From NCBI RefSeq assembly GCF_032191775.1, contig NZ_CP132507.1, forward strand, positions 1,575,001 through 1,639,000: a stretch of DNA of 64,000 bases, in the 5' to 3' direction. Position numbers and translations under genes: made by a program. The notes beneath the pieces are model-generated. The model was not told where the DNA came from, searched no databases, and worked only from the letters and a program-made list of their open reading frames with translations. Shown here piece by piece: positions 1 to 64,000 of the stretch. The first letter of the stretch is position 1, and each line of letters opens with the position of its first letter. The stretch is from Rhodoferax mekongensis. Lineage in GTDB: Bacteria; Pseudomonadota; Gammaproteobacteria; Burkholderiales; Burkholderiaceae_C.

Positions 1-495
1 AATGGACATTGCTTCGATATGCGCACGGATGCGCTCTGCCACAGCAGTGCCGAAACCGGTATGACAGCTGGGAAGCATGACAGAAAACTCTTCACCGCCG
101 AACCGGGCCACCGTGTCCATGGGGCGCACACAGCCGGTGAGCGCTTTCCCAATCGCTTGCAGCACCTGATCTCCAGCCTGATGTCCGTAGGTGTCATTCA
201 CTTTTTTGAAGTGGTCAATATCCAGCATCAAGAGCAGGGCAGGCTCACCGGAGCGGGCAACCACATCAATGGAACGTTCCAGAACGCCGCGGAAGTGGCG
301 ACGGTTGGCCAGACCCGTGAGGGGATCTTTCAAGGAGAGTTCGCACAGTCCGTCAATCACCGCTTGCAGGTACGCCGTGGGCGATTCTTCAGGGGAAGGA
401 AGCGAGACGGTGGCATCGTGTTCCAACAGCGCACGTGCATCATCCAAGCGCAGGCGCTGCAGATCGACGAGAGACGGTGGAAACGGTTTAGCCAC
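1..495 (-). CDS. GGDEF-domain diguanylate cyclase, 3' end cut off
   Basis: Reading the minus strand from 495 to the window edge gives 165 residues with no stop. After about 60 residues comes a GGDEF domain: DPLTGLANRRHF, then LDIDHFKKVNDTYGHQAGD, then the active-site motif RFGGEEF near residue 138. A GGEEF signature with the upstream metal- and substrate-binding residues intact predicts synthesis of cyclic di-GMP from two GTP. The C-terminal part lies outside the window, so an added EAL domain cannot be excluded. No ATG lies in frame nearby; GTG at 495 is the first plausible start but has no clear Shine-Dalgarno, so the N-terminus is uncertain. No membrane segment is visible, so the protein looks cytosolic. 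It lies 112 bp downstream of moeB on the same strand. Confidence 0.85.
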   Translation of the reverse strand, partial: MAKPFPPSLVDLQRLRLDDARALLEHDATVSLPSPEESPTAYLQAVIDGLCELSLKDPLTGLANRRHFRGVLERSIDVVARSGEPALLLMLDIDHFKKVNDTYGHQAGDQVLQAIGKALTGCVRPMDTVARFGGEEFSVMLPSCHTGFGTAVAERIRAHIEAMSI

Positions 496-607
496 GATAG
501 ATCGGATGGTGTGTGGAAAGTCTAACAGGAAGCCTGAGTTCGTTGGAGGGGGCTCAGACCGCGAAAGCCTGCAATTGGCAGGTTTGGAAGACGCAATTCG
601 CCGTTTG

Positions 608-1354
608 CTAATGGGCGCAGACAGGGCACGAGGGATTGCGGGGTAGCCGCATTTCCGTCCACTCCATGCGCAAGCCATCCAAAAGCAGCAATCTGCCGCG
701 CAGTGTGGTGCTGATACCCAGCACCAGCTTCAAAGCTTCGGCAGCCTGCATGGCGCCGATGACGCCCACCAACGGAGAAAAAACGCCCATGGTCGAGCAC
801 TGTGTGGGCGGGGGGGCATCGTCTGGATGAAAGGCGCAGGCATAGCAGGGGGCATCGTCTGCACGGCTGTCATAGACAGAGATTTGCCCATCAAACCGTA
901 TGGCAGCTCCAGAGACCAGAGGAACACGTGCGAGCACACATGCCTTGTTAGCGGCTTGACGTGTCGTAAAGTTATCGCTGCAGTCGAGGACGACATCCAC
1001 CGACTCGAGGTTATCCGCCAGCCAAGCAGCGTCGGCACGGCTTTGAACCACCTCAACCTGCGTCAGTGGGTTGATTGCCTGCAGACTTGCTGAAGCAGAC
1101 AGGACCTTGGCTTGCCCCACGCTGTGGGTGGTGTGGATGATTTGCCGCTGGAGGTTGGTCAGATCTACTGTGTCGGGGTCAATCAACGTGATCTTGCCGA
1201 TACCCGCTGCGGCAAGGTACATCGCGGCGGGTGCGCCCAAGCCACCGGCTCCGATGATCAGTGCGTGGGCGCCGCAAATGCGCTCTTGGCCTTCAATGCC
1301 GATGTCGTCCAGCAGAATGTGCCGCGAGTACCGAAGCAGCTCGGTGTCCTGCAT
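608..1354 (-). CDS. moeB: MoeB/HesA/ThiF-family adenylyltransferase
   Basis: This is a 248-residue E1-like enzyme that adenylates the C-terminal glycine of a small sulfur carrier (MoaD for molybdopterin, possibly ThiS). The start MQDTELLRYSRHILLDDIG and the nucleotide-binding loop IIGAGGLGAPAAMYLAAAG are typical. DCSDNFTTR and the CYAC ... CPVC pairs, the structural zinc site, are present. Length matches E. coli MoeB; there is no C-terminal rhodanese domain as in eukaryotic MOCS3 or some bacterial relatives. It starts 6 bp after the stop of the S41 protease gene, so the two are very probably co-transcribed. MoeB and ThiF cannot be fully separated by sequence alone; the absence of thi genes nearby favours MoeB. 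A molybdenum formate dehydrogenase at the right end of the window would use the cofactor. Confidence 0.9.
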   Translation of the reverse strand: MQDTELLRYSRHILLDDIGIEGQERICGAHALIIGAGGLGAPAAMYLAAAGIGKITLIDPDTVDLTNLQRQIIHTTHSVGQAKVLSASASLQAINPLTQVEVVQSRADAAWLADNLESVDVVLDCSDNFTTRQAANKACVLARVPLVSGAAIRFDGQISVYDSRADDAPCYACAFHPDDAPPPTQCSTMGVFSPLVGVIGAMQAAEALKLVLGISTTLRGRLLLLDGLRMEWTEMRLPRNPSCPVCAH

Positions 1355-1360
1355 GGGGAA

Positions 1361-2797
1361 TCAGTTGTCTTTGACTTCTTCTTTGCGCTCAACTTGCGTT
1401 TTGCTCACCAGCACAGGCTTGCCTTTGAGGTGGTTGATCGCCTGGATCAGTTGGAAGTCCTTGTCCGAACCGAATTCAGGCACCTTGCGGTCCGCGGCTG
1501 GTTTGCGGGACTCTTCCTCCAGACGCTTCAATGCGTCTTCGCGTGCTTTTTCACGGGCGGCATCTTTCTTCTCTTCGCCCTGACCGCTGGACAGGTGCTT
1601 CTCGAGGTCCGCTTCGCGCATGCGCAGTGCGGCGTATGGGCTGCCTTCTTCGGTTTCATCCACCATCACGTCAGGCACGATGCCCTTGGCTTGGATGGAA
1701 CGCCCGCTTGGTGTGTAGTAGCGCGACGTGGTGATCTTGAGGCCGGTGTCCGGTCCCAAAGGTCGGAACGTTTGAACAGAGCCCTTGCCGAATGACTGGG
1801 TTCCCATGATGGTGGCGCGTTTGTGGTCCTGCAAAGCCCCGGCCACGATTTCACTGGCAGAGGCAGAGCCTTCATTGACGAGAACCACCAAGGGTACCTT
1901 TTTCAGTGCTGCAGGCAAAGTCTTCAGGGCGTCTGCGCCTGCCAGGCCGCGTATGTCAGATGCTGTGGCACGCAGGACTTGTTTGCTCTCAGGCGTTTGG
2001 CCGTTGGTGGAGACTACGGTCACATTTTCGGGTAAGAACGCGGCAGACATCGCGACAGCGGACGTCAGCAAACCACCCGGATCATTGCGGAGGTCCAGTA
2101 CCAAGCCTTTGATCTTGGGGTCCTGTTTGTAGATCTCATCCACTTTCTTGGCGAAATCCTCAAAACTGCGTTCCTGGAACTGGCTGACGCGTATCCATGC
2201 ATAGCCAGGCTCTACCACCTTGCCGCGAACCGATTGCTGCTTGATTTCTTCCCGCGTGATGGTGACGGGGAAAGTCCTGTTTTCATCTTTGCGGTAGATG
2301 GTCAACAGAACCTTGGTGTTGGGTTCGCCGCGCATGCGCTTGACTGCTTCATTGAGCGTCAGGCCCTTGACCGCAGTGTCATCGATCTTGGTGATCAGGT
2401 CGTTGGTTTTGAGACCCGCGCGAAAAGCGGGGGAGCCTTCGATCGGCGAGACGATTTTGACCAAGCCGTCTTCTTGGGTGATTTCAATGCCGACACCCAC
2501 AAACTTGCCGGAAGTGCCTTCGCGGAATTCTTTGAACGATTTCTTGTCGAAGTACTGGGAGTGCGGGTCCAGGCTGGCCACCATGCCGGTGATGGCGTCA
2601 GTAATCAGCTTCTTTTCGTCGACCGGCTCCACATAGTCGCTTTTGACCATGCCGAATACGGTTGCGAGCTGCTGAAGCTCCTCCAAGGGAAGCGGCGCCA
2701 GTGAGTTGCGCGCAACCGTCTGCAGTGAGACTGTTGTCAGAGCTCCGGCAACAACGCCCAATGCAACCCAGCCTGTGATTTTCAGTTTGTGACCCAT
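1361..2797 (-). CDS. ctpA: S41 C-terminal processing peptidase (CtpA/Prc type)
   Basis: This is a 478-residue periplasmic serine protease with one N-terminal membrane helix or uncleaved signal (VALGVVAGALTTVSLQTV, about residues 9-26). A PDZ domain follows (about 85-175, beginning FVGVGIEITQEDGLVKIV), then the S41 core. NEGSASASEIVAGALQD holds the catalytic Ser, and GTQSFGKGSVQ about 25 residues on holds the Lys of the Ser/Lys dyad. The longer reading frame upstream has no support; ATG at 2797 is preceded by AGGAAG at good spacing. The C-terminus is charged (Lys/Glu-rich), as is usual in the family. It sits between gpmA and moeB on the same strand, a common betaproteobacterial order. The likely role is turnover or maturation of envelope proteins; the substrate is unknown. 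Confidence 0.9.
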   Translation of the reverse strand: MGHKLKITGWVALGVVAGALTTVSLQTVARNSLAPLPLEELQQLATVFGMVKSDYVEPVDEKKLITDAITGMVASLDPHSQYFDKKSFKEFREGTSGKFVGVGIEITQEDGLVKIVSPIEGSPAFRAGLKTNDLITKIDDTAVKGLTLNEAVKRMRGEPNTKVLLTIYRKDENRTFPVTITREEIKQQSVRGKVVEPGYAWIRVSQFQERSFEDFAKKVDEIYKQDPKIKGLVLDLRNDPGGLLTSAVAMSAAFLPENVTVVSTNGQTPESKQVLRATASDIRGLAGADALKTLPAALKKVPLVVLVNEGSASASEIVAGALQDHKRATIMGTQSFGKGSVQTFRPLGPDTGLKITTSRYYTPSGRSIQAKGIVPDVMVDETEEGSPYAALRMREADLEKHLSSGQGEEKKDAAREKAREDALKRLEEESRKPAADRKVPEFGSDKDFQLIQAINHLKGKPVLVSKTQVERKEEVKDN

Positions 2798-2868
2798 AGT
2801 TCTTCCTGTGCCGCGCCAATATACACCTTGGAGCGCGCTGGTTCGTCTGGGTTCCCACGATGTCCTGC

Positions 2869-2896
2869 AAAAACGCCCGCAATGGCGGGCGTTTTT
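2869..2896 (-). terminator. Intrinsic terminator after gpmA
   Basis: A perfect stem of 7 G/C-rich pairs (2874-2880 with 2885-2891) has a 4-nt loop AATG, flanked by A5 on the left and T5 on the right. It lies 20 bp past the gpmA stop and 72 bp before the protease start. It should therefore end the gpmA transcript, and the protease gene would need its own promoter. Confidence 0.85.
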
Positions 2897-2915
2897 AACA
2901 GGGAGCTCCAGAAAC

Positions 2916-3659
2916 TCAGGCTTTGCCTTGGGAAGCGACAGCTGCAGCGGCCTTTGCGGCTGCTTCGGCATCGCCCAGGTAGTAGTGGCGGATCGGCTTC
3001 AAGTCAGCATCCAATTCGTACACCAAAGGGATGCCGTTAGGGATGTTCACGCCGACGATTTCGTCGTCAGAGATGTTGTCGAGGTACTTGATCAGGGCGC
3101 GGATGGAGTTCCCGTGGGCCGCCACTACAATGCGTTTGCCGGCCTTGATCGCGGGCGCCATCGATTCATTCCAGAACGGAATCACGCGTTCCACCGTGTC
3201 TTTCAGGCATTCGGTCAAGGGCACTTGGTCGGCCGGCAGCTTGGCGTAGCGGATGTCGGAGCGTTCGCTGCGGGGATCAGTGGCTTCCAGAGCGGGTGGA
3301 GGTGTGTCGTAGCTGCGGCGCCAGACCAACACTTGCGCATCGCCGTATTGCTTGGCCATGTCTGCTTTGTTCAGGCCTTGCAGAGCGCCGTAATGGCGTT
3401 CGTTCAAGCGCCAGCTGTGCACCACAGGCAACCAGGTGCGGTCCATTTCGTCCAAGGTGTGCCACAGCGTGCGAATGGCGCGCTTGAGGACGCTGGTGTA
3501 GGCCACGTCAAATTCATAGCCTTCCGCTTTGAGCAGGCGTCCGGCAGTTTTGGCTTGCTCAACGCCGGTGGGGGTCAGGTCGACGTCGGTCCAGCCGGTG
3601 AAGCGGTTTTCCAGGTTCCAGGTGGATTCGCCGTGGCGTACGAGAACAAGTTTGTACAT
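2916..3659 (-). CDS. gpmA: 2,3-bisphosphoglycerate-dependent phosphoglycerate mutase
   Basis: This is a 247-residue glycolytic/gluconeogenic enzyme that interconverts 3- and 2-phosphoglycerate. The phosphohistidine motif [10 protein letters not shown] is at residues 6-15 and the second histidine motif [12 protein letters not shown] is near 180-190. [12 protein letters not shown] and [12 protein letters not shown] are typical of the dPGM family. The reading frame extends 17 codons further upstream, but the family start [12 protein letters not shown] fixes ATG at 3659. The C-terminus is an Ala/Lys-rich tail. It is transcribed away from the rhodanese gene, about 100 bp apart, and is followed by a strong terminator. 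Confidence 0.97.
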
Positions 3660-3763
3660 GGTGCAGGGATCAAGGGTTGAGAAAACCAGCCTCGGGGGCC
3701 GGCGGGTCAAGACGCGTCATTCTAAAATGTCAGCTTCGCGTGAAGTAACCAAGAAGGAACAAA

Positions 3764-4171
3764 GTGGAATTTATTACCAATAACTGGATGCTGATTGCTA
3801 TCGCGCTGTCCTCCGGTGGCTTGCTGATGTGGCCGGTTTTGCAGGGTGCAACCGCAGTGGGCATAGACCCCGCAGGTGCCGTTCAGTTGATCAACCGGGA
3901 AAAGGCCAATGTGGTTGACGTGTCCGACGCCTCCGAGTTTGCAGCCGGGCATATCGTGGGCTCCAAGAATCTTCCCTTGGCTGAGCTGGAAGCCAAGCTT
4001 GCAGGCGCTGTCAAGAACAAGACACTTCCCTTGGTACTGGTCTGCCAGTCGGGTGCGCGCTCCGCCAAAGCGGTCGACATTGCCAAAAAACTGGGTTACG
4101 AGCAGGCCCAATCGCTACAGGGCGGGCTCAAATCCTGGAAAGGCGCTAATCTGCCGCTGGAAAAGGCCTGA
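3764..4171 (+). CDS. Membrane-anchored rhodanese-like protein
   Basis: This 135-residue protein has one N-terminal membrane helix (about 7-25, MLIAIALSSGGLLMWPVL) and a single rhodanese domain (about 34-130). The active-site cysteine sits in LVCQSGARSAKA, near residue 88. The start is GTG at 3764, preceded by AAGGAAC at good spacing. Single-domain rhodaneses move sulfane sulfur between thiols; the helix would place the domain at the inner membrane, most likely facing the cytoplasm, though this is inferred. It is the first gene of a plus-strand group rhodanese-grxC-secB-gpsA with short gaps, a set that recurs in betaproteobacteria. The linkage to glutaredoxin suggests thiol redox or sulfur trafficking. 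Confidence 0.88.
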   Translation: MEFITNNWMLIAIALSSGGLLMWPVLQGATAVGIDPAGAVQLINREKANVVDVSDASEFAAGHIVGSKNLPLAELEAKLAGAVKNKTLPLVLVCQSGARSAKAVDIAKKLGYEQAQSLQGGLKSWKGANLPLEKA

Positions 4172-4200
4172 TTCAGGCCCCAGAACCTAGGAAATGGAAT

Positions 4201-4464
4201 ATGCAAGCCGTCAAGATGTACACCACCGCTGTCTGCCCCTATTGCGTGCAGGCCAAGCGCATCCTTAAATCCAAGGGCGTGGAAACCATTGAAGAGATCC
4301 GGGTGGACGCGAATCCCGAAGAGCGCATGAAAATGATGGAGATCACCGGTCGGCGCACGGTGCCCCAGATCTTTATCGGAGACACCCATGTCGGTGGTTG
4401 TGATGATTTGATGGCGCTGGACAGCCGAGGCGGCTTGCTGCCATTGTTGGGCGCTGCGGCCTGA
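4201..4464 (+). CDS. grxC: Glutaredoxin 3
   Basis: This 87-residue dithiol glutaredoxin reduces disulfides and protein-glutathione mixed disulfides using glutathione. The redox motif CPYC is at residues 13-16. The cis-proline loop TVPQIFIGDTHVGGCDD, which holds the glutathione-binding region, is intact. Length fits bacterial GrxC. It starts 29 bp after the rhodanese gene (GGAAAT precedes the ATG) and ends 84 bp before secB. Confidence 0.96.
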   Translation: MQAVKMYTTAVCPYCVQAKRILKSKGVETIEEIRVDANPEERMKMMEITGRRTVPQIFIGDTHVGGCDDLMALDSRGGLLPLLGAAA

Positions 4465-4495
4465 CATAATTCCCCTCAGCGAATTTTGTTTTCGT

Positions 4496-4522
4496 AGCCC
4501 GTCGGTGTTGTGCCGGCGGGCT
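4496..4522 (+). terminator. Stem-loop between grxC and secB
   Basis: A 10-bp stem (4496-4505 with 4513-4522, one G-T pair) has a 7-nt loop and is followed by TCTGTTTA. The T-tract is interrupted, so this may be a weak terminator or an attenuator in the secB leader. Confidence 0.5.
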
Positions 4523-4548
4523 TCTGTTTATCTAGAGAGACTATAGCC

Positions 4549-5004
4549 ATGGCTGACCAAGATCCCGTATTCCAAATCCAACGCGTCTATTTGAAAGAGG
4601 CTTCGCTGGAGCAACCCAATTCCCCCGCCATCCTGCTGGAACAGGAACAACCCACTGTAGATATCCAGTTGGGTGTGGAAGCTGCTCCTGTGGCTGAAGG
4701 CGTGTTTGAAGTGTGCGTGACCGCCACTGTGCAAACCAAAATCAAGGACAAGACCGTGTTTCTGGTCGAAGCCAAGCAAGCTGGCATTTTCGAAATCCGC
4801 AACTTGCCGCAAGAGCAACTGGGCCAAATCATGGGCATTGCTTGCCCGCAAATCGTCTATCCCTACCTGCGCGGTAACGTGGCGGACCTGATTCAGCGCG
4901 GCGGCTTCCCCCCCGTGCACCTGTCGGAAATCAACTTCCAGGCCATGTACGAACAGCAGCAAGTGGAAGCTGCAGGTGCAGCTGCCGGCACATTGCCCCA
5001 GTAA
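4549..5004 (+). CDS. secB: Preprotein export chaperone SecB
   Basis: This 151-residue tetrameric chaperone keeps precursors unfolded and hands them to SecA. The start [24 protein letters not shown] and the core EQPTVDIQL are characteristic. [18 protein letters not shown] is the SecB C-terminal signature; the tail is Ala/Gln-rich. The reading frame extends 13 codons upstream, but ATG at 4549 gives the standard N-terminus and follows AGAGAGA. The gene order grxC-secB-gpsA is shared with many proteobacteria. Confidence 0.97.
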
Positions 5005-5010
5005 GCTTTT

Positions 5011-5032
5011 GCCAGGGGTTTTGGCCCCTGGC
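5011..5032 (+). terminator. Perfect hairpin just after secB
   Basis: GCCAGGGG (5011-5018) pairs with CCCCTGGC (5025-5032) across a TTTTGG loop, 6 bp after the secB stop. No T-run follows, so it may protect the secB mRNA 3' end or slow polymerase rather than terminate. It directly abuts a dispersed repeat copy. Confidence 0.5.
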
Positions 5033-5070
5033 GCCCGTTGAATAAGCGCGAGCAGCTATGAAAATCATAG
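5031..5070 (+). repeat. Dispersed palindromic repeat, copy 1 (at gpsA start)
   Basis: The pattern GGCGCCCG..GAATAAGCGCGAGCAGCTATGAAAATCATAG matches the family consensus (GCGC, 10-16 nt, GCGCGAGCAGCT, about 10 nt, ATAG). Here its AGCAGCT precedes, and its next bases form, the ATG and first codons of gpsA. Confidence 0.75.
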
Positions 5071-6083
5071 TAATCGGCGCCGGCGCCTGGGGTACGGCGC
5101 TGGCCATCAGCGCCGCGCGCAACACGCGCAACCGCCACGACGTCACCTTGTGGGCCCGCAATGCAGAAGCGGCGTCCACCATGAATGCCGAGCGGGTCAA
5201 TGCGCGCTACCTACCCGATTGCAGCTTTCCCGCCGGCCTCACGGTCAGCTCAGCGCCGTTGCGCGATCTCACCCGCCTTGGGGAGGGTGTCCGTGCCGTG
5301 GGCCTGGTCATCATTGCCACGCCTATGGCAGCCCTGCGTAGTATTTTGCAGTTGGTCGCAGATCTGGAATGCCCGGTTGCCTGGCTGTGCAAGGGCTTTG
5401 AGGCACCTGTCGCTGAGGGTATGGGCTTGTTGGGCCATGAGGTGCAACACGCGGTAGCACCCAGATTGCTCGCCGGCGTTTTGAGTGGCCCCAGCTTCGC
5501 CCAGGAAGTCGCAACCGGCATGCCTACGGCACTGGTGGCGGCGAGTGCGCATGAGAGCGTGCGTCGTGCGTTGGTGGATGCTTTCCACAGCGCGGACTTG
5601 CGTGTGTATGCCAATGATGACGTAGTGGGCGTGGAGGTGGGCGGTGCCGTCAAGAACGTGCTCGCGATCGCCACCGGCCTGTGCGACGGCTTGAATCTCG
5701 GCCTGAACGCGCGTGCTGCATTGATCACACGGGGCTTGGCAGAGATCACCCGGCTAGGTATGGCTTTGGGTGCCAAAGCCGAAACCTTTATGGGCTTGAG
5801 TGGTTTGGGTGACTTGGTGCTGACGGCGACTGGCGACTTGTCCCGCAACCGCAAAGTCGGCCTCGCGTTGGCCCAAGGCAAAACGCTGGACCAGGCAGTG
5901 GCAGAGCTTGGTCATGTGGCAGAGGGCGTCTACAGCGCTCGTACCGTCTGGCAGCGCGCAGCCAGCCTCGGGGTCGCTATGCCGATTACCCAAGGCGTGG
6001 TCGATCTTCTGGATGGAAAACTGCAGGCCCACCAGGCGGTCATGGCACTGATGGGCCGGGGTCCGGCAGCCGAGGTCTACTAA
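5058..6083 (+). CDS. gpsA: NAD(P)-dependent glycerol-3-phosphate dehydrogenase
   Basis: This 341-residue cytosolic enzyme reduces dihydroxyacetone phosphate to sn-glycerol 3-phosphate for phospholipid synthesis. The Rossmann loop is [11 protein letters not shown] (residues 6-16). The substrate and catalytic region [17 protein letters not shown], with the catalytic lysine, is near 190-206, and [14 protein letters not shown] follows. Length is close to the family's 330-340. ATG at 5058 lies inside a dispersed repeat, and the only purine-rich stretch before it, GCGCGAGCAG, also belongs to that repeat. It ends 18 bp from the stop of the convergent cphA. Confidence 0.96.
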
Positions 6084-6101
6084 ACCCCGCTGCGCAAGGC
6101 C

Positions 6102-8675
6102 TTACAGGGCTGCAGCCACTTTGGCGGCGATGTGGGCCATGGCTTCTTCAACCTGGTCCACCAGCACCAAGCAGAGCTCGCCGGCCTGGAGCTTGTCCAT
6201 GGCGGTATCAATCGCCAGGAACTCGCCGAACACTTCGGATTGCTGTTTGGTGCGCTTGGCATTTGCCAAGCCTTCCCGTAGAAGTGCCAACACTTCGCCG
6301 TCATTGCGGCCACGCTGGCACTGGTCTTCAAACATCACCACCTCGTCAAAAGCGTCACCCAGAATTTCGGTTTGTTGGCGGATGTCCTGGTCACGCCGGT
6401 CGCCGGCGCCGCTGATCACCACCGAGCGGCGACTCGCAGGCAGGGCTTGAACAGCTTGCACCAAAGCCAGCATGGCGTCCGGGTTGTGGCCGTAATCAGC
6501 AATCACGGTAGCACCGCGGAACTTGAACATATTGAAACGCCCCGCTGCGTTGTGGCTGTCGTTCGAAAAGTTGGCCAAGCCTTTGCGGATCACGTCCCAG
6601 TCCAATCCCAGTGACCAGGCCGCGGCCACGCTGGCCATGACGTTGTCTACCTGGAAGCCGATCGCTCCGCCCAAGGTGATGGGCACATCTTCCAAGGGAA
6701 TGGATTGCAGCATGTCGCCTTTGCTGGCGATCAGGTGCTTGCCTTCCACGTAAACCACCGCTTGCCCCTGGGCCCGGTGGGTGGCCATAACCGCGTTATT
6801 TTTGTCGGCGGCAAAGAAGATGACTTCCCCTTTGCATTTGGCCGCCATGGACGCGACGATGGGGTCGGCCGCATTCAACACCGCCGCACCGGTGGACGCC
6901 ACGTTTTGCACAATCACCCGTTTGAGCACTGCGAGTTCGTTGACCGTGGTGATGTAGTTCAGCCCGAGGTGGTCGCCGCTTCCGACATTGGTGACTACGG
7001 CGACATCGCATTTGTCGAAGGCCAAGCCTTCGCGCAAGATGCCGCCCCGTGCAGTTTCCAGCACAGCCGCATCCACATCGGGGTGCAACAGGACACTCTT
7101 GGCACTTTTGGGGCCGCTGCAGTCGCCGGTGTCGATGCAGTCGCCGTTCACGTACACGCCATCGGTGTTGGTCATGCCGACCTTCAAACCGTTTTGTGTC
7201 AGCAGGTGCGAAATCAGGCGAACGGTGGTGGTCTTGCCATTGGTGCCGGTCACGGCCACGATGGGAATGCGTCCGTCCTGTCCTTTTTTGAACATGCTGC
7301 TGATGATGGCTTCGCCCACCGCGCGGCCTTTGCCGAAGGAAGGCGACAAGTGCATGCGCAGACCGGGTGCCGCATTCACTTCCACGATGCCGCCGCCTTG
7401 CTCTTCCAGAGGGCGGAGGATGGTGTCGCACACCACGTCCACACCGCAAATGTCCAAGCCCACCATGTGTGCTGCGGCAATGGCGCGAGCGGCCACTTCA
7501 GGGTGCACATCGTCTGTTACATCGGTAGCTGAACCTCCGGTGGACAGATTGGCGTTGTTGCGCAAGTTCACGCGTTGGCCCTTGGCAGGCACAGATTCGG
7601 CATTGAAGCCTTGGGTCGCCAGTGTGGCTTTGGCAATCTCGTCAAAGCGGATTTTGGTCAGCGACGTGGCATGCCCCGATCCGCGGCGCGGGTCGGAATT
7701 CACTTGGGCCACCAGCTCTGCAATCGTGTGTACGCCATCGCCGACCACCTTAGGGGGGTCTCGGCGTGCCGCGGCGACCAACTTGTCGCCCACGACCAGC
7801 AGGCGGAAGTCGTTGCCAGGCATAAAGCGCTCGACGAGGATGTCGTCGCGGAATTCCTTGGCCACGGCAAATGCTTTGAGCAATTGCTCTTTGCTGGTGA
7901 TGTTGACCGTGACGCCCTTGCCTTGGTTGCCGTCGTTGGGTTTCACGACCACCGGCAAACCGATTTCCTGTGCTGCGGCCCATGCGTCCTCTGCATCGGC
8001 TACCGAGCGTCCACCGGGGACCGGCACGCCCGCTGCGGACAGCAGCTTTTTCGTCAGCTCCTTGTCCTGCGCAATGGCTTCGGCAATCGCGCTGGTCACG
8101 TCCATTTCGGCGGCCTGAATGCGGCGTTGCTTGCTGCCCCAACCGAAGCGCACCATGCTGCCCTCGGTCATCCGGCTGTAGGGAATGCCGCGTGCTACTG
8201 CTGCGTCCACTATGGAGCCGGTGCTGGGCCCCAAGCGTACGTCTTCATCCAATTCACGCAGTTCGTCCAACGCGGCCGGCAAGTCAAAAGGGGTGTCGTT
8301 CAGCGCAGCGTTGCACAGCTTTTCAGCCAACTCCATGGCCAGGCGGCCCACCTCTTCTTCGCTGTATTCCACGACGACCTGGTAGGTGTTTTCATCCACC
8401 GTAGGTGTCGTGCAGCTGAAGGTGACGGGGCATCCTGCTTGCGCCTGCAAACCCAGGGCTGCCAATTCCAAGACCCGGGCGAGTGACACGCTTTCCGCGT
8501 GGCCTACCGGTTGGAACGGGCTGATTTCGGGGAATCGGGCGCGCAGCTTGTCTTCAAACCCGGGAATGGACGATACCGCTGCCTCTTGGGCAGTGCAGAT
8601 CACCACAGACTGGATGGCCGTGTGGTGGCTCCACAGATTGGGGCCGCGCAGGGCGCGGATACGGGTGACTTCCAT
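6102..8675 (-). CDS. cphA: Cyanophycin synthetase, full length
   Basis: This 857-residue enzyme makes the storage polymer multi-L-arginyl-poly-L-aspartate from Asp, Arg and ATP. It has an N-domain (about 1-160) and an ATP-grasp domain (about 205-455) with VVVKPNDGNQGKGV and IVEVNAAPGLRMH. The Mur-ligase-like domain (about 470-857) has an intact P-loop GTNGKTTT at 477-484, the GSGDHLG motif and IADYGHNPDA near 725. Both catalytic halves look functional. The frame extends 20 codons upstream, but MEVTRIRALRGPNLW at 8675 is the family start, only 7 bp after the stop of cphA', so the two are coupled. No cyanophycinase or isoaspartyl dipeptidase gene is in the window. Confidence 0.96.
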   Translation of the reverse strand: MEVTRIRALRGPNLWSHHTAIQSVVICTAQEAAVSSIPGFEDKLRARFPEISPFQPVGHAESVSLARVLELAALGLQAQAGCPVTFSCTTPTVDENTYQVVVEYSEEEVGRLAMELAEKLCNAALNDTPFDLPAALDELRELDEDVRLGPSTGSIVDAAVARGIPYSRMTEGSMVRFGWGSKQRRIQAAEMDVTSAIAEAIAQDKELTKKLLSAAGVPVPGGRSVADAEDAWAAAQEIGLPVVVKPNDGNQGKGVTVNITSKEQLLKAFAVAKEFRDDILVERFMPGNDFRLLVVGDKLVAAARRDPPKVVGDGVHTIAELVAQVNSDPRRGSGHATSLTKIRFDEIAKATLATQGFNAESVPAKGQRVNLRNNANLSTGGSATDVTDDVHPEVAARAIAAAHMVGLDICGVDVVCDTILRPLEEQGGGIVEVNAAPGLRMHLSPSFGKGRAVGEAIISSMFKKGQDGRIPIVAVTGTNGKTTTVRLISHLLTQNGLKVGMTNTDGVYVNGDCIDTGDCSGPKSAKSVLLHPDVDAAVLETARGGILREGLAFDKCDVAVVTNVGSGDHLGLNYITTVNELAVLKRVIVQNVASTGAAVLNAADPIVASMAAKCKGEVIFFAADKNNAVMATHRAQGQAVVYVEGKHLIASKGDMLQSIPLEDVPITLGGAIGFQVDNVMASVAAAWSLGLDWDVIRKGLANFSNDSHNAAGRFNMFKFRGATVIADYGHNPDAMLALVQAVQALPASRRSVVISGAGDRRDQDIRQQTEILGDAFDEVVMFEDQCQRGRNDGEVLALLREGLANAKRTKQQSEVFGEFLAIDTAMDKLQAGELCLVLVDQVEEAMAHIAAKVAAAL

Positions 8676-8682
8676 GGTGGGC

Positions 8683-10857
8683 TCAGTAAGGAGTTTTCTT
8701 GGGGTTGGATTCGAAGGTGCGCAGTCCGGCGCCAATCAATTCCACGGGGATATCAAGCGCCCAAGCTGCGCCGATGGCGGCCATCACCATTTCAGGTTTG
8801 GCGGCCTTGGCGGGTTTGAGGGTCGCAAGGGGCAGCACTGCCATTTCGTGGGTGCCTTCCACCAGAACAATTTCGCCATCCCGTACAAACAAGGCACGGC
8901 CTTGTTTGGCGCGGTGGGCGACGATGGCCGTGTTGTCTGCATCGGGTGCGTAGAAGATAACATTGCCGTCACAGAGATCGGCCAGTTCCACCACTTGCGG
9001 ATCGGTCGCATTCAGCACAGCTGTGCCGGTTGCCAAAACCACATCCACTTGCGTACGCGCCACTTTGTAGGTTTGTTCCGCATCGAGAATGTCGAACTCT
9101 GCGAGATCAGGGGTGCAGCTGATGTCGGTCACCACGCCCACCGCGCAGCGGTCATAGGCCAGACCTTCCGTGAGGATCATGCGGCTGCTGTTTTCAAACA
9201 CTGCGGCTTGCACCGAGCGGTTGATCAACAGGCGCTGGCTGGGCTCCCAATGGGCACTGTCTTTGGCGTCGATCTGGCGACCATCCAGGTACAGGCCTTC
9301 GCTGCAAGCCAGGCCCACATGCTTGCCACTGATGTGCACCAGCCAGGCGATCAGGCGCGCCAGGCGGCCGGTGTGCTGGGTCCCTGTGACACCGATGACC
9401 GGAATTCGCGCATCGGCTTCCGGGGCAAACAGGTGTTCCACAATGGCTTTGCCCACATTGCGCGGGGTGCCGATGGCAGGCTTGATGTGGAACAGCAAAC
9501 CGGGGCTGGCATTCACCTCAATCACGGCGCCTCGTTGGCTCTTCATGGGTTTGGAGCAGTCCTCCATCACCATGTCAATGCCGGCTATATCCAGGCCCAC
9601 AATGCGCGCCGCAAGGGCAGCGGTAGCTGCCACGGTGGGGTGCAGCTCGTCGGTCACATCCCATGCCACATTGCCATTACGCTGGATCAGGACTTTCTGG
9701 TCTTTGGCGGGTACAGAGGTGGGCGTCAGTCCGGCGCGGCGCAATTCCAGTTGAACCTCCGGGCTCTTTTCAGGCTCGATAGGGGAGAGGGGCAGTTCTT
9801 CAGCCTCGCCGCGGCGGGGGTCGATGTTGATTTGCGCATTCACGAGCTCTGTCACGGTGCTGGTGCCATCGCCGATGACCCAAGCAGATTCACCGCGTGC
9901 CGCTGCGACCACCCGTTTGCCGACCACCAGCAGGCGGTGCTCGTTGCCGGGTATGAACTTTTCCACGATCACGCTGCCGCCGCTTTGTTCTTTGGCCACG
10001 TGGAAGGCTGTTTCGATGCTGGCTTTGTCGGACAAGTCCAAAGTGACGCCGCGGCCGTGGTTGCCGTCATAGGGTTTGACGGCCACAGGCAGACCGATGT
10101 CCTGGGCTACTTCCCAGGCTTTCTCGGGCGAATTGACCAAAGTACCCTCAGGCACTGGCACACCGCAGGATTTGAGCAAGCTTTTGGTCAGGTCCTTGTC
10201 GCTGGCAATCTCTTCGGCAATCGCAGAGGTCTGGTCTGTCTCAGCCGTCCAGATGCGGCGCTGTGCTATGCCATAGCCCAGTTGCACGAGGTTGCCTTCT
10301 GTGAGGCGAATAGAGGGGATGCTGCGGTCGGTCGCTGCATCCACAATATTGGAAGTGCTGGGCCCGAGGCACAGGGAGTCCACCATGTCACGCAGCTCGG
10401 TGATTTGGGCGTCCAGCGCATAAGCGGTGTCGTTGATGGCGGCCATGATCAGGTCCCGTGCCACCACCAAAGCCTTACGCCCGATCTGTTCCTGCCGGGT
10501 GCGGAATGCAATCTTGTAAACACCGGGCTTGGACATCTGGCGGGCCTTGCCAAAGCTGGTTTGCATGCCGCTCAGGTTCTGGATTTCCAGCGCCACATGT
10601 TCCATGATGTGCGCCGCCCATGTGCCTTCACGCAGGCGCTCGAGAAATCCGCCACGGACACCGGGACTGCATTTGTGTTCAATCAAGCCGGGCAACCAAG
10701 TGGTCAGGCGTTCGTAAAAGCCGGGCAGGGTGTTGGAGGGGTAATCTTCCAGTTCACCAATGTCAACCCAGGCCTCGATGACCGGGCGGTAGGTCCAGAT
10801 GTTGGGCCCGCGGAGGTGGGTCACCCGAAGAATTTCGATATTTTTCTTGGCTGTCAT
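8683..10857 (-). CDS. cphA': Cyanophycin synthetase homologue CphA' with degenerate Mur-ligase domain
   Basis: This is 724 residues if started at ATG 10857 (MTAKKNIEILRVTHLRGPN); a GTG at 10920 would add 21. The N-domain and ATP-grasp domain are well kept (VAVKPYDGNHGRGV, IVEKFIPGNEHRLLVVG, VIEVNASPGLLFHIKP). The Mur-ligase part is not. At 491-499 the P-loop reads TGTQHTGRL where cphA has GTNGKTTT, so the Walker lysine is lost. The GSGDHLG motif is replaced by ISCTPDLAEFD, and the protein ends about 130 residues early, lacking the C-terminal lobe. The ATP-grasp step (Asp addition in CphA) may persist while Arg ligation is lost. This resembles cyanobacterial CphA2, which uses the Asp-Arg dipeptide; that function is inferred here. 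Neither start has a clear ribosome-binding site. Confidence 0.93.
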   Translation of the reverse strand: MTAKKNIEILRVTHLRGPNIWTYRPVIEAWVDIGELEDYPSNTLPGFYERLTTWLPGLIEHKCSPGVRGGFLERLREGTWAAHIMEHVALEIQNLSGMQTSFGKARQMSKPGVYKIAFRTRQEQIGRKALVVARDLIMAAINDTAYALDAQITELRDMVDSLCLGPSTSNIVDAATDRSIPSIRLTEGNLVQLGYGIAQRRIWTAETDQTSAIAEEIASDKDLTKSLLKSCGVPVPEGTLVNSPEKAWEVAQDIGLPVAVKPYDGNHGRGVTLDLSDKASIETAFHVAKEQSGGSVIVEKFIPGNEHRLLVVGKRVVAAARGESAWVIGDGTSTVTELVNAQINIDPRRGEAEELPLSPIEPEKSPEVQLELRRAGLTPTSVPAKDQKVLIQRNGNVAWDVTDELHPTVAATAALAARIVGLDIAGIDMVMEDCSKPMKSQRGAVIEVNASPGLLFHIKPAIGTPRNVGKAIVEHLFAPEADARIPVIGVTGTQHTGRLARLIAWLVHISGKHVGLACSEGLYLDGRQIDAKDSAHWEPSQRLLINRSVQAAVFENSSRMILTEGLAYDRCAVGVVTDISCTPDLAEFDILDAEQTYKVARTQVDVVLATGTAVLNATDPQVVELADLCDGNVIFYAPDADNTAIVAHRAKQGRALFVRDGEIVLVEGTHEMAVLPLATLKPAKAAKPEMVMAAIGAAWALDIPVELIGAGLRTFESNPKKTPY

Positions 10858-11038
10858 TGGAATGTGGGAAAAGAGCGGTCCACCATTGTTACGCTTTATG
10901 CGTTGTGTATTTTCGCTCACTGATGATGCGCAAACCTGCCTGATTACGCTAGCGCGTAGTATCTACGGCCTGTAGTTGGACTTGCCGCAGGGCATGTCAC
11001 CCTAGAAAACTGATTCAAATTCACCCTTTTTGCGATCC

Positions 11039-13297
11039 ATGACCACAGAAGCCCCTGCTTTAACCACGCTGTCCGGCGAAATGCCGTCCATTTGGCGTGA
11101 AGCGGTCCTAAAACAACTCCGCCCCCAAGAGAACGTGTTGGCCACCCTGGAGGTTGACCTTGACCAGCAGCTGCGCTTTGTCAAAGGTCTGGTCGTGCTG
11201 ACCAACCAGCGTTTGCTGTCCTGTGCGGGTACCCAGAAGGTGTGGACATCCTGGGACTTGCAGGCAGGCCAAAAGCTGCTCCATCATGACCACGCGGGTG
11301 TGGGTCATATGGATTTGCTGGATGCCAATGCCTTGTTGGGCAGCTGGCGCTTCACGCTGGGACAGAACCTGCTGGCCATACGTTTGGTGGACCAATTCCA
11401 AGCTCAACTGGAAAGCACGGTTTCAGGCCGGCCGCTCGCGCAGGCTTTGACCAACGTCTGTCCGAGCTGCAAAGCGCCGCTGGAGCCCGATCAGGAAGAG
11501 TGCCCGGTTTGTACCAAGGTGGTTCATACCCCGCCCAGTACCTGGACGCTCTTGCGCCTCTGGCGTTTTGCCCGGCCCTACAAAGGCCAGTTACTGCTGG
11601 GGTTTGTGCTGACCTTGTTAGGGACTGCCGCTAACCTGGTGCCGCCTTACCTCACGATGCCCTTGATGGACAACGTGCTGATCCCGTTCCAGAACGGCCA
11701 GAAGATCGACCCCATGCTGGTGGGCATTTACATGGGCGGACTGCTGGGCTCTGCCTTGCTGGCCTGGGTGCTGAGCTGGGCGAAGACCTACATTCTTGCG
11801 CTCGTGTCTGAGCGCATTGGCGCTGATCTGCGCACCACCACGTACGAGCATTTGCTGCGTTTGTCGCTGGAGTATTTCGGTGGCAAGCGCACGGGCGACC
11901 TGATGTCGCGCATCGGCAGCGAAAGTGACCGGATTTGCGTGTTCCTGTCCTTGCACCTGCTGGACTTTGCGACCGACGTGATCATGCTCACCATGACGGC
12001 AGTCATCCTGTTTTCCATCAACCCGTGGCTGGCGGTGGTGACTTTGGTGCCCCTGCCATTCATTGCGTGGATGATCCATTTCGTGCGGGACCGTCTGCGC
12101 ACGGGTTTCGAGAAAATTGACCGGGTATGGGGTGAAGTGACCAACGTGTTGGCTGACACCATTCCCGGCATCCGTGTGGTCAAGGCCTTCGCGCAGGAGC
12201 GTCGCGAAGCCACCCGATTCCGCGAGGCCAACAAACACAATCTCGCGGTGAACGACCGCATCAACAAAATCTGGTCTTTGTTTTCCCCCAGCGTTTCTTT
12301 CTTGACGGAGTTGGGTTTGTTGGTGGTCTGGGCCTTCGGTATTTGGCAGGTGTCCAAAGGCGAGATCACTGTCGGTGTGTTGACGGCCTTCATTGCCTAT
12401 ATCAGTCGCTTCTACGGCCGCTTGGATTCCATGAGCCGCATTGTCTCGGTCACGCAAAAGTCGGCTTCCGCCGCCAAGCGCATTTTTGACATTCTGGATC
12501 ACGTCTCCAGCGTGCCTGAGCCGGTCAACCCGGTGCCCATGGACAAAGTTAAGGGCAGCATAGAGGTGCGAGATGTGGGATTCCGTTACGGTAATCGCGA
12601 AGTCAACCGTGGCATCAATCTCAAAATCGCGCCCGGAGAAATGGTGGGGTTGGTCGGACACAGCGGCTCGGGAAAAAGTACGCTGGTCAACCTGATCTGC
12701 CGCTTTTACGATGTGTCCGAAGGCGCCATTCTGGTGGATGGGGTGGATATCCGCTCCTACGCCATTTCAGACTACCGGCAGAACATCGGTTTGGTGCTCC
12801 AAGAGCCCTTCCTCTTCTTCGGCACCATCGCCGACAATATCGCCTACGGCAAGCCGGATGCGACCCGTGCCGAGATCATCGCCGCCGCCCGCGCTGCGCA
12901 TGCGCATGAATTCATCCTGCGTTTGCCACAGGGTTATGACTCCATGGTCGGCGAGCGCGGTCAGGGCTTGTCCGGCGGGGAGCGTCAGCGCATCTCGATT
13001 GCGCGTGCCTTGCTGATTGACCCGCGCATCCTGATCCTGGACGAGGCTACCTCGTCGGTGGACTCCGAGACCGAGAAGGAAATTCAGAAGGCGCTGGAGA
13101 ACCTGGTGCAAGGCCGCACCACCATTGCGATTGCCCACCGGCTCTCCACGCTGCACCGGGCTGATCGCCTGGTGGTGCTGGACCGCGGCAAGGTAGTGGA
13201 AGAAGGAACCCATGACGCTCTGATGGCAAGCGTTGGTGCCTATTTCAACCTGTACCAGGCCCAGGCCCGCAACAACATGATGGAGGAGGCGGCATGA
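11039..13297 (+). CDS. ABC exporter (fused membrane and ATPase) with N-terminal PH-like and zinc-ribbon parts, beside cyanophycin genes
   Basis: This 752-residue half-transporter has an extra 170-residue N-terminus. Residues 30-125 resemble a bacterial PH-like domain (VVLTNQRLL motif). Residues 141-158 form a zinc ribbon, CPSC ... CPVC. A six-helix exporter membrane domain (about 185-470) and a nucleotide-binding domain (about 500-745) follow, with Walker A GHSGSGKST, signature LSGGERQRISIARAL and Walker B ILILDEATS all intact. ATG at 11039 is preferred over TTG at 11030; the Shine-Dalgarno is weak. It is divergent from cphA' across about 180 bp, and its last 4 bases overlap the DUF1854 gene. 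I recall this pair being associated with cyanophycin genes in other proteobacteria. The substrate is unknown: a polymer precursor, dipeptide or lipid are all open. Confidence 0.88.
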   Translation: MTTEAPALTTLSGEMPSIWREAVLKQLRPQENVLATLEVDLDQQLRFVKGLVVLTNQRLLSCAGTQKVWTSWDLQAGQKLLHHDHAGVGHMDLLDANALLGSWRFTLGQNLLAIRLVDQFQAQLESTVSGRPLAQALTNVCPSCKAPLEPDQEECPVCTKVVHTPPSTWTLLRLWRFARPYKGQLLLGFVLTLLGTAANLVPPYLTMPLMDNVLIPFQNGQKIDPMLVGIYMGGLLGSALLAWVLSWAKTYILALVSERIGADLRTTTYEHLLRLSLEYFGGKRTGDLMSRIGSESDRICVFLSLHLLDFATDVIMLTMTAVILFSINPWLAVVTLVPLPFIAWMIHFVRDRLRTGFEKIDRVWGEVTNVLADTIPGIRVVKAFAQERREATRFREANKHNLAVNDRINKIWSLFSPSVSFLTELGLLVVWAFGIWQVSKGEITVGVLTAFIAYISRFYGRLDSMSRIVSVTQKSASAAKRIFDILDHVSSVPEPVNPVPMDKVKGSIEVRDVGFRYGNREVNRGINLKIAPGEMVGLVGHSGSGKSTLVNLICRFYDVSEGAILVDGVDIRSYAISDYRQNIGLVLQEPFLFFGTIADNIAYGKPDATRAEIIAAARAAHAHEFILRLPQGYDSMVGERGQGLSGGERQRISIARALLIDPRILILDEATSSVDSETEKEIQKALENLVQGRTTIAIAHRLSTLHRADRLVVLDRGKVVEEGTHDALMASVGAYFNLYQAQARNNMMEEAA

Positions 13298-13785
13298 GCG
13301 CGCTCTACACCGTAACCGCCAGCCGCTTCACCTTGGAGCGCACACCTTTTGGCAAGCTGGTGCTCACCAATGAGTCGGGTGAGTGCTTTGAGGGCGTGGT
13401 GCCCGTGCGCGCCTTCCCGATCCAGTCGCCGGAAGACGGTATTTCGCTGGTCAGCACCGATGGCAAGGAGGTCGCCTGGGTGGACCTGCTGTCCGATGTG
13501 CCCCAGTCCGCCCAAGACCTGATCAGGGCGGAACTCGCCACCCGTGAATTCATGCCGGTGATTGAACGTATCGTGTCCGTTACCAGCTACTCCACACCCT
13601 GTACCTGGACCGTGGAAACTGACCGTGGTACCACGGAGTTTGTGCTGCGCGGTGATGAAGACATTCGCCGTATCGGCAAAGACAACGCCTTGCTGATTGC
13701 AGATGCCCACGGCATTCAATACCTGGTGCGCGACCAGTTTGCTATGGATACCCATAGCAAGCGGGTACTGGACCGCTTCCTGTAA
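13294..13785 (+). CDS. DUF1854 protein, partner of the cyanophycin-linked ABC exporter
   Basis: This is a 163-residue soluble protein with no signal or membrane helix. It starts with an ATGA overlap on the exporter gene, so the two are translationally coupled. The sequence is acidic and beta-rich in appearance (FTLERTPFGKLVLTNESGE, CTWTVETDRGTTEFVLRGDED, RRIGKDNALLIADAHGIQYL), as in the DUF1854 family. That family has no assigned biochemical role. Coupling suggests it binds the exporter or its cargo on the cytosolic side (inference). A terminator follows directly. Confidence 0.85.
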   Translation: MSALYTVTASRFTLERTPFGKLVLTNESGECFEGVVPVRAFPIQSPEDGISLVSTDGKEVAWVDLLSDVPQSAQDLIRAELATREFMPVIERIVSVTSYSTPCTWTVETDRGTTEFVLRGDEDIRRIGKDNALLIADAHGIQYLVRDQFAMDTHSKRVLDRFL

Positions 13786-13788
13786 GGA

Positions 13789-13812
13789 AAAAGGCACCCG
13801 AGGGTGCCTTTT
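13789..13812 (+). terminator. Intrinsic terminator after the DUF1854 gene
   Basis: AAGGCACC (13791-13798) pairs with GGTGCCTT (13803-13810) across CGAG, with A-run and T-run flanks, 5 bp after the stop. Symmetric flanks let it also serve the convergent DUF1569 gene. Confidence 0.85.
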
Positions 13813-13831
13813 CTCATGAGGTCTGGGATGC

Positions 13832-14392
13832 TCAGGCTTTGATGGTGAAGCCCGACAGGTGTTGCGCGAGGTGCATGGCGTGCGCCTGCTCATATTGGGG
13901 TTTGGTCAGTGCGCCATAGGCAAAGTGAGGCTTGAGCTCTCCACTCGATTGTGCAAACGCTGTGATGGCTTTTTGCAAACGCTCCACCGCCGCGGCGGCA
14001 GGGGTATCGCTTGCCAGCACCGGTGCGCCGGGAATGGGTTCCGCCAGGTTGTGGCTCATCTTGCCGCGCCAGCTGAACACGCTGAATGCGGCAGCACCCA
14101 CAGTTTTTTGAAACAGGGCCGACTTGGGTTCGGGAAACCCGCTCATCGAAAACTCAATACTCTGGGCGCAATGCTCCAGCGTTTGGCTCCAGCTGAACAC
14201 AGCGGCGCTGTCCAGGGCCGGCGCCTGTGCAAGTCGCATCACCTCTTCTTGTGCAGCGGCCAGTGTGCTGAACTGCAAACCGCGGTCCTGGCCTGCGGCA
14301 CAGGCGGTGAGCATGCCGCCTGTAGCCAGAACAGAGAGGGCGGCGCCGCGGGTGAGGCAGGCGCGGCGTTCGGGGTTGAATTGTGTTGTCAT
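13832..14392 (-). CDS. DUF1569 lipoprotein
   Basis: This 186-residue protein has an N-terminal export signal with twin arginines (ERRACLTRGAALSVLA) and a lipobox LTAC whose cysteine is residue 31. It is probably an envelope lipoprotein, perhaps exported by Tat. The mature part carries HCAQSIEFSMSGFPEPKSALF, typical of DUF1569, a DinB-like helical-bundle family of unknown function. The C-terminus HAMHLAQHLSGF is also typical; the histidines may form a metal site, as in DinB relatives (inference). It lies 15 bp after the panC stop on the same strand, so it may be read through from panBC, with no obvious link to pantothenate. Confidence 0.75.
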   Translation of the reverse strand: MTTQFNPERRACLTRGAALSVLATGGMLTACAAGQDRGLQFSTLAAAQEEVMRLAQAPALDSAAVFSWSQTLEHCAQSIEFSMSGFPEPKSALFQKTVGAAAFSVFSWRGKMSHNLAEPIPGAPVLASDTPAAAAVERLQKAITAFAQSSGELKPHFAYGALTKPQYEQAHAMHLAQHLSGFTIKA

Positions 14393-14407
14393 ACGTGGGT
14401 CAGTGCG

Positions 14408-15232
14408 TCAGATTTCCATGTTGTCGATCAGGCGGGTGGTGCCCAACCGCGCTGCGGCCAGTACGACTTTGGCATCACCTGCCAGTGGCGTCTGCAGATC
14501 GCTTTGCCGGCGCACGGCCACATAGTCGGGTAACCAGCCTGCGGCGCGCAGGGTTTGCATACCCTCCTGTTCCAGGCGGGCCAGGTCGGTCTCTCCTTGA
14601 CGCACGGTGTCCACGATGTAGCGCAAGGTCCGGGACAAGAGCAGTGCCTCTTCGCGTTGTGCCGGGGTCAGGTAGCCATTGCGGCTTGACAGGGCGAGGC
14701 CTGCCTCATTGCGCTGGGTTTCGCCACCGATCACATCAATCGGCAGGGCGAATTGCTTAACCATATTCCGGATCACCATCAGCTGCTGGTAGTCCTTTTT
14801 GCCGAAGAGGGCAGTGCGGGCCTGTGTCACTGCCAACAACTTCATCACCACGGTGCACACCCCGATAAAAAAGCCGGGACGGAAGTGGCCCTCCAGAATG
14901 TCTGCCAATTCGGTGGGCGGGTGCACCTTGAAGGTTTGCGCCTGCGGATACAGCTCGGACTCTTTGGGTGCAAACACGATATCGCAGCCCGCCGCTTCCA
15001 GATGTTCACAGTCGGCTTCCAAGGTGCGGGGGTAGGTGTCGAAATCCTCGTGTGGCGCGAACTGCAGGCGGTTCACAAAGATGGTGGAAATCGTCACGTC
15101 CCCCAGTGGCTTGGCCTGACGCACCAGCGCCAAGTGACCCGCATGCAAATTGCCCATGGTGGGCACGACGGCAGGGTGACGGTACTGGCTGAGCGCCTCG
15201 CGCAGCTCGGCAATCGTGTGAATCAGTTGCAT
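14408..15232 (-). CDS. panC: Pantothenate synthetase
   Basis: This 274-residue cytosolic enzyme joins pantoate and beta-alanine using ATP, the last step to pantothenate (vitamin B5, coenzyme A precursor). The motif VPTMGNLHAGHLALV (residues 22-36) carries the HxGH-like nucleotide site. FGKKDYQQLMVIRNMV and SSRNGYL, with the KMSKS-like region, are intact. Length matches the family. The start is 6 bp after the panB stop, so panB-panC is a two-gene operon. Confidence 0.96.
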   Translation of the reverse strand: MQLIHTIAELREALSQYRHPAVVPTMGNLHAGHLALVRQAKPLGDVTISTIFVNRLQFAPHEDFDTYPRTLEADCEHLEAAGCDIVFAPKESELYPQAQTFKVHPPTELADILEGHFRPGFFIGVCTVVMKLLAVTQARTALFGKKDYQQLMVIRNMVKQFALPIDVIGGETQRNEAGLALSSRNGYLTPAQREEALLLSRTLRYIVDTVRQGETDLARLEQEGMQTLRAAGWLPDYVAVRRQSDLQTPLAGDAKVVLAAARLGTTRLIDNMEI

Positions 15233-15238
15233 CGTTTC

Positions 15239-16141
15239 TCACCACGCGTGAACAGCGTCATCCGGGAAGCTGCCGTTTTTCACAGCGGCCACATAGGCTT
15301 CCATGGCGCCGCGGATGCTGCTGGCCTCGAGCATGAAGTTGCGCACGAACTTCGGGTTTTTGCCCAGATTCACGCCCAACATGTCGTGCAACACCAGCAC
15401 CTGGCCGGCGGTGCCTTTGCCGGCACCAATGCCTATGGTGGCGCAGTTCGGCAGTTCGCGGGTCAGCTCTGCCGACAAGGGGGCGGGCACCATTTCCAGC
15501 ACCAACAGCGATGCACCTGCATCCTGCAATTCGTGGGCTTGCTTTTTCATCACGTCGGCAGCGGCATCGCCACGGCCTTGGACGCGATAACCACCCAAGG
15601 CATGCACCGTTTGCGGGGTGAGCCCCAAGTGGGCGCAGACCGGAATGCCCCGCTCCACGAGAAACTGCACCACTTCGGTGGTCCAGCCGCCGCCTTCCAG
15701 CTTCACCATGTGGGCGCCGGCTTGCATGATCACGCTGGCACTGCGGATGGCCTGCTCTTTGGATTCCTGGTAGCTGCCAAAGGGCAGGTCGCCGATCAGC
15801 CAGGCGGTGCCTTGCGCACGGCGCAGGCCGCGGGCCACGCTCTCGGTGTGGTAGGCCATGTCGTCCAGCGTGACGCCCACGGTGCTGTGGCGGCCCTGGC
15901 AGACCATGCCCAGCGAGTCGCCCACCAGAATGCACTCCACACCTGCGGCATCTGCTACAGCGGCAAAGGTCGCGTCATACGCGGTGAGCATGGTGATTTT
16001 TTCACCACGGGTGTGCATCTCCTGGATACGTGGCAGGCTGATGGGCTTGCGCGTGGAGGGCGGAGATGCCGGGGGCAGCGTGCCATAGGGAGTCGCGTTG
16101 GTTGCGCTGGAGGCTTGTTCACCGGTCGGGTTCAGGGCCAT
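15239..16141 (-). CDS. panB: 3-methyl-2-oxobutanoate hydroxymethyltransferase
   Basis: This 300-residue enzyme transfers a hydroxymethyl group from methylenetetrahydrofolate to alpha-ketoisovalerate, giving ketopantoate. The motifs [12 protein letters not shown] and [13 protein letters not shown] carry metal and substrate residues. MVKLEGG and [12 protein letters not shown] are also typical, and [18 protein letters not shown] is the family C-terminal signature. The first 38 residues form a Thr/Pro/Ala-rich extension before the conserved core. ATG at 16141 is chosen because GGAG lies 6 bp before it; the frame upstream opens only with TTG. Confidence 0.96.
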
Positions 16142-16232
16142 GGAGGACTCCAAAAAACGGGAATACCAAGGGTTTGGCGAAAGTGGGGCGAATACTAACC
16201 GCAGTTGCCCGCCGCGATTTAGAGGGCTTCTC

Positions 16233-17081
16233 TCAGGTAGGTGAATACGCCAAGCGTACGTAAATGGGCGCGAAGGCTTCGGCCTGGGTGATTTCGATCA
16301 GGGTTTCTTTGGCCAGCTCCAGCAGGGCGATAAAGGTCACTACCAGCACCGGCACGCCCTGGGTCGTATCAAACAGGTTCTCAAACCCTACAAAGCGCTG
16401 CCCCTGCAGCTTTTTGAGCACGATGCTCATGTGTTCGCGCACCGAGAGCTCTTCCCGGCTGATCTTGTGGTGCTGCACCAGCTTGGCCCGCTTCAGGATG
16501 TCGCGCCAGGCACTCTGCAGCTCGTCCACCGACACATCGGGGAATCGGGGCTTGAGGCTCTGTTCGATGTAGGCGTTGGCCTTCAGGAAGTCGCGGCCGT
16601 ATTGGGGAATGGCATTGAGTCGCGCGGCTGCGAGCTTCATCTGCTCGTATTCCAGCAGGCGCCGCACCAACTCGGCCCGGGGGTCTTCGGCCTCTTCGCC
16701 CTCTGCGGTCTTTTTGGGGGGCAGCAGCATGCGCGATTTGATCTCGATCAGCATGGCCGCCATCAGCAAATATTCGGCGGCCAGCTCCAGATTGCGCTTG
16801 CGGATCTGGTCTACGTAGACCAGATACTGTTTGGTCACGCTCAACATCGGGATGTCGAGGATGTTGAAATTCTGCTTGCGGATCAGGTAGAGCAGCAAGT
16901 CCAGCGGGCCTTCGAAGGCCTCCAGAAACACCTCCAGCGCGTCGGGTGGGATGTACAGGTCCTGCGGCATGGCGAACAGGGGCTCGCCATACAGGCGCGC
17001 CAAAGCCACCTGGTCCACCACGTCAGGCATGTGCCCGAGTTCGGCGCCCCCGGAGGATGCGCCTTCGGTGCTGGAAGTCAT
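16233..17081 (-). CDS. scpA: Segregation and condensation protein A (kleisin)
   Basis: This 282-residue kleisin bridges the SMC/MksB heads of the bacterial condensin. [27 protein letters not shown] (in part) is the signature of the N-terminal SMC-neck-binding domain. The middle [21 protein letters not shown] is also typical. The C-terminal winged-helix region is [10 protein letters not shown]-like ([15 protein letters not shown]). The gene begins immediately after a dispersed repeat that forms its leader; no Shine-Dalgarno is visible there. The partner scpB is not in the window. Confidence 0.93.
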
Positions 17082-17084
17082 GTT

Positions 17085-17133
17085 GCTATTAAATCAGGAG
17101 CTACTCGCGCAGATTCTGCGGGCGCTGGGGCCT
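17085..17133 (-). repeat. Dispersed palindromic repeat, copy 2 (scpA leader)
   Basis: Read on minus it gives GGCCCCAGCGCCCGCAGAAT, then CTGCGCGAGTAGCTCC and TGATTTAATAGC. It fills the 62-bp gap between DUF3460 and scpA, ending 3 bp before the scpA ATG. Confidence 0.8.
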
Positions 17134-17143
17134 GATTGGATGC

Positions 17144-17350
17144 TTAGTCGTTCTTGGTCTGGTAGACGTAAGGCTTTTGCGCGACTTGGGCGCTGCGGAA
17201 GCCTTTCCAGGCCATGCGGTCTACCACTTTGTCCCACAGCAGGGCGCGGCCCTTGCGCTGCTCGGCTTCCAGGGTCGGCTTGGCGACCTTGAGCTGGTCG
17301 ATGAACTGGGTGGCGTCAGAGCGGTAGTCGGGGCGGCGGAAGATGTTCAT
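17144..17350 (-). CDS. DUF3460 small protein
   Basis: This 68-residue soluble protein, MNIFRRPDYRSDATQFIDQL onwards, is Lys/Arg-rich with the conserved TLEAEQRKGRALLWDK and a C-terminal region VYQTKND. It matches the DUF3460 family of Burkholderiales, which has no assigned function and is typically found just upstream of scpA, as here. ATG at 17350 is preceded by AGGACATTGCC. No membrane or signal segment is visible. Confidence 0.85.
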   Translation of the reverse strand: MNIFRRPDYRSDATQFIDQLKVAKPTLEAEQRKGRALLWDKVVDRMAWKGFRSAQVAQKPYVYQTKND

Positions 17351-17393
17351 GGCAATGTCCTAGTTGGCAGGCATTTTAACGGTTGCAGTTGCT

Positions 17394-18419
17394 TCAGACT
17401 TTGTCAGTGCTCTGGCCGCTGCGCACCTGGTCTGCGTGTGGGTGTGGGGCCAGGGGCTGGGGTACGGTGCGTTCGGGGGCGTCGCGGTCCACCATCACCG
17501 TGTTGGCGAACTCATCGTTGGCGGATGTGGCTTTACGTTTCTTGAACCAGTTCAGGATGCCGCCTCCAAACGCCACTACCGCAATGACAGCCACTTTCCA
17601 GAACTTGGCCAGAAACACGGCCAGCGTGGCAAACAAGCCCAGTTTTTTGCCGACAGCGCCCACCACCAAGGCTGCAAGACCGTATTCGGCTACGCGGTCG
17701 GTGCTGGAATTGAAGTCGGCGTAGCGCTTGCCCTCGGCGAATTGCATCGCGTCCAGCAGCGTGTGGGCGGCGGGTTTGTAGGTCGGCAGCACGTTCAGGT
17801 CGGTCACCAGGTTCATGCTGAAGTAGCCTTCTCGGCCCAGGGCGAAGGTGTTGTAGTTCACGCCTTGGGGCTCGCTCTCCGCGGCACCTTTGTCGCGGGA
17901 CGACATGGCCCAGGCCAGGCGGTGGGTCTTGGCGTCATACGTGGGCTTTTGTGCCCAGCCCAGAATTTCCATCTCGGGCACGCCCATCTTTTTGCGTTCG
18001 GCATTGGCGGCCTCGGTGCCGTCTTTGTAGCTTTGCAGCAGTTCGTCCACATCCCAGTTTTTGGCATCGTCGTCTTTGACGTAGCCTGAACGCTCAAAGC
18101 GGATGGTCATGAACCAGGGCGCGTCGCCATCGGGAAACACCAGGCCCTGCAGACGTTCGTCATTGCCGGGGTTGCCCATGGCATTGAGCACTCTGGCGGC
18201 GTGGGGCTGGGGAATGTAGGTGTGGCCCGCGGGCAGTGCCAAGGTGCCTTGCACGGTGTCCTGCACCTTGAGCGAAATTTGCGCCGGGCCCGCCTGGGCA
18301 GCCGCTTTGGCTTCCGCCCAGATGCGTTCTGATTCTTCCTTGCTGATAGCTTGTGCGCCTGCCGTGGCGTGCCAGATGAACGCCAACGCGAACAATGCTT
18401 TCAAAAAACCATGTTTCAT
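17394..18419 (-). CDS. DUF2167 membrane-anchored protein
   Basis: This is a 341-residue protein with a signal peptide (MKHGFLKALFALAFIWHATAGAQA, cleavage near 23). The periplasmic domain of about 240 residues carries DUF2167 hallmarks: SLKVQDTVQGTLALPAGHTYIP, WFMTIRFERSGYVKDDDA, and WAQKPTYDAKTHRLAWAM. Two close C-terminal helices (about 255-295) anchor it in the inner membrane, ending in a Lys-rich and Pro-rich cytosolic tail. Function is unknown. The frame continues 259 codons upstream across nadC, but that part is an antisense shadow; ATG at 18419 is the start. It is divergent from nadC across 94 bp. Confidence 0.85.
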   Translation of the reverse strand: MKHGFLKALFALAFIWHATAGAQAISKEESERIWAEAKAAAQAGPAQISLKVQDTVQGTLALPAGHTYIPQPHAARVLNAMGNPGNDERLQGLVFPDGDAPWFMTIRFERSGYVKDDDAKNWDVDELLQSYKDGTEAANAERKKMGVPEMEILGWAQKPTYDAKTHRLAWAMSSRDKGAAESEPQGVNYNTFALGREGYFSMNLVTDLNVLPTYKPAAHTLLDAMQFAEGKRYADFNSSTDRVAEYGLAALVVGAVGKKLGLFATLAVFLAKFWKVAVIAVVAFGGGILNWFKKRKATSANDEFANTVMVDRDAPERTVPQPLAPHPHADQVRSGQSTDKV

Positions 18420-18513
18420 GGGGGCCTCGAGTGCGCGAGTCAAAAGAGAGTGCATTCTGGCATGCCCTGTGGCTGCAATCCGGGTGCAAGGCAGGCGGGT
18501 TATCCTCGGATGT

Positions 18514-19383
18514 ATGAGCACTTTTGACTTTTCTTCTGCCGACATTGCTGCCCTGGCGCAGGCTGATGTGGCGCGCGCTTTGTCTGAAGACGTGGGCGCT
18601 GGCGACCTGACCGCTTCGTTGATCGACCCCACCCGCCGTGCCCGTGCGCGCGTTCTGGCCCGCGAGTCGGCCGTCATTTGCGGCGAGCCGTGGGCCACCG
18701 CCGCCGTGCGGGCTCTGGACCCCTCGGCCGCCCTCATCTGGCATGTGCGCGAAGGCCAACGCTGCCAGCAAGACCAAGTGGTGGTCGAGATGGAAGGCAA
18801 CGCACAAGCCCTGCTGACCGCGGAGCGCACGGCGCTGAACTTTTTGCAGCTGCTCAGCGCAGTGGCCACCAAAACCGCCACTTTTGTGGATGCAGTTGAC
18901 GAAGTGCCCGGCAACCGTGCCGCCATCGTGGACACTCGCAAAACCATTCCCGGCTTGCGCTTGGCGCAGAAGTACGCCGTCAAGATGGGTGGCGGCACCA
19001 ACCACCGCATCGGCCTGCATGACGCCGTGCTGATCAAGGAAAACCACATCGCCGCTGCTGGTGGCGTGACCGCAGCACTGCAACGCGCCACCCAGTTTGC
19101 CGCCACCGCCAAGTTCATCGAGGTGGAAGTGGAGACGCTAGAACAACTGCGCGAAGCGCTGGATTGCGGCGCCAAGATGGTGCTGCTGGACAACATGACG
19201 CTGGCCCACCTCGTTCAGGCCGTGGCCATCAATGCCGGCCGCGCGATTCTGGAAGTGTCCGGCGGCGTGAACCTGGACACCGTGCGGGCGATTGCCTCCA
19301 CCGGCGTGGACCGCATCTCCATCGGCGCGCTCACCAAAGATGTCAAGGCGACCGACTTTTCCATGCGATTTGAGGACCTGTGA
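18514..19383 (+). CDS. nadC: Quinolinate phosphoribosyltransferase (decarboxylating)
   Basis: This 289-residue enzyme converts quinolinate and PRPP to nicotinate mononucleotide in de novo NAD synthesis. Typical motifs are [66 protein letters not shown] and [28 protein letters not shown] completes the barrel. The frame reaches 98 codons further upstream, but [19 protein letters not shown] at 18514 fits the family. Its TGA overlaps the nadA ATG (TGATG). Confidence 0.97.
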
Positions 19384-20486
19384 TGAGCGCCAGTGATGTG
19401 ATCGACGTGGAGTACGAGCAGCCAGCCTGCTCTACCAAGCATGCCTGGGCCCGCGTGCCCGTGGAACCCACCCCGGATGAACGCAGCGCGCTCAAAGACA
19501 AGATCAAGCGCCTGCTCAAAGAAAAGAATGCGGTCATGGTCTCGCACTATTACGTGCACCCCGACCTGCAGGATCTGGCCGAAGATACCGGCGGCCTGGT
19601 GAGCGATTCGCTGGAGATGGCCCGCTTCGGCCGCGACCACAGCGCGCAAACGCTGGTGGTGTCAGGCGTGAAGTTCATGGGCGAGACCAGCAAAATTTTG
19701 TCGCCGCACAAGACCGTGCTGATGCCAGACCTGGATGCCACCTGCTCGCTGGACCTAGGCTGCCCTATCAGTGAATTCAACGCCTTTTGCGACGCCCACC
19801 CCGACCGCACTGTGGTGGTCTACGCTAACACCAGCGCGGCCGTGAAGGCGCGTGCCGACTGGTTGGTGACCAGCAGCTGTGCGCTGGATATCGTGAAAGC
19901 GCTCAAAGACAAGGGCCAGAAGATTCTGTGGGCGCCCGACAAGCACCTGGGTGGTTACATCCAGCGCGAGACCGGCGCTGATATGGTGTTCTGGGAAGGC
20001 GCTTGCATCGTGCATGACGAGTTCAAGGCCTTTGAGCTGGAAGCGCTGATCAAGGAGCACCCCCAAGCCAAGGTGCTGGTGCACCCCGAGTCGCCGAAAG
20101 AGGTGGTGGCCCTGGCGCATGCCGTGGGTTCCACGAGCGCCATCCTCAAGGCCGCGCAGACCCTGGACGCTGAAACCTTCATCGTGGCCACCGACAACGG
20201 CATGCTGCACAAGCTGCGCACGCTCAACCCCGGCAAGACCTTCATCGAAGCCCCCACAGCGGGCAACAGCGCCACCTGCAAAAGCTGCGCCCACTGCCCC
20301 TGGATGGCCATGAACGGCTTGGCCGGTGTGGCGCGGGTGCTGGAACACGGACTGAATGAAGTCCATGTGGAAGCCCGCTACCTCGACCGCGCGCGCCTGC
20401 CGATTGACCGGATGCTGGCGTTTACCGCTGCGCTGAAAAATGGGCAGCCGGTGGGCGGATTGATCCCGAATATCGGGGCGGCCTGA
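19383..20486 (+). CDS. nadA: Quinolinate synthase
   Basis: This 367-residue 4Fe-4S enzyme condenses iminoaspartate (from NadB) with dihydroxyacetone phosphate. The three cluster cysteines lie in [24 protein letters not shown] and [30 protein letters not shown] and [13 protein letters not shown] line the active site. The start is ATG at 19383, overlapping the nadC stop by one base; the GTG three bases earlier is less likely. nadB is 20 kb away in this window, on the other strand. Confidence 0.97.
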
Positions 20487-20493
20487 GGTCATT

Positions 20494-20892
20494 GTGGCGT
20501 GGGAAGCGGGAAAGCAGCTGCGTCTATGGGCGCAGGGGGTGAAGCGGGATGGAGTCACCCTGTGGTTTGCCGCAAAATGTCCGGGGACACCTTGGTACGC
20601 CAAAGCACTGGGCGCCTTCGTAGTGGCATATGCACTGAGTCCTATCGATTTGATTCCGGATTTCATTCCGGTTCTCGGCTATCTTGATGATGTTCTGTTA
20701 CTGCCGGTACTGATCTGGCTGACGGTCAAGTTATTGCCAGAGGAAGTTTTGAACGACTGTCGTCAGCAAGCTGATGCATGGATGCAAAAACAAGGCTCCA
20801 AACCTCGCAGCACGGCCGGGCTGGTCTTGGTTGTCGCCGTTTGGATGGCGGCGGCTGCGCTGGTTTATGGAGCATTGCGAGGTGTTTTCTAG
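20494..20892 (+). CDS. DUF1232 (YkvA-type) membrane protein
   Basis: This is a 132-residue protein with GTG start at 20494, 7 bp after the nadA stop, preceded by GAGG. The central DUF1232 motif ALSPIDLIPDFIPVLGYLDD is complete and hydrophobic. A second hydrophobic segment at about 107-128 (LVLVVAVWMAAAALVYGAL) is a membrane helix. The family has no firm function. Close spacing suggests read-through from nadCA, without evidence of a role in NAD synthesis. Confidence 0.82.
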   Translation: MAWEAGKQLRLWAQGVKRDGVTLWFAAKCPGTPWYAKALGAFVVAYALSPIDLIPDFIPVLGYLDDVLLLPVLIWLTVKLLPEEVLNDCRQQADAWMQKQGSKPRSTAGLVLVVAVWMAAAALVYGALRGVF

Positions 20893-21032
20893 GCGTGCTC
20901 TGGTAGTCCTCTTTGCCGACGGGATAACGCCGACGTCTTGCACATACTGTCCACTCAACTCGTAAGGCTAGCTTCCCAATTGCGGTTGTTACCGCCTATC
21001 ATGCCTCTTTTTCGGCGTTCCAAAAGGCGGGC

Positions 21033-23663
21033 ATGGTCACGCATCAGAGTTCAATCAGCGGGTTAAGCGGTTGGCAATTCTCCCGGGAATTCGGGTTGCG
21101 TATGCTGGTACTCGCGGTTTGCTATTTCCTGGCGGGCCGAGTGGGTCTGGAGCTCGCGACATTCGGTACTCTCGTCACGCTGGTGTGGATGCCTACGGGC
21201 ATCGCCGTCGCTGCACTTTTCCGATGGGGATGGCAGTACTGGCCTGCCATCTGGCTGGGCGCTCTGGCCGTCAATTTTTCGGTGAGTGCGAGTCTGGGCC
21301 TCAGCTTGGGTGTATCCATCGGCAACACCCTGGCCCCGTTGATCGCGGCAAAGGCACTTCAACGATGGCGATTCAATCCTGACATCGGTAGCGCGCGTGA
21401 CGTACTGGTTTTTGTGGGTGTCGCATCCCTTTTGAGCATGACAGTAAGCGCGTCTGGCGGAGCAATGACCTTGCTTGTCGGTCAGAGCATTGCAGCCACC
21501 CAAGTCGGATATGCCTGGTTCACTTGGTGGCTGGGCGATGCTGTGGGAGTCGTATTGGCGGGTATGGCACTCGTGACATACCGCCACGAGCACTACAAAC
21601 GACTCATCAGGGGCTCAAAACGCAAGGTCTTGTTGGTGTCTGTTCTGTGGGTTGCGTTCATCGGCATCGCCTGGATGACTGTGCCTAACCACCCCGTTGG
21701 CCAGATTTTGTCGCTGACCTTTCCAGTGGGGGTGTTGGTATGGATCGCATTTCAGCTCGGACCGTCGCCAGCGGCCTCTGCTGTGCTGGGGCTTTCCATA
21801 CTCGGCTCATGGGCTTTGGTGAATGGGTGGGGGCCTTTCGCCGATCCCCAGCTGTATCTGGCTATTACCAAGTTCTGGGCATACATGAACACCGTGGCCA
21901 TTCTGGTGTTGCTGGTATCCGCCTTGAATGCCGAGCGGGGACATGTGTACCAAAGCCTTGCGCGCAGCGAGGCGCGGTTCCGGAGCCTGACCCAACTGTC
22001 CGCAGATTGGTATTGGGAACAGGATGCCGAGTTCAAGTTCGTGCGGATCATTGATGAATCCCGGAATTCCTATCCCTTGGCCAAAGACGAACTCATAGGG
22101 CACACGCGATGGGACATACCCGCTGTGAACCTGGATGAAGCCTCTTGGAGCGCGCACAAGGCCACTCTTGCCGCCCATTTGCCTTTTTATGATTTTGAGA
22201 TTGCTCGAAAAGACAGGTCGAATGAAGTGCGTTGGTCCAGCATCAGTGGAATCCCGATCCGCGATCCTGATGGCACGTTCACGGGCTACTATGGCATCGG
22301 CAAAGACATTACCCAGAAAAAACGCGCGCAGGATGCCGTGAGCCGGCTGGCCCACTTCGACAAATTGACAGGCCTGCCCAACCGGCTCCTTTTCATGGAT
22401 CGCTTGCAGATTGAAGTGCAGCGCGGCAAACGAACGGGGCATCAGGTGGGTGTTCTGCTTCTGGACATCGATCACTTCAAGGAGGTGAATGACACGTTGG
22501 GTCATGACGAAGGTGACTTGCTCCTGCAGCAGGCTGCTTTGCGGGTCAGTGGCTGCCTGCGGGAGACTGATGTTGCAGCGAGGCTGGGCGGCGATGAGTT
22601 CGCAGTGATTGTGACCGCGATTGAGGATGTACCTGACGTTGAGCGGATCGCAGAGAAGATTTTGGATACATTCACGGCCCCCTTTCAACTCAACGCTGGC
22701 AAAGGCTATGTCTCCGCCAGTATTGGCATCGCCCTGTACCCCAGTGATGAAACGCAGATTGATGATTTGCTCAAGGCGGCGGATCAAGCGATGTACGCAG
22801 CCAAATCGGCGGGACGAAACCGCTTTAACTTTTTTACCCGTGAGCTTCAACTCCAAGCGCAAAACCGGCAATGGCTGACCAGTGCGTTGTATGAGGCTTT
22901 GCGGACCGAGCAGTTTTCAGTCGTCTACCAACCCATTGTGGAGCTGGCTACCAGCACGTGCCACAAAGCAGAAGCCTTGGTACGCTGGCACCACCCGAGC
23001 CGGGGCAACATCAGCCCTGCGGAGTTCATTGGCGTTGCGGAATCCTGTGGCCTCATCGTGCCGCTGGGGCAATGGGTCTTTAGCCAAGCGGCGCTGGAGG
23101 TTCAACGTATCCGTGGGGCGTTGGATAGGCGTTTCCAAATCAGCGTCAACAAATCGCCCGTTCAGTTCAATGATGTGGACAAGACCCACATCCCTTGGTC
23201 ACAACACCTGGAGCATCTCGGCTTACCCTGTGACAGCATCATTGCCGAGATTACTGAAGGGCTGCTGCTCGAGGACAAGCCAATCGTGGCTACACGGCTC
23301 AAAGAGTTTCAGCAAACAGGTGTTCAAGTTGCTCTGGACGACTTTGGAACCGGCTTTTCGTCGCTGGCTTATCTTCAAAAATACGATATCGATTACCTCA
23401 AGATCGACCAAGTATTCATTCGCAACCTCTCTCCGGGATCCAAGGAACTGGCACTCTGCGAGGCCATTGTGGTGATGGCCCACAAACTCAACCTCAAGGT
23501 GATCGCTGAAGGTGTGGAGACCCAAGAACAACGGGACCTTTTGTTTTCGGCCGGGTGCGACTTCGCCCAAGGCTACTTTTTTGCCAGGCCCATGTCCGGC
23601 GAAGCGCTGCACAGCTATTTGGCGACACAACCCGCAATGCAACCGCCTCCGGTGCTCATCTAA
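21033..23663 (+). CDS. MASE1-PAS-GGDEF-EAL signalling protein
   Basis: This 876-residue membrane protein of cyclic di-GMP metabolism begins with a MASE1 sensor of about eight helices (residues 20-305, with PTGIAVAALFRWGWQYWPAIWLGA). A PAS domain follows (about 318-430, with the C-terminal PAC motif GYYGIGKDIT). The GGDEF domain (about 435-600) has LGGDEFAVIV intact, and the EAL domain (about 615-870) has AEALVRW, DDFGTGFSSLAYL and LKIDQVFI intact. Both catalytic sites look usable, so the net direction cannot be predicted. ATG at 21033 follows AGGCGGG. It stands alone between nadA/DUF1232 and a chemoreceptor gene. Confidence 0.93.
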   Translation: MVTHQSSISGLSGWQFSREFGLRMLVLAVCYFLAGRVGLELATFGTLVTLVWMPTGIAVAALFRWGWQYWPAIWLGALAVNFSVSASLGLSLGVSIGNTLAPLIAAKALQRWRFNPDIGSARDVLVFVGVASLLSMTVSASGGAMTLLVGQSIAATQVGYAWFTWWLGDAVGVVLAGMALVTYRHEHYKRLIRGSKRKVLLVSVLWVAFIGIAWMTVPNHPVGQILSLTFPVGVLVWIAFQLGPSPAASAVLGLSILGSWALVNGWGPFADPQLYLAITKFWAYMNTVAILVLLVSALNAERGHVYQSLARSEARFRSLTQLSADWYWEQDAEFKFVRIIDESRNSYPLAKDELIGHTRWDIPAVNLDEASWSAHKATLAAHLPFYDFEIARKDRSNEVRWSSISGIPIRDPDGTFTGYYGIGKDITQKKRAQDAVSRLAHFDKLTGLPNRLLFMDRLQIEVQRGKRTGHQVGVLLLDIDHFKEVNDTLGHDEGDLLLQQAALRVSGCLRETDVAARLGGDEFAVIVTAIEDVPDVERIAEKILDTFTAPFQLNAGKGYVSASIGIALYPSDETQIDDLLKAADQAMYAAKSAGRNRFNFFTRELQLQAQNRQWLTSALYEALRTEQFSVVYQPIVELATSTCHKAEALVRWHHPSRGNISPAEFIGVAESCGLIVPLGQWVFSQAALEVQRIRGALDRRFQISVNKSPVQFNDVDKTHIPWSQHLEHLGLPCDSIIAEITEGLLLEDKPIVATRLKEFQQTGVQVALDDFGTGFSSLAYLQKYDIDYLKIDQVFIRNLSPGSKELALCEAIVVMAHKLNLKVIAEGVETQEQRDLLFSAGCDFAQGYFFARPMSGEALHSYLATQPAMQPPPVLI

Positions 23664-23788
23664 GCCTGATTCGATTTCAGCATTTCGCGCATTACCAATG
23701 GGTGAAGCGTCATACAACCTTCACAAACTAGTCATTCAATAGGGTTTACCCGCCCCGATCTGGGGTGCTTCCACCCTTGAGGTTTGCC

Positions 23789-25372
23789 ATGCGCGTATCC
23801 ACCCGGCTGTTTGTGTTGGTTGCCAGTCTGGCGGCCTTGTTACTGGTGATAGGCGGCTTTGGTGTTTATGGGGCGCGGCAGTCCAACGACGCGTTGCGCA
23901 TGGTGTACCAGGAGCGCACGGTGCCCGCAGTGGCACTGGGGCAGATTGATGCGCTGACCTTCAGCAGCCGCATGCATGTGGCACAGGCCTTGGCCAACCC
24001 CTTGCCCGATGTGATTGCGTTCAGCGTCAAAGAAATTGCCGCCAACCAAAAACAAATTGCCGGTACCTGGGCCCAGTACCGCGAGCACCCGCTCGATGGA
24101 GAGGCTGAGGCTTTGGCCGCTGATTGGGAAAAAGCATTCAAAGCGTATGACGATCAAGGCCTCAAGCCCGCCCTGACCGCCTTGCTGGAGAACGACATCA
24201 CCACCGCGCAGGCCGCCATGGTGGAGAAAATGACGCCCTTGTCTGCGCCCGTGAACCGCAGTATTCAGGCGCTGCAACAAATCCAGATTGAAGGCGCCAG
24301 GACGGAGTTTGAAGCCGCTGGCACCCGCTATCGTGCGCTGTGGTGGGGCAGTGTGGGTCTGATCGGTTTCGGGCTGCTCTGCGCCATCACGTTCGGATGG
24401 AGCACCGTGCGCAGCATCACCGCACAACTGGGCTGCGAGCCGGCGCAAGCCAACGAGGTTGCGCAGCGCTTGAGCGCAGGCGATTTCAGCGCGGATTTGC
24501 GCACCGCGGCGGCCCCCCACAGCCTGATGGCACAACTCGGAGAGATGCAACACAGCCTGAGCGAGGTGGTGGCGCGTGTGCGCCAGTCGTCCGAAGCGGT
24601 GTCGGGTGCGAGTGTCGAAATCGCCTCCGGCAACCACGACCTCTCCAGTCGCACCGAGCAGCAAGCGGGGGCCATTCAGCAAACGGCCGCTTCCATGGAG
24701 GCGCTGGGCGATACCGTACGGGTGAATGCCCAACGCGCTGCGCGTGCAGATGAGTTGGCGCGCACTGCGTCCAACGCAGCCACCCAAGGCGGCGAAGTGG
24801 TCGCCAATGTGGTGAGCACCATGCAGGAAATCAACGACAGCTCGCGCCGCATTGTGGACATCATCAGTGTGATCGACGGGATTGCGTTCCAGACCAACAT
24901 CCTGGCGCTGAACGCCGCGGTGGAGGCAGCGCGTGCCGGTGAACAAGGGCGGGGCTTTGCAGTCGTGGCCTCTGAGGTCCGTTCGTTGGCCGGTCGCTCT
25001 GCGGCTGCGGCCAAAGAAGTCAAAAGCCTGATCGACGCGAGCCTGGAGCGGGTGGAGCGTGGCAACGCGCTCGTGGCCAAGGCAGGGCAATCGATGTCGC
25101 AGGTGGTGGGCTCTATCCGCCATGTGACCGACATCATGGGCGAGATCAGCGCAGCCAGTACGGAGCAAAGCACCGGCGTGCAACAGGTGGGGCAAGCGAT
25201 TGCGCTTATCGACCAGACTACGCAGCAAAACGCCGCCATGGTGGAAGAAATAGCCGCTGCGGCCAGCGGCCTGCGGCATGAGGCGCAGCAGTTGGTGGAG
25301 TCGGTGGCCTTCTTCAAACTGAGCAAGCAGCACCCCACACTGCAGGCACCTACAGTGCTCGCACTGCGCTGA
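23789..25372 (+). CDS. Methyl-accepting chemotaxis protein, four-helix-bundle sensor
   Basis: This 527-residue receptor has a first membrane helix (about 8-28), a periplasmic Tar-like four-helix sensor (about 30-185) and a second helix (about 190-210, [20 protein letters not shown]). A HAMP region and a cytoplasmic signalling hairpin follow; the tip [20 protein letters not shown] and [15 protein letters not shown] are the strict MCP signature. There is no C-terminal NWETF pentapeptide. ATG at 23789 follows TTGAGG; the eight codons upstream are not needed. Its last 23 bases overlap the 3' end of chrA on the other strand. The ligand is not predictable. Confidence 0.93.
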
Positions 25373-26708
25373 GCGCCAGCCCCAAAAGGGCGCACGCAGC
25401 AATCACCTGCATCACGCTGCGCTTGTACTTGAAAAGCGCCACGCCCGCCGCAATGGCAATCGCGGCAGACACCGCGTCAAACCGGCCGGCAAAGCCCTGC
25501 GGCCACAGCAGGTGGTAGCCGAAGAACAGCGCCAGATTCAGGATCACACCCACTACGGCAGCGGTAATGGCAGTGAGCGGCGCGGTGAATTTGAGCTTGT
25601 TGTGGGTGGTCTCCACCAGCGGGCCGCCAGCCAGAATGAACACAAACGAGGGCAAAAAGGTGAACCAGGTCACCAGCGTGGCCGCCACGGCGCCGGCCAG
25701 AAACAGCTGGTCCGGCCCGAACACCGCTTTCACATAGCCCCCCACAAAACCCACAAAGGCCACCACCATGATCAGCGGGCCCGGCGTGGTTTCGCCCAAG
25801 GCCAATCCGTCCATCATCTGGGTGGGGGTGAGCCAGCCGTAGTGGCCCACCGCGCCCTGAAACACATAGGGCAGCACCGCATAGGCCCCGCCGAAGGTGA
25901 GCAGCGCGGCCTTGGTAAAGAACCAGCCCATCTGGGTCAGTGTGTGGTCCCAGCCGAACTGCAGGCTCAGCCAGCCCATGGGCAGTGCCCACAGCGCGGC
26001 ACCACTTGCTACCACCACGCCGAGCCGGCTCCAACGAAAGAGCGCGTGCGCCGGTGTGGGGGTGTCGTCATCAATGAGCGCCGGGCCCTGGCTGGCCTTG
26101 CCAGCGCCGTGCCCGCCGCCCAGCTGAAACAGTTGCGGCGCCCAGCGCCCGCCCGCCCAGCCGATGGCAGCCGCAGACAGCACGATGAGCGGGAAGGGCA
26201 GCTGCAAGGCAAAGATGGCCACAAACGATGCCGCTGCAATCGCCCAGAGCGCGCCATTCTTGAGGGCGCGCGAGCCGATGCGGTGAGCGGCCTGCACCAC
26301 GATGGCCGTCACCGCCGGCTTGATGCCGTAGAAGATGCCCGCCACCCAGGCCACATCGCCATACGCGATGTACACCCATGACAGGCCCACCAGCATGAAC
26401 AGCGAGGGCAGCACAAACAAGCCACCTGCCACCACGCCGCCCCAAGTGCGGTGCATAAGCCAGCCTATGTAGGTGGCCAGCTGCTGCGCCTCCGGGCCGG
26501 GCAGCACCATGCAGTAGTTCAGGGCGTGCAAAAAGCGCTTCTCGGAAATCCACCGCCTGCGCTCCACCAGCTCCTGGTGCATCATGGCAATCTGGCCAGC
26601 GGGCCCGCCAAAGCTCACCCAACCCAGCTTCCACCAGAACAGCAATGCCTGCCAGAAAGAAACCGCTTGCGGGGCGTCGGGGCTGTGGGGAGTTGGGGTG
26701 CTTGGCAT
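25350..26708 (-). CDS. chrA: Chromate efflux transporter, two-domain ChrA
   Basis: This 452-residue inner-membrane transporter of the CHR family exports chromate by proton exchange. Both halves are present. The N-terminal half has [20 protein letters not shown] and [20 protein letters not shown]. The C-terminal half has [21 protein letters not shown] and [18 protein letters not shown]. This is the long-chain bidomain type. A Gly/His-rich loop with an acidic Asp-Asp stretch (about 195-225) separates the halves. No chrB regulator is nearby, so expression may be constitutive. Confidence 0.93.
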
Positions 26709-26769
26709 AAGGTTTGCGGTGCAGGCCCAGGGAAGGCCAAGGTCAAAAGTTTAAGGCTTTTAGGCCTAT

Positions 26770-26810
26770 GGCGCCCGTAGAATGTTCGCGAGCAGCTATC
26801 AAAAACAGAG
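26770..26810 (+). repeat. Dispersed palindromic repeat, copy 3 (upstream of gst)
   Basis: GGCGCCCGTAGAATGTTCGC then GAGCAGCTATCAAAAACAGAGC. It ends 18 bp before the glutathione-transferase ATG, in the 120-bp gap shared with divergent chrA. The ATAGC end is altered to AGAGC. Confidence 0.75.
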
Positions 26811-26828
26811 CAAATTTGGAATGTTCTT

Positions 26829-27527
26829 ATGACGGATTTATCTACCTTCCCCATCACCGCCAAATGGCCCGCCCAACACCCCGACCGCCTGCAGCTGTAC
26901 TCGCTGCCCACGCCCAACGGCGTGAAGGTGAGCATTGCGCTCGAAGAGCTGGGCCTGCCCTACGAGGCACACAAGGTCAGCTTTCAGACCAACGACCAGA
27001 CCACGCCGGAGTTCTTGTCCCTCAACCCCAACAACAAAATCCCCGCCATCCTGGACCCGCAAGGCCCCGGTGGCCAGCCGCTGGCGCTGTTTGAGTCCGG
27101 CGCCATCCTGATCTATCTGGCCGACAAAACCGGCAAGCTGCTACCTGCCGACCCTGCGCAGCGCTACCAGGCCATTCAGTGGCTCATGTGGCAGATGGGC
27201 GGCCTGGGGCCCATGTTCGGGCAGCTGGGTTTCTTCCACAAATTCGCCGGCAAAGACTATGAAGACAAGCGCCCGCGCGACCGCTATGTTGCCGAGAGCA
27301 AGCGCCTGCTGGGCGTGCTGAACCAGCACCTCAAGGGCCGCACCTGGTTGATGGGGGACGACTACACCGTGGCCGACATTGCGATCTTCCCGTGGGTGCG
27401 CAACCTGGTGGGGTTCTACGAAGCGGGCGATCTGGTGGGCTTTGCCGATTTCCCTGAAGTGGCCCGCGTACTGGCTGCGTTTGTGGCACGCCCTGCCGTG
27501 GTGCGGGGCTTGGCGGTTCCGGCATGA
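26829..27527 (+). CDS. Glutathione S-transferase, YfcG/YghU-like
   Basis: This 232-residue cytosolic protein has an N-terminal thioredoxin-fold domain (about 18-100) with LYSLPTPNGVKVSIALEELG. The Thr/Asn region replaces a catalytic Ser or Tyr, as in YfcG-like GSTs. NPNNKIPAILD holds the cis-proline, and LFESGAILIYLADKTG binds glutathione. The helical C-terminal domain (about 105-220) has QMGGLGPMFGQLGFFHKFA, typical of the Nu/Ure2-like group. Such proteins act as disulfide-bond reductases or peroxidases. Its TGA overlaps the receiver gene (ATGA). Confidence 0.88.
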   Translation: MTDLSTFPITAKWPAQHPDRLQLYSLPTPNGVKVSIALEELGLPYEAHKVSFQTNDQTTPEFLSLNPNNKIPAILDPQGPGGQPLALFESGAILIYLADKTGKLLPADPAQRYQAIQWLMWQMGGLGPMFGQLGFFHKFAGKDYEDKRPRDRYVAESKRLLGVLNQHLKGRTWLMGDDYTVADIAIFPWVRNLVGFYEAGDLVGFADFPEVARVLAAFVARPAVVRGLAVPA

Positions 27528-27910
27528 GTGCGCAGGCGCCGCACATCCTGGTGGTGGATGACAACCCCATTAACCGCATGATGGCCGCCCGCCTGCTCAA
27601 GGAGGCCGGTTACACCGGCATGCTGGTGGACGACGGCCTCAAGGCGCTGGCCGCCCTGCAGGCCCACCAGTTTGACGGGGTGCTGCTGGACGAGAGCATG
27701 CCCAACCTGGACGGTACCGGTGTGCTCAAGGAAGTGGCCAAGTGGCGAGCCACCGGCAAACTGGTACCCCCCATCATGATGGTCACTGGCAACGATTTAC
27801 CGTCAGATGTGGCCCGTTTCCGCGAACTTGGCGCCAAAGGGCTGATTCCCAAGCCACTTACCCGGGAAAATTTGCAACGCGGGCTCTCTTTGATAAGGCA
27901 AATACCATAG
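27524..27910 (+). CDS. Stand-alone response regulator receiver
   Basis: This 128-residue protein is a single REC domain with no output domain. The acidic pair is Asp12-Asp13, the phospho-acceptor is Asp56 (GVLLDESMPN), the switch threonine is Thr88 (MVTGND) and the lysine is Lys110 (LIPKPLT). All are intact, so it should be phosphorylated. DDNPINRMMAARLLKEAGY is closest in style to receivers paired with hybrid kinases rather than to motor-binding CheY. It is coupled to gst by ATGA overlap and lies 130 bp upstream of a chemoreceptor gene and a hybrid kinase gene. It may carry phosphate between them (inference). Confidence 0.9.
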   Translation: MSAQAPHILVVDDNPINRMMAARLLKEAGYTGMLVDDGLKALAALQAHQFDGVLLDESMPNLDGTGVLKEVAKWRATGKLVPPIMMVTGNDLPSDVARFRELGAKGLIPKPLTRENLQRGLSLIRQIP

Positions 27911-28040
27911 GGGCAAACCCCGTCAGTTTTGAGTCACATATTTCACCTAAAGTGATTTAATCCACGTAAGCTTGTGTACGGTTGAGTGTTAGTTGTCACA
28001 GTTTTTGCTTAGATTGAGTCATCGTTTGGAGCCGTGATCA

Positions 28041-30020
28041 ATGAATAAGACCTCCGTCAGCCTCGTATCGGCTGCGCCTGCCAGCAAACCTGCCCCCATC
28101 GGCCTTTTTGGCGCCCATGGCATCTGGGCCTTGGGTGTTCACATCATGCGAAGCATCAACTTCGCAGCCAAGGCACTGATCGTTTCTCTTTTGTTCGCGC
28201 TCCCCATTGCCTGGCTGTCGTGGAGCTATTTTTCGGCCCAAAAGGCGGCTATCGACTTTTCCATGAAAGAGCGGGACGGCGTGCGCTATTTGCAGGCCGC
28301 CAGCCCGGTGCTGCAAAAGGCGCTGCAATTGCGGGCCACGCCGGCCGAAGCCAGTGCCCCGTTGGCGGATGCCATGGACAAGGCCTACGCCAACCTGGAA
28401 AAAGTGCAATCCGAGCTGGGTGACAGCCTGGGCACTGCCAGTGCATTCGATGCACTCAAGCAAGCGCGCACTGCCGCCAAGAGCCAGGGTGGCGAAGCCT
28501 TGGAGCGCTTCATCAAAAACACGGCCCACATCCAGGCCCTGATCGCGGTCATGACCACCGCCACCGATGGCTCCAACCTGACCTTGGACCCGGACATCGA
28601 CAGCTACTACGTGATGGACGCGGCAGCCTTCCGCCTGCCGGACCTGATGGAGCGCATCGGCCTGATCCGTGCAGCCGGTGCGGCTGCCTTGCGGGATGGC
28701 AAGCTCAGTCCCGAGTTCCATAGTGCGATCGACAAGGCGATGGCTATCTCGGAGTTCCACCAGACCAATATGCTGGCCGGGCTGGGTAAGTCGATTTTGC
28801 AGACCCCCGAGTTGAGCTCGCGCATCCAGATCGGCGAAGCGCGTGACAGCGCCCAGAAGTTTTTGGACACAGTGAGCAACGGCCTGCTGATGGCCGCGGA
28901 GCGCGATCCTGCAGGCTTGGCGGTGTTTGTCGCCCAAGGGGATGCGGCCTTTGCCGCCCAGTCTGCATTGCTGGACCGCTTGCTGCCCATTCTGGACGAG
29001 TTGATTCAGAAGCGTGTGGACGCAGCCCAGCGTCAGGTCAACATCACCATCGTCATCCTGATCGTGACCTTGTTGCTTGCGGGTTATGCCTTCTACACCT
29101 TCTACCTCGTCACCCGCGGCGGTTTGCGCCTGATCAGCCAGCACCTGCAGGAAATGGCCGAAGGCGATTTGCGCCGCGCACCCAGCCAGCCTTGGGGTAA
29201 AGATGAGCCGGCTGCGGTCATTGTGGATTTGCGCAAGGCCTACGACTCGCTGCACCTGCTGATTCGCAAGGTGCGCCACTCTGCGCGCGACCTGACTGGC
29301 ACCAGCGGCGAAATCGCGCGCGCCAGTCTTGATTTGTCACAGCGCACCGAGTCCGCTGCAGCCGCGCTGGAGCAGCAGGCGGCCACGATGGAGGAGATTG
29401 GCTCCTCGGTGCAAGCTATGGCAGACAACTCCAAAGATGCCGCCGTGCTGGCCCGCGAAAACGCCAGCGTCGCGCAGAAGGGTGGCGAGGTGATCCGCGA
29501 TGTCGTGTCGGTCATGAGCGCCATCAACAGCTCCTCGCAAAAGATCGGCGACATCATTTCGGTGATCGACGGCATTGCCTTCCAGACCAACATCCTGGCG
29601 CTCAATGCGGCGGTGGAAGCCGCCCGTGCCGGCGAGCAGGGCCGTGGCTTTGCCGTGGTGGCCAGCGAAGTACGGGTGCTGGCCCAGCGCTCTGCGGCGG
29701 CGGCCAAGGAAATCAAGGATTTGATCAACACCAGCGTGCAAAACGTGGAGCAGGGCACCAAAGTGGTCAGCGGTGCCGGCCTGACCATGGACGAAATTCT
29801 GGGTAACGCCAATCGCATTAACGACCTGCTCAATGAAATCGCTGTGGGTTCCCGCGAGCAGGCTAACGGCGTGAGCCAATCGGTATCCGCCATCCAGTTG
29901 CTGGAGCAGAGCACGCAACAAAACGCCGCTCTGGTGGAAGAAACCAGTGCGGCTGCCGGCGCTCTCAGCGACCAGTCGGACGGCCTGATGCGCGAAATTG
30001 CCAACTTCCGGGTCGCTTAG
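28041..30020 (+). CDS. Methyl-accepting chemotaxis protein with large helical sensor
   Basis: This 659-residue receptor begins with a cytosolic N-tail of about 40 residues, unusual in length. The first membrane helix follows (about 45-68, ALIVSLLFALPIAWLSWSYF). A helical periplasmic domain of about 260 residues contains SNLTLDPDIDSYYVMD, then the second helix (about 333-357), HAMP, and the MCP hairpin with the invariant tip [23 protein letters not shown] at 28041 has GGAG 8 bp before it; a start at Met37 (MRSINFAAKAL) would remove the odd tail. The SNLxLDPDxDSYY motif recurs in weaker form in the hybrid kinase 60 bp downstream, so both may sense a similar signal. Confidence 0.92.
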   Translation: MNKTSVSLVSAAPASKPAPIGLFGAHGIWALGVHIMRSINFAAKALIVSLLFALPIAWLSWSYFSAQKAAIDFSMKERDGVRYLQAASPVLQKALQLRATPAEASAPLADAMDKAYANLEKVQSELGDSLGTASAFDALKQARTAAKSQGGEALERFIKNTAHIQALIAVMTTATDGSNLTLDPDIDSYYVMDAAAFRLPDLMERIGLIRAAGAAALRDGKLSPEFHSAIDKAMAISEFHQTNMLAGLGKSILQTPELSSRIQIGEARDSAQKFLDTVSNGLLMAAERDPAGLAVFVAQGDAAFAAQSALLDRLLPILDELIQKRVDAAQRQVNITIVILIVTLLLAGYAFYTFYLVTRGGLRLISQHLQEMAEGDLRRAPSQPWGKDEPAAVIVDLRKAYDSLHLLIRKVRHSARDLTGTSGEIARASLDLSQRTESAAAALEQQAATMEEIGSSVQAMADNSKDAAVLARENASVAQKGGEVIRDVVSVMSAINSSSQKIGDIISVIDGIAFQTNILALNAAVEAARAGEQGRGFAVVASEVRVLAQRSAAAAKEIKDLINTSVQNVEQGTKVVSGAGLTMDEILGNANRINDLLNEIAVGSREQANGVSQSVSAIQLLEQSTQQNAALVEETSAAAGALSDQSDGLMREIANFRVA

Positions 30021-30079
30021 TAAGCAGTTCTTCAGTCTCGGAAGGTAATTTGATGGTTTTTCAACCAAGGCACTGAAGC

Positions 30080-32107
30080 ATGGAAAATGACAGCTTCCTC
30101 ATCCGCCGAATGCGGGCGCTGTCTTTCAAAGGGAAGGCGAGGGTCGTCCTCGCGTTCTTCTGTGTGCCGCTCCTCCTCTTCACGGTGATCAGCACCGCGA
30201 GGTACCTGGAGGAGAGCAACACCCTTGCCGCGGAAGTTCAGGGAACACAAAGCCTCCGGCCACTGCTTCTGGACCAACTGAAGGCCGCTGACTTGGCTGG
30301 TGGCGCAGAGCCGATGACCAGAGACGAGTGGCAGCGCCGCTCGATGGAATTGGCCCGCATGGAGAAGGCGGCCTACCGTATCGGTGATGAATCCGGCCTG
30401 ATTCTCGACACCGAACTGCACACCCTGTACCTGAGCCTGATCACGGTCCAGGTCATGCCCCGCCTGATCAACGCCAGTGCAGAGCTCAAAGCCATACAGC
30501 GCGGGGTAGCCAACCCGCAGGGCCCCGCGTTTTGGGTGTCGGTGGTGTTGGGGCAAATCGATTCGCTGGAGCGCTACACCCGTACGGCGAACGACACCCT
30601 GGGTTTCGTCACACTGGACACCGCTGCGATTCAACCGGTCCGTCAGGCTTTGTTGGCGCTCAAGAATCCGGCTAATCAGGCCATTGGCCCGGGTCAGGAT
30701 GCGTTGGTTGGCTTGCAGGGTTTTCTGGAGGCGAGGGTCCTGTTGGTTACCAACACCCTCGAGATTGCCTTGGCCAAGCGCCAGCGGGATTTGCTGTCCA
30801 GAAACCTGTGGCTGGCGTTTTTGGTTGGTTTCTCACTGCTGGCCTGTGTGGTCTGTTTCTATGTGTTTTACGAGGGCACGGTCCGCGACATTGAGCAACA
30901 GCGCAAGATCGACTCTGAGCTGCGGCACGCCAAGGTGAACGCAGAGCGTCTCAGTCAGGTGAAAAGTGAGTTTCTGTCCAACATGAGCCACGAGATACGC
31001 ACGCCGATGAATGGCGTGCTGGGCATGCTGGAGTTGGCTAGGGGTTCCTCAGATGCCCAGGAGCAGCAGCATTACCTGGCTACGGCGCAAAACTCCGCGA
31101 GTGCCTTGCTCAAAATCCTGAATGAGATTCTGGATTACTCCAAGCTGGAGGCTCACCACATGCAACTCGAGAGCAGTGCATGGGATCTGCGCGCGTTGCT
31201 TGAAGAGCTCAAGGTCGTCTATACCAACCGCTGCGTGCAGAAGCAGCTTGAATTCGCACTCCATCTCGATGCGCAGGTACCCCCATGTGTCGTGGGTGAT
31301 GCGCTGCGAACCCGCCAGATTCTTACCAACCTGCTGGAGAACGCGGTCAAGTTCACCGAAGTTGGGCATGTGCACCTGAGTGTGCGGGTGGGCAAGTATT
31401 CCAAAGCGAAGGACACGCTGGTTTTTGAGGTCAAAGACACCGGTATCGGGGTGCCGCTGAATCAACAGGCCAGCATATTCAAGGCATTTGAGCAGGCAGA
31501 TGCGTCCACCACGCGGCGCTTCGGTGGCACGGGATTGGGGTTGAGCATTTGCGCGGAGCTGGCCCGCTTGATGCAGGGCGCTTTGACAGTGCGAAGCGCG
31601 CCCGGCCAGGGGAGCACCTTTTGTCTGGAAGTGCCCCTGCAGCCTGCCTTGAAGCCTGGTGGTGCCAATGCCAACTTGCCGGAGGCGCTGGCAGACCCCG
31701 CACCGCAAAAGCCGGCAGACGAAGTGCCGGTATTCAACAGGCCCTTGCTGGTGCTGCTGGTGGAGGACCACAAGGTGAACCAGATACTGGCCAAGACACT
31801 GCTCGGCCGGTGGGGGCATGCCGTGACCATTGCAGAGAACGGCCAGGAGGCCGTGGACATCTTCCCGACCAAGCCCTGGGATCTGGTTTTGATGGATCTG
31901 CAAATGCCGGTCATGGGCGGCAAAGAAGCTACCCTCCTGATTCGCCAGATAGAACCTGCCGGGCGCAGAACCCCCATCATTGCCCTGTCAGCCAGCGCCT
32001 TGCATGAGGACCTCCTGGATTGCCAAAGCGCCGGGATGGACGACCATTTGGCGAAGCCGTACTCCGCTGCCAGCTTGGCCAATATGCTTCGCAAGCATAC
32101 GGTTTGA
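30080..32107 (+). CDS. Hybrid sensor histidine kinase/response regulator
   Basis: This 675-residue membrane kinase has TM1 at about 20-42, a periplasmic helical region (about 43-250) with SGLILDTELHTLYLS, and TM2 at about 252-274. HisKA follows with the phosphorylated His in LSNMSHEIRTPMNGVLGM (near 312). HATPase_c has the N-box LENAVKFTE, DTGIGVP and the G-box RFGGTGLGLSI. The C-terminal receiver (about 555-672) has VLLVEDHKVNQ, the acceptor Asp in LVLMDLQMPVMGG and LAKPYS. No DNA-binding output and no Hpt domain are present, so phosphate probably goes to another protein; the lone receiver 2.2 kb upstream is a candidate. It ends just before a repeat/terminator. Confidence 0.93.
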   Translation: MENDSFLIRRMRALSFKGKARVVLAFFCVPLLLFTVISTARYLEESNTLAAEVQGTQSLRPLLLDQLKAADLAGGAEPMTRDEWQRRSMELARMEKAAYRIGDESGLILDTELHTLYLSLITVQVMPRLINASAELKAIQRGVANPQGPAFWVSVVLGQIDSLERYTRTANDTLGFVTLDTAAIQPVRQALLALKNPANQAIGPGQDALVGLQGFLEARVLLVTNTLEIALAKRQRDLLSRNLWLAFLVGFSLLACVVCFYVFYEGTVRDIEQQRKIDSELRHAKVNAERLSQVKSEFLSNMSHEIRTPMNGVLGMLELARGSSDAQEQQHYLATAQNSASALLKILNEILDYSKLEAHHMQLESSAWDLRALLEELKVVYTNRCVQKQLEFALHLDAQVPPCVVGDALRTRQILTNLLENAVKFTEVGHVHLSVRVGKYSKAKDTLVFEVKDTGIGVPLNQQASIFKAFEQADASTTRRFGGTGLGLSICAELARLMQGALTVRSAPGQGSTFCLEVPLQPALKPGGANANLPEALADPAPQKPADEVPVFNRPLLVLLVEDHKVNQILAKTLLGRWGHAVTIAENGQEAVDIFPTKPWDLVLMDLQMPVMGGKEATLLIRQIEPAGRRTPIIALSASALHEDLLDCQSAGMDDHLAKPYSAASLANMLRKHTV

Positions 32108-32110
32108 TGC

Positions 32111-32166
32111 AAAAAGAGCTGCTGGCGCACGTGGGATGTGCGCGAGCAGCTCCTGATTTCATAGCG
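32111..32166 (-). repeat. Dispersed palindromic repeat, copy 4, acting as tct operon terminator
   Basis: Arms 32116-32130 and 32138-32152 pair over 15 bp with one mismatch, around a 7-nt loop. On the minus strand the stem is followed by T5, so it looks like an intrinsic terminator for tctA, 13 bp past its stop. The TGATTTCATAGC tail of the family is at 32154-32165. Confidence 0.85.
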
Positions 32167-32179
32167 GTCTGGCTTGAAA

Positions 32180-33691
32180 TCAATCCTCCACAAACGCCTC
32201 CTCCCGCTTGGCCTTGATGGAAGGCAGCATCACCACCACCAGAAGAGCCAGCGCCGCCACCAACAGGCTGGCTGAGAGTGGCCGGGTGACGAACACACTC
32301 CAGTCCCCACGGGAGAGCAGAAGCGCCCGGCGCAAGTACTCCTCCATCATCGGCCCCAGAATAAAGCCCAGCAAAAGCGGAGCGGGTTCTGTGCCCAGCT
32401 TGATGAACAGATACCCGATCACCCCGAACAGACCCACCATCCAGATATCGAAGGTGTTGTTGTTGGTCGAATACACCCCGATCGCACAGAACAGCACGAT
32501 AGAAGGGAACAACCAGCTGTAAGGCACAGTAAGCAGCTTGATCCAGATCCCGATCAAAGGCAGGTTCAGGATCACCAGCATCAGGTTGCCGATCCACATG
32601 GAAGCAATCAGACCCCAGAAGAGCTCGGGGTTACTTGTCATCACCTGCGGTCCGGGCTGGATGTTGTGGATGGTCATCGCACCCACCATCAGGGCCATCA
32701 CCGCATTCGGTGGGATACCCAGGGTCAGCAGAGGAATGAAAGAAGTCTGGCTTCCTGCGTTGTTCGCCGACTCAGGCGCGGCCACCCCGCGGATGTTGCC
32801 CTTGCCGAAAGGCACTTCACCGGGACGCAGCTTGGTCTTCTTCTCCAGGGTGTAGGCCGCAAAGGCCGCCATCACCGCACCACCACCGGGCAAGATACCC
32901 AGCACCGAACCCAAAGCGGTACCCCGCAGCACAGCGGGGAACATGTCCTTGAAGTCCTGTTTGGTAGGCAAGAGACCGGAAACAGAAGCCGAGAAGACTT
33001 CACGTTCACTCTCGCTCTTGGCCAGGTTGCTGATGATCTCGCCGTAGCCGAACACGCCCATGGCGATCACGATGAAGCCGATACCGTCGGTGAGCTCAGG
33101 GATATCAAAGCTGAAACGGGCCACACCGGAGTTCACATCGGTGCCCACCATGCCCAGCAAGAGCCCCAGCACAATCATGGCAATGGCCTTGAGCAGGGAG
33201 CCCGAAGCCAGCACCACCGCACCGATCAAGCCCAGAATCATCAGGCTGAAGTACTCGGCAGGGCCGAACTTGAAGGCCAGCTCGGTCAAGGGGCCTGCAA
33301 AGGCCGCCAGGATCAGGGTACCCACGCAACCGGCAAAGAAAGAACCCAAGCCCGCTGCAGCCAGCGCAGGACCTGCGCGTCCATTACGGGCCATCTGGTA
33401 ACCGTCAATGACGGTCACCACCGACGAAGACTCGCCGGGCAGGTTCACCAGAATGGCGGTAGTCGATCCTCCGTACTGGGCGCCGTAGTAAATACCGGCC
33501 AGCATGATCAATGCCGCCACAGGAGGCAAGGCATAGGTGGCGGGCAGCAGCATGGCAATGGTGGCCAAGGGGCCGATGCCGGGCAAAACGCCGATCAAGG
33601 TACCCAGCAGACAGCCGATGAAGGCATAAATCAGGTTCTGGCCGGTGAAGGCCACACCGAAACCTAAGGAGAGGTGTTCAAAGAGTTCCAT
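32180..33691 (-). CDS. tctA: Tripartite tricarboxylate transporter, large membrane subunit TctA
   Basis: This 503-residue protein with about 11-12 membrane helices is the main translocating subunit of a TTT-family, ion-driven carboxylate importer. GCLLGTLIGVLPGIGPLATI near residue 30 is the TctA signature loop. YYGAQYGGSTTAILVNLPGE and PGGGAVMAAFAAYTLEKK are also conserved. The C-terminus (KREEAFVED) is acidic. It is the last gene of a seven-gene operon. The substrate is set by the TctC protein of the same operon. Confidence 0.95.
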   Translation of the reverse strand: MELFEHLSLGFGVAFTGQNLIYAFIGCLLGTLIGVLPGIGPLATIAMLLPATYALPPVAALIMLAGIYYGAQYGGSTTAILVNLPGESSSVVTVIDGYQMARNGRAGPALAAAGLGSFFAGCVGTLILAAFAGPLTELAFKFGPAEYFSLMILGLIGAVVLASGSLLKAIAMIVLGLLLGMVGTDVNSGVARFSFDIPELTDGIGFIVIAMGVFGYGEIISNLAKSESEREVFSASVSGLLPTKQDFKDMFPAVLRGTALGSVLGILPGGGAVMAAFAAYTLEKKTKLRPGEVPFGKGNIRGVAAPESANNAGSQTSFIPLLTLGIPPNAVMALMVGAMTIHNIQPGPQVMTSNPELFWGLIASMWIGNLMLVILNLPLIGIWIKLLTVPYSWLFPSIVLFCAIGVYSTNNNTFDIWMVGLFGVIGYLFIKLGTEPAPLLLGFILGPMMEEYLRRALLLSRGDWSVFVTRPLSASLLVAALALLVVVMLPSIKAKREEAFVED

Positions 33692-33725
33692 GTTGCAGTC
33701 TCAATAAGCCGTGATTAAGCGGTGA

Positions 33726-34214
33726 TCAGGCAGTGAAGTACGCAGGCCAAACGGGGAACTGCAGCTTGAGGAGAACGATGAAGGCCACATAGCTCAAGAG
33801 CGCCAGGATGGTGGCCAGCACGGCGACTTCCTTGAACTTGTGTTCTTCACCTGCGTGGCTGGCGATGTAGGTGAGCAAATAGATGCCCACGATCAGGCCC
33901 AGGGGTTTGAGGCCAATCACGGGCAGTCCGCCGATGGATGCGCCGAACACCAGGTTGGCAGCGATGATGAAGAACAGGGGTTTCCAGGCGAATTTGCCTA
34001 TCTTGTCGCCGTCAGGCGTGGGGGTGATCATGCTTTTAACGGCAATGGCACAGCCCAGCACGGCGAGCAGGATGCCCAGAATGAGCGGGAAGTAGCCCGG
34101 TCCCATTTTTGCTCCGCTGCCCAGCGTGTACTGGCTGGCGCCGGCAGCAAAGCTGCCTCCCACCACCGTGAACATCAGTCCGGCAAAGAAGTCTTTTTGA
34201 CTTTGGATTTTCAC
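33726..34214 (-). CDS. tctB: Tripartite tricarboxylate transporter, small membrane subunit TctB
   Basis: This is about 162 residues with four membrane helices and the N-terminal family motif KIQSQKDFFAGLMFTVVGGSF. The protein begins with GTG; I prefer 34214 (VKIQSQKD) because TctB proteins usually start MKIxSQKD and GTGAG precedes it, but GTG at 34226 is possible. TYTLGSGAKMGPGYFPLILG-like sequence (QYTLGSGAKMGPGYFPLIL) is diagnostic. It lies between the lyase gene and tctA with 34-bp and 39-bp gaps. Confidence 0.9.
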   Translation of the reverse strand: MKIQSQKDFFAGLMFTVVGGSFAAGASQYTLGSGAKMGPGYFPLILGILLAVLGCAIAVKSMITPTPDGDKIGKFAWKPLFFIIAANLVFGASIGGLPVIGLKPLGLIVGIYLLTYIASHAGEEHKFKEVAVLATILALLSYVAFIVLLKLQFPVWPAYFTA

Positions 34215-34253
34215 GTTATGTCTCACTCATTATTTTTGGAAACGTGAAAGTGT

Positions 34254-35603
34254 TCAGTCCTTCAAAGAGTTCAGTACCCGGTCGACCATGACGCCGGCTT
34301 GGCCGAGGTTGTTCATCGGATCGCAGAAGCCCTCCAGCTGTTCGCGGGTGACGTGTTTGTTGATCTCTGGGTGCTCAGCCAACAGCTCAATCAGGTGGCG
34401 CTTTTGCTTGAGTGCTTCGCGGCAGATGTCGTAGACCAGGTCGTGCGCGTACTCACGACCGATGTAGGGGCCCATGCCCATCATCACGGCTTCGGACATG
34501 ACGAGGCCATGGGTCATGTCGATGTTGCTACGCATCTGGGCGGCGTCCACTTCCAGGCCTGCCAGGATGAACTTGGTTTGCTTGAGTGCGCCGGACATCA
34601 GGCAGAAGATCTCGGGCATGGCCACCCATTCAATTTCCCACGGGCCGGTGGAGCGCTCGTGGTCCGCCACCATGGCGTCCATCAGGGACGCGGCCAACTG
34701 GCGCACCACCGAGATGTTGGCGTGGATGTAGAGGCAAGAAATCGGGTTGCGCTTTTGCGGCATGGTGGAGGACGAGCCACGGCCGGGGGCATAGGGCTCG
34801 AACACCTCGGCCACTTCGGTTTGCATGAGCAGCTTCACGTCCATGGCGATCTTGCCCAGCGAGCCACCCACAATGCCGAGGAACGCACCCACCTCTGCAA
34901 AGTTGTCACGCACGGTGTGCCAGGAGATCAGCGGTTGGCCCAGGCCCAGTTCTTTCATCAATCCGGCCTGGGTTTCCATGGCGCCGGTTTCCAGCGAGGA
35001 CAAGGTGCCCGATGCGCCGCCGAATTCGCCGACCAACACACGGGGCTTGAGTTGCTCCAAACGCTCGCGGTGACGCTCAATGCCCGCGAGAATGCTGGCC
35101 ATTTTGTAGCCGAAGGTGATGGGGGTGGCTTGTTGCAGGTTGCTGCGGCCGATGATGGGGGTGTCGCGGTGCGCTTTGGCCAGCTTGGCCAGCGAGCCCG
35201 AGATGTCTTTCAAGTCGGCTTCGACCAGGGCCAAAGCTTCGCGGATCTGCAGCACGGCGGCGGTGTCGGTGATGTCCTGGGTGGTTGCGCCCCAGTGGCA
35301 ATACTCACCCAGCTTGTCGCGGCAGTTGGCGTTGATCTGGTTGACCACCGCAATGATGGGGTAGCCGATCTGCTCGGTTTTGGCCTTGAGCTTCACCCAA
35401 TCGATCTGGCTGGGTTCGCAGTTCTTCACGATTTCGTCAGCTGCTTCTTTCGGGATGATGCCCAACTCGCCTTGCACTTTGGCCAGGGCACGCTCGATGT
35501 CGAGGTACTTGGCCGTGCGGTTTTCGTCCGACCAGACTTGGCGCATCGCGGTGTCGCTGAACATGTCGGTGAAGATCTTGGAGTCGATGATGGTGGAAGA
35601 CAT
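34254..35603 (-). CDS. PurB/PcaB-like lyase of the fumarase/aspartase superfamily
   Basis: This 449-residue protein has the superfamily catalytic loop GRGSSSTMPQKRNP (near residues 275-288). HWGATTQDITDTA (near 99-111) carries the general acid/base region, and DNFAEVGAFLG is conserved. Members split or cycle fumarate-type products: adenylosuccinate lyase, 3-carboxymuconate cycloisomerase, EDDS and iminodisuccinate C-N lyases. Purine context is absent; it is embedded in a Tct/CoA operon between a CitE-like lyase and tctB. A catabolic lyase releasing fumarate or a methylated analogue is therefore likelier than housekeeping PurB (inference). ATG at 35603 follows AGAAGGAAC. Confidence 0.85.
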   Translation of the reverse strand: MSSTIIDSKIFTDMFSDTAMRQVWSDENRTAKYLDIERALAKVQGELGIIPKEAADEIVKNCEPSQIDWVKLKAKTEQIGYPIIAVVNQINANCRDKLGEYCHWGATTQDITDTAAVLQIREALALVEADLKDISGSLAKLAKAHRDTPIIGRSNLQQATPITFGYKMASILAGIERHRERLEQLKPRVLVGEFGGASGTLSSLETGAMETQAGLMKELGLGQPLISWHTVRDNFAEVGAFLGIVGGSLGKIAMDVKLLMQTEVAEVFEPYAPGRGSSSTMPQKRNPISCLYIHANISVVRQLAASLMDAMVADHERSTGPWEIEWVAMPEIFCLMSGALKQTKFILAGLEVDAAQMRSNIDMTHGLVMSEAVMMGMGPYIGREYAHDLVYDICREALKQKRHLIELLAEHPEINKHVTREQLEGFCDPMNNLGQAGVMVDRVLNSLKD

Positions 35604-35651
35604 TTTGTTGTTCCTTCTGTTGAGACGTAATGAATAGGGTTTGGAGCGGCT

Positions 35652-36506
35652 TCAGGCGGCCGCTTGGGAAAACTGTTGGAGGTTCAGGATGCGTTGGGCG
35701 CGCAGGTAGACAGGTTTGTCCACCATCTTTCCCTGCACTTGGAGCGCACCCGTGGGGCCATTGCCTGCGTGAGCTGCATCCCAGGCGGTGATAACTTCCT
35801 GCGCCCAATCGACCTCCGCAGGCAGCGGAGCCAAGGCACGGCGTACGCCTGTCAGTTGGGCGGGGTGGATGCACATCTTGGCGCCGAAGCCGAGGCGCAG
35901 GGCGTCTTGCATATCGGCGAGGGTGTGCTCGGCCAGTACCGAGGGCGTAACGCCCGCCACCGGTGCGGCAATCCCTGCGGCCCGCGAGGCCAACACCAGC
36001 TGAGAGGCTGCCAGCGTGAGCGTAGGGCTGTCCGCTGGGATGTTCAGGTCCACCATCAGATCCAAGGCGCCCAGCGCGAGCCGGGTGACTGATGCGTGGC
36101 TGGCGATGGATGGGCAGGCTGCGATACCGGCTGCGGTTTCCACCAAAGCCAGCAACTCTGTGTCCAGATGCATGGCGTTACGGACCGTTTGCAGGTCTGC
36201 AGCGCGTTCCGCTTTGGCCAGCATGACGCCGCAGGCGGGCAAGGTGCGCAGAAGGGCCAGGTCGTCAGCAAAGAAGTCGCTGCGCGCGTCGTTGATGCGC
36301 ACCATCAGTCGCTGCGGTGGCAAGTTGGTGGAGGCGGCGTGCATCCAGGTGTGGATCGCCTGTCGTGCTGCAGCTTTGTCCGCAGGCGCAACCGCATCTT
36401 CCAGATCCAGGATGACGCGCTCGGCCTCGCTTGCTGCCGCTTTGGCAAAGCGCTCCGGGCGATTGCCTGGAACGAAGAGGTAGGTGTAGGGGGCTGCCAT
36501 GCTCAT
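35652..36506 (-). CDS. CitE-like CoA-ester lyase (HpcH/HpaI family)
   Basis: This 284-residue TIM-barrel lyase has the N-terminus YLFVPGNRPERFAKAAASEA and VILDLEDAVAP with the metal-binding acids. LVETAAGI holds a metal-binding Glu, and GAKMCIHPAQL is the CitE-like C-terminal motif. Close relatives cleave citramalyl-CoA, malyl-CoA or citryl-CoA into acetyl-CoA and an oxoacid. The neighbouring CoA-transferase and MaoC-like hydratase fit (S)-citramalyl-CoA lyase, as in itaconate or mesaconate breakdown (inference). ATG at 36506, 7 bp after the transferase stop, is preferred; GTG at 36524 would overlap that gene. Confidence 0.87.
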   Translation of the reverse strand: MSMAAPYTYLFVPGNRPERFAKAAASEAERVILDLEDAVAPADKAAARQAIHTWMHAASTNLPPQRLMVRINDARSDFFADDLALLRTLPACGVMLAKAERAADLQTVRNAMHLDTELLALVETAAGIAACPSIASHASVTRLALGALDLMVDLNIPADSPTLTLAASQLVLASRAAGIAAPVAGVTPSVLAEHTLADMQDALRLGFGAKMCIHPAQLTGVRRALAPLPAEVDWAQEVITAWDAAHAGNGPTGALQVQGKMVDKPVYLRAQRILNLQQFSQAAA

Positions 36507-36513
36507 GCAGCAC

Positions 36514-37695
36514 TCAGACTGCACCTTCGGTGCGCAGGGCGTCTATCTGGGCAGTGCTGTAACCCTGTTGCGCGAGGATGGCATCGGTGTGCTGGCCCAG
36601 GGCTGGCACCGGGTCCATGCGCGCTGCGCCGTGTTGCCAACTGCCGGGTGGAATCAGGGCGGGGACGGTGCCTTTGGCGGTTTCCACTGTGGTCCAGCGT
36701 TGGCGTGCCTCTAGCTGGGGGTGTTCCCACACTTCAGCCATGGTGTTGACCTGGGCATTCGCGATGCCAGCTTCTTCCAAGCGCTGCGCCACATCAGCGG
36801 CGGTGAGACTGGAGAACGCTTGCAGAATCATGGCAGACAGTTCTGCGCGCTGGGCACTGCGCTTTGCATTGCTGGAGAAGCGTTCTTCGCTGGCGAGTTG
36901 CGGTTGCAGCAGCACCTTGTCGCAGAAGATTTTCCATTCCCGTTCGTTTTGCAGGCCCAGCATGACGGTTTTGCCATCACCGGCAGCAAAGGGCCCGTAG
37001 GGGTAAATGGTGGCGTGGCTGGCACCGGTGCGTGCCGGGGGTGCAGCGCCCTCGAACGCGTAGTACAGCGGGTAGTTCATCCACTCGCCCAGTGCTTCGA
37101 GCATGGAAATGTCGATGCGCTGCCCCTGGCCGGTTTGCTGGCGGTGCATCAGCGCGGCCAGGATGTTGGTGTAGGCATACATGCCGGCGGCAATGTCGGC
37201 AATCGATGGGCCGGCTTTGGACGGCGTGTCGGGGGTGCCGGTGACAGAGACGAAACCGGCTTCGCTCTGGATCAAGAGGTCGTAGGCTTTTTTGTCGCGA
37301 TAGGGGCCATCGCTGCCGTAGCCGGAGATATCGCAGACGATGATGCCGGGCTTGACCTTGGAGAGCGCTTCATACGACAAGCCCAGCCGTGAGGCAGCGC
37401 CGGGCGCCAGGTTCTGCACCACGACATCAGCTTCTTCGATGATGAGGCGCATCAGGATCTTTTGCGCTTCCTCGTGTTTGACGTCCAGGGTCAGGCTCTC
37501 TTTGGAGCGGTTGGTCCAGACAAAGTGCGAGGCCAGGCCGCGCACACGCTCGTCATAACCCCGGGCAAAGTCGCCGGTGCCGGGGCGTTCAATCTTGATG
37601 ACACGGGCTCCCATGTCGGCCAGCTGGCGGGTGGCAAAGGGCGCTGCAATGGCGTGTTCCAGCGTGACAACGGTAATGCCTTTGAGAGGTTGCAT
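36514..37695 (-). CDS. Class III (CaiB/BaiF) CoA-transferase
   Basis: This 393-residue protein has the family N-terminus LKGITVVTLEHAIAAPFATRQLADMGARVIKIERPGTGD (in part). TNRSKESLTLDVKHEEAQKILMRLI and VQNLAPGAASRLGLSYE are typical. The catalytic aspartate is in SIADIAAGMYAYTNI, near residue 171, with GQGQRIDISMLEAL after it. Such enzymes move CoA from succinyl-CoA or acetyl-CoA onto a carboxylic acid. In this operon the acceptor may be the acid imported by TctABC, for example a C5 dicarboxylate (inference). It lies 26 bp after the hydratase gene. Confidence 0.9.
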   Translation of the reverse strand: MQPLKGITVVTLEHAIAAPFATRQLADMGARVIKIERPGTGDFARGYDERVRGLASHFVWTNRSKESLTLDVKHEEAQKILMRLIIEEADVVVQNLAPGAASRLGLSYEALSKVKPGIIVCDISGYGSDGPYRDKKAYDLLIQSEAGFVSVTGTPDTPSKAGPSIADIAAGMYAYTNILAALMHRQQTGQGQRIDISMLEALGEWMNYPLYYAFEGAAPPARTGASHATIYPYGPFAAGDGKTVMLGLQNEREWKIFCDKVLLQPQLASEERFSSNAKRSAQRAELSAMILQAFSSLTAADVAQRLEEAGIANAQVNTMAEVWEHPQLEARQRWTTVETAKGTVPALIPPGSWQHGAARMDPVPALGQHTDAILAQQGYSTAQIDALRTEGAV

Positions 37696-37721
37696 AGCGA
37701 TGAGATAGAGGGATCAGGGTT

Positions 37722-38579
37722 TCAGGCAAGCGTGGCAGTGGCATCCATGGTCAGAAACCCTTCGTGGTCTCTGCCCCACAGGCGCACCGTCTTGCCGTCT
37801 ACAGACGGCTCTCCGTGCACGGAGAAGGGGTGAATGTCAAACGTGGGCCGTACGGCCTTGAATTCGAAATGGCTGACCACCGCACCGGGCTTGTTGCTGC
37901 GTAACAGGTCCATCAGCAAGGTGGCAATCAGCGGGCCGTGAACGATGAGGCCGGGGTAGCCCTCGACTTCGGTGACGTATTTGCGGTCGTAGTGAATGCG
38001 GTGGCCGTTGAATGTCAGCGCGGAGTAGCGGAACAAGAGCACGTCGTCCGGCACGATGCGGCGCTCCCACGCAGAGCTTGCATGGGCCGGTGTGGGTGCG
38101 GGCACCACGTCATCCGGCTTGGGGGCATCTCGGTAAACGATGTTGTGGTGCTCGGTGAGGGCCGGTTGACCTTCCCCGTTACGGCTGATTTCGTGGCGCA
38201 CCTTTACAAAGATCAGGTTGCCGGTGCGTCCGGATTTTTCCTTCACGTCCACGATGGTGGAGGTGCGGCGAAGCGCATCACCTACCAACAAAGGCGCGTG
38301 AAAGGTGAAGTCGCTGCCCGCCCACATGCGGCGGGGTAGGGGCACGGGGGGCAAAAAGCTGCCGCGCTTGGCATGGCCGTCGGCGCCGATTTCTGATTGG
38401 GCGTACATCGGCAAGAAATACAGCCAGTGCCAGAGGTACGGCAGGGGGGTGCCGGGGGCGGGGCGTTGCCCTGCCAAGGGTGGGGGCCAGTCCAGGGTGG
38501 CGGACAGCGCTGCGTAGGGCGTCGCAGTCGCGATGTCGTCCACGGTTTCGCTGCGGCCGATCCAGTCTTGCAAATTCAT
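37722..38579 (-). CDS. MaoC-like (FAS1-type dehydratase) hydratase, mesaconyl-CoA/itaconyl-CoA hydratase-like
   Basis: This is a 285-residue double-hot-dog protein. The N-terminal half has WLYFLPMYAQSEIGADGH and PLPRRMWAGSDFTFHAPL. The C-terminal half has LLFRYSALTFNGHRIHYDRKY (His of the hydratase motif) and YPGLIVHGPLIATLLMDL. This arrangement is seen in mesaconyl-C4-CoA hydratases and fungal/bacterial itaconyl-CoA hydratases. Together with a class III CoA-transferase and a CitE-like lyase it completes an activate-hydrate-cleave sequence. ATG at 38579 has GGAG 8 bp upstream; the 20 codons before it overlap tctC and are not needed. Confidence 0.85.
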   Translation of the reverse strand: MNLQDWIGRSETVDDIATATPYAALSATLDWPPPLAGQRPAPGTPLPYLWHWLYFLPMYAQSEIGADGHAKRGSFLPPVPLPRRMWAGSDFTFHAPLLVGDALRRTSTIVDVKEKSGRTGNLIFVKVRHEISRNGEGQPALTEHHNIVYRDAPKPDDVVPAPTPAHASSAWERRIVPDDVLLFRYSALTFNGHRIHYDRKYVTEVEGYPGLIVHGPLIATLLMDLLRSNKPGAVVSHFEFKAVRPTFDIHPFSVHGEPSVDGKTVRLWGRDHEGFLTMDATATLA

Positions 38580-38596
38580 GCTCCGTGCTCCCCGGC

Positions 38597-39565
38597 TCAA
38601 TCGATTTGAATCTTGGCCGCGGTCACCACTGCTTTCCAATGTGCAGCTTCTTTCTTGACGAAGGCTTTGAGCTGGTCTGGAGTGCCTGTTTCGACTTCTG
38701 CGCCCTGGTCCTCAATCTTCTTCTCGGTCGCTTTGTCGGTCAGGATGGCGTTCATCTCTTTGTTCAACTTGTCGATGACGGCTTTGGGTGTTTTGGCGGG
38801 GGCAAACATCGCGTACCACTGCGACATGTTCACGTTGGCAATGCCTTGCTCAGCCAGCGTTGGCAATTCGGGCATCACGATGGAGCGCTTCTCGCCGGCG
38901 ATACCCAAGGCGCGCAGCTTGCCGCCCTTGACCTGGGGGTAGGCGGTAAACATGCTGGGAAACATCAGTTGGGTGCTGCCCGCAATGGTGTCCACCACGG
39001 CGGGTGCAGAGCCCTTGTAAGGAATGCCCTGAATCTCCAGGCCGGCAGACATGCGGAACAGCTCGCCTGCAATGTGGGGGGCGGTGCCATTGCCCGCACT
39101 GGCGTAGTTGAAGGTGTTGGGCTTGGCTTTGATCAGCTGGACCAGCTCTTTGGCATTTTTGGCGGGCACGTTGTTGTTCACCACCAGCACGGTCGGAGAG
39201 GCGGCAATCATGCCAATAGCCTCAAAGTCGGTGACCGGGTCGTACTTCAGCTTTTGTAGTGCAGGGTTGATTCCATGTGTGGCGATGTAGCCAAGCATGA
39301 TGGTGTACCCGTCCGGTGCAGCCTTGGCGACATATTCAGATGCGATGGCCCCGCCCGCACCGGCTCTGTTTTCCACAATCACCGGTTGGCCTAGCTTGGC
39401 ACTGAGGCCCTGGCCGATGATGCGGGCGATGGCATCATTGGCGCCGCCTGCCGCTGTCGGGACCACGATGGTGATGGCTTTATCAGGCCATGCTTGGGCA
39501 AGTGCCTGGGCAAGCGGTGTCAACAGTGCGCCGAGGGCGACTGTCGCGGTGAGCAAATTTTTCAT
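38597..39565 (-). CDS. tctC: Tripartite tricarboxylate transporter solute-binding protein (TctC/Bug family)
   Basis: This is a 322-residue secreted protein: signal peptide (MKNLLTATVALGALLTPLAQALAQ), then WPDKAITIVVPTAAGGANDAIAR and PVIVENRAGAGGAIASEYV, the diagnostic Bug-family ligand loops. It captures a carboxylated ligand in the periplasm and feeds TctAB. ATG at 39565 is chosen because AAGG lies 8 bp before it; the ATG two codons earlier sits too close. It is the first gene of the operon, divergent from a LysR gene across about 90 bp. Confidence 0.93.
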   Translation of the reverse strand: MKNLLTATVALGALLTPLAQALAQAWPDKAITIVVPTAAGGANDAIARIIGQGLSAKLGQPVIVENRAGAGGAIASEYVAKAAPDGYTIMLGYIATHGINPALQKLKYDPVTDFEAIGMIAASPTVLVVNNNVPAKNAKELVQLIKAKPNTFNYASAGNGTAPHIAGELFRMSAGLEIQGIPYKGSAPAVVDTIAGSTQLMFPSMFTAYPQVKGGKLRALGIAGEKRSIVMPELPTLAEQGIANVNMSQWYAMFAPAKTPKAVIDKLNKEMNAILTDKATEKKIEDQGAEVETGTPDQLKAFVKKEAAHWKAVVTAAKIQID

Positions 39566-39654
39566 GGGCATAGCCTTGTCTCCAGATCGTTATGGAGCAG
39601 ATGTTGCGCTTCGCCAGTCGTTTTGTGAATTGCAACTTTTGCTAGTATTGGTGC

Positions 39655-40575
39655 ATGGCGCGCATCAATTTCGACTTGCAGCAACTTCAGGCTTTTGTGG
39701 CCGTCGCGGAACGGGGCAGCTTTCGCGCTGCGGCGGACGAGATTCACCTGTCGTCTCCAGCGCTGAGCCGCCGCATCGAGAGGCTGGAGTCCATTCTGGG
39801 CGCCAAACTGTTCAACCGCACCACCCGCGATGTGAAGTTGACGCCGCTGGGACGCACTTTTCTGGAGCGCGCCCGTGCTGCACTGGACGATCTGGAAGCC
39901 GCCATGCTCGGCATCTCTGACATCGCCGGAAGCCGAATCGGGCGTGTGACTGTGGCCTGCGTGCCCTCAGCAGCGCTGCATTTCCTGCCTTCGGTGGTGA
40001 GCTCCTTCAGCGACAAGTTTCCGAAGATCCGCATCCGCTTGATGGATGAGGCGGCCGGCCAAGTCGTGGCCAGTGTGTTGGCGGGCGAGTGCGATTTCGG
40101 CATCGCCTTCATGGGCAACCAGGTGCCGGGGGTGGACTTTCTGCCCATTCATGATGATGAGTTTGTCTTGGCCATGCCCCGCGGGCATGCCATGGCCAAG
40201 CGCCGCTCTGTCGCGTGGGCTGACTTGACCGATGAAAAGTTGATTGCAGTTGCGCGCAGCAGCGGCAACCGCCAGTTACTGGACGACGCATTGGCCCGCG
40301 CCGGCTGCAACCCCTCCTACCGCTTTGAAGTCAGCCACATTGCCACGCTGCTGGGCATGGTGGAGGCAGGTTTGGGCATGGCAGCTGTGCCACGGCTGGC
40401 TTTGCCCGCAAACCACCCCACGCTGGTGGGGGTGTCTTTGCGACAGCCCGCGGTCTCGCGACAACTGGGCCTCACCACTTTGCATGGCGCCACCCTGAGT
40501 GCGCCATCACAGGTGTTTTACGAGCACCTGCGCACGGCGCTCCAGGCCAAAAAGAAGCTCAAGGCGCGAGCGTAG
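39655..40575 (+). CDS. LysR-family regulator of the tct operon
   Basis: This 306-residue protein has an N-terminal winged helix-turn-helix (residues 1-65: LQQLQAFVAVAERGSFRAAA, LSPALSRRIERLE-like SSPALSRRIERLE, LFNRTTRDVKLTPLG). The effector-binding domain covers about 90-295. Divergent position next to tctC is the classic layout for a LysR activator of a catabolic operon, so its inducer is probably the transported acid or a CoA-free intermediate (inference). The last 17 bases overlap the 3' end of nadB on the other strand. Confidence 0.9.
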   Translation: MARINFDLQQLQAFVAVAERGSFRAAADEIHLSSPALSRRIERLESILGAKLFNRTTRDVKLTPLGRTFLERARAALDDLEAAMLGISDIAGSRIGRVTVACVPSAALHFLPSVVSSFSDKFPKIRIRLMDEAAGQVVASVLAGECDFGIAFMGNQVPGVDFLPIHDDEFVLAMPRGHAMAKRRSVAWADLTDEKLIAVARSSGNRQLLDDALARAGCNPSYRFEVSHIATLLGMVEAGLGMAAVPRLALPANHPTLVGVSLRQPAVSRQLGLTTLHGATLSAPSQVFYEHLRTALQAKKKLKARA

Positions 40576-42172
40576 TTGGCACCGCCACATCCAGCATGCC
40601 GGGGTAGTCGCGGCTGAAGTGCAAACCGCGGCTCTCGTGGCGGGCTTGGGCGCTCTTCACAATCAGGTCGGCCACTTGCACCAGGTTGCGCAGTTCCAGC
40701 AGGTCGCGGGTGACATGGAAGTGGGCATAAAACTCGGCAATCTCGCCTTGCAGCAGCGCGATGCGGTGTGCCGCGCGCTCCAGCCGTTTGTTGGTGCGCA
40801 CGATGCCGACGTAGTCCCACATGAAGCGGCGCAGCTCGTCCCAGTTGTGGGAGATGACCACGCTTTCGTCCGCATCGGTCACGCGGCTGTCGTCCCAGGC
40901 GGGCAAGAGGCGTGGTGCCTCAGAGCTGCCATTGGCGAGTTCACTTGCTATCAAAGCAGTAGCTGCTCGCGCAAACACCATGCACTCCACCAGCGAATTC
41001 GATGCCAGGCGGTTTGCGCCGTGCAAGCCCGTGCAGGCGGTCTCGCCCACGGCATACAGGCCTTGCACATCGGTCCGGGCATCCAGGTCGGTGACCACGC
41101 CGCCGCAGGTGTAGTGGGCCGCTGGCACCACGGGGATGGGTTGCTTGGACATGTCGATCCCCAGCTCCAGGCAGCGGGCGTAGATGTTGGGGAAATGCTC
41201 TTGGATAAAGCTCAGCGGCTGGTGTGAGATGTCGAGGTAAACGCAGTCGAAGCCGCCTTTCTTCATCTCGAAGTCGATGGCGCGGGCCACCACGTCGCGC
41301 GGCGCCAGCTCGGCGCGCGGGTCGTGCTTAGGCATAAAGCGTTCGCCGGTGGGCAGCAGAAGGCGGCCGCCCTCGCCACGCACCGCTTCGGTGATCAAAA
41401 AGCTCTTGGCGTGCGGGTGAAACAAGCAGGTGGGGTGGAACTGGATGAATTCCATGTTCTGCACCTGGCAGCCTGCCCGCCAGGCGGCGGCAATGCCGTC
41501 GCCAGTGGCGGTGTCGGGGTTGGTGGTGTAGAGGTAAACCTTGCCCGCGCCGCCTGTGGCCAGGATGGTGTGGGGCGCCTGGAAGGTGAGCACTTCGTCG
41601 GTGTCGTCATCCAGCGCGTACAGGCCTACGCAGCGGTTGGGGCCAGCCTGGCCCAGCTTGGTGGTGGTGATCAGGTCCACCAGCGTGTGGTGCTCAAACA
41701 GCGTCACATTGGCGCTGGCTTTCACCTTCTCGATCAGGGTTTGCTGCACCGCGGCACCGGTGGCATCTGTCACGTGGACGATGCGCCGTGCGCTGTGACC
41801 GCCTTCGCGCGTGAGGTGCAGTTGGCCCGCGTGGCCCGCTTCTTCCGAAAACGGCACGCCCAGCTTTTGCAACCAAGCAATCGATTGGGGCGCGTTCTCC
41901 ACCACGAACTGCGTGGCTTTGAGGTCGCACAGGCCGGCACCGGCAATCAGCGTGTCGTCCACGTGGGCGGCAAAACTGTCGTCCTTGTCCCACACGGCGG
42001 CAATGCCGCCTTGGGCCCAGCCGCTGCTGCCTTCGCGCACCGCACGTTTGGTGAGGATAGCCACACGGTGTTGCTGTGAGAGCAACAGCGCCGCACTCAG
42101 GCCGGCGAGGCCGCTGCCAACGATGAGCACATCAAAGTGCAGGGGTGCGCTTGTTTTTGTCGTGGATGTCAT
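40559..42172 (-). CDS. nadB: L-aspartate oxidase
   Basis: This 537-residue FAD enzyme oxidises aspartate to iminoaspartate, the substrate of NadA. The dinucleotide loop DVLIVGSGLAGLSAALLL is at residues 14-31. REGSSGWAQGGIAAVWD, IQFHPTCLFHP and RLASNSLVECMVFARAA are characteristic. AAHYTCGGVVTDLDARTDV fits the active-site arginine/histidine region. The ATG follows the SulP stop directly (TAAATG), implying coupling. A 26-bp match to the dispersed repeat lies within codons for MVFARAATALIAS. Confidence 0.96.
   Translation of the reverse strand: MTSTTKTSAPLHFDVLIVGSGLAGLSAALLLSQQHRVAILTKRAVREGSSGWAQGGIAAVWDKDDSFAAHVDDTLIAGAGLCDLKATQFVVENAPQSIAWLQKLGVPFSEEAGHAGQLHLTREGGHSARRIVHVTDATGAAVQQTLIEKVKASANVTLFEHHTLVDLITTTKLGQAGPNRCVGLYALDDDTDEVLTFQAPHTILATGGAGKVYLYTTNPDTATGDGIAAAWRAGCQVQNMEFIQFHPTCLFHPHAKSFLITEAVRGEGGRLLLPTGERFMPKHDPRAELAPRDVVARAIDFEMKKGGFDCVYLDISHQPLSFIQEHFPNIYARCLELGIDMSKQPIPVVPAAHYTCGGVVTDLDARTDVQGLYAVGETACTGLHGANRLASNSLVECMVFARAATALIASELANGSSEAPRLLPAWDDSRVTDADESVVISHNWDELRRFMWDYVGIVRTNKRLERAAHRIALLQGEIAEFYAHFHVTRDLLELRNLVQVADLIVKSAQARHESRGLHFSRDYPGMLDVAVPTTLAP
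40947..40972 (-). repeat. Dispersed palindromic repeat, partial copy 5 (inside nadB)
   Basis: On minus, GCGCGAGCAGCTACTGCTTT then GATAGC matches the conserved right half of the family; the left palindrome arm is absent. It encodes part of a conserved helix, so convergence rather than insertion is possible. Confidence 0.5.
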
Positions 42173-43882
42173 TTAATAGGGTCGGGAAAAATCAGGGTGT
42201 GGCGGGCATCGGGCAGCTTGTGCATCATGCACGGCGAGCTCCAGCGCCTGCGCCAACGTGGGGTTGAGGTTGGCTGGGCCCAGGGCCTCGGTAACCCCGC
42301 AGCGCAGCAGGATGTCTTGTGGCTGGAAGGCCAGCCCGCATGCAATCAGGCGCACACCCCGCTTGTGGCAGGTGTGCACCAAGTCCAGCACAGTGTCCGC
42401 ACCGGATGAGTCTATGTAGAGCACGTTTTTGAAGTCCAGCACCAGAACCCGGGTGGGCAGGTGGTCTTCGAGGTTTTCAATCAGCTTGACCGCGCCGAAG
42501 AAGATGGCGCCATGCAATCGATGGGCTGCGACATCGCGTTCAAGGCCCACCAGCGGCGGGTAGTCCTGCGCGCTGAGTTGCTCGCAACGCGAGAGGCTGG
42601 AAATGCGGTAGATGAAGGTGAGGCAGGCGGCGACCAGCCCTACTTCTACGGCGACTGTCAGGTCAAACACTACCGTCAGGAAAAACACGGCCAGCAGGGT
42701 CGCGCGGTAAGGGAGGCGGTATTGCCGCAGGTGCACAAACTCACGCCATTCGCCCATGTTCCAGGCTACAAACATGAGGATGGCGGCCATGGCAGCGAGC
42801 GGAATGTTTTTGGCCAAGGGCGCTGCCACGAGCACCACCAGCATCAGGGTGAGGGCGTGCACCATGCCAGCCACCGGGCTGCTGGCACCACTCTTGATGT
42901 TGGTGACCGTACGGGCAATGGTGCCAGTGGCCGGCATGCCCCCGAAGAAGGGAGTGACCAGGTTGGCAATGCCCTGGGCCATCAGCTCCTGGTTGGGGTC
43001 GTGCCGGTCGCCGATCATGCCGTCGGCCACCCGGGCACAGAGCAGGGATTCAATGGCGCCCAGCATGGCCAGCGTGGTGGCAGGAATGAACAGAAAGCGC
43101 ACGGTCTCCCAGCTGAAATCGGGCAAGGCAAAGCCGGGCAATGCAGAGGGCACGCCGCCGAAGCGGCTGCCGATGGTTTCCACGGGCAATCCCGCCAGAC
43201 CCACTACGAGAGTAGCTCCAATCAGTGCGACCACTGCGCCAGGCACCAGCGCCAACTTGGCAGCCCACGCATTGGCTTTGGCCAGGCGGGTGAGACCGAA
43301 CTGCCATGCCACGATGACCGCCAGACTGGCCAATGCGAGTGCCGTCGCCTGCAGGTTGATGGTGGAGAGCGAAGCACTCAGCGTGTGCAGGATGCCGAAG
43401 AAGCTGCCCGGCATGGGTCCGGTGTTCAGACCCAGAAAGTCTTTGACCTGCGAGAGCGCAATCAGCACTGCAATGCCATTGGTAAAGCCGATGACCACCG
43501 CAATCGGGATAAAGCGCACCAGCGTGCCCAGCCGGAAGAAACCGAAGGCGAACAGCATCACGCCAGACATGGCGGTTGCAATGACCAGATTGGCATAGCC
43601 ATAGCGCTCGACGATCCCGTACACGATGACGATGAATGCACCGGCCGGCCCGCCGATTTGCACCCGGCTGCCACCCAGCGCAGAGATCAAAAAGCCGGCA
43701 ATGATGGCAGTGAACAAACCTGCCTCGGGCTTGAGCCCGCTGGCGATGGCAAAGGCCATGGCCAAGGGCAGCGCCACTACACCCACCGTGAGGCCCGCGC
43801 CAATGTCCCCTGCCAGGCGCTGCCGGTTGTAGCCCTGCAGGGCATCCATCAGGCGCGGGTGGAAAAAGCGGGGTGCAGCCAT
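42173..43882 (-). CDS. SulP-family anion transporter with STAS domain
   Basis: This is a 569-residue inner-membrane transporter with a membrane domain of about 12-14 helices (residues 25-420). It has GLTVGVVALPLAMAFAIASG and GGSRVQIGGPAGAFIVIVYG, the SulP signature. A C-terminal STAS domain (about 450-555) has LDFKNVLYIDSSGADTVLDL. SulP proteins carry sulfate, bicarbonate or dicarboxylates; the sequence alone does not decide. It stands between a DUF1275 gene (7 bp away) and nadB (0 bp), forming an operon. Confidence 0.92.
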   Translation of the reverse strand: MAAPRFFHPRLMDALQGYNRQRLAGDIGAGLTVGVVALPLAMAFAIASGLKPEAGLFTAIIAGFLISALGGSRVQIGGPAGAFIVIVYGIVERYGYANLVIATAMSGVMLFAFGFFRLGTLVRFIPIAVVIGFTNGIAVLIALSQVKDFLGLNTGPMPGSFFGILHTLSASLSTINLQATALALASLAVIVAWQFGLTRLAKANAWAAKLALVPGAVVALIGATLVVGLAGLPVETIGSRFGGVPSALPGFALPDFSWETVRFLFIPATTLAMLGAIESLLCARVADGMIGDRHDPNQELMAQGIANLVTPFFGGMPATGTIARTVTNIKSGASSPVAGMVHALTLMLVVLVAAPLAKNIPLAAMAAILMFVAWNMGEWREFVHLRQYRLPYRATLLAVFFLTVVFDLTVAVEVGLVAACLTFIYRISSLSRCEQLSAQDYPPLVGLERDVAAHRLHGAIFFGAVKLIENLEDHLPTRVLVLDFKNVLYIDSSGADTVLDLVHTCHKRGVRLIACGLAFQPQDILLRCGVTEALGPANLNPTLAQALELAVHDAQAARCPPHPDFSRPY

Positions 43883-43889
43883 GGCGGGG

Positions 43890-44636
43890 TCAGGCGGCAG
43901 GGTAAGCGGAAGGGTGCAGGTCCTTCCACAAGGGTTTGATTACCAGTGCCAAAAGCGCCAAGGCCAAGGGCAGGGTGGCGATGTAGCCCACATGCTTGAA
44001 GCCCAGTGCCCCGGCCAGCGCCCCCAGTGCAAAGGCGCCAATCAGCTTGCCCTGCAGGCGCAGCTTGTCGCGGTTGGCGCGCACGGGGTGTTCAGAAGGA
44101 GCGGGGTTGATGTAGAGCAGCTTGCCCAGTTCAATGCCCATATCGGTGACCAAACCGGTGATGTGGGTGGTGCGAATCTCTGCGCGCGAGATTTTGGTGA
44201 TGACCGCGTTCTGCAGGCCCATGATGAAGCAGAGCAGCACCACCGTGAGCGGCACAAACAGGTGGGCGGCGACGGCAATGGCACCACCAAACAAGCCGAA
44301 CACCAACAGCAAAGCTGCCTCCAGCAAAAGTGGCAGGCCATACGCGCTGTGCAAGTGGTGGCGCATGCCCCAGTTCACCAACAGGGCAGTGCACATGGCG
44401 CCGGTCACAAAGGCCAGCAGCATGGCCAAGCCGACCAGTGCAGTGCCGGTGTGGCCCAGCACCAAAGCGTCCGCTATGCCCGACACCACGCCGGTCATGT
44501 GGGAGGTGTACTGGTTGACCGCCAAAAAACCACCTGCATTGGCAGCCCCAGCCACGGCGGCGAGGGTCACGCCCAAGCGCGTGTTGGCTTGCGGGGTACG
44601 TTGCACATCGGTCCAACCACGGATCAGGGGGATCAT
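43890..44636 (-). CDS. DUF1275 (YoaK) family membrane protein
   Basis: This 248-residue protein has about six membrane helices. VAGAANAGGFLAVNQYTSHMTGVVSGIAD (in part) is the DUF1275 hallmark, with CFIMGLQNAVITKISRAEIRTTHITG in the middle. No function is established for the family. It is the first gene of the DUF1275-SulP-nadB group. ATG at 44636 gives MIPLIRGWTDVQRT, with GGGG-rich sequence upstream but no clear Shine-Dalgarno. Confidence 0.87.
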   Translation of the reverse strand: MIPLIRGWTDVQRTPQANTRLGVTLAAVAGAANAGGFLAVNQYTSHMTGVVSGIADALVLGHTGTALVGLAMLLAFVTGAMCTALLVNWGMRHHLHSAYGLPLLLEAALLLVFGLFGGAIAVAAHLFVPLTVVLLCFIMGLQNAVITKISRAEIRTTHITGLVTDMGIELGKLLYINPAPSEHPVRANRDKLRLQGKLIGAFALGALAGALGFKHVGYIATLPLALALLALVIKPLWKDLHPSAYPAA

Positions 44637-44684
44637 GCTGTGGGACCGGTGTGTGCTGTGCCTGATGGATAAAGCGACTGTGCT

Positions 44685-46856
44685 TTAGTGGATGCGCATG
44701 CCGGGCTGGGCGCCGGGCCAGGGGTTGAGGATGTAGATGCCGGGGTTGGCGCCCTCATCTGCATGGCTGGCCGCCATGACCATGCCTTCGGACATGCCGA
44801 ACTTCATCTTGCGCGGCGCCAGATTGGCCACCAGCACGGTGAGCTGGCCCACCAGCTCTTCGGGCTGGTACATGCTGGCGATGCCGCTGAATACATTGCG
44901 CGTGGTGGGTTGGCCCTCGGCGTTTTTTTCACCCACATCAAGGGTCAGGCGGAGCAGCTTGGTGGAGCCTTCCACAGCTTCGCAGTTCACGATCTTTGCA
45001 ATGCGCAGGTCGATTTTGGCGAAGTCGTCAATGCTGATGGTGGGCGCCAAGGCCTCGCCGCCAGGGGCGTTGGGATCAGCCGGCACAGCCGCAGGAGCGG
45101 ACTTTGCTACTTTTTTAGGAGCTGCTTGCGCAGGTTCCGCGGGCGCTAGAGGCTCTTTGGGTTCAAAAAGTGCGTCCAGCTGCTCGGGGGTCACGCGTTG
45201 CATCAGGTGTTGGTAGGGCTGGATGGCTGCTACGTCGTGCTGAACCAAGTGCCACTCTCGCAGGTTGGCACCTGTAAACGTTTCTACAGCATTTGCCAAG
45301 TTTGGTAATACAGGTGCCAAGTAGCGTGTCAATACGGTGAAGCAGTTGATAAGCACAGAGCAGACTTGGTGCAGTGCTTGGTTATTCGCCGCATCTTTGG
45401 CCAAGTCCCATGGTTTGTTCTGGTCCACATAGGCATTCACCTTGTCGGCCAGTAGCATGATTTCCCGAGTGGCTTTGCTGTAATCGCGGTCTTCATAAAG
45501 GCGACCGATGTTGTCAGCTGCTTCGCGCAATTCATTTACAAGCGCAAAGCCTTGCGAGCCGAAGTCGCTCGTGAGCTTGCCGTCAAAGCGCTTGGTGATG
45601 AAGCCCGCAGCGCGCGACGCAATGTTCACGTACTTGCCAATCAGGTCGCTGTTCACCCGCGCCATGAAGTCGTCGGCGTTGAAGTCGATGTCTTCGTTGC
45701 GTGCCGACAGCTTGGCGGCAAGGTAATAGCGCAGCCACTCGGCGTTCATGCCCAGGCTCAGGTACTTGAGCGGGTCCAGACCGGTGCCGCGGCTTTTGCT
45801 CATCTTCTCGCCGTTGTTGACGGTCAAAAAGCCGTGCACAAACACATTGTTGGGTGTCTTGCGGCCGCTGAACTTCAGCATCGCGGGCCAGAACAGCGTG
45901 TGGAAGGTGACGATGTCTTTGCCGATGAAGTGGTACTGCTCGGTATCACTTGCTGCCATGTATTCGTCAAAGCTGCGGGTGTCGCCGTGCTTAGCCTTGG
46001 GACCGCCTTTGTCGAACCAGTTTTTGAGCGACGCCAGGTAGCCCACAGGCGCGTCCAGCCACACATAGAAGTATTTGCCCGGCGCATCAGGAATCTCGAT
46101 ACCGAAGTAAGGTGCGTCGCGGCTGATGTCCCAGTCGCCCAAGCCTTCGCTCTGGGTGCCGTCCGGGTTGGTGCGTACGGAGAACCACTCTTTGATCTTG
46201 TTGGCCACTTCGGGTTGAAGCTTGCCGTCTTGCGTCCAGTTCTCAAGAAACTCCACGCAGCGCGGGTCCGACAACTTGAAGAAGTAGTGCTCGGAGTTCT
46301 TGAGCTCAGGCTTTGCGCCGGACAAAGCAGAGTAAGGATTGATCAGGTCCGTGGGCGCGTAGACCGAGCCGCAGACCTCACAGTTGTCGCCGTACTGGTC
46401 CTTGGCGTGGCACTTGGGGCACTCGCCTTTGATGTAGCGGTCCGGCAAGAACATGTTCTTCTCGGGATCGAAGAACTGTTCGATGGTGCGCACTTCGATC
46501 AGGCTGCCATCGGCGCGGTCACGCAGGTCGCGGTAAATCTGGCGGGCCAGCTCGGTGTTTTCGGGCGAGTGGGTGCTGTGCCAGTTGTCAAAACTGATGT
46601 GAAAGCCATCCAGGTACTGCTTGCGCCCGGCGGCGATGTTGGCCACGAATTGCTCGGGCGTCACGCCGGCTTTCTCAGCCGCAATCATGATGGGCGCGCC
46701 GTGCGTGTCGTCCGCGCCTACGAAGTTCACCGCGTTGCCCTGCATGCGCTGGAACCGCACCCAGATGTCGGCCTGGATGTACTCCATGATGTGGCCGATA
46801 TGGAAGTTGCCGTTGGCGTAGGGGAGGGCGGTGGTAACAAAGAGTTGGCGAGGCAT
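44685..46856 (-). CDS. metG: Methionyl-tRNA synthetase, dimeric form
   Basis: This 723-residue class I synthetase has the HIGH motif [11 protein letters not shown] (about 16-24) and zinc knuckles [18 protein letters not shown] (about 142-159). KMSKS is in [13 protein letters not shown], and the anticodon-binding helical domain covers about 390-555. A C-terminal EMAP/Trbp tRNA-binding dimerisation domain (about 612-723) begins [17 protein letters not shown]. The linker between the last two (about 560-610) is Ala/Pro/Lys-rich, and its first part is encoded by a copy of the dispersed repeat. It stands alone between convergent or distant neighbours. Confidence 0.97.
45106..45155 (+). repeat. Dispersed palindromic repeat, copy 6 (inside the metG linker)
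   Basis: GCTACTTTTTTAGGAGCTGC then TTGCGCAGGTTCCGCGGGCG and CTAGAGGCTC. It is a near-complete copy lying in frame within metG, encoding about residues 568-584 ([17 protein letters not shown]). Confidence 0.85.
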
Positions 46857-46971
46857 GGGGAATCGACTTTCACAGAGGAACCGGTGATTTTAGTCGGGGC
46901 GGGGATTGCCGTTGTGTAGGCCAGCTTTGTGGTGGGATCAGTCGGGCTGGGCGTTTTGCTACGTAGGTGCC
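46857..46971. other. Spacer upstream of metG, part of a 390-bp gene-free stretch
   Basis: The stretch 46857-47246 between metG and the dienoyl-CoA isomerase gene has no credible gene. Small frames crossing it on both strands run through palindromes and resemble no family. This first part holds the presumed metG leader and promoter; no clear -35/-10 pair was recognised. The rest holds the two hairpin elements listed next. Confidence 0.6.
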
Positions 46972-47059
46972 GGAGCGGGGCGGCTGCCTGTTTTGCTCCG
47001 TGTCCCCCGCGCTGCGCGCTCCTCCTTGACCTGCGCAAAACAGGCAGCCGCCCCACTCC
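46972..47059 (+). repeat. Large hairpin element 1 with conserved loop core
   Basis: GGGGCGGCTGCCTGTTTTGC (46977-46996) pairs perfectly with 47035-47054. Four more pairs lie beyond one mismatch (46972-46975 with 47056-47059). The 38-nt loop reads TCCGTGTCCCCCGCGCTGCG, then CGCTCCTCCTTGACCTGC. The core TGTCCCCCGC..GCTCCTCCTTGACCT recurs in inverted orientation in element 2. Confidence 0.85.
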
Positions 47060-47116
47060 TTAAGTGCTGTGACTTGCAAATATACATAGTTCACCTCGCC
47101 TCGCCTTACTTCGCAG

Positions 47117-47211
47117 CAGCAGGTTGGGGGTGCGTGCCGCAGCGAGGTCAAGGAGGAGCCCGCTGGAGCGGGCGGGGGACACGAGCGGAGGTACGTACCC
47201 CCAGCCTGCTG
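47117..47211 (-). repeat. Large hairpin element 2, same loop core in opposite orientation
   Basis: Arms 47118-47138 and 47190-47210 pair over 21 positions, three of them as G-U pairs if transcribed on plus. The arm sequence differs from element 1, but the 51-nt loop, read on minus, contains TGTCCCCCGC, a CCGCTCCAGCGG hairpin and GCTCCTCCTTGACCT. It ends 36 bp before the dienoyl-CoA isomerase stop, so it may terminate or shield that transcript. Confidence 0.8.
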
Positions 47212-47246
47212 TGAGTCCAGCAAAGACTAAGCGCTAGAAAGGAAGC

Positions 47247-48059
47247 TCAGTCCTTAAACACAGGCGCCCGCTTCTGCATGTTCGCCGTCATCGCCTCGGT
47301 CAGGTCCTGGCTCATCAGCATGGCGGCGTTCCAGGTGGCGATGTAGTTCAGGCTGTCGGCCACGCTGTGGTCGCGGGCGTAGGTGATCATTTCTTTGGTG
47401 CCGCGGATCGACAGAGGCGACTTGGCGGCGATAGTGGCTGCAATCTCCTGCACTCCGGCATACAGCGCCTCGCGGCTTTCAAACACGCGGTTCACCAGGC
47501 CGATGCTCTTGGCTTCTTCGGCTTCCATCTTTCGGCCGGTGTAAGCCAGCTCGCGGGTGATGCCATCGCCCACTAGCTTCGGTAAACGCTGCAAGGCGCC
47601 CACGTCGGCGGTCATGCCGATGTCGATCTCTTTGATGGTAAAGAACGCATCGGCGCTGGCGTAGCGCATGTCCGCGCAGGTGACCAAGTCGATGCCACCC
47701 CCGATGCAGCCACCATGGATGGCAGCCAGCACCGGCTTGCGGCAACGCTCCAGGCTGGTCAGCGTGTCTTGCATGTCCAGAATCATGCGGCGCAGGCTCT
47801 CGCGCATGCGGCCGTCGCAGTCGTTGGCGATCTGCGGGCCGATGCCCATCATCATTTGCAGGTCGATGCCCGCGCAGAACAACTTGCCTTCGCCTTGCAG
47901 CACCGCCACACGCGCCTCTGGCGTGCGGTCCACCCACTCAAAGGCTTGCCGGATCTCTTGCCACATGGTGGCGTTCATGGCGTTGGCTTTGTCGGGGCGG
48001 TTCAGGCGGATGGTGGCAATGTGCGCGTCCAGCGTGACCTTCAGGGTTTCAAACTCCAT
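47247..48059 (-). CDS. Delta3,5-Delta2,4-dienoyl-CoA isomerase (crotonase family)
   Basis: This is a 270-residue crotonase-fold enzyme. The three residues that mark dienoyl-CoA isomerases (Asp176, Glu196, Asp204 of the rat enzyme) are matched with identical spacing by Asp124 (GGGIDL), Glu144 (TIKEIDIG) and Asp152 (TADVGALQRLP). The oxyanion loops are KLFCAGIDLQ and HGGCIGGG. The role is to shift double bonds of odd-position unsaturated acyl-CoA during beta-oxidation. It lies 92 bp downstream of the dienoyl-CoA reductase gene, giving a complete pair for polyunsaturated substrates. A repeat copy sits between the two. Confidence 0.9.
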   Translation of the reverse strand: MEFETLKVTLDAHIATIRLNRPDKANAMNATMWQEIRQAFEWVDRTPEARVAVLQGEGKLFCAGIDLQMMMGIGPQIANDCDGRMRESLRRMILDMQDTLTSLERCRKPVLAAIHGGCIGGGIDLVTCADMRYASADAFFTIKEIDIGMTADVGALQRLPKLVGDGITRELAYTGRKMEAEEAKSIGLVNRVFESREALYAGVQEIAATIAAKSPLSIRGTKEMITYARDHSVADSLNYIATWNAAMLMSQDLTEAMTANMQKRAPVFKD

Positions 48060-48078
48060 GTGTGTCTCCTTTTATGTG

Positions 48079-48134
48079 CCAAATAGACCGCTAGCGCAGG
48101 TGGAATCTGCGCGAGCAGCTATTATTTTTATAGT
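48079..48134 (+). repeat. Dispersed palindromic repeat, copy 7 (between reductase and isomerase genes)
   Basis: GACCGCTAGCGCAGGTGGAA then TCTGCGCGAGCAGCTATTAT and TTTTATAG. The GCGCAG/CTGCGC stem has a GTGGAAT loop, close to the GTGGGAT loop of copy 4. Confidence 0.82.
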
Positions 48135-48151
48135 GTTGATGAATCCAGCCT

Positions 48152-50671
<2,520 letters not shown>

Positions 50672-50713
50672 TTATGTGTTCGGGTGGCCGGCCGTTACCA
50701 AGGCACGCGCGGC

Positions 50714-50731
50714 TATGCAACCAGTTGCAGT
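50714..50731. promoter_or_regulatory. Probable PadR operator 1
   Basis: TATGCAACCAGTTGCAGT is an 18-bp near palindrome (TATGCAAC-2-GTTGCATA with the last two bases off). It lies 55 bp before the reductase ATG, in the 138-bp region divergent to padR. Confidence 0.75.
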
Positions 50732-50750
50732 GTAGAAGTCTAGCCAGATT

Positions 50751-50768
50751 TATGCAACTGGTTGCATA
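50751..50768. promoter_or_regulatory. Probable PadR operator 2
   Basis: TATGCAACTGGTTGCATA has perfect half-sites around a 2-bp centre. Its centre is 37 bp from operator 1 and it ends 30 bp before the padR ATG. Two copies of one palindrome fit a dimeric PadR protein controlling both genes. Confidence 0.8.
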
Positions 50769-50797
50769 GTTAGAGTGCTGCCCTTAGACTCGCTCGC

Positions 50798-51334
50798 ATG
50801 TCGCTTGCCCACGCCGTGCTCACTTCGCTGATTGAAAAACCGTCCTCAGGGTACGAGCTGGCGCGGCGGTTTGACAAGTCCATTGGCTACTTCTGGCACG
50901 CCACGCACCAGCAGATTTACCGCGAACTGGCCCGCATGGAAGAGAAGGGTTGGATCGTCTCTGACAGCGCGCCCGACGCCGGTGCCACTCGCAAGCGGGA
51001 GTACAAGGTGCTGCCGGACGGCCGGGCCGAACTGGTGCGGTGGACCAGCGAGCCTGCTGCGCCCATGGATTTGCGGGACGAGTTCACCGTCAAAATCCGC
51101 GCGGATGCCGCATTGAATGAAGTGGACTTGAGTGATGAATTGCGCGCCCGCATTGCCCAGCACACCGAACGGCTGGCGCATTACCGCGCCATCGAAGCCC
51201 GGGACTTTGCCCGAAAAGAGGCCATGCCACGCGCCAAGCGGCTGCAGCATCTGATCCTGAAGAAAGGCATCATGTTTGAAGAAGGCAGCATTGCCTGGGC
51301 GCAGGAGGCGTTGGCGGTGCTGCAAGAGGATTAA
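50798..51334 (+). CDS. PadR-family transcriptional regulator
   Basis: This 178-residue protein has a winged helix at residues 1-80 (LTSLIEKPSSGYELARRFD, FWHATHQQIYRELARMEEKG, REYKVLPDGRAEL) and a helical dimerisation domain (about 90-175), the long VirR-type PadR layout. It is divergent from the dienoyl-CoA reductase gene; the shared region carries two matching palindromes. By analogy with PadR and other family members it is a repressor released by a ligand, here perhaps an acyl-CoA or aromatic acid (inference). No strong Shine-Dalgarno precedes ATG 50798. Confidence 0.9.
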   Translation: MSLAHAVLTSLIEKPSSGYELARRFDKSIGYFWHATHQQIYRELARMEEKGWIVSDSAPDAGATRKREYKVLPDGRAELVRWTSEPAAPMDLRDEFTVKIRADAALNEVDLSDELRARIAQHTERLAHYRAIEARDFARKEAMPRAKRLQHLILKKGIMFEEGSIAWAQEALAVLQED

Positions 51335-51403
51335 ACAGCCGCCTTTGCGTAACGCTGCCGGTAAGAAGGTCTTCAACCGCTCCACTGGCGCAGAATCACG
51401 GGC

Positions 51404-51946
51404 ATGCTTATCGTTTTCAGTGGCCTGCCGGGGACCGGTAAAACTACCATTTCCCAACTATTAGCGCGAAGGTGCAGCGCTACCTATTTGCGCATGGACT
51501 CGATCGAGCAGGCGATGAAATCTTCGATGGCGGAGCACGGGGAGGTGGGCATCGGGGGCTATCTCGTGGCCTACCAAATTGCCAAGGCCAATCTCATGCT
51601 GGGGTCTACCGTGGTGGTGGACGCCGTGAACCCTGTGCAAGTGGTGCGCCAAACCTGGCGTGCGGTGGCAGAGGGCGCAGGTTCCCGCATTACCGAGGTG
51701 GAGGTGGTGTGCTCGGACCCGCGTGAACACCGCAGGCGCGTGGAGTCGCGTGTGGCGGATATTCCGGGGCACAGTCTGCCAACCTGGAGTGCTGTTCAAC
51801 AGCTCGCCTTTGAGCCATGGTCCGGTGAGCGGCTCGTGATTGATTCCGCAATCTGGAGCGCGGCGGACGCAGCGGCGAAGGTTTTCGAAGCGTTGGGGAA
51901 TCAGTCGATTTCAGCAGCGAAAAGAGCTGCTAGCGCTTATAAATAA
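51404..51946 (+). CDS. Small P-loop kinase (AAA_33/zeta-like)
   Basis: This 180-residue cytosolic protein has Walker A FSGLPGTGKTTISQLLAR at residues 5-22, RMDSIEQAM as the substrate-side Asp region, and STVVVDAVNPVQVVR as a Walker-B-like strand. It then has CSDPREHRRRVESR, an arginine-rich lid as in predicted small-molecule kinases of this group. The substrate is unknown. The final codons (AAKRAASAYK and the TAA) are supplied by a dispersed repeat, so the native C-terminus may once have been different. ATG at 51404 lacks a strong Shine-Dalgarno. Confidence 0.8.
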   Translation: MLIVFSGLPGTGKTTISQLLARRCSATYLRMDSIEQAMKSSMAEHGEVGIGGYLVAYQIAKANLMLGSTVVVDAVNPVQVVRQTWRAVAEGAGSRITEVEVVCSDPREHRRRVESRVADIPGHSLPTWSAVQQLAFEPWSGERLVIDSAIWSAADAAAKVFEALGNQSISAAKRAASAYK

Positions 51947-51975
51947 AGCGCAAGCAGCTCCTGAATTGATAGCGA
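51924..51975 (-). repeat. Dispersed palindromic repeat, copy 8, acting as azoR terminator
   Basis: Arms 51924-51938 and 51946-51960 pair over 15 bp with one mismatch around ATAAATA. On minus the stem is followed by TTTT, so it looks like a terminator 30 bp beyond the azoR stop. On plus it contains the last codons and the stop of the kinase gene. The TGAATTGATAGC tail is at 51962-51973. Confidence 0.85.
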
Positions 51976-51989
51976 TTGCCGGGGCTTAA

Positions 51990-52601
51990 CTACGCAGCCA
52001 GCTTGGCAATGCCATTGGCCGCTTCGGCCAATGCTTCCGCCTTCTTTGCGTCGCCCATGGCCACACCTTCAGCGCGCACAAAGCGTACATCGGTGATGCC
52101 CAAAAAGCCGAACACGGTTTGCAGGTAGCTCTCTTGGTGTTCAGCAGCACGGCCCCAGTCGTTGGTGGAGTAGACGCCGCCGCGGGTGGAGGCCACGATC
52201 ACGGTTTTGCCACCGGCCAGACCTTGGGGGCCGGTTTCGGTGTACTTGAAGGTGCGGCCGACTTGGGCGATGCGGTCCACCCAGGCCTTGAGCTGGCTGG
52301 GGATGCTGAAGTTGTACAGCGGGGCACCCACCACGATCACATCGGCGGCCAGGAACTGGGTCACCAGCGCCTCAGAGATGACGTTTTCACGCTTCTGCAC
52401 ATCCGATAGTTCGGCACCAGCGGGAGCGCGGAAGCTAAGGGAGTCGGCAGACAGGTGGCTGGGCGTGTCCACGGCCAGGTCCAGGTATTCCACGGTGGTG
52501 CCGGGGTGTTTGCTGACCCACTGGGTCACGGTGTCTTTGGTCAGTTGGCGGGAGACAGAGTTAGCGCTCAGGATGCTGGAGTCGATGTGCAAGAGTTTCA
52601 T
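51990..52601 (-). CDS. azoR: FMN-dependent NADH azoreductase/quinone reductase
   Basis: This 203-residue flavodoxin-like protein has [21 protein letters not shown] at the N-terminus and [19 protein letters not shown], the FMN-binding loop. [20 protein letters not shown] completes the AzoR signature. It forms dimers that reduce azo dyes and quinones with NADH; quinone detoxification is the likely cellular role. It is divergent from a LysR gene across 116 bp, suggesting LysR control. A repeat-derived hairpin terminates it. Confidence 0.92.
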
Positions 52602-52684
52602 GACAGGTCCTTTGATGGGGTTGGTTCGATGGAACTAGTGTCATTGAAAGCTTAATGTTTGATAAGTCAGCATATTTGCGTTAG

Positions 52685-52706
52685 ATTGTCCTGAAAATGG
52701 GACGAT
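52685..52706. promoter_or_regulatory. Inverted repeat in the azoR/lysR intergenic region
   Basis: ATTGTCC (52685-52691) faces GGACGAT (52700-52706), with six of seven positions matching across 8 bp. It lies 11 bp before the LysR ATG; an autoregulatory site is possible. Confidence 0.35.
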
Positions 52707-52717
52707 AAAGGGCGCAA

Positions 52718-53653
52718 ATGCAAGATACCAATGACATGCTGTACTTTGCCGAGGTGGTGGAGCGGGGCGGCTTTGCCGCTGCCGGGCGGCATTTGGGCAT
52801 TCCCAAATCCAAGCTCTCGCGCCGCGTGGCCGAGCTGGAAACTCGGCTGGGTGTGCGCCTGCTGCAGCGCACCACGCGCAAGCTTTCAGTCACCGAGGTG
52901 GGCGAGGTGTATTTGCGCCACTGCATTGCCATGCGCGATGCAGCCGAGGCGGCCGCCGAGGCAGTGGAGCAGGTGCAGACCGAGCCACGCGGCACGATTC
53001 GGATTGCCTGCCCGGTGACGCTGGCCCAAAGCACGGTGGGGCCCATCATGGCGCTGTTTTTGGCGCGCCACCCGCTGGTGAAGGTGGACATGCGGATCAG
53101 CAACCGCGTGGTGGACTTGGTGGAAGAGGGTGTGGATGTAGCGCTGCGTGTGCGTCCCTCGCTGGACGACAGCGGCAGCCTGGTGGTGAAGAAGTTGGGC
53201 GAGTCCAACACGGTGCTGGTGGCCAGCCCGCTGCAGTTGGCGCGGCAGGGGCAGCCTGTTTCGATTGATGACCTGGCGCGCATGGACACGATTTCCATGT
53301 CCGCGGTAGACGGCCGTGCCAGCTTGGTCTTACAAGGTCGGGCTGGCGCCACACACACCCTGGTGCACCAGCCGCGTTATGTGGCTGATGATCTGTTAAC
53401 GCTCAAGTTTGCCGCCCTGCAGGGTACGGGCATGTGTTTTTTGCCTGACTACATGTGCCAGCGTGAGATAGAACAAGGTCGGCTGGTGCATGTTTTGCCG
53501 GGCTGGGCACCGCCTCGCGGCATATTCCATGCGGTGTACCCCTCACGGCGCGGCATGGTGCCGGCGGTACGGCGGTTTTTGGACTTTCTGGGCGAACACA
53601 CCAGTAACGAAGGCATGCCCGTGCTGCCGGAGGGCTGCCCGTCTATCGGCTGA
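52718..53653 (+). CDS. LysR-family regulator beside azoR
   Basis: This 311-residue protein has a DNA-binding domain at 1-65 (MLYFAEVVERGGFAAAGRHL, IPKSKLSRRVAELETRLGV, LLQRTTRKLSVTEVG) and an effector domain at 90-300 with RISNRVVDLVEEGVDVALRV, as in the AaeR/CrgA-like subgroup. The divergent azoR is the obvious target; this subgroup often responds to quinones or aromatic acids (family knowledge). ATG at 52718 lacks a strong ribosome-binding site. Confidence 0.9.
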   Translation: MQDTNDMLYFAEVVERGGFAAAGRHLGIPKSKLSRRVAELETRLGVRLLQRTTRKLSVTEVGEVYLRHCIAMRDAAEAAAEAVEQVQTEPRGTIRIACPVTLAQSTVGPIMALFLARHPLVKVDMRISNRVVDLVEEGVDVALRVRPSLDDSGSLVVKKLGESNTVLVASPLQLARQGQPVSIDDLARMDTISMSAVDGRASLVLQGRAGATHTLVHQPRYVADDLLTLKFAALQGTGMCFLPDYMCQREIEQGRLVHVLPGWAPPRGIFHAVYPSRRGMVPAVRRFLDFLGEHTSNEGMPVLPEGCPSIG

Positions 53654-53691
53654 GACCGTTTTAAATCAGTGCAAGCGCGGTGCGAGCCTAT

Positions 53692-53919
53692 TTATTTCGG
53701 AACGCTGATACCCAGATCCGCCAGCTTCTTGGCGAATGTGGCTTTGCGCTTTTCTGCCTTGGCGGCAGTCTCAATGGCTGCTTTGATAGCCGCAGGGCCC
53801 TTTTTTGCTACGGCCTGAATCAAGCCCTGCTTGTGAGCCGCATCAGCTGCGGCCCTGCGGTAGGTGGCTATCAGTTCGGGGTAGGTGGCTGATGGGTTCA
53901 CGGGGTGTCTCGACGTCAA
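53692..53919 (-). CDS. Small Ala/Lys-rich protein, unknown function
   Basis: This is up to 75 residues, rich in Ala and Lys, predicted all-helical and soluble: YPELIATYRRAAADAAHKQG, then AIETAAKAEKRKATFAKKLA. The C-terminus LADLGISVPK is well formed. The frame opens with TTG at 53919; GTG at 53901 gives a 69-residue product and may be the true start. No known family is recognised. It fills the gap between the LysR gene and the patatin gene, convergent with the former. Confidence 0.5.
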   Translation of the reverse strand: MTSRHPVNPSATYPELIATYRRAAADAAHKQGLIQAVAKKGPAAIKAAIETAAKAEKRKATFAKKLADLGISVPK

Positions 53920-53971
53920 AACGACTATTTTCTATGCCTTTTGCGTCCGGACGCAGCTTGGCAGCTATGGT

Positions 53972-55258
53972 TCAGCGCAAACGAAGCGGGTCTTTGCGGC
54001 GTTCCACGAACCCTGTGTCGCCAGGCTCAGGGTCACCGTTGGCAGGGTCTTTCCAGCCGAAAAACTTGCAGACCTCGGCGCGCTGCTTCTGGGCGTCCGC
54101 ATAGCCCAGGGCCATCAGCTCTGTGGTGTAGCCGCTCTCAAACAGCAGGTAGCTGGCGAGTGCTGCGCCTTTGACGTCAGCCTTGGCGGACGACACGCCT
54201 ACGCCGCCCAGCATGGTGCGCACCGCGTGAGGCAAATCCTTCACATGGCGGGATGCGACGGCATCCAAGCGCTGGCTGGGCGCAATCACCAGCAGTTCCA
54301 CCGGGCGCAATGTGCTGCCTTTGCGTGCTTCCTCCGGCACCAGTTTGATGGTCTGGTTAATCCGCTGCACCCGCTCTACGTCCACTGCCAGAGCGTCCAA
54401 AAAGATGTTGGACAACGCATGCCCCGCAATCTGGGCAATGCTGGGGTAGCTGCTGGTGATGTGCAGGTGGGCTTCTTCTTTGGGCTCATGCATGCGCCCG
54501 GCGCCTATCACCAATATGCGTTCTGCTCCTAAATGAATAGCGGGTGCCACCGGGGCACTCTGGCGCATGGAGCCGTCTCCGAAATACTCCTCCCGGCCGT
54601 TGATGTGCAATTGCGTGGCCGGAAACACAAAGGGGATCGCACTCGACGCCAGCAGGTGCGCGTGGGTAATACGGTCGCGCACGGCGTAGCGCTGGGTCCG
54701 CACCCAAGGCATCAGTCTTTTGTCGCCCTCATAAAAAGTGACGTGGTCTCCGGTGCTGTAACTGGATGCAGTCACCGCAAGTGCCTGCAGGTGGCCTTGT
54801 CTCAACAGCTGAGGCAAGCGCTCGAGCGGGACGAGCTGTTGGAGCAGTTGGCCCAGCGGCGCGTTGTCCAGCAAAGACCGGGGCTTGATGCGCCGCCACT
54901 TCGCCAGCACCCAGCCCAGAGAGAGCAGGGTGATCCAGGTGGCTCCGGAGCGCAACATGCTCAGATGGTCCGCACGGTACACATCATGGGCGTGGAAGTT
55001 CTGCCACGTATGGGCAATCTTGCGGACGGTCCCGTCGAAATCGTCTGCCCCGCAAGCCAGCGCAGAGGCGTTGATGGCGCCCGCGGATGTGCCGGCAATG
55101 ATGGGAAAGGGGTTGGGTTGCCAGCCGGCACCGCAGGCCAGGCGCAAATCGGCGATCGCCTCGAGGACCCCCACCTGATAGGCGGCACGTGCGCCCCCTC
55201 CGGTCAGCAGCAGGCCGGTCATGGGGACAGCGGGCGTGGCAGCACTCATGGTGTCCAT
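53972..55258 (-). CDS. Patatin-like phospholipase
   Basis: This 428-residue hydrolase has the oxyanion loop LLLTGGGARAAYQVGVLEAI near residue 18, the nucleophile serine in IIAGTSAGAINASAL (GTSAG), and the catalytic Asp in YFGDGSMRQSAP (DGS). The Ser-Asp dyad is complete. PFVFPATQLHINGREEYFGD links them. The C-terminal 190 residues are helical, without a known extra domain. No clear signal peptide is present, so it acts inside the cell or at the inner membrane. ATG at 55258 (MDTMSAATPAV) is chosen; the 25 codons before it are unlikely. It is divergent from apbC across 131 bp, in which nothing definite was recognised. Confidence 0.9.
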   Translation of the reverse strand: MDTMSAATPAVPMTGLLLTGGGARAAYQVGVLEAIADLRLACGAGWQPNPFPIIAGTSAGAINASALACGADDFDGTVRKIAHTWQNFHAHDVYRADHLSMLRSGATWITLLSLGWVLAKWRRIKPRSLLDNAPLGQLLQQLVPLERLPQLLRQGHLQALAVTASSYSTGDHVTFYEGDKRLMPWVRTQRYAVRDRITHAHLLASSAIPFVFPATQLHINGREEYFGDGSMRQSAPVAPAIHLGAERILVIGAGRMHEPKEEAHLHITSSYPSIAQIAGHALSNIFLDALAVDVERVQRINQTIKLVPEEARKGSTLRPVELLVIAPSQRLDAVASRHVKDLPHAVRTMLGGVGVSSAKADVKGAALASYLLFESGYTTELMALGYADAQKQRAEVCKFFGWKDPANGDPEPGDTGFVERRKDPLRLR

Positions 55259-55389
55259 TATGAAAAGCCCGGTGCGCTTGTAAATAGAAAAGTGTGCGGG
55301 GTTAACCCTCGATATCCGGACTACAGATTGCACCTCGGGCTGTCGCGGGTTTGGTCCCTTGGATAGACTCGCCGGATTCAGGAGTTTTT

Positions 55390-56481
55390 ATGGCGTTTAC
55401 CGAACAAGACATCACCCAGGCCTTGCAGAGCCTGATCGACCCGAACACCGGCGCCACCTTTTCCAGCGCCAAAGCATTCAAAAACATCAAGCTTCAAGGC
55501 ACTGACGTGCACCTGGACTTGGAGCTGGGCTACCCCGCCAAGAGCCAATGGCCAGCGCTGGTGGAACTGGTAAGCCAGGCAGCACGCACGGTAGCTGGCG
55601 TGGGTACTGTGACCGTCACCCCCAAGCTCAACATCGTGCCCCATGCGGTGCAGCGTGGCGTGCAGTTACTGCCCGGTGTGAAAAACATTGTGGCTGTGGC
55701 ATCCGGCAAGGGCGGCGTGGGCAAGAGCACGACTGCGGCCAACCTGGCATTGGCGCTGGCGGCCGAGGGTGCGCGCGTCGGTTTGCTCGACGCAGACATT
55801 TACGGCCCCAGCCAGCCCATGATGATGGGCATTGAAGGACGACCCGACACGGCAGATGGCAAAACCATGGAGCCCATGGAAAACCACGGTGTGCAGGTCA
55901 TGTCCATCGGCTTTCTGGTGGATGGCGACCAGGCCATGATCTGGCGCGGCCCCATGGCGACCCAGGCCTTGGAGCAGCTGCTGCGCCAGACCAACTGGAA
56001 AGACCTGGACTACCTCGTCGTGGACATGCCCCCCGGCACCGGCGACATCCAGCTCACCTTGAGCCAGCGGGTGCCCTTGACCGGTGCCGTGGTGGTGACC
56101 ACTCCGCAAGACATTGCCCTCCTGGACGCCAAAAAGGGCATCAAGATGTTTGAGAAGGTGGGCGTGCCGATTCTGGGCATTGTGGAAAACATGGCGGTGC
56201 ATGTGTGCAGCAACTGCGGCCATGTGGAACACATCTTCGGTGCTGATGGTGGCAAGAAAATGGCAGCCGGGTATGGCATGGACTACCTGGGCGCGTTGCC
56301 TCTGGCATTGCACATCCGTGAGCAGGCGGATAGTGGACGCCCGACGGTAATTGCAGATCCGGAGAGCGAAGTAGCAGGACTTTACAAGGGCATCGCCCGC
56401 CAGGTCGCTGTGAAGATTGCGGCGCAGTCCAAAGACTTCTCCAGCAAGTTTCCCACCATCACCATCAGCAAAAACAGCTGA
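55390..56481 (+). CDS. apbC: Iron-sulfur cluster carrier ATPase ApbC/Mrp
   Basis: This 363-residue protein has an N-terminal MIP18/DUF59 domain (1-85) and a ParA-like P-loop ATPase with the deviant Walker A ASGKGGVGKSTTAANLA (about 104-120). DADIYGPSQPMMMG and LVVDMPPGTGDIQLTL are conserved. The cluster-binding motif CSNCGH, with two cysteines of a CxxC pair, is in the C-terminal part. It forms a dimer bridging a 4Fe-4S cluster delivered to apoproteins. AGGAG precedes ATG 55390. In related genomes this gene often neighbours metG (from memory); here 8.5 kb separates them. Confidence 0.95.
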   Translation: MAFTEQDITQALQSLIDPNTGATFSSAKAFKNIKLQGTDVHLDLELGYPAKSQWPALVELVSQAARTVAGVGTVTVTPKLNIVPHAVQRGVQLLPGVKNIVAVASGKGGVGKSTTAANLALALAAEGARVGLLDADIYGPSQPMMMGIEGRPDTADGKTMEPMENHGVQVMSIGFLVDGDQAMIWRGPMATQALEQLLRQTNWKDLDYLVVDMPPGTGDIQLTLSQRVPLTGAVVVTTPQDIALLDAKKGIKMFEKVGVPILGIVENMAVHVCSNCGHVEHIFGADGGKKMAAGYGMDYLGALPLALHIREQADSGRPTVIADPESEVAGLYKGIARQVAVKIAAQSKDFSSKFPTITISKNS

Positions 56482-56497
56482 CCGGACTGGACGCGGC

Positions 56498-57445
56498 ATG
56501 AACCTGCTCTCCTCCCTGAGGTACCTGGTGTCGCTCGATGAGCACCGCCACTTTGCCCGGGCGGCGCAGGCATGCCACATCACCCAGCCGGCGCTCTCCA
56601 ATGCGCTGCGTGCATTGGAAGAAGAGTTCGAGGTGGTCATCGTTCGGCGGGGGCGCACTTTTGTGGGCTTTACACCCGAAGGCGAGCAGGTGCTGGAATC
56701 TGCGCGGCGCATGCTGCATGAGCACAAGGTGTTGGCGCAGTCATTGCGCAGCACAGCGAACCAGCCTACCGGGCGCCTGATGGTCGGGGCAGTTCCTACC
56801 GCGGTACCGGTTGCGGCCCGGTTCGCGGCCATGTTGCAGGCCAAGTACCCTGAGGTGATGCCGGTCGTGTTGTCCTTGAGTTCGACCGAACTGGAAAAGC
56901 GGCTGGAGAGTTTGTCCATCGACTTGGCTCTGGGCTACACCGAGCGCATGGACCAACGCGAGGTTCAGCTCACCGCGTATCCCCAATACAACGAACACTA
57001 CTTTTTGTTACGAAAAGCTGCGCGCGTGCACGCTGTTGAATTGCAGATCGGCGAACCCATCCGGTGGAAGGATGCGGCAGAGCTGCCTCTGTGCCTGCTG
57101 ACGCCGGAAATGCACAACCGCACGATCGTCGACGCTTCCTTTGCGGCCGCGGGTTGCAAGCCACGCGCCATTATTGAGACCAACTCCATCCTCACCATGG
57201 CGCTGAGCGTGGTGGCAGGGCAGGTGTGCAGCGTGATGCCCGGCGCTCTTGTGTCGGCCGTACGCGGTTATCGCGAGCTGGAAGCCCTACCGCTTGTCAC
57301 GCCGCAGGTGCTCACCCCCATCAGCTTCATGGCGCATGCGGCGGTGCGTCCGTCGCGGGCCATGGAGGCAGCTATTTCCCTCGCACAGGATGGCGCTTGG
57401 CTGCGTCATGCTGCGACGCACACGGGACTCTTAACCTCGCTTTAA
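56498..57445 (+). CDS. LysR-family regulator upstream of the formate/oxalate genes
   Basis: This 315-residue protein has a DNA-binding domain at 1-65 (LRYLVSLDEHRHFARAAQAC, ITQPALSNALRALEEEFEV, VRRGRTFVGFTPEG) and an effector domain at 90-300. ATG at 56498 gives MNLLSSLRYLVSLDEHRHF, 16 bp after the apbC stop; the 27 codons before it overlap apbC in another frame. It reads toward the chemoreceptor, OxlT and fds genes, a position seen for regulators of formate dehydrogenase loci, so it may control them (inference). Two hairpins follow it. Confidence 0.9.
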   Translation: MNLLSSLRYLVSLDEHRHFARAAQACHITQPALSNALRALEEEFEVVIVRRGRTFVGFTPEGEQVLESARRMLHEHKVLAQSLRSTANQPTGRLMVGAVPTAVPVAARFAAMLQAKYPEVMPVVLSLSSTELEKRLESLSIDLALGYTERMDQREVQLTAYPQYNEHYFLLRKAARVHAVELQIGEPIRWKDAAELPLCLLTPEMHNRTIVDASFAAAGCKPRAIIETNSILTMALSVVAGQVCSVMPGALVSAVRGYRELEALPLVTPQVLTPISFMAHAAVRPSRAMEAAISLAQDGAWLRHAATHTGLLTSL

Positions 57446-57446
57446 T

Positions 57447-57460
57447 TTGATTTAGATCAG
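57447..57460 (+). promoter_or_regulatory. FNR/Anr-like box upstream of the chemoreceptor gene
   Basis: TTGATTTAGATCAG matches TTGAT-N4-ATCAA at 9 of 10 conserved positions, starting 2 bp after the LysR stop. It is a candidate oxygen-responsive site for the chemoreceptor; no convincing -10 was located at the expected distance. Confidence 0.4.
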
Positions 57461-57480
57461 TGAAATTGGTGTACAAACCC

Positions 57481-57504
57481 AAAATTCCTTAAGTCGGGAA
57501 TTTT
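57481..57504 (+). terminator. Hairpin after the LysR gene
   Basis: AAAATTCC (57481-57488) pairs with GGAATTTT (57497-57504) around an 8-nt loop, ending in T4. The stem is A/T-rich, so a weak intrinsic terminator is likely. Confidence 0.5.
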
Positions 57505-57538
57505 GTAGGGGCTTCCTACGATGTGCAAAGCCCCTACA
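57504..57538 (+). terminator. Second stem-loop in the chemoreceptor leader
   Basis: TGTAGGGGCTT (57504-57514) pairs perfectly with AAGCCCCTACA (57528-57538) across 13 nt, followed by GTTTT. It ends 19 bp before the chemoreceptor ATG and could be a terminator for the LysR transcript or an attenuator. Confidence 0.6.
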
Positions 57539-57557
57539 GTTTTGGAGAACAACACCG

Positions 57558-59099
57558 ATGCTCTTTTTCACCGGGCTACAGCGCCGTGTAGACAACGGCG
57601 CGCGCAAATTGGCCGCAGGATTGAACGGTGCCTTCACACTGGACACGGCGCAGCGCGTGAATGTGCAGGGCCGTAACGTCGGAACCTTGCGCAATGGTTC
57701 CCGGGTCTTGAATCTGGATTTCGCACTGCCCGATAGCTTTACCGGACAGACGGGCATGGTTGCCACCGTGTTTGCACGGGACGGCGACGATTTCATCCGT
57801 GTGACCACGTCGGTTCGCAAACTGGACGGCGAACGCGCCGTGGGCACCCCTCTCGACCGCTCACAGCCTGCCTACACCGATGTCATGCAGGGGCGTGCCC
57901 ATGTCGGCTACGCCATCATTTTCGGCAAGCAATACATTACCCATTACGAGCCCATCCGTGACAACAGCGGTCAGGTGATCGGCGTTTTGTTCGTGGGGCT
58001 GGACATCACTGCCTCACCGGGCATGGGTCTTTCGGCTTCGATGGCATGGCGTATTTCCGCCGTCTATGGCTTTGGCGAGGTGATCTTTCTTGCCTTGAGT
58101 GGCAAGTTCGACAGTGTGGCGGAAGTAGGCATGGGCCTGTTCATGATCGCTTTGTTGTGGATCACCACCTACGCCCTGATGAACCGCTACGTGGCGGCAC
58201 CTTTGAAGGCCGGACGCAGTGCATCGCAGCGCATGGCCTCTGGTGACCTGACGCGCCAAATCCATGTGGGCAGCAGTGATGACATCGGGCAGGTGCTGAT
58301 GGCCATCAACAGTATCAATGTCGGCTTGACCACCTTGATCGGCAAGGTGCGCAGTGCATCTGACGTGGTGTCCATGGGCACCAATGAAATTGCTGACGGC
58401 AATGTGGACCTGGCCAACCGCACGGAGAAACAGGCAGGCGAAGTGAATTCCGCAGCATCAGCGGTGCACGAGCTCACGACTACGGTGGCCCAAACCGCAG
58501 AGCAGGCGGCGCAAGTCAATAAGTTGGTCAGCTCGGTGTCGTCGGTGGCCAGTGGCGGAGGCGCCGTGGTGCAAGACGTGGTGAGCACCATGGGGCAGAT
58601 ATCGGCCAGTGCGAACAAGATCAACGACATCATTGCCCTGATTGAGGGCATTGCTTTCCAGACCAACATCCTCGCCCTGAACGCTGCGGTAGAGGCCGCG
58701 CGCGCTGGAGAGCAAGGGCGCGGCTTCGCAGTAGTGGCATCCGAAGTTCGCAGCCTTGCACAGCGATCTTCCACTGCAGCGCACGAAATCAAAGACCTGA
58801 TCAGTGCATCTGTCAGCAGTGTCGCCGCCGGCAGCGTACTGGTCGAAAAAACGCGCCAGTCTATGGAACAAATCACCGGCTCCATCGCCGAAGTGGTGCA
58901 CTACATCGATGGCATTGCCCACGCCAGCCAGGAGCAGCGGGCCGGCATTGAGAACGTGAACCGCAGCGTGTCAGAGATCGACCAGATGACGCAGCAGAAC
59001 GCTGCGCTCGTGGAAGAGGCCGCCGCTGCGGCCATGCGCATGCGTGATCAGGCACACACGCTGATCGAAGCGGTGAATACCTTCAAGACCCAACCCTGA
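57558..59099 (+). CDS. Chemoreceptor with Cache-like sensor but no leading membrane helix
   Basis: This 513-residue MCP has residues 30-152 resembling the membrane-proximal part of a Cache sensor (TGMVATVFARDGDDFIRVTT, LDRSQPAYTDVMQGRAHVGY, YEPIRDNSGQVIGVLFVGLD). No hydrophobic helix precedes it. Two hydrophobic segments follow (about 160-181 and 189-209), then HAMP (210-265) and the MCP hairpin with [20 protein letters not shown]. As read, the sensor and signalling parts would both face the cytoplasm. GGAG lies 10 bp before ATG 57558 and no upstream ATG is in frame. Position between a LysR gene and oxlT suggests sensing linked to formate/oxalate or redox state (inference). Confidence 0.88.
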   Translation: MLFFTGLQRRVDNGARKLAAGLNGAFTLDTAQRVNVQGRNVGTLRNGSRVLNLDFALPDSFTGQTGMVATVFARDGDDFIRVTTSVRKLDGERAVGTPLDRSQPAYTDVMQGRAHVGYAIIFGKQYITHYEPIRDNSGQVIGVLFVGLDITASPGMGLSASMAWRISAVYGFGEVIFLALSGKFDSVAEVGMGLFMIALLWITTYALMNRYVAAPLKAGRSASQRMASGDLTRQIHVGSSDDIGQVLMAINSINVGLTTLIGKVRSASDVVSMGTNEIADGNVDLANRTEKQAGEVNSAASAVHELTTTVAQTAEQAAQVNKLVSSVSSVASGGGAVVQDVVSTMGQISASANKINDIIALIEGIAFQTNILALNAAVEAARAGEQGRGFAVVASEVRSLAQRSSTAAHEIKDLISASVSSVAAGSVLVEKTRQSMEQITGSIAEVVHYIDGIAHASQEQRAGIENVNRSVSEIDQMTQQNAALVEEAAAAAMRMRDQAHTLIEAVNTFKTQP

Positions 59100-59191
59100 A
59101 TGCGGCACTGCAGCATTTAGTTTTTGAATCAATGCATGTGATGAATCCATTGGACTCATCCTGCTTGACCTGTGACACTTCGCCCGCCCCG

Positions 59192-59220
59192 TTGGACAGC
59201 GGCGAGCCAGTGTTTATATA
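59192..59220 (+). promoter_or_regulatory. Candidate sigma70 promoter for oxlT
   Basis: TTGGAC (59192-59197), a 17-bp spacer and TATATA (59215-59220) fit a vegetative promoter. The start point would fall close to the AAGGAG ribosome site (59227-59232), giving a very short leader. Confidence 0.4.
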
Positions 59221-59238
59221 AATCCTTAAGGAGACAAT

Positions 59239-60909
59239 ATGTCTGGACTACTCGACAAGGAACGGATCATTGCCGGTCCCGGTTTTAACCGTTGGCTGGT
59301 ACCGCCCGCCGCCCTCGCTATTCACCTGTGCATCGGCATGGCGTATGGCTTTTCCGTGTTCTGGCTGCCTTTGTCCAAAGCTTTGGGCATCAAGGAAGCC
59401 ATCAAGTGCGGACCTGACGTAGGTTTCTGGGGGCAGCTGTTCACTACCAGCTGCGACTGGCAGATTTCCACGCTGGGCTGGATGTACACCCTGTTCTTCG
59501 TGCTGCTGGGCTCCAGCGCTGCCACTTGGGGTGGCTGGTTGGAACGTGCCGGTCCGCGCAAGGCCGGTGTGGTGTCAGCGGTGTGCTGGTGCGGTGGCAT
59601 GTTGATCTCTGCAATCGGCATCAAGACTCACCAGTTCTGGCTGATGATTCTGGGCTCCGGCGTGATCGGTGGTATCGGTCTGGGCTTGGGCTATATCTCT
59701 CCGGTGTCGACCTTGATCAAGTGGTTCCCTGACCGTCGTGGCATGGCCACCGGCATGGCCATCATGGGCTTCGGCGGTGGTGCCATGATCGGCTCCCCCT
59801 TGGCTGCTGACCTCATGAAGTACTTCGCAACGCCCACCGACGTGGGTGTGATGCAGACCTTCGTGGTGATGGCGCTGATCTACTTCGTGTTCATGATGGC
59901 CGGCGCATTCGGCTATCGCGTTCCTGAAACCGGCTGGAAGCCTGCAGGCTGGACTCCTCCTCCTGCCCAAACCAGCAATGCCATGATCACCCAGAAGCAC
60001 GTGCACGTGAAAAAGGTGTGGGGCATTCCCCAGTTCTGGCTCATCTGGATGGTGTTGTGCATGAACGTGAGCGCCGGTATCGGTGTGATCGGTATGGCAT
60101 CTCCCATGTTGCAGGAAGTGTTCGGCGGCACCCTGATCGGTGTGCAAGCCAAATTCAGCGAGCTTGATGCACTCGTCAAGTCCACAGACGCCGCACAAGT
60201 GGATGTTGCCAAGAAGCAAATGGCTGCCATTGCAGCGGTGGCTGCCGGCTTTACCGCTTTGTTGAGTTTGTTCAACATCGGCGGCCGCTTCTTCTGGGCC
60301 AGCCTGTCCGACAAGATGGGTCGCAAAATGACCTATGTCGTGTTCTTTGTGCTGGGCGGGCTGATGTACTTCAGCGTTCCAGGCAGCGCGGCGGCAGGCA
60401 GCATCGTGCTCTTTGTAGGTGCCTTCTGTGTAATTTTGAGCATGTACGGCGGGGGCTTTGCCACTGTGCCGGCTTACCTGGCTGACATCTTCGGTACCCA
60501 GATGGTGGGCGCTATCCACGGTCGCTTGTTGACTGCTTGGGCTACCGCCGGTGTGTTGGGCCCTGTGGTGGTGAACTACATGCGCGAATACCAGCTGGGC
60601 CTGGGCTTGCCGCGTGAGCAGGTCTACAACCAGACCATGTACATCCTGGTGGGCATGCTGGTGGTGGGCTTGATCTGCAATTTGCTGGTCAAACCGCTGG
60701 ACAACAAGTGGTTCATGACCGATGCCGAACTGGCCGAAGAGAAGAAGCTGGCGCACGAGCGCGCGGCTGCGGCCGAAGTTGGTACGAGCTCCGGTGGCGC
60801 AGACACCATCCCTACATGGGTAGTGGCATTCGCTTGGTTGGCTGTGGGCCTGCCTTTGGCATGGGGCGTGTATCGCACCCTGCAGAGCGTCGCCAAGTTC
60901 TTCGCTTAA
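59239..60909 (+). CDS. Oxalate/formate antiporter-like MFS transporter
   Basis: This 556-residue membrane protein has 12 or more helices. The MFS motifs include WLERAGPRKAGVVSAVCW and WFPDRRGMATGMAIMGFGGG, with GRFFWASLSDKMGRKMTYVV in the second half. The OxlT-like (OFA) family is indicated by GLGLGYISPVSTLIKWFP and YGGGFATVPAYLADIFG. It is longer than OxlT (about 420): a cysteine-containing loop near 57-72, a central loop with Lys/Gln residues (about 305-335) and a C-terminal extension with an extra helix (about 525-545). Good AAGGAGACA precedes ATG 59239. It lies 27 bp before the fdsG-fdsB fusion, so it probably supplies formate or exchanges it for oxalate. Confidence 0.9.
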   Translation: MSGLLDKERIIAGPGFNRWLVPPAALAIHLCIGMAYGFSVFWLPLSKALGIKEAIKCGPDVGFWGQLFTTSCDWQISTLGWMYTLFFVLLGSSAATWGGWLERAGPRKAGVVSAVCWCGGMLISAIGIKTHQFWLMILGSGVIGGIGLGLGYISPVSTLIKWFPDRRGMATGMAIMGFGGGAMIGSPLAADLMKYFATPTDVGVMQTFVVMALIYFVFMMAGAFGYRVPETGWKPAGWTPPPAQTSNAMITQKHVHVKKVWGIPQFWLIWMVLCMNVSAGIGVIGMASPMLQEVFGGTLIGVQAKFSELDALVKSTDAAQVDVAKKQMAAIAAVAAGFTALLSLFNIGGRFFWASLSDKMGRKMTYVVFFVLGGLMYFSVPGSAAAGSIVLFVGAFCVILSMYGGGFATVPAYLADIFGTQMVGAIHGRLLTAWATAGVLGPVVVNYMREYQLGLGLPREQVYNQTMYILVGMLVVGLICNLLVKPLDNKWFMTDAELAEEKKLAHERAAAAEVGTSSGGADTIPTWVVAFAWLAVGLPLAWGVYRTLQSVAKFFA

Positions 60910-60936
60910 TTTTTCAAGAATACCAACAGGAACGCC

Positions 60937-62739
60937 ATGACAGCATCCAGCCTTGCTCCGCAGACCACCACAGTGGCATTGGCCACGGTGGAAGACATGC
61001 GGGAACGCATCCGTCGCAAAAGCAAACTCAAAGGTCGTCAGGCCGATGACGCTTCTGTGGCGGAGGTCCGGGCGTTGATTGGCGCAGCGCCTCACCGGCG
61101 TGACCTGTTGATTGAACACCTGCACAAGCTCAACGACGCCTACCGTTGCCTGCACGACAGGCATCTGGTGGCCCTGGCCAAGGAGATGAACATTCCCATG
61201 GCTGAGGTGTACGAGGTCGCCACCTTCTACCACCACTTTGAAGTGGTGCGGGGTGACGAGACCGTGCCGCAGCTGACTGTGCGGGTGTGCGATGGTTTGA
61301 GTTGTGAGATGGCCGGCGCCAAGGATTTGCTTGCGCGCCTGCCCTCCCTATTGGGAAATGAAGATGTTCGCGTGATTCCCGCGCCGTGTATCGGCCGTTG
61401 CGAACAGGCGCCTGCCGCAGTCGTGCATCAGCACCCTGTGCCCCGGGCGACCGAGGAGTCCATTGCGCAGCTGGTGAAAGACGCCAAAGGCGGACACCCC
61501 TCTGCGGAAGGTGCTACAGAATTTATAGCGTCCGCCTATGCGGAACGCGCCGTGTCCCCGGAACCCCATGCGGTGGAAGTAGCCCCCGGCTACACCGGAT
61601 ACGACACCTACAAGGCCAAGGGAGGCTACGCGCTGGCCGCCGCCCTGAGCCAGGGCACACAGGACGCCGAGTCCGTCATCAAGGCCATGGAAGATTCCGG
61701 TCTGCGAGGTCTGGGTGGCGCTGGTTTTCCGGCCGGGCGCAAGTGGCGCATCGTTCGCGATCAGCCTGCCCCCCGCCTGATGGCTGTGAACATTGACGAA
61801 GGCGAGCCCGGCACGTTCAAAGACCGTACCTACCTCGAGCGCGACCCGCACCGCTTCCTGGAAGGCCTGTTGGTGGCAGCCCAAGTGGTCGGCACGACAG
61901 CCTGCTACATCTACCTGCGGGACGAGTACCACGGCTGCCGTGCCATTCTGGAAACCGAGATCGCCAAGCTGCAGGCCAACCCGCCGTGCCCCTTGCCCGT
62001 CATTGAACTGCGCCGTGGCGCAGGTGCCTACATTTGCGGCGAAGAGTCCGCCATGATCGAAAGCATCGAGGGCAAGCGCGGCGAGCCCCGCATGCGCCCG
62101 CCTTACATCGCCCAGGTGGGCCTGTTCGGTCGTCCCACCCTGGAGCACAACTTCGAGACCCTTTATTGGGTGCGAGACATTGTGGAAAAGGGTGCCTCCT
62201 GGTTCAGCAGTTTCGGCCGCAACGGTCGCAAGGGCCTGCGCTCATTCAGCGTCAGCGGTCGCGTCAAGTTCCCCGGCGTGAAGCTGGCGCCTGCCGGTAT
62301 TTCGGTGGCTGAGCTGGTGGACGAATACTGCGGCGGCATGCTCGACGGGCACAAGCTGTATGCCTATCTGCCGGGCGGCGCGTCCGGTGGCATTTTTCCG
62401 GCCAGCTTGTCGCATGTGCCGCTCGACTTTGACACCTTGCAGCCGCACGGCGGCTTCATCGGATCGGCTGCGGTCATCGTGCTGAGCCAGCACGACAAGG
62501 CGCGCGATGCCGCTTTGAACATGATGCGTTTTTATGCCCACGAGAGTTGTGGTCAATGCACGCCCTGCCGCGTAGGTACGGCCAAGGCCGCTACGCTGAT
62601 GGAATCGCCCGTGTGGGACCACACCACACTGGAAGACTTGAACGTGGTGATGACGGATGCCTCCATCTGCGGTCTGGGCCAGGCGGCCCCGAATCCGGTG
62701 CGTTGCGTCCAGAAATACTTTGCACACGAGGTGAGCTAA
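60937..62739 (+). CDS. fdsGB: NAD-dependent formate dehydrogenase, fused gamma-beta subunit (FdsG-FdsB)
   Basis: This 600-residue protein joins two subunits that are separate in Cupriavidus. Residues 20-180 are the FdsG/NuoE-like thioredoxin-fold part with a 2Fe-2S site (Cys118, 123, 151, 155: VCDGLSCEMA, PCIGRCEQAP). Residues 220-600 are the FdsB/NuoF-like flavin part. It has the FMN site GLRGLGGAGFPAGRKW (256-271), NIDEGEPGTFKDR and CGEESAMIESIEG for FMN/NAD, and 4Fe-4S cysteines in ESCGQCTPCR and SICGLGQ. Together they pass electrons from FdsA to NAD. The linker (185-220) carries a repeat-like stretch. The stop TAA abuts the fdsA ATG. Confidence 0.95.
   Translation: MTASSLAPQTTTVALATVEDMRERIRRKSKLKGRQADDASVAEVRALIGAAPHRRDLLIEHLHKLNDAYRCLHDRHLVALAKEMNIPMAEVYEVATFYHHFEVVRGDETVPQLTVRVCDGLSCEMAGAKDLLARLPSLLGNEDVRVIPAPCIGRCEQAPAAVVHQHPVPRATEESIAQLVKDAKGGHPSAEGATEFIASAYAERAVSPEPHAVEVAPGYTGYDTYKAKGGYALAAALSQGTQDAESVIKAMEDSGLRGLGGAGFPAGRKWRIVRDQPAPRLMAVNIDEGEPGTFKDRTYLERDPHRFLEGLLVAAQVVGTTACYIYLRDEYHGCRAILETEIAKLQANPPCPLPVIELRRGAGAYICGEESAMIESIEGKRGEPRMRPPYIAQVGLFGRPTLEHNFETLYWVRDIVEKGASWFSSFGRNGRKGLRSFSVSGRVKFPGVKLAPAGISVAELVDEYCGGMLDGHKLYAYLPGGASGGIFPASLSHVPLDFDTLQPHGGFIGSAAVIVLSQHDKARDAALNMMRFYAHESCGQCTPCRVGTAKAATLMESPVWDHTTLEDLNVVMTDASICGLGQAAPNPVRCVQKYFAHEVS
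61513..61550 (+). repeat. Possible diverged repeat inside the FdsG-FdsB linker
   Basis: GCTACAGAATTTATAGCGTC then CGCCTATGCGGAACGCGC. The GCTAC..AATTTATAGC end resembles the tail of the dispersed family, but the GAGCTGCT palindrome is missing. It encodes about residues 193-205. Confidence 0.3.
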
Positions 62740-64000
62740 ATGAACGCGCCTGCCAAACACGTTGAATTCACGCCCCAGGTGATTACCTTCCATCTGGACG
62801 GAAAACCTGTGGAAGCCTTCGAAGGCGAGTCCATTTTGAAAGCGGCGGAACGCAGTGGTGTGTGTATCCCCCACCTTTGCTACAAGGACGGCCTGCGCGC
62901 CGACGGCAACTGTCGCGCTTGCGTGGTTGAGATCAAAGGCGAGCGGACGCTGGCCCCCAGCTGCTGCCGCAGTGCCACCGCCGGTATGGAAGTGCAGGCC
63001 AAGAGTGAGCGCGCCGTCAAAAGCCAGAAGATGGTGTTGGAAATGCTGCTCTCCGACATGCCGGACGAGGGCTACAAGTGGAATGATTCGGCAGCTGCCA
63101 CCCCTGATGCATCGCAGCAGCACGGCGAGCTGAGCGCCTGGGCTGCGCGCATGGATGTGTCTGTGCGCCCCGAACTCAAAGCCTTGCGACGCGAGCAACC
63201 CAAGGCGGATGTGTCGCACCCCGCCATGGCCGTCAATCTGGACGCCTGTATCCAATGCAACCGCTGTGTGCGCGCCTGCCGCGAAGAACAAGTCAATGAC
63301 GTGATCGGCTACGCCAATCGCGGCGCCCATGCCGAGATCGTGTTCGACCTGAACGACCCCATGGCGGACAGTACCTGTGTGGCCTGTGGCGAATGTGTGC
63401 AGGCCTGCCCGACCGGCGCGTTGATGCCCAAGTCGCACATCGGCACCCAAGTGGTCGACAAAAAAGTCGACTCGGTATGCCCGTTCTGTGGCGTGGGTTG
63501 CTTGTTGACTTACAACGTGAAAGACGACGTCATCGTGAGTGTGGAAGGGCGCGATGGCCCTGCCAACCACAACCGCTTGTGCGTCAAGGGCCGCTTCGGC
63601 TTCGACTACGCGCACAGCCCTCAGCGTCTGACGGTGCCCCTGATCCGCCGGCCCGGCGTCTCCAAAGATCCCGAGATGCTCAATAAGCTGAATCGCGATT
63701 CTTCCGACTGGTCTGAGGTGTTCCGTGAAGCGACTTGGGAGGAAGCTCTTGCCTTGTCCACCGGCAAGTTGCGCGGCCTGCGGGACACCTACGGCAACAA
63801 GGCCTTGGCTGGTTTCGGCTCTGCCAAGGGCAGCAACGAAGAAGCTTATTTGTTCCAGAAGCTGGTGCGCACCGGCTTCGGAAGCAACAACGTCGACCAT
63901 TGCACACGCCTGTGCCACGCCTCCAGCGTGGCGGCGCTGCTCGAAGGCGTGGGCTCCGGCGCGGTGAGCAACCAGGTCAATGACGTGGAGCACTCGGACC
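62740..64000 (+). CDS. fdsA: Formate dehydrogenase catalytic subunit FdsA, 3' end cut off
   Basis: The first 420 residues of the molybdenum subunit are present; the frame is open at the window edge. The N-terminal 2Fe-2S domain has Cys42, 47, 58, 61 and 75. A His/Cys segment and two 4Fe-4S sites follow (Cys170/173/176/180 and Cys213/216/219/223). A third 4Fe-4S site lies at the start of the catalytic domain (Cys247/250/254/281). In HCTRLCHASSV the second cysteine, Cys392 (TGC), sits where E. coli FdhF has selenocysteine, so this is a Cys-type, Mo-dependent enzyme. It oxidises formate to CO2 in the cytosol. The ATG directly follows the fdsGB TAA, so translation is coupled. Confidence 0.96.
   Translation, partial: MNAPAKHVEFTPQVITFHLDGKPVEAFEGESILKAAERSGVCIPHLCYKDGLRADGNCRACVVEIKGERTLAPSCCRSATAGMEVQAKSERAVKSQKMVLEMLLSDMPDEGYKWNDSAAATPDASQQHGELSAWAARMDVSVRPELKALRREQPKADVSHPAMAVNLDACIQCNRCVRACREEQVNDVIGYANRGAHAEIVFDLNDPMADSTCVACGECVQACPTGALMPKSHIGTQVVDKKVDSVCPFCGVGCLLTYNVKDDVIVSVEGRDGPANHNRLCVKGRFGFDYAHSPQRLTVPLIRRPGVSKDPEMLNKLNRDSSDWSEVFREATWEEALALSTGKLRGLRDTYGNKALAGFGSAKGSNEEAYLFQKLVRTGFGSNNVDHCTRLCHASSVAALLEGVGSGAVSNQVNDVEHSD

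Follow-up and report, generated by a model that had tools for sequence, protein, structure and literature searches.

Upstream of metG, a gene named from its sequence as methionyl-tRNA synthetase (44685-46856, minus strand), two large hairpins stand in opposite orientation, and the locus raises the question of what these hairpins are and what keeps their pairing and their loops. All positions refer to the window, the whole analysed stretch of 64,000 nucleotides corresponding to bases 1575001-1639000 of the 3.89-Mb single-contig genome of Rhodoferax mekongensis. A sequence-only reading of the window had placed the hairpins in a 390-bp gene-free gap and had described them as having unrelated arms but the same loop core, reversed in one of them. 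The gap is correct, extending from metG to an enoyl-CoA hydratase-like open reading frame (47247-48059, minus strand, also named from sequence), and both hairpins were recovered as described: the arms of element 1 (46972-46996 and 47035-47059, 25 nt) are 96% complementary, and the opposite orientation of the shared cores appears as two inverted repeats, I2 joining 47014-47032 with 47145-47163 and I3 joining 46999-47010 with 47172-47183. The arms, on the other hand, turned out not to be unrelated: they belong to one family, within which they have diverged, and have a weak common consensus, TTTTGCGCA/GGAGCAAAA in subtype A and xxxAGTGA/GAACGGxG in subtype B.

Element 1 (46970-47061, minus strand, 92 nt) belongs to subtype A and consists of a 5' arm, the conserved internal loop, a short tip hairpin and a 3' arm, with its conserved core, GGTCAAGGAGGAG-tip-GGGGGACAC, at 47000-47031 on the minus strand. 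After a 54-nt spacer (47062-47115), which is not conserved among pairs, follows its divergent partner, element 2 (47116-47212, plus strand, 97 nt), of subtype B and with the core pattern at 47146-47182 on the plus strand. The folding energies with flanks are -69.6 and -73.2 kcal/mol, and the E values in the covariance model described below are 1.1e-14 and 2.5e-12, for elements 1 and 2 respectively. The start of metG lies approximately 113 nt from element 1, while the stop codon of the hydratase-like frame lies 34 nt from element 2, which is a typical position for the hairpin family. The site is shared by G345, G349 and other Rhodoferax loci, and in two orthologous loci (L127 and L158, corresponding to 46970-47212 of the window) an extra hairpin-like stretch is found between the two scored elements, giving a core-to-core spacer of 156-160 nt; judged from this stretch, the site upstream of metG seems to accumulate copies.

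It is clear that the two hairpins belong to a dispersed family. The core pattern AGGTCAAGGAGGAGC-N4..24-GGGGGACACG occurs exactly 20 times in the genome while the reversed control pattern does not occur at all, and all 20 copies are flanked by arms that can form a long stem. From 40 copies, aligned without gaps in 96 columns, a covariance model was built that identifies 32 copies in this genome with E values from 1e-18 to 5e-8, and taken together with the 20 exact occurrences against none in the control this places the core pattern far above chance. Core copies lacking arms had been named beforehand as the finding that would speak against a structured element; none were seen, since all 32 genome copies match the whole stem model. 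The fetched loci, which also supplied the context on the genome scale, hold 218 distinct copies. With the covariance model, 27 places were found in G001, and under strict filters 123 of the 294 good genomes, and 67 of the 126 sampled genera of the host family, had at least one copy; five genomes in two further families of the order also match. Plasmid, phage and IMG/VR (viral) collections gave no match to the family, hence there is no sign of carriage by phages or plasmids. Rfam returned nothing above the gathering score, only weak matches to eukaryotic miRNAs and snoRNAs below it, and a literature search with the core sequence, the encoded peptide and palindromic repeats in these genera gave nothing relevant. 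The hairpins form a large and apparently undescribed family that Rhodoferax shares with its relatives. Its novelty is put at risk mainly by two candidate motifs of Burkholderiales and Proteobacteria, Burkholderiales-1 and GUCCY-hairpin, which were flagged as uncertain RNAs and have no Rfam accession (Weinberg 2010, PMC2864571), and which could be the same thing.

Each copy folds as a single strand of approximately 96 nt into a stem of about 26 bp, an internal loop and a short tip hairpin. Going inward, the outer stem of almost free sequence is followed by a 3x3 internal loop, an inner helix of 4 bp (GGUC/GAC-C) with one bulged A, an asymmetric purine-rich internal loop (AAGGAGGA/GGGG) and finally the tip hairpin of variable sequence; the near-invariant purine-rich internal loop reads GGUC AAGGAGGAG ... 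GGGGGAC. Over 157 copies, each position between 3 and 27 nt away from the core is paired in 77-99% of cases, for the most part in more than 90%, and pairing drops to chance approximately 30 nt from the core, which sets the length of the element at about 96 nt. The outer arms are nearly free in sequence, with a median identity between unrelated copies of 23 of 52 positions. The loop, as the sequence-only reading anticipated, is near-invariant across the 218 unique copies, a figure inflated by the selection of loci with the exact core pattern; the covariance-model matches, in which variation was allowed and which include other genera and families, carry the same loop. Among the 218 copies the outermost core pair, G31-C66, covaries (GC in 201, AU in 13, CG in 4, no mismatch), and a non-canonical co-swap from A39/G60 to G39/A60 is present in three, with a fourth case in a distant genome (L299). 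A core variant GGTAAAGGAGGAG, where C34 is changed to A at the cost of one core base pair with the rest retained, was observed in 12 of the 218 copies and is common in other genera (L245, L248, L251, L257 and others).

That the stem is kept by pairing and not by sequence, as had been proposed, is borne out by the 40-copy alignment, where all 26 outer stem pairs show double compensatory changes and 95.3% of the cells are paired. The covariation score is 0.595 compared with 0.155 for shuffled alignments and about 0.1 for slid registers, and none of 500 shuffles reached it. The same is seen at orthologous sites, where 42 groups with 119 copies contain 303 variable stem positions, 111 of them with at least two Watson-Crick pair types; compensatory positions in register number 107, compared with 9-14 in the slid controls. 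The wobble pairs tell which strand is involved. A G-T pair on one strand is an A-C pair on the other, so neither kind of pair should be in excess if the element acted as double-stranded DNA or as a cruciform. On the core strand, stem pairs of the GT/TG type outnumber those of the AC/CA type by 274 to 54, approximately 5:1, and the excess is found irrespective of gene orientation: G-T to A-C is 152:23 in sense copies and 65:12 in antisense copies, it is 44:7 and 12:0 in copies antisense to flanking genes, and it is 129:26 positions within ortholog groups. It follows that one defined strand folds, even where it is antisense to genes. A mutation bias linked to the direction of transcription or replication would not track the orientation of the core, and the data point to selection acting on the folded single core strand, either as RNA or as ssDNA. 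From the constancy of the loop we infer that it is recognised by something. For the upkeep of pairing in settled copies the candidates are selection on each copy, mobility that depends on the hairpin, and arm-to-arm correction combined with selection.

The positions relative to genes were obtained with a simple home-made codon scorer; gene calls are approximate, and the Pfam check covers 17 proteins. Of 109 single copies, 48 (44%) lie inside predicted genes, 42 in sense and 6 in antisense, while the remaining singles and all 65 members of pairs are intergenic, typically 10-60 nt past a stop codon. The length of the core is divisible by three in 48 of 48 in-gene copies compared with 98 of 169 elsewhere (Fisher 3e-10), and 38 of the 48 use one frame, reading AQVKEEPAxRAGDTEQ. 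Genes with in-frame copies include hrpA, mutL, dnaE, thiG and putA, and the hosts checked with Pfam are PutA, ThiG, MutL, DnaE, Mur ligases, a histidine kinase, AraC-type and GNAT proteins, FdhD, a CobB/Q-like protein, an aquaporin and an amylase. Some copies are placed in linkers or N-terminal extensions (MutL, ThiG, GNAT), others within a domain. Neighbouring copies within 300 bp are arranged divergently in 40 cases, convergently in one and never in tandem, with a median spacer of about 50 nt, and 28 of the 40 divergent pairs combine subtypes A and B, as does the pair in the window. A promoter of the element's own in the spacer was considered and discarded, the spacers not being conserved.

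Several observations bear on mobility. A Ramlibacter MAG contains several copies, at loci unrelated to each other, that are identical at 48-51 of 52 arm positions, and in different genomes, too, unrelated loci hold near-identical copies whose similarity stops at the foot of the stem. In fdhD a copy is present in G001 and absent from G000 and G349, the difference being exactly 96 nt; at this site, the only clean empty site and one with diverged borders, a target duplication is not visible. In hrpA an in-frame copy occupies a linker in ten members of the genus, where the linker has 15-24 residues in many others. A gene between copies spaced by 1.5 kb was considered as an autonomous mobile unit and rejected, as the gene in question proved to be hrpA, which holds two copies in frame. 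The same hrpA linker carries different in-frame inserts in relatives without the hairpin element (L278, L280, L282, L287 and L276, L277, L290), two of which look palindromic too, GGAAATTGGGGTCAGA..TCTGACCCCAATTTCC encoding the peptide RKLGSDPDFAKRNSGSDPNFR and CGGGGTACGCCGGGT..ACCCGGCGCGCCCCG encoding RGTPGSSSRSSISSPGAPRA, and the linker seems to be a common landing site for several palindromic families. In a recent burst of copies (L078, L081, L120 and L162) the similarity continues about 20 nt past the 3' side of the stem (CCGTCGCC.ACACAC) and for a few nt past its 5' side, and the mobile unit in this burst may be longer than the hairpin.

Settled copies can also turn around in place. Comparing species at 22 orthologous single sites, we find the core oriented oppositely at 7, for instance in the histidine kinase (L016, L210), DnaE (L007, L026) and GNAT (L014, L214) genes, where the gene strand was confirmed with Pfam. 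The arms are clearly homologous at most inverted sites, at approximately 35-43 of 50 positions, and because the arms are palindromic these identities are compatible equally with inversion of the core only and of the whole element. At one inverted site (L011/L054) the arms are not homologous, and either an independent insertion or a replacement is suggested there. Plastid DNA offers a parallel, in that loops enclosed by short inverted repeats flip likewise (PMC6342102).

We favour, with a probability of roughly 0.6, the reading that the hairpins in the window are a divergent pair from a non-autonomous mobile palindromic family of about 96 nt, distributed in Comamonadaceae and some other Burkholderiales, whose folded single strand is read through the internal loop by a putative trans-acting protein. 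Such a protein would recognise the fold much as REP/IS200-type hairpins are recognised, propagation would pass through a single-stranded DNA (or RNA) stage, and insertion would leave no target duplication. An element of 96 nt amounts to 32 codons and has a core open in all three sense frames, which would make insertions into genes tolerable. Thereafter the stem sequence would drift, pairing being kept by compensatory change through G-U/G-T intermediates, and core inversions would arise by template switching or by recombination between the arms, like the small hairpin inversions of plastids. A purely selfish element would not be expected to preserve its stem at the same site over a series of speciations, and a function of the individual copy is therefore possible. 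Going further, and tentatively, the family may be an element class distinct from both REP/RAYT and MITEs, possessing its own recognition machinery, in which the putative protein would read only the fixed purine-rich internal loop, the 26-bp arms could drift as long as they pair, settled copies would be under long structural selection even in essential genes, and the core could flip without loss.

The main rival, which we regard as unlikely though not negligible, is a structured RNA motif in transcripts, located in 3' UTRs and coding regions, that is bound by a protein, affects mRNA decay or translation, and was spread by duplication and kept for regulation. It would account for the compensatory evolution at orthologous sites, the wobble bias towards one strand, the sense bias in genes (42:6), the position 10-60 nt past stop codons and the near-invariant internal loop with its non-canonical co-swap. 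It is weakened by the strand bias being about equally strong in copies antisense to their neighbours and by the inversions between species, and further by the divergent pairs, which always leave one copy antisense, and by host genes without a common theme. CsrA, a candidate for reading the GGA-rich loop, was rejected, as PF02599 is missing in 26 of 26 genus genomes while control genomes were positive. Intrinsic terminators of similar design, with a family likeness that is only apparent, would explain strong hairpins directly past stop codons, but this is refuted for most copies and has next to no probability overall, as the 3' flanks are not T-rich and no T-tract follows the 3' arm, 44% of the singles are in-frame insertions within genes, and conservation of the loop extends from genus to genus. 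It is also improbable that the copies are neutral palindromes in which mismatch correction and core flipping both result from template switching between the arms, with neither recognition nor selection for single-strand pairing. The arms do evolve in concert, and in-place inversions with the arms kept resemble the flip-flop hairpin inversions of plastids, yet template switching is blind to G-T versus A-C, in conflict with the 129:26 positions within ortholog groups and with a bias independent of gene orientation, and it does not account for a near-invariant loop over 218 copies.

Somewhat less improbable than neutral palindromes, while still rather doubtful, is membership in REP/BIME proper, with a RAYT (Y1 tyrosine transposase) as the mobilising enzyme. 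REP/BIME are dispersed hairpins after genes that form head-to-head dimers of two subtypes, show GT pairing and have occasional copies in open reading frames, also in dnaE and RNA helicase genes (PMC3733652), and the head-to-head dimers with spacers of about 50 nt, the position past genes, the in-gene copies, the G-T pairs and the lack of a visible target duplication in fdhD all fit. Against it, neither end of the 96-column alignment carries a conserved tetranucleotide (GTAG/CGTC), the stem has 26 bp instead of 5-13 bp, the element has 96 nt instead of 20-40 nt, and the conserved part is an internal loop within the stem. A linked RAYT was not found in the inspected genomes, and Y1/RAYT was rejected as the obvious partner: Y1 transposase genes are found both in genomes that carry the hairpin and in genomes that do not, almost every genus member having them whatever its complement of copies, and no copy adjoins an inspected Y1 gene. 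This genome and G001 have a single Y1 gene each, separated from the nearest copy by about 84-100 kb, and in G003, G008, G021 and G024 the listed Y1 genes and the exact-pattern copies either are on separate contigs or have 10 kb or more between them. A lone gene for a 243-residue protein with a weak match to Y1 transposases was noted at L200 (G000:C1:1452570-1452809). Almost every genus member has relatives of it, and a simple scan of this 3.2-kb locus gave no perfect hairpin with at least 9 bp.

Among other known systems, MITEs such as ERIC, NEMIS, RUP and QMITE are likewise short, non-autonomous, palindromic and near genes, but the copies described here have no common terminal repeat and an arm sequence that is free, and the one clean empty site, in fdhD, shows no visible target duplication between its diverged borders. 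Integron attC sites have conserved core sites at both ends of a variable hairpin, whereas here the middle is conserved and the ends vary. A close likeness, by description and not by sequence, is to the Rickettsia palindromic elements, which have about 100-150 nt and are found in frame inside unrelated genes as well as between genes, with a net insertion that keeps the frame (PMC10969869). The in-frame insertion into unrelated protein genes (48 of 109 singles in genes) is shared; the lineage is different, and the near-invariant loop, the fully covarying stem, the divergent dimers, the in-place inversion and the strand-specific fold set the present family apart.

In the hairpins, nature offers a very clear example of conserved pairing combined with unconserved sequence; it extends over hundreds of copies, holds at orthologous sites and is also found within protein-coding genes, and the strand test separates selection on a single strand from selection on the double strand. 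In-place inversion of such palindromic elements has been demonstrated, and a concrete and answerable question is raised, namely which protein reads the loop. Besides Rickettsia, this is a second lineage in which in-frame extension of proteins by a palindromic element is frequent, and annotators should note that segments reading AQVKEEPAxRAGDTEQ in proteins of Comamonadaceae are probably inserted rather than ancestral.
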